From Anaerolineae bacterium (GTDB lineage: Bacteria; Chloroflexota; Anaerolineae; B4-G1), in assembly GCA_030612585.1 (NCBI GenBank), contig JAUWNP010000206.1:1-8024 (forward strand): a DNA stretch of 8,024 nt, in the 5' to 3' direction. Shown here piece after piece: positions 1-8,024 of the stretch. The notes beneath the pieces are model-generated. The model did no database searches. It was given only the letters and a program-made list of their open reading frames with translations, and was not told the origin of the DNA. The translations under genes were made by a program, and so were the position numbers. Position 1 is the first letter of the stretch; the number at the start of each line of letters is the position of its first letter.

Positions 1-1
1 C

Positions 2-1117
2 CCGACTCCCCAACCAACCCCCCAACCATCTAACCAACCAACCCCCCAGCCCCACATCCACCCAACCATCCACCCAAACCCCCAACCAACCAACCAACCA
101 ACCACCCAACCAACCACCCAACCACCCCCGATCAGGTTCACGCTGACCGGCCTGCGCCACGAGCACCAGGGCTGGAACAACTGCGGGCCGACCACGCTGG
201 CAATGGCGCTCTCCTACTGGGGGCGCGGCGAGACCCAGTACGACGTCGCGCCCGTCCTCAAACCCGACCCGGAAGACAAGAACGTCAGCCCGTGGGAGAT
301 GGAAGCGTACGTGCGCAGTCTACTCCCCTCCGCTTCGGGGGGGCCGGGGGGGGTAGGTGCGATCGTGCGCGTGGGCGGCACCCTCGACCGGCTCAAAGCG
401 CTCCTGCGTGCGGGCTTCCCGGTCATCGTCGAGACCTGGTACGTGCGCGACGCCCATGACCAACTGGGCCACTACCGGCTCATCGTCGGCTACGACGACG
501 CCGCCCAGGAATTCCTCACCTACGACTCGCTCCATGGCCCCGACGTGACCATCGGCTACCAGGAACTGGACGAACTATGGCGCGTCTTCAACCGGGCCTA
601 CCTGGTCGTCCACGCGCTGGAGCAGTGGGAACCGCTGGCGGCCGTCCTCGGCCCTGATTTAGACGACGCGGTGATGTACGAGCAAGCGCTGGAGACGGCC
701 CGTGTCGAGGCCCTGACCATGCCCGAGTCCTGCGTGGCCTACGCCGACTGCGCGGATTGGGTGACCTTCTCCTGGTTCAGCGCTGGCTCCAGCCTGACCT
801 CGTTGGGACGGCATGCCGAGGCCGCCGCTGCCTACGACCAGGCACGCCAGTTGAGGTTACACTACCGCATGCTGTGGTACCAGTTCGGCCCCTACGAGAG
901 TTACCACGCCGTGGACCGCTACGATGACACCATCGCACTGGCCGACGCGACGCTGGCGACGGCGAACAACCTGGAAGAATCATACTACTGGCGCGGGATG
1001 GTGCAACTGGCGCAAGGGAACACCGGCGGGGCGCAGGCCGACTTCGAGGCGGCGTTGCGCTACCACGAGAACTGGTCGCCAGCGGTGATCGCGCTGGCGG
1101 GGATGGCGGATGAGTGA
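2..1117 (+). CDS. C39-like cysteine peptidase with C-terminal TPR-like region, 5' partial
   Basis: The frame is open from base 2 to the TGA at 1115-1117 (371 residues visible) with no stop, so the gene starts outside the window; the first ATG, at 203, lies inside the domain. Residues 1-43 are a Pro/Thr/Gln/Asn-rich linker. The motif WNNCGPTTLAMA follows, with the presumed nucleophile Cys61 (codon 182-184). GHYRLIVGYDD supplies the likely catalytic His157, and YDS the Asp175. This Cys-His-Asp order fits the papain-like C39 peptidase family (C39_2 type). Residues about 215-360 are helical with TPR character, best near LGRHAEAAAAYDQA and YYWRGMVQLAQGNTGGAQADFEAAL. By analogy with similar linker-bearing proteins, the missing N-terminus probably holds a signal or membrane anchor and the enzyme works outside the membrane. 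Its substrate is unknown. It stands alone on this strand and converges on the dehydrogenase gene. Family assignment is firm; proteolytic activity is inferred. Confidence 0.85.
   Translation, partial: PTPQPTPQPSNQPTPQPHIHPTIHPNPQPTNQPTTQPTTQPPPIRFTLTGLRHEHQGWNNCGPTTLAMALSYWGRGETQYDVAPVLKPDPEDKNVSPWEMEAYVRSLLPSASGGPGGVGAIVRVGGTLDRLKALLRAGFPVIVETWYVRDAHDQLGHYRLIVGYDDAAQEFLTYDSLHGPDVTIGYQELDELWRVFNRAYLVVHALEQWEPLAAVLGPDLDDAVMYEQALETARVEALTMPESCVAYADCADWVTFSWFSAGSSLTSLGRHAEAAAAYDQARQLRLHYRMLWYQFGPYESYHAVDRYDDTIALADATLATANNLEESYYWRGMVQLAQGNTGGAQADFEAALRYHENWSPAVIALAGMADE
82..104 (+). repeat. CCAA tetranucleotide microsatellite inside coding sequence
   Basis: Five full CCAA units followed by CCA, within a longer CCAA/CCACC-rich stretch (about 11-127) that encodes the peptidase linker. 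The unit is not a multiple of three, so gain or loss of one unit would shift the frame between the unseen N-terminus and the catalytic domain. Confidence 0.8.
325..343 (+). repeat. Small palindrome and G-runs within the C39 gene
   Basis: An 8-bp stem (CCCCTCCG against CGGGGGGG, one T-G pair) encloses a 3-base loop at 333-335. A second run of eight G follows at 346-353. The stretch encodes a Ser/Gly/Pro-rich loop between two otherwise ordinary parts of the peptidase fold, so it looks like a small tolerated insertion. Confidence 0.5.
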
Positions 1118-1142
1118 TTCCCCGGCTGCCCCTCCGGCGGTT

Positions 1143-1161
1143 CAGGTGCCTTCGGGGCCTG
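1143..1161. terminator. Possible shared hairpin between convergent genes
   Basis: The 48-bp gap between the stop codons of the C39 gene and the dehydrogenase gene holds a GC-rich hairpin closed by a TTCG tetraloop. The arms CAGGTGCC and GGGCCTG pair with one bulged G. There is no T-tract on either side, so it could be a bidirectional terminator of the weak type or only a 3'-end stabiliser. Confidence 0.3.
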
Positions 1162-1165
1162 CCGG

Positions 1166-2017
1166 CTACCCGTACTCGTAGAACCCCCGCCCCGCCTTGC
1201 GCCCCAGGTGACCGGCCGCCACCATACGCTTCAGGAGCGGGCAGGGGCGGTACTTGTCGTCGCCCAGGCCAGCGTGCAGCACCTCCATCACGTTGAGCAC
1301 GATGTCCAGCCCGATCAGGTCAGCCAGCGCCAGCGGCCCCATCGGGTGGTTCATCCCCAACTTCATCACCGTGTCAATCGCCTCTCGCGTGCCCACCCCC
1401 TCCATCAGCGCGTAGATCGCCTCGTTGATCATCGGGCAGAGGATGCGGTTGGAGATGAAGCCGGGGTAGTCCTGTGCCTCGACCGGCGTCTTGCCCAGTT
1501 TCTCCACCAGGGCGACGACGGTACCGGTCGTCTCGTCCGAGGTCACCAGCCCTCGGATGACCTCGACCAGTTTCATCAACGGCACCGGGTTCATGAAGTG
1601 CATGCCAATGACCTTGTCTGGCCGGCGGGTGACGGCCCCCAGTTCGGTGATGGAGATGGATGAAGTGTTGCTGGCCAGGATGACCTCGGGGCGGGTGCAC
1701 TCGTCCAGTTCGGCGAAGACTCGCTCCTTAATCTCAAGACTCTCGACCACCGCCTCGACGACAAAATCGGCATCGGCAGCGGCGGTAACTTCGGAGGCGG
1801 TGGTGATGTTTGCCAGCGCCGCCTCCCGCTGCTCGTCGGTCAGGCGGCCCTTGATGTGCAGTTTCCCCACCGACTTGTTGATCGAGGCCAGCGCCCGTTC
1901 CAGTTGCCCCGGCACGACGTCTATCAACGTGACCTGATAGCCAGCAGCGGCACAGGCCTGGGCAATGCCGTTGCCCATCGTGCCCGCGCCGATGATGGCG
2001 ATTCTCTTGATGTCCAT
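1166..2017 (-). CDS. 3-hydroxybutyryl-CoA dehydrogenase (3-hydroxyacyl-CoA dehydrogenase family)
   Basis: NAD(P)-dependent oxidation of (S)-3-hydroxybutyryl-CoA to acetoacetyl-CoA, or the reverse; cytoplasmic. The 283-residue length is typical of single-function bacterial enzymes. Residues 1-185 form the Rossmann domain with the dinucleotide loop GAGTMG at 10-15, the SNTSS segment at 116-120, and HFMNP, whose His140 is the expected catalytic base, with Glu152 as partner. The C-terminal helical domain starts near PGFISNRI (Asn190) and ends in GRKAGRGFYEYG. The start is the ATG at 2015-2017, because GGGAGG stands 8 bases upstream; an in-frame ATG at 2036-2038 would put that ribosome site inside the gene. 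It lies 36 bp after the thiolase gene and is probably co-transcribed and co-working with it. Whether the pair serves butyrate/fatty-acid breakdown, synthesis or polyhydroxybutyrate cannot be told here: no crotonase, reductase or polymerase gene is in view. Confidence 0.93.
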   Translation of the reverse strand: MDIKRIAIIGAGTMGNGIAQACAAAGYQVTLIDVVPGQLERALASINKSVGKLHIKGRLTDEQREAALANITTASEVTAAADADFVVEAVVESLEIKERVFAELDECTRPEVILASNTSSISITELGAVTRRPDKVIGMHFMNPVPLMKLVEVIRGLVTSDETTGTVVALVEKLGKTPVEAQDYPGFISNRILCPMINEAIYALMEGVGTREAIDTVMKLGMNHPMGPLALADLIGLDIVLNVMEVLHAGLGDDKYRPCPLLKRMVAAGHLGRKAGRGFYEYG

Positions 2018-2025
2018 TTTACTTT

Positions 2026-2031
2026 CCTCCC
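2026..2031 (-). promoter_or_regulatory. Ribosome binding site that fixes the dehydrogenase start
   Basis: GGGAGG on the minus strand, 8 bases before the ATG at 2015-2017. It supports the internal ATG over the upstream in-frame ATG at 2036-2038. Confidence 0.8.
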
Positions 2032-2053
2032 TACTCATCTACCCATCTATTCG

Positions 2054-3247
2054 CTACTCCAACTCGATTGCCATCGCCACTGCCTCGCCGCCACCCAGGC
2101 AGAGGGTGGCCAACCCGCGCTTGAGGCCCCGCTGCCGCAGCGCGTAGATCAGAGTGACCAACACGCGCGCGCCGGAGCAGCCGATGGGGTGGCCCAGCGC
2201 GATGGCCCCGCCGTTGACGTTGACCTTCTCCCAGTCGAGGCCCAGTTCCCGCCCATCGGCCAGGCACTGGGCGGCAAAGGCCTCGTTCATCTCGACCAAG
2301 TCGTAGTCGTCCACGGTGGTGCCGGTTTTCGCAAGCAGTCTCCGCACGGCGAAGATGGGAGCGGTGAAGACCTTGAGTGGCTCGACCGCCGCCTGGTCAT
2401 AGGCCACGACACGGGCCAGCGGCTGGATGCCCAATTCCTCAGCCTTCTCGCGGGCCATCACCACCGTCGCAGCGGCCCCGTCGGTGATGCCGGGGGAGTT
2501 GCCCGCGGTGACGATGCCATCGGGCTGAAATGCCGGCCGCAGGCGGGCCAGTTTCTCCAGACTGGTATCGCGCCGGGGCACCTCGTCGGTGTCGAAGAGG
2601 ATCGGAGCGCCCCTGCGTTGCGGTACCTCTACCGGAACGATCTCGTCCTTGAAGTAACCCTCGTCAATGGCGGTGATGGCCTTCATCTGGCTGTTGTAGG
2701 CATACTCGTCCAGTTCCTCCCGCGTCAGGTTGTACTCGCGGGCGATCCACTCGGCGGAGTTGCCCATGTGCTGGTTCTCAAAGGCACACCACAGCCCGTC
2801 GTAGACCATCCCGTCCACCAGTTTGCCGTCGCCCAGCCGGTAGCCGAAGCGGGCCTTGTGGAGCATGTAGGGGCAGTTGTTCATGCTCTCCATCCCGCCG
2901 GCGACGAAGATATCGCCATCTCCAACGCTGATCATCGCGGCGGCCAGCATCACTGTCTTGAGGCCGGAGCCGCAGATCTTGTTGATAGTGGTAGCGCCGA
3001 CAGTGGGGGGAAGGCCGGATTTGATGGCGGCCTGACGAGCGGGGGCCTGACCCTGCCCGGCCAGCACCACGTTGCCCATCAGCACCTCGTCAATCGAGAC
3101 GGGCTCCACTCTGGCCCGCTCGACTGCGGCGCGGACGGCGACCGCCCCCAGGTCGGAGGCGGAAAGGGGCACCAGCGTGCCCTGGAACCGTCCGACGGGG
3201 ATGCGGACGGCGGAGACGATGACGGCTTCACGTGCTCTGTCTGACAT
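2054..3247 (-). CDS. Acetyl-CoA C-acetyltransferase (thiolase)
   Basis: Condenses two acetyl-CoA to acetoacetyl-CoA or cleaves acetoacetyl-CoA; cytoplasmic, tetrameric in known relatives. At 397 residues it has the usual thiolase length. Expected active-site parts are all present: [10 protein letters not shown] with the acylated Cys92, MNEAFA at 320-325, [16 protein letters not shown] with His353, and CLGGGEA with Cys383. The acetoacetyl-CoA thiolase subtype is likely from overall resemblance, but chain-length preference cannot be read from the sequence. The ATG at 3245-3247 is preceded by a perfect AGGAGG (3255-3260) with a 7-base spacer. It follows the HIT gene by 52 bp without a visible terminator and precedes the dehydrogenase gene by 36 bp. 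It is therefore probably the second gene of a HIT-thiolase-dehydrogenase transcript. Nothing looks truncated. Confidence 0.94.
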
Positions 3248-3299
3248 TATGTTTCCTCCTGAGAGTGATGATTTTGTCTGACCTTCGATACCACGTCGC

Positions 3300-3803
3300 T
3301 TACCCGCCTCTCTCCGCGCTCATCCGCTCAAAAAGCAACCGCAGCCGATCATAGGTCTGATCCAGCCACTCCGGGATGAGCCGCGTCTGGCTCACGACGG
3401 TCATATAGTTGGTATCCCCTCCCCACCTGGGCACGACGTGCAGGTGGACGTGCTCCGCCACCCCGGCCCCCCCGGCCGCGCCAATGTTCACGCCGACGTT
3501 GAAGCCCTGCGGCTCGTATGCGACCCGCAACACCCGCAGGCTCAATTGTGTCAGTGCCATCAACTCAGCCAACGTTTCAGCGTCCAGGCCCTCCAACGAA
3601 TGGATATGGACGTAGGGGACAACCATCAGATGCCCGTTGCTGTAGGGGAAACGGTTGAGAATCACGTAGCACAGTTGGCCACGGTGGAGGATGTGTACCT
3701 CCGCGTCGTCCTCCTGTGGCTTGGCGCAGAAGATGCACCCTTCAGGTACTTCTTCTTCGCCGCGCAGGTAGGGCATACGCCAGGGGGTCCAGAGGTGGTC
3801 CAT
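3300..3803 (-). CDS. HIT-family (histidine triad) nucleotide hydrolase or phosphorylase
   Basis: HIT proteins act on phosphoanhydride or phosphoramidate bonds of nucleotides such as Ap4A or AMP derivatives, using the central histidine as nucleophile. Here the triad is HVHLHVVP (His118, His120, His122). The N-terminus MDHLWTPWRMPYL and the CIFC pair (Cys23, Cys26) with a nearby histidine resemble the Ap4A phosphorylase/FHIT-like branch, in which the cysteines may help bind a metal. Length is 167 residues, normal for that branch. The ATG at 3801-3803 is chosen over an in-frame TTG at 3822-3824, because the family motif begins there and a -10 box lies across the intervening bases. No Shine-Dalgarno sequence is present before it. 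It is the probable first gene ahead of thiolase and dehydrogenase, and divergent from birA. Exact substrate unknown. Confidence 0.9.
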   Translation of the reverse strand: MDHLWTPWRMPYLRGEEEVPEGCIFCAKPQEDDAEVHILHRGQLCYVILNRFPYSNGHLMVVPYVHIHSLEGLDAETLAELMALTQLSLRVLRVAYEPQGFNVGVNIGAAGGAGVAEHVHLHVVPRWGGDTNYMTVVSQTRLIPEWLDQTYDRLRLLFERMSAERGG

Positions 3804-3812
3804 TGCGCTTTG

Positions 3813-3841
3813 ATTGTACAACAAATCGCCGCCGAAGGCAA
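3813..3841 (-). promoter_or_regulatory. Promoter of the HIT gene, probably leaderless
   Basis: On the minus strand TTGCCT (3836-3841), a 17-base spacer and TACAAT (3813-3818). Only 9 bases separate the -10 box from the ATG at 3803, so transcription should begin at or within a few bases of the start codon. The absence of a ribosome site agrees with that. Confidence 0.6.
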
Positions 3842-3846
3842 CTGCG

Positions 3847-3875
3847 TTGACAGATAAGAGTAGGGAGAGTAGAAT
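3847..3875 (+). promoter_or_regulatory. Sigma-70-type promoter of birA
   Basis: Perfect TTGACA (3847-3852), 17-base spacer, TAGAAT (3870-3875, one mismatch). The -10 box forms the end of the left copy of the 9-bp direct repeat that flanks the palindromic element, so the expected start point, near 3882, lies in the element itself. The leader would be about 145 bases. Confidence 0.75.
3867..3875. repeat. Left copy of 9-bp direct repeat (target-site duplication)
   Basis: GAGTAGAAT, identical to 3967-3975 and directly abutting the outer inverted repeat of the palindromic element. The match ends exactly at nine bases on both sides. Confidence 0.7.
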
Positions 3876-3966
3876 GGGTGTGTTTCAAATGAGTTGTAGG
3901 ACAAGTTGGTAACTTGTCCCAGGGGCAATTTGCCAAATTGCCCTACAACCGAGAGGAAACACGCCC
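3876..3966. mobile_element. 91-bp nested palindromic element, MITE-like, without coding capacity
   Basis: The ends are 11-base inverted repeats (GGGTGTGTTTC at 3876-3886, GAAACACGCCC at 3956-3966; one T-G pair). Inside, 3894-3920 and 3922-3948 form inverted 27-base arms around a single A, 22 of 27 matching by hand count. Each arm is itself a hairpin: 9-bp stem and 3-base loop at 3899-3919 and again at 3923-3943. Identical 9-bp flanks are the expected scar of transposition. No reading frame of note exists in it, so a transposase elsewhere would have to move it. The parent family is not identified. As RNA it would put strong structure in the birA leader. It could instead be a static palindromic repeat, but the abutting direct repeat argues for insertion. 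Confidence 0.7.
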
Positions 3967-3975
3967 GAGTAGAAT
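3967..3975. repeat. Right copy of 9-bp direct repeat (target-site duplication)
   Basis: GAGTAGAAT, directly after the right inverted repeat of the palindromic element. It recreates a TAGAAT box at 3970-3975, but no -35-like sequence is correctly spaced upstream of it, so this copy is probably silent. Confidence 0.7.
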
Positions 3976-3980
3976 AGAGA

Positions 3981-4036
3981 CGACAGGAATAAGGCAAGAA
4001 ACAGGGGGCAAGAGACAGGGAGCAAGATGAAAGATG
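3981..4036 (+). repeat. Degenerate purine-rich heptamer tract ending in the birA start codon
   Basis: Reading in sevens from 3981 gives similar purine-rich words, most clearly CAAGAAA, CAGGGGG, CAAGAGA, CAGGGAG, CAAGATG and AAAGATG between 3995 and 4036. The words alternate, so the clearest unit is 14 bases. It supplies both the ribosome site (AGGGAG, 4017-4022) and the ATG of birA. Confidence 0.5.
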
Positions 4037-4851
4037 CAAACGAATTGAGCCAGGAGCAGATCGAGGAAAGTCTGGGGCCAGTGACGCTGTGGCAAAAGGT
4101 GGTCTATCTGCCCACCACGGGTTCGACCAACGACGTGGCGAAGAGCCTGGCGGTGCAGGGAGCGCCCGAGGGCACGGTGGTCGTGACTGACGAGCAGAGG
4201 GCCGGACGGGGACGAATGGGGCGGCGCTGGTTGGCCCCGCCGGCCACTTGCCTGCTCTGCTCGATCCTCTTCCGCCCCACCCTGTCCCCCACCCAGGCCC
4301 AGCGGCTGACGATGCTGTGCGCGCTTGCGGCGTCTGACGCGGTTGAAGAGGTCGCGGGACTGCAGGTCTGGCTCAAGTGGCCCAATGACCTCGTTGTCAA
4401 AGCCCAAAGCCCAAGGCCCAAAGCCCAAGACTGGAGGAAGTTGGCGGGGGTGCTGACAGAGACAGGGATAATGGGGGAGCGACTGGAGTTCGTGGTCGTC
4501 GGCATCGGCATCAACGTGAACGTGGAGCCGGAGACACTACCTGCTCTGGCTCCCGATGCCACCAGCATCCTGGCCGAGGTGGGACAGCAAGTGAACCGGG
4601 CAACGTTGCTGGCCGCACTCCTGTCCGGGGTCGAGCACCGGTACGCGGCACTGCAGGCTGGCGAGAGTCCGCACCAGGAATGGGCCGCCCGGCTGGCGAC
4701 GCTAGGCCGGCCGGTGAAGGCGACCACTCACGCAGGGGTGCTCACCGGCGTGGCCGAATCTGTTGACGAGGACGGCCCACTCTTGCTGCGCACCCTGGAT
4801 GGGACGCTACACCGCCTGATAGCGGGGGACGTCACGCTCACCCGCTCTTGA
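4027..4851 (+). CDS. birA: Biotin--[acetyl-CoA-carboxylase] ligase, without repressor domain
   Basis: Activates biotin with ATP to biotinyl-AMP and joins it to the lysine of biotin carboxyl carrier domains, as in acetyl-CoA carboxylase. Seen in the 274 residues: the entry STNDVAKSLA (33-42), the adenylate-binding GRGRMGRRW (60-68), KWPND (117-121), KLAG (138-141, the lysine that contacts biotinyl-AMP in known enzymes) and GIGINVN (159-165). A small C-terminal beta domain follows, from about residue 225. There is no N-terminal winged helix, so this is the catalytic-only type and should not act as a biotin repressor. The ATG at 4027 has AGGGAG four bases before it. Residues about 125-135 are an extra loop encoded by a heptamer repeat, placed where relatives have a tight turn between PNDL and KLAG. 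It has its own promoter, divergent from HIT, and converges on the membrane-protein gene 24 bp downstream. Confidence 0.93.
   Translation: MKDANELSQEQIEESLGPVTLWQKVVYLPTTGSTNDVAKSLAVQGAPEGTVVVTDEQRAGRGRMGRRWLAPPATCLLCSILFRPTLSPTQAQRLTMLCALAASDAVEEVAGLQVWLKWPNDLVVKAQSPRPKAQDWRKLAGVLTETGIMGERLEFVVVGIGINVNVEPETLPALAPDATSILAEVGQQVNRATLLAALLSGVEHRYAALQAGESPHQEWAARLATLGRPVKATTHAGVLTGVAESVDEDGPLLLRTLDGTLHRLIAGDVTLTRS
4401..4428 (+). repeat. Four tandem heptamers inside birA
   Basis: AGCCCAA repeated four times, the third unit reading GGCCCAA. The tract encodes the extra AQSPRPKAQ loop of the ligase. Seven bases per unit means that a one-unit change would break the frame, yet the present copy number keeps the gene open. 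Confidence 0.85.
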
Positions 4852-4875
4852 GCATCTACCTGGCCCCCCACTTAT

Positions 4876-5814
4876 CTACTCGGTCACATGGGGCTGCTGT
4901 TCCAGCACGATGCGCCAGGACCCCAGCAGCGGCTCCTTACCTTTTCGGGCGGGGCAGGACTCGATGCGCAGGTCAGTGACCAGCGGCAGGCCCAGTTCGC
5001 CGATGCCGAGTGCGTAGTTTACAGATCCAGACACACCCGGTTCGACGTAAAAATCCGCGTATCCTGCTCCATGCTGGGGCTTGAGGCCGGTCACGGCCCG
5101 GTCGGCTCCACCGGGCCACATCAGCCAGACCACAACGCCATCCAACCCTATGCCGTGCTCGTCCCTCACCACGACCTCAATGTGTGGCACTTGCCCCGGC
5201 TCGCATATCTGCTCCTGCAGGGTCAACTGGAAAGGGGGCGGGGGTGTCGGCGTAGGCGTGGATGGGCGAGGTGTGCGAGTAGGCTTGGGGGTAGGAGTAA
5301 GGGTAGGGGTAGGGGAGAATGTGGGAATGGAGGTACGGGGAAGTGTGGGAGTGGGGGTGCGGGGGGGAGTGGGAGAGAGTGTGGGAGTGGAGGAAGGGGA
5401 TAAGGTGGGGGTGGGATAGGACGACAGCGTCGGGGTATGCAGGTAGACCAACATCGCCGGGGTATGCACATCCAGCACATCGGCCAGAGCGGTCAGACGA
5501 CGCAGCGTATCGGCGGGGCGACCGGCGGCGGCGCGCTCCTCAATCAGCGCCCGTATCGCGCCAGCCACGTCTTCCTGATCGAGCCCGTCCAGCCGTGCGC
5601 GGACCCGTTCCAGGTCATCGTCGGCCACGTAAGAGAGCGCCGCCAGGCGTATCCAGTCCCAGCGATAGTCGGTGCGCAGCAACGCCGGGTACGTGTTGAC
5701 GGGTTCGGCGGGAGCGATGGTCCAGGTGTACACCAGGCCCAGCGCCAGCCCGATCACCAGCCCGATAATTGGGGCTGCCCGGCGTGAGTCCTGTCGTGCA
5801 AACAGGTGGCTCAC
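4876..5814 (-). CDS. Membrane-anchored protein with Pro/Thr linker and beta-rich outer domain, function unknown
   Basis: The family is not recognised. The 312 residues divide into a short basic N-terminus, one membrane segment (about 14-34), a helical region (about 38-125) homologous to the neighbouring 126-residue protein, a Pro/Thr/Ser linker (about 127-194) and a C-terminal domain (195-312). The last contains beta-like stretches such as HIEVVVRDEHG and GVVVWLMWPGG and resembles an immunoglobulin-like or carboxypeptidase-regulatory-like fold. Cys204 and Cys287 bracket that domain and may form a disulfide, consistent with an extracytoplasmic location. The start is GTG at 5812-5814, overlapping the upstream stop as GTGA, so translation is likely coupled to the gene before it. 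The linker is encoded by C-rich repetitive DNA. A structural or sensing role at the cell surface is possible but unproven; no catalytic motif is seen. Confidence 0.8.
   Translation of the reverse strand: MSHLFARQDSRRAAPIIGLVIGLALGLVYTWTIAPAEPVNTYPALLRTDYRWDWIRLAALSYVADDDLERVRARLDGLDQEDVAGAIRALIEERAAAGRPADTLRRLTALADVLDVHTPAMLVYLHTPTLSSYPTPTLSPSSTPTLSPTPPRTPTPTLPRTSIPTFSPTPTLTPTPKPTRTPRPSTPTPTPPPPFQLTLQEQICEPGQVPHIEVVVRDEHGIGLDGVVVWLMWPGGADRAVTGLKPQHGAGYADFYVEPGVSGSVNYALGIGELGLPLVTDLRIESCPARKGKEPLLGSWRIVLEQQPHVTE
5230..5418. repeat. Low-complexity G/C-skewed tract encoding a Pro/Thr linker
   Basis: The plus strand is almost C-free with repeated GGG runs. Two stretches meet the usual four-run quadruplex pattern: 5301-5325 (loops 2, 2 and 7) and 5347-5373 (loops 3, 3 and 3). 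The G-rich strand is the template strand of the membrane-protein gene. Confidence 0.7.
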
Positions 5815-6191
5815 GGCGGGCCCTCCAGATACGGGGCCAGTGTCGAAGTGGTGGCCCCAAGCCCCCAGGCCAGATGGGCCAGGCGGGCGATGTCCTCAGC
5901 ACTGCCGCCCGCTTCGATAAGCCGTTCCGCCAGTTCGACCACGGGCGCAGCCGACTCCTCTGAGTCGAGCAGTCTCAGTCGCTCCCGGGCCTGTTCCAGG
6001 TCTTCCTCGACCTCGTAGGCGGTGGCGACCATCACGACGTAGTCGTCGCGGTAGTCATGGCGTAGGACGATTGGCGCGGTGTTTGTGTACTGCACCGGCC
6101 AGAGCCACCAGCCGATGGCACATCCTACCGCCAGTCCCACGACCGCGCCGACGGCAACCCGCACGACCCATTTCCGCGCCCACTTGTTCAT
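5811..6191 (-). CDS. Small membrane-anchored protein, paralogue of the following gene, function unknown
   Basis: A 126-residue protein with a basic N-terminus, one glycine/valine-rich membrane segment (about 9-31) and a helical extracytoplasmic or cytoplasmic part with the motifs LRHDYRDDY (43-51) and EEDLEQARERLRLLD (62-76). Residues 43-121 align without gaps to residues 46-124 of the next gene's product, with about 31 of 79 identical by hand count, so the two arose by duplication. It ends straight after the shared region, whereas the partner continues into linker and outer domain. The ATG at 6189-6191 has only a weak purine-rich sequence before it. The stop overlaps the next start by four bases. 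No known family name or catalytic motif is recognised. The two products may interact through the shared helices, but that is inference. Confidence 0.8.
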   Translation of the reverse strand: MNKWARKWVVRVAVGAVVGLAVGCAIGWWLWPVQYTNTAPIVLRHDYRDDYVVMVATAYEVEEDLEQARERLRLLDSEESAAPVVELAERLIEAGGSAEDIARLAHLAWGLGATTSTLAPYLEGPP

Positions 6192-6205
6192 TTCATCTTC
6201 ACATC

Positions 6206-6251
6206 AAAAACGCGGCGCTTGGGGACACATACCCTGCCCGTAGACGCCGCG
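6206..6251 (-). terminator. Intrinsic terminator after tRNA-Leu, 14 bases before the next start codon
   Basis: On the minus strand CGCGGCG (6245-6251) pairs with CGCCGCG (6211-6217), followed by five T (6206-6210). The 27-base loop can form a smaller GGG/CCC pairing. The gap 6192-6284 between the tRNA and the small membrane-protein gene holds only this and a weak AGCCC/GGGCT hairpin at 6263-6282; no convincing promoter for the downstream genes was found in it. Confidence 0.6.
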
Positions 6252-6284
6252 ATAGGCCTTCAGCCCGGCCCTGATTGGGCTAGA

Positions 6285-6368
6285 TGCCGGAGGTGGGAAT
6301 CGAACCCACACGAGGTCGCCCTCAGCGGTGTTTGAGACCGCCCTGTCTGCCTATTCCAGCACTCCGGC
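6285..6368 (-). tRNA. tRNA-Leu (anticodon CAA)
   Basis: A complete class II tRNA of 84 bases. The acceptor arms GCCGGAG and CTCCGGC pair fully, with discriminator A. The D-arm reads CTGGAATAGGCAGACAG. The anticodon stem is GCGGT/ACCGC around the loop CTCAAAC, giving anticodon CAA at 6332-6334 for UUG codons. The long variable arm is GAGG/CCTC, and the T-arm is GTGGG/CCCAC with loop TTCGAAT. CCA is not encoded. The long variable arm and D-arm pattern match leucine tRNAs. Confidence 0.96.
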
Positions 6369-6376
6369 TCAGGAAA

Positions 6377-6405
6377 AGTATACCAGAGAATAGGATTCTG
6401 GTCAA
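6377..6405 (-). promoter_or_regulatory. Promoter of tRNA-Leu
   Basis: TTGACC (6400-6405), 17-base spacer, TATACT (6377-6382) on the minus strand; each box has one mismatch to consensus. The -10 box ends 8 bases before the mature tRNA, so the 5' leader would be only a base or two. It begins 12 bases after the stop of the TPR gene. Confidence 0.8.
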
Positions 6406-6417
6406 CTATCCAATCAC

Positions 6418-7926
6418 CTACTCCGCCGCCTGGCACAGCCGGATACCTTCCAGTGCGTTCGGCTCCTCGGGGCTGATCTGAAGCGCCGCGTCAAACAGAG
6501 GATACGACTTATCGCACTCGGCCATGTAGAAATAGGCCAGCCCCAGCGTATAGAAATAGTCAACCGCAGGCCCCTCGACCCACGCGGCCTCAAGTTCCAC
6601 CTCCACGCTTCCATCGGTCTCCAACTGGAGCGGGCCGGTGCTCAACGGATCACCTGAAAGTGTGTTTACCCCTTCGAACCAGCCCACGTATACCTGATTG
6701 TATCTCGGCCTGGGCAGTCCCACCAACTCCACCGTGTACTTCCCTGTTAGCGTGTCGAACGTCACTGTGCCACGGGCATTGGCCCACGTCTCGTCGTCCT
6801 CCTGCACCGTCAGGGTGGCCCGCAGCGTGTCCCGGTTGCCCGCCGACGTAGGTATGAAGTCACCGCGCATCACCACGTCTGCTGACGGCCTGGTGGTATC
6901 GCTGCCCCGGTCCTCGACGGTGACATAGAACATCCTGGCCTCCTGCCGTGCAGCGATGAATTCCAACTCGATGGCCGGCTCGAGATTCTCGATAGCCGCC
7001 TCATAGTTACGGCGTCTCCAATAGGTGAAGGCCAGGTGGCCGAACGCCGGCCCAAACCCAGGATCAACCTCTATCGCCTGCTTGAGATACGCCTCGGCTT
7101 GTTCGTACTCTCCGATGTCATAATATGCCTGCCCCAGTATGTAGTAAGCCTCTACACTGTCCGGGTTAACCTCAACAGCGCGCCGGAAACTGCGCATTGC
7201 CGCGTCGTAATCGCCCAACGCGCCGTAGTTCTTGCCAAGGGCGATGTGGATGTAAGCCAGGTAGGGATGGACCTCCAGTGCCCGTTCGTAGGCCTCCACC
7301 GCGCCCCAATAGTTCCCCTGCATCTCCAACACGTAGCCGTAGTTACGATGCACGTCCACGCTGCGGTCGTCCAATTGCAGGGCAGTCTCAGCAGCCTCCG
7401 TTGCTTCTGCCCAGCGCACGGCGTCGGCGTAGGCCTCGGCCAGGTAGGCATACCCCTCAGCGTACGTGGGGTCAAGTTCGATGGCATGCTTGCAGGCGTT
7501 AATCGCCTCCGGCACATTGCCGTTCCAGTCATAGACCATTCCCAGGACAGCCCACGCGCGCACGTTCTCCGGCGCCATCTCGACCGCCTCTTTGGCACGC
7601 TGCACCGCCTCGACAGTCCGCCCCTCCAGGGCCAACAGCCGCGCCAACGGGATGTACAGAAGCACATCGCCGGGATCAAGCGCGATGGCCTGCTCGTAGG
7701 CAACGATGGCCCCTGCCAACTTGCCCTGCAGGTACAACTCCTCCGCTTCGGAAACGTAGGAGAGCGCCGAGCGCGTGGGCGCAGGAGTGGGAACAAAGGG
7801 GACCTCAACCTGCTGCTGCCTGATCTGCATATAGACGTAAATGCTGGCACCGATCAGCAGCAGTAGGATCAACACACGCCACAAAGACGAACGGCGCCTT
7901 TTCCTCCGTCGTGGTTCGAGGTACAT
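6418..7926 (-). CDS. Membrane-anchored TPR protein with beta-rich insert
   Basis: The 502-residue product has a strongly basic start (MYLEPRRRKRRR), one membrane segment (about 17-34) and a short Pro/Thr linker (43-52). About eight tandem tetratricopeptide repeats follow (56-323), recognisable from words such as AIALDPGD, AIELDPTY, ALEVHPYL, AVEVNPDS and AIEVDPGF at 34-residue spacing. Residues about 330-450 have no TPR pattern and look beta-rich (ATLTVQ, GTVTFD, KYTVELVG, QVYVGWFEG). A last TPR (455-487) follows. TPRs are binding scaffolds; the orientation rule for positive charges suggests that the repeats lie outside. The start is the ATG at 7924-7926, with GAAAGG 8 bases upstream. Earlier in-frame starts (ATG 7969-7971, TTG 7987-7989) overlap the promoter. 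Partner and function are unknown; the gene is upstream of tRNA-Leu, with separate promoters. Confidence 0.88.
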   Translation of the reverse strand: MYLEPRRRKRRRSSLWRVLILLLLIGASIYVYMQIRQQQVEVPFVPTPAPTRSALSYVSEAEELYLQGKLAGAIVAYEQAIALDPGDVLLYIPLARLLALEGRTVEAVQRAKEAVEMAPENVRAWAVLGMVYDWNGNVPEAINACKHAIELDPTYAEGYAYLAEAYADAVRWAEATEAAETALQLDDRSVDVHRNYGYVLEMQGNYWGAVEAYERALEVHPYLAYIHIALGKNYGALGDYDAAMRSFRRAVEVNPDSVEAYYILGQAYYDIGEYEQAEAYLKQAIEVDPGFGPAFGHLAFTYWRRRNYEAAIENLEPAIELEFIAARQEARMFYVTVEDRGSDTTRPSADVVMRGDFIPTSAGNRDTLRATLTVQEDDETWANARGTVTFDTLTGKYTVELVGLPRPRYNQVYVGWFEGVNTLSGDPLSTGPLQLETDGSVEVELEAAWVEGPAVDYFYTLGLAYFYMAECDKSYPLFDAALQISPEEPNALEGIRLCQAAE

Positions 7927-7934
7927 CTGCCAAG

Positions 7935-7940
7935 CCTTTC
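7935..7940 (-). promoter_or_regulatory. Ribosome binding site of the TPR gene
   Basis: GAAAGG on the minus strand, 8 bases before the chosen ATG at 7924-7926. It helps decide that start against the longer in-frame options. Confidence 0.55.
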
Positions 7941-7961
7941 GCAGGTGGGGAATGTAGCGCA

Positions 7962-7989
7962 ATGATAACATCTTTGCGGCGCAAGTCAA
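7962..7989 (-). promoter_or_regulatory. Promoter of the TPR gene
   Basis: TTGACT (7984-7989), 16-base spacer, TATCAT (7962-7967) on the minus strand, each one mismatch from consensus. The start point is expected near 7955, giving a leader of about 30 bases before the ATG at 7926. Confidence 0.7.
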
Positions 7990-7991
7990 GG

Positions 7992-8019
7992 TTGCCGCGC
8001 TCGCCGGTTGTGGTAGAAT
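7992..8019 (+). promoter_or_regulatory. Possible divergent promoter leaving the window
   Basis: TTGCCG (7992-7997), 16-base spacer, TAGAAT (8014-8019) on the plus strand. The -10 box is good and the -35 box weak. Its first -35 base is three bases from the -35 box of the opposing TPR promoter, so the two would be back to back. The gene it might serve is outside the window. Confidence 0.35.
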
Positions 8020-8024
8020 AGCCA

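Follow-up and report, generated by a model that had tools for sequence, protein, structure and literature searches.

We analyzed a window of 8,024 nucleotides from an Anaerolineae bacterium (the whole stretch taken from contig JAUWNP010000206.1), in which genes for a C39-like/TPR protein, a 3-hydroxyacyl-CoA dehydrogenase and a thiolase are followed by a HIT-family gene on the minus strand, a BirA-type ligase gene on the plus strand, two genes whose products have no Pfam match and a gene for a TPR protein (Table 1). The best named homologs of the HIT protein come mostly from Chloroflexota/Anaerolineae metagenome-assembled genomes, and the homologs' start codon corresponds to a position at about 3803. 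The HIT proteins P0001-P0003 are 97-98% identical to that of the window. No DNA-binding domain is among the Pfam matches of the birA product. Between the HIT and birA genes lies an element of 91 bp (3876-3966) that is flanked by two exact copies of GAGTAGAAT, as an earlier note on this DNA had reported. At Rfam gathering scores the only match in the window is a tRNA, and no family was matched at the element. At the left edge of the window (1-140), upstream of the C39-like/TPR gene, we observed an array of CCAACCAACC-type units.

Table 1. Positions of genes, promoters and parts of the element in the window.
Feature	Position	Strand	Basis or remark
C39-like/TPR protein gene, leftmost in the window			ORF/Pfam reading
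HIT-family protein, divergent neighbor of birA	3300..3824	-	Pfam PF01230, homologs
HIT-gene promoter, TTGCCT-N17-TACAAT, divergent	3813..3841	-	untouched by the insertion
birA promoter, TTGACA-N17-TAGAAT	TTGACA 3847-3852, TAGAAT 3870-3875	+	11/12 to consensus
Left target-site duplication, GAGTAGAAT	3867..3875	.	
Left terminal repeat, IRL type, GGGTGTGTTTCAAATGAGTTG	3876..3896	+	identical to ends of relatives' MITEs and of ISKra4-family IS
First GTAG-tagged palindrome, GTAGGACAAGTTGGTAACTTGTCCC	3896..3920	+	cargo, GTAG outermost
Second GTAG-tagged palindrome, GTAGGGCAATTTGGCAAATTGCCCC	3922..3946	-	cargo, head-to-head with the first
Right terminal repeat, IRR type, minus-strand GGGCGTGTTTCCTCTCGGTTG	3946..3966	-	
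Right target-site duplication, GAGTAGAAT	3967..3975	.	includes second TAGAAT, without a -35
birA-type biotin-protein ligase	4027..4851	+	Pfam PF03099 + PF02237 (catalytic + BPL_C domains)
tRNA	6285-6368		Rfam, gathering score

Anatomy of the Element

The element has terminal inverted repeats, as had been claimed, but these are longer than the 11 bases ascribed to them: comparison with relatives puts them at about 21 bp, of which 15 positions are alike in the two ends of the window copy, and the outermost 11 bases (GGGTGTGTTTC and GGGCGTGTTTC) are one base apart. Within the window the 11-base end is present only at 3876 and 3966. The two inner palindromes both start with GTAG, on opposite strands. 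In the text of PMC3733652, GTAG REPs are defined as short imperfect palindromes that bear a GTAG tag at one end and often occur as head-to-head dimers, and in these terms the interior of the element is a head-to-head heterodimer that has the GTAG REP form. A larger quasi-palindrome around a single A had been described with arms of 27 bases; it does exist, centered on A3921, but its arms are 28 bases long and match at 23 of the 28 positions. The element is predicted to fold over its whole length with -48.3 kcal/mol (z -7.4 against 200 dinucleotide shuffles). It has no coding capacity, 91 bp being too short for a transposase gene, and its length falls in the range of about 70-300 bp that is usual for MITEs. 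Neither a search of plasmids nor a search of viral contigs with one exact inner 27-mer gave a match.

The birA Promoter and Leader

The -10 box of the birA promoter makes up the 3′ end of the left target duplication. Because the box lies within the duplicated bases, the original promoter survives whole to the left of the element, which is what the earlier note had said of TTGACA-N17-TAGAAT. It had also said that the -10 box was duplicated. A second TAGAAT is indeed present (3970-3975), but it is probably idle, and we rejected it as a new promoter since no -35-like hexamer lies 16-18 bp upstream. The region 3780-4080 holds two promoter-like sites, against an average of 0.3 in shuffles. We observed that the HIT and birA promoters stand back to back (3813-3875) with their -35 boxes 5 bp apart, an arrangement that by eye is similar in L007.

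Among 12 loci with a birA match we could compare four orthologous divergent HIT-birA spacers (L001, L007, L008 and L010), and the element is absent from all four. Read by eye, L007 carries TTGACA-N17-TAGAAT with a single ...GGGTAGAAT behind TTGACA-N17, L010 carries TTGACA-N17-TACAAT and L008 a looser TTGACG-N18-TAAAAT before birA, and no such promoter was seen in the L001 spacer. The search for an empty site that the earlier note had suggested thus yielded the single GGGTAGAAT of L007 but no empty site at the level of strains, because L007 belongs to a distant relative (birA 57% identical). We looked for a closer one in 48 genomes that belong to the same order as G003, the nearest genome, and none had a match across the spacer; in G003 itself the contig ends at the HIT gene.

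With both the promoter and the ribosome site intact, the insertion would lengthen the birA leader by 100 nt and add a hairpin at its 5′ end; the new structured leader that the earlier note had foreseen would follow if transcription starts about 7 nt past the -10 box, at about 3881-3883. Modeled together with 40 nt of coding sequence, the leader folds with -44.5 kcal/mol with the element and -5.7 kcal/mol without it, and the mean unpaired probability of the ribosome site is 0.72 and 0.77, respectively, so that the prediction lends no support to the idea that the new hairpin blocks the ribosome site. We also rejected the element as an intrinsic terminator, because no T-run follows the hairpin. 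The likeliest outcome at birA would be a tolerated insertion, possibly with a mildly regulatory effect, and mRNA stability may have changed. As an aside, positions 3990-4035 of the leader form a purine-rich near-repeat (GCAAGAAACAGGGG, GCAAGAGACAGGGA, GCAAGATG), and similar units make up longer arrays in L447 (G197) and L450 (G371).

A MITE Family in Anaerolineae Genomes

Used as a query against the genomes of the 11 best HIT loci, the element found matches in 4 of the 11. Its left end was matched many times in G008 (L008, Zod_Metabat.1210), less often in G002 (L002, isolate G79) and once in G010 (L010); matches to the inner hairpins fell in G002, G003 and G008. The pattern of the ends, with one mismatch allowed, occurred in 3 of these 11 close genomes, with multiple copies in G002, G008 and G010. 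In a search of 396 genomes of the class with no mismatch allowed, 37 genomes contained the pattern, the highest count being 88 matches in a genome of 2.9 Mb; the reversed control pattern had no match among the rows listed in this search.

The copies are flanked by target duplications of their own. In a first set of 57 delimited elements (the window's and two long ones included) the 9-bp duplications were exact in 40 and matched at 8/9 bases in a further 8. We then scored 59 elements that had paired ends and were shorter than 300 bp, 57 of which measured 88-140 bp. Exact 9-bp duplications flanked 44 of the 59, and 52 matched at 8/9 or better, a degree of matching reached by 80 of 3422 mismatched flank pairs in the control (2.3%). 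Over all 95 readable sites the duplications were exact in 65 and at least 8/9 in 79; the other 16, with fewer than 8/9 matching flank bases, count against a MITE with ISKra4-type ends. The 59 elements without exception carry both a left-type and a right-type end, one being of AAATGAGTTG type and one of ATYTCAGTTG type; therefore the family derives from an IS of which both ends were kept, and an origin by fold-back of one IS end was rejected. One 111-bp sequence of G189 is present in nine letter-identical copies, each flanked by an exact duplication that differs from the other eight, an indication of recent movement. Chance is excluded, since many relatives have the same ends together with their own 9-bp duplications. 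The earlier note is thereby supported in its claim of an insertion with a 9-bp target duplication, copies elsewhere having differing duplicated flanks, and on the anatomy it was nearly right.

Targets are AT-rich, with TSA (TCA or TGA) at the center in 29 of the 44 exact cases. That GAGTAGAAT departs from this commonest type counts against the MITE reading of the window's element, as does the close relative G003, in which the cargo is present and the end pattern is unmatched. Crude ORF calls placed 73 MITEs as follows: 39 between tandem genes, 14 between convergent and 12 between divergent ones, 6 spanned by an ORF and 2 undecided, so there is no clear preference for promoters. In one further observation (L138 in G373), a MITE sits at a ATTTCATTT site within the apparent right end of another MITE; there a MITE end resembles the preferred target, and the family can thus nest in itself.

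ISKra4-Family Transposases With the Same Ends

Ends like those of the MITE frame elements of about 1.6 kb with a transposase gene in L161/L318 (G254), L162/L311 (G176) and L312 (G388), so that the match of the ends to insertion sequences for which the earlier note had called is with the ISKra4 family. Pfam gave no match on three transposase reading frames, which were named by NCBIfam: against NF033572 (ISKra4; cut-off 205 bits) L162/L311 scored 232 bits and L312 293 bits, and the decayed L161/L318 reached 173 bits, below the cut-off. A further locus of G254, L313, scored 288 bits, with just one matching end located.

Searching 24 chosen genomes and 396 genomes of the class at the protein level yielded 24 places, or 23 transposase-bearing elements after two fragments were merged. 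End pairs were found in 7 of the 23 and not in the other 16. Two full-length elements, L324 and L327, have exact 9-bp duplications and two more, L325 and L331, match at 8/9; the ends of all four differ slightly from those of the MITE. No target duplication flanks L311 or L318, the elements with readable flanks whose ends match the MITE exactly, and this we count against an ISKra4 origin of the MITEs; L312 stops at a contig edge. In the close relative G002 a fragment of the transposase gene remains (L315), accompanied by one end that matches loosely. Two queries, with E limits of 1e-10 and 1e-30 (the second was restricted to three scored candidates per genome at most), found no ISKra4 relative in the MITE-rich G008, G189 and G373; the MITEs there may therefore have survived the loss of their IS or depend on a more distant enzyme.

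The window's element shares with the ISKra4-family IS (NF033572) its GGGTGTG...AGTTG ends, the 9-bp duplication and a family of AT-rich, often TSA-centered targets, but it is only 91 bp long, lacks a transposase gene and has palindromes in place of the interior. On sequence grounds, an ISKra4-type enzyme probably acted on it in trans.

Cargo Palindromes Inside and Outside Shells

We refer to the inner palindromes as cargo and to the surrounding end pair as a shell. In other genomes the same ends surround other palindromes (51 of 59 interiors fold better than shuffled ones, with z < -2), and the cargo also occurs bare. G406 (L449) contains 26 bases that match the first palindrome of the window exactly and lack such ends. 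With one mismatch allowed, cargo-type palindromes without ends were matched 16 times forward and 16 reverse in G003 (mostly both strands of one symmetric palindrome), 9 and 10 times in G002 and 2 and 5 times in G008, and not at all in the other 8 of the 11 close genomes. A doublet similar to the window's lies in L081 (G002) without terminal repeats.

Cargo was located outside ISKra4-type ends in three genomes, namely G008 (161 kb sampled), G189 (387 kb sampled) and G279. In the sampled parts of G187, G373 and G002 we found no bare cargo, the extra matches being cut or decayed MITEs or single shared 12-mers, with the exception of one three-12-mer match in the G002 sample. In G189 at least L409, L410, L411, L413, L414, L415 and L416 hold cargo outside ISKra4 ends, and no second shell with a duplication was recognized at these loci. 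The MITE of G187, used as a query, gave 23 matches in G279, of which 14 were confined to the interior, and 12 of these 14 were read. One of them, L396, has decayed ISKra4-type ends. Another, L393, shows a second type of shell (GAGTATTTCCCACTTAGCGTGG / GGGTATTTCCCACATGACGTGG), flanked by an exact repeat of 8 bp, ATTTGATC, and is the sole one of the 12 to pass a scripted shell test. Read by eye, L422 is doubtful and L421, L424, L426 and L427 are without a recognizable shell. We also noted by eye a border like the TATTTCCCACTTAGCGTGG-type ends of L393 in L390, L399, L420, L423 and L425.

Several side observations concern the cargo in other settings. A TCTCAATAATCC-like border stands beside some cargo palindromes in the sampled stretches of G008 and G189 and in L081 (G002); its other end is asymmetric by eye, and it might belong to a single-strand (IS200/IS605-like) element. 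In L092 and L098 of G003 a lone GTAG palindrome lies inside long ORFs and is read through in frame, twice in L098; the frame in L092 presumably encodes a HemW-like protein. Also in G003, L401 holds a gene for a Y1-type (RAYT-like) transposase with GTAG repeats, GTAGCACGGGCACTTCATGCCCGTGC, alongside, which are unlike the window cargo.

Discussion

The element at 3876-3966 is very probably a MITE with ISKra4-type ends and a REP-like cargo, and that level of confidence covers the explanation as a whole: a non-autonomous, ISKra4-derived MITE with a GTAG-doublet interior, mobilized in trans and inserted behind the birA -10 box. What could be explained otherwise? The mobile unit could be the palindrome doublet itself, moved in the manner of REPINs or BIMEs by a RAYT-type single-strand transposase, with the GGGTGTG...CACACCC arms a mere target palindrome. 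Such a scenario would account for cargo without arms in G002, G003, G008 and G406 and has a counterpart in the REP dimers described within longer palindromes in other bacteria (PMC3733652, section 7). The Y1-type transposase gene of G003, with GTAG repeats beside it, would likewise speak for it, but the repeats alongside that gene differ in sequence, and the arms carry 9-bp target duplications around many unrelated interiors and match IS ends. To our knowledge 9-bp duplications are not expected of RAYT/IS200 movement either, and we consider the scenario improbable.

Slightly less probable again is that an IS family other than ISKra4, sharing GGGTGTG-type ends by coincidence, moved the element. 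The failure of two queries to find an ISKra4 relative in three MITE-rich genomes and the two readable IS with exact ends and no duplication would fit such a family, and our transposase searches were aimed at ISKra4 relatives only; against it, however, all three loci in which both ends match closely (L311, L312 and L318) code for ISKra4-family enzymes, and ISKra4 relatives with slightly different ends do make 9-bp duplications. We give least credence, and very little, to a native cis-regulatory RNA of birA, such as an attenuator or riboswitch-like leader. The element does sit in the predicted 5′ leader and folds strongly, but it is missing from the four orthologous spacers and bordered by a target duplication, blastn of the element against 80 HIT loci gave a single 14-base match, no Rfam family reached its gathering score and no terminator-like T-run follows the hairpin. 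Co-option for regulation after insertion is possible.

Returning to the ISKra4-derived MITE, we envisage that an ISKra4-family IS supplied both ends, the interior having been replaced by a head-to-head doublet of GTAG palindromes. An ISKra4-type transposase acting in trans would then have made cuts with a 9-bp stagger at GAGTAGAAT, directly behind the birA -10 box, and repair of these cuts would have duplicated the 9 bp. Transcription would start in the left repeat, giving a birA leader about 100 nt longer with a strong hairpin at its 5′ end. How might the cargo have entered the MITE? Our simplest guess would be insertion of palindromes into the hairpin-prone center of a MITE, or recombination with that center, after which the MITE would copy them.

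The most unusual part of our observations is that a given cargo turns up in more than one setting and a given shell around more than one cargo. We tentatively suggest a two-tier mobile system in Anaerolineae, in which genome-specific palindrome doublets reside inside shells from more than one IS family, and we would sooner doubt than assert it because a single copy of a second shell (L393) passed the scripted test. Possible cases would be the window, with a GTAG doublet in an ISKra4 shell, and G279, with one cargo in two shells. If this is true, one cargo would be spread by several transposases and the cargo of each shell would differ by genome.

MITEs, REP doublets and REP dimers within longer palindromes are already known, as the texts of PMC10969869, PMC3116915 and PMC3733652 make plain. 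Like known bacterial MITEs (Nezha, Chunjie, MITEAba12, RUP and others), ours are short and non-coding, have terminal repeats and target duplications, are probably moved in trans and are mostly intergenic; they differ in that the interior varies by genome while the ends stay alike, and in that some genomes carry the same interior bare. A text search of the prokaryotic MITE review PMC10969869 gave 0 occurrences of 'ISKra4' and 0 of 'Chloroflex' in the text covered. With the GTAG REPs, REP dimers and REPINs as presented in PMC3733652 and PMC3116915 the element shares GTAG-tagged palindromes in a head-to-head heterodimer, but its outer palindrome consists of the two ends of a transposon and has a target duplication of its own, its cargo palindromes come close to full symmetry, and we identified no RAYT that would be cognate to them. 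Section 7 of PMC3733652 reports that A. variabilis and H. neapolitanus have REP dimers enclosed by longer palindromes and that T. roseum has REPs in small palindromes, and draws no link to an IS for this pattern. Like Rickettsia palindromic elements and other intragenic REPs, the palindromes in L092 and L098 of the relative G003 lie in frame inside ORFs, whereas in the window the palindromes lie between genes and are enclosed by a MITE shell. Among the matches listed (titles and starts of abstracts) in a search of open-licence literature we found no title on an ISKra4-derived or an Anaerolineae MITE, and among the matches listed there neither the link to ISKra4 ends nor the mixing of cargo and shells was found.

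We conclude that palindromes inside longer palindromes can here be tied to a concrete system of transposition for which ends, target duplications and a candidate enzyme can be named, and that this offers a testable answer to the question of how palindromic repeats without a transposase of their own can spread. At the birA locus the insertion fell precisely behind the -10 box, in such a way that promoter and ribosome site were kept and the mRNA leader alone would be rewritten. The locus thus represents a natural experiment on the effect that a 5′ hairpin may have on a housekeeping gene.
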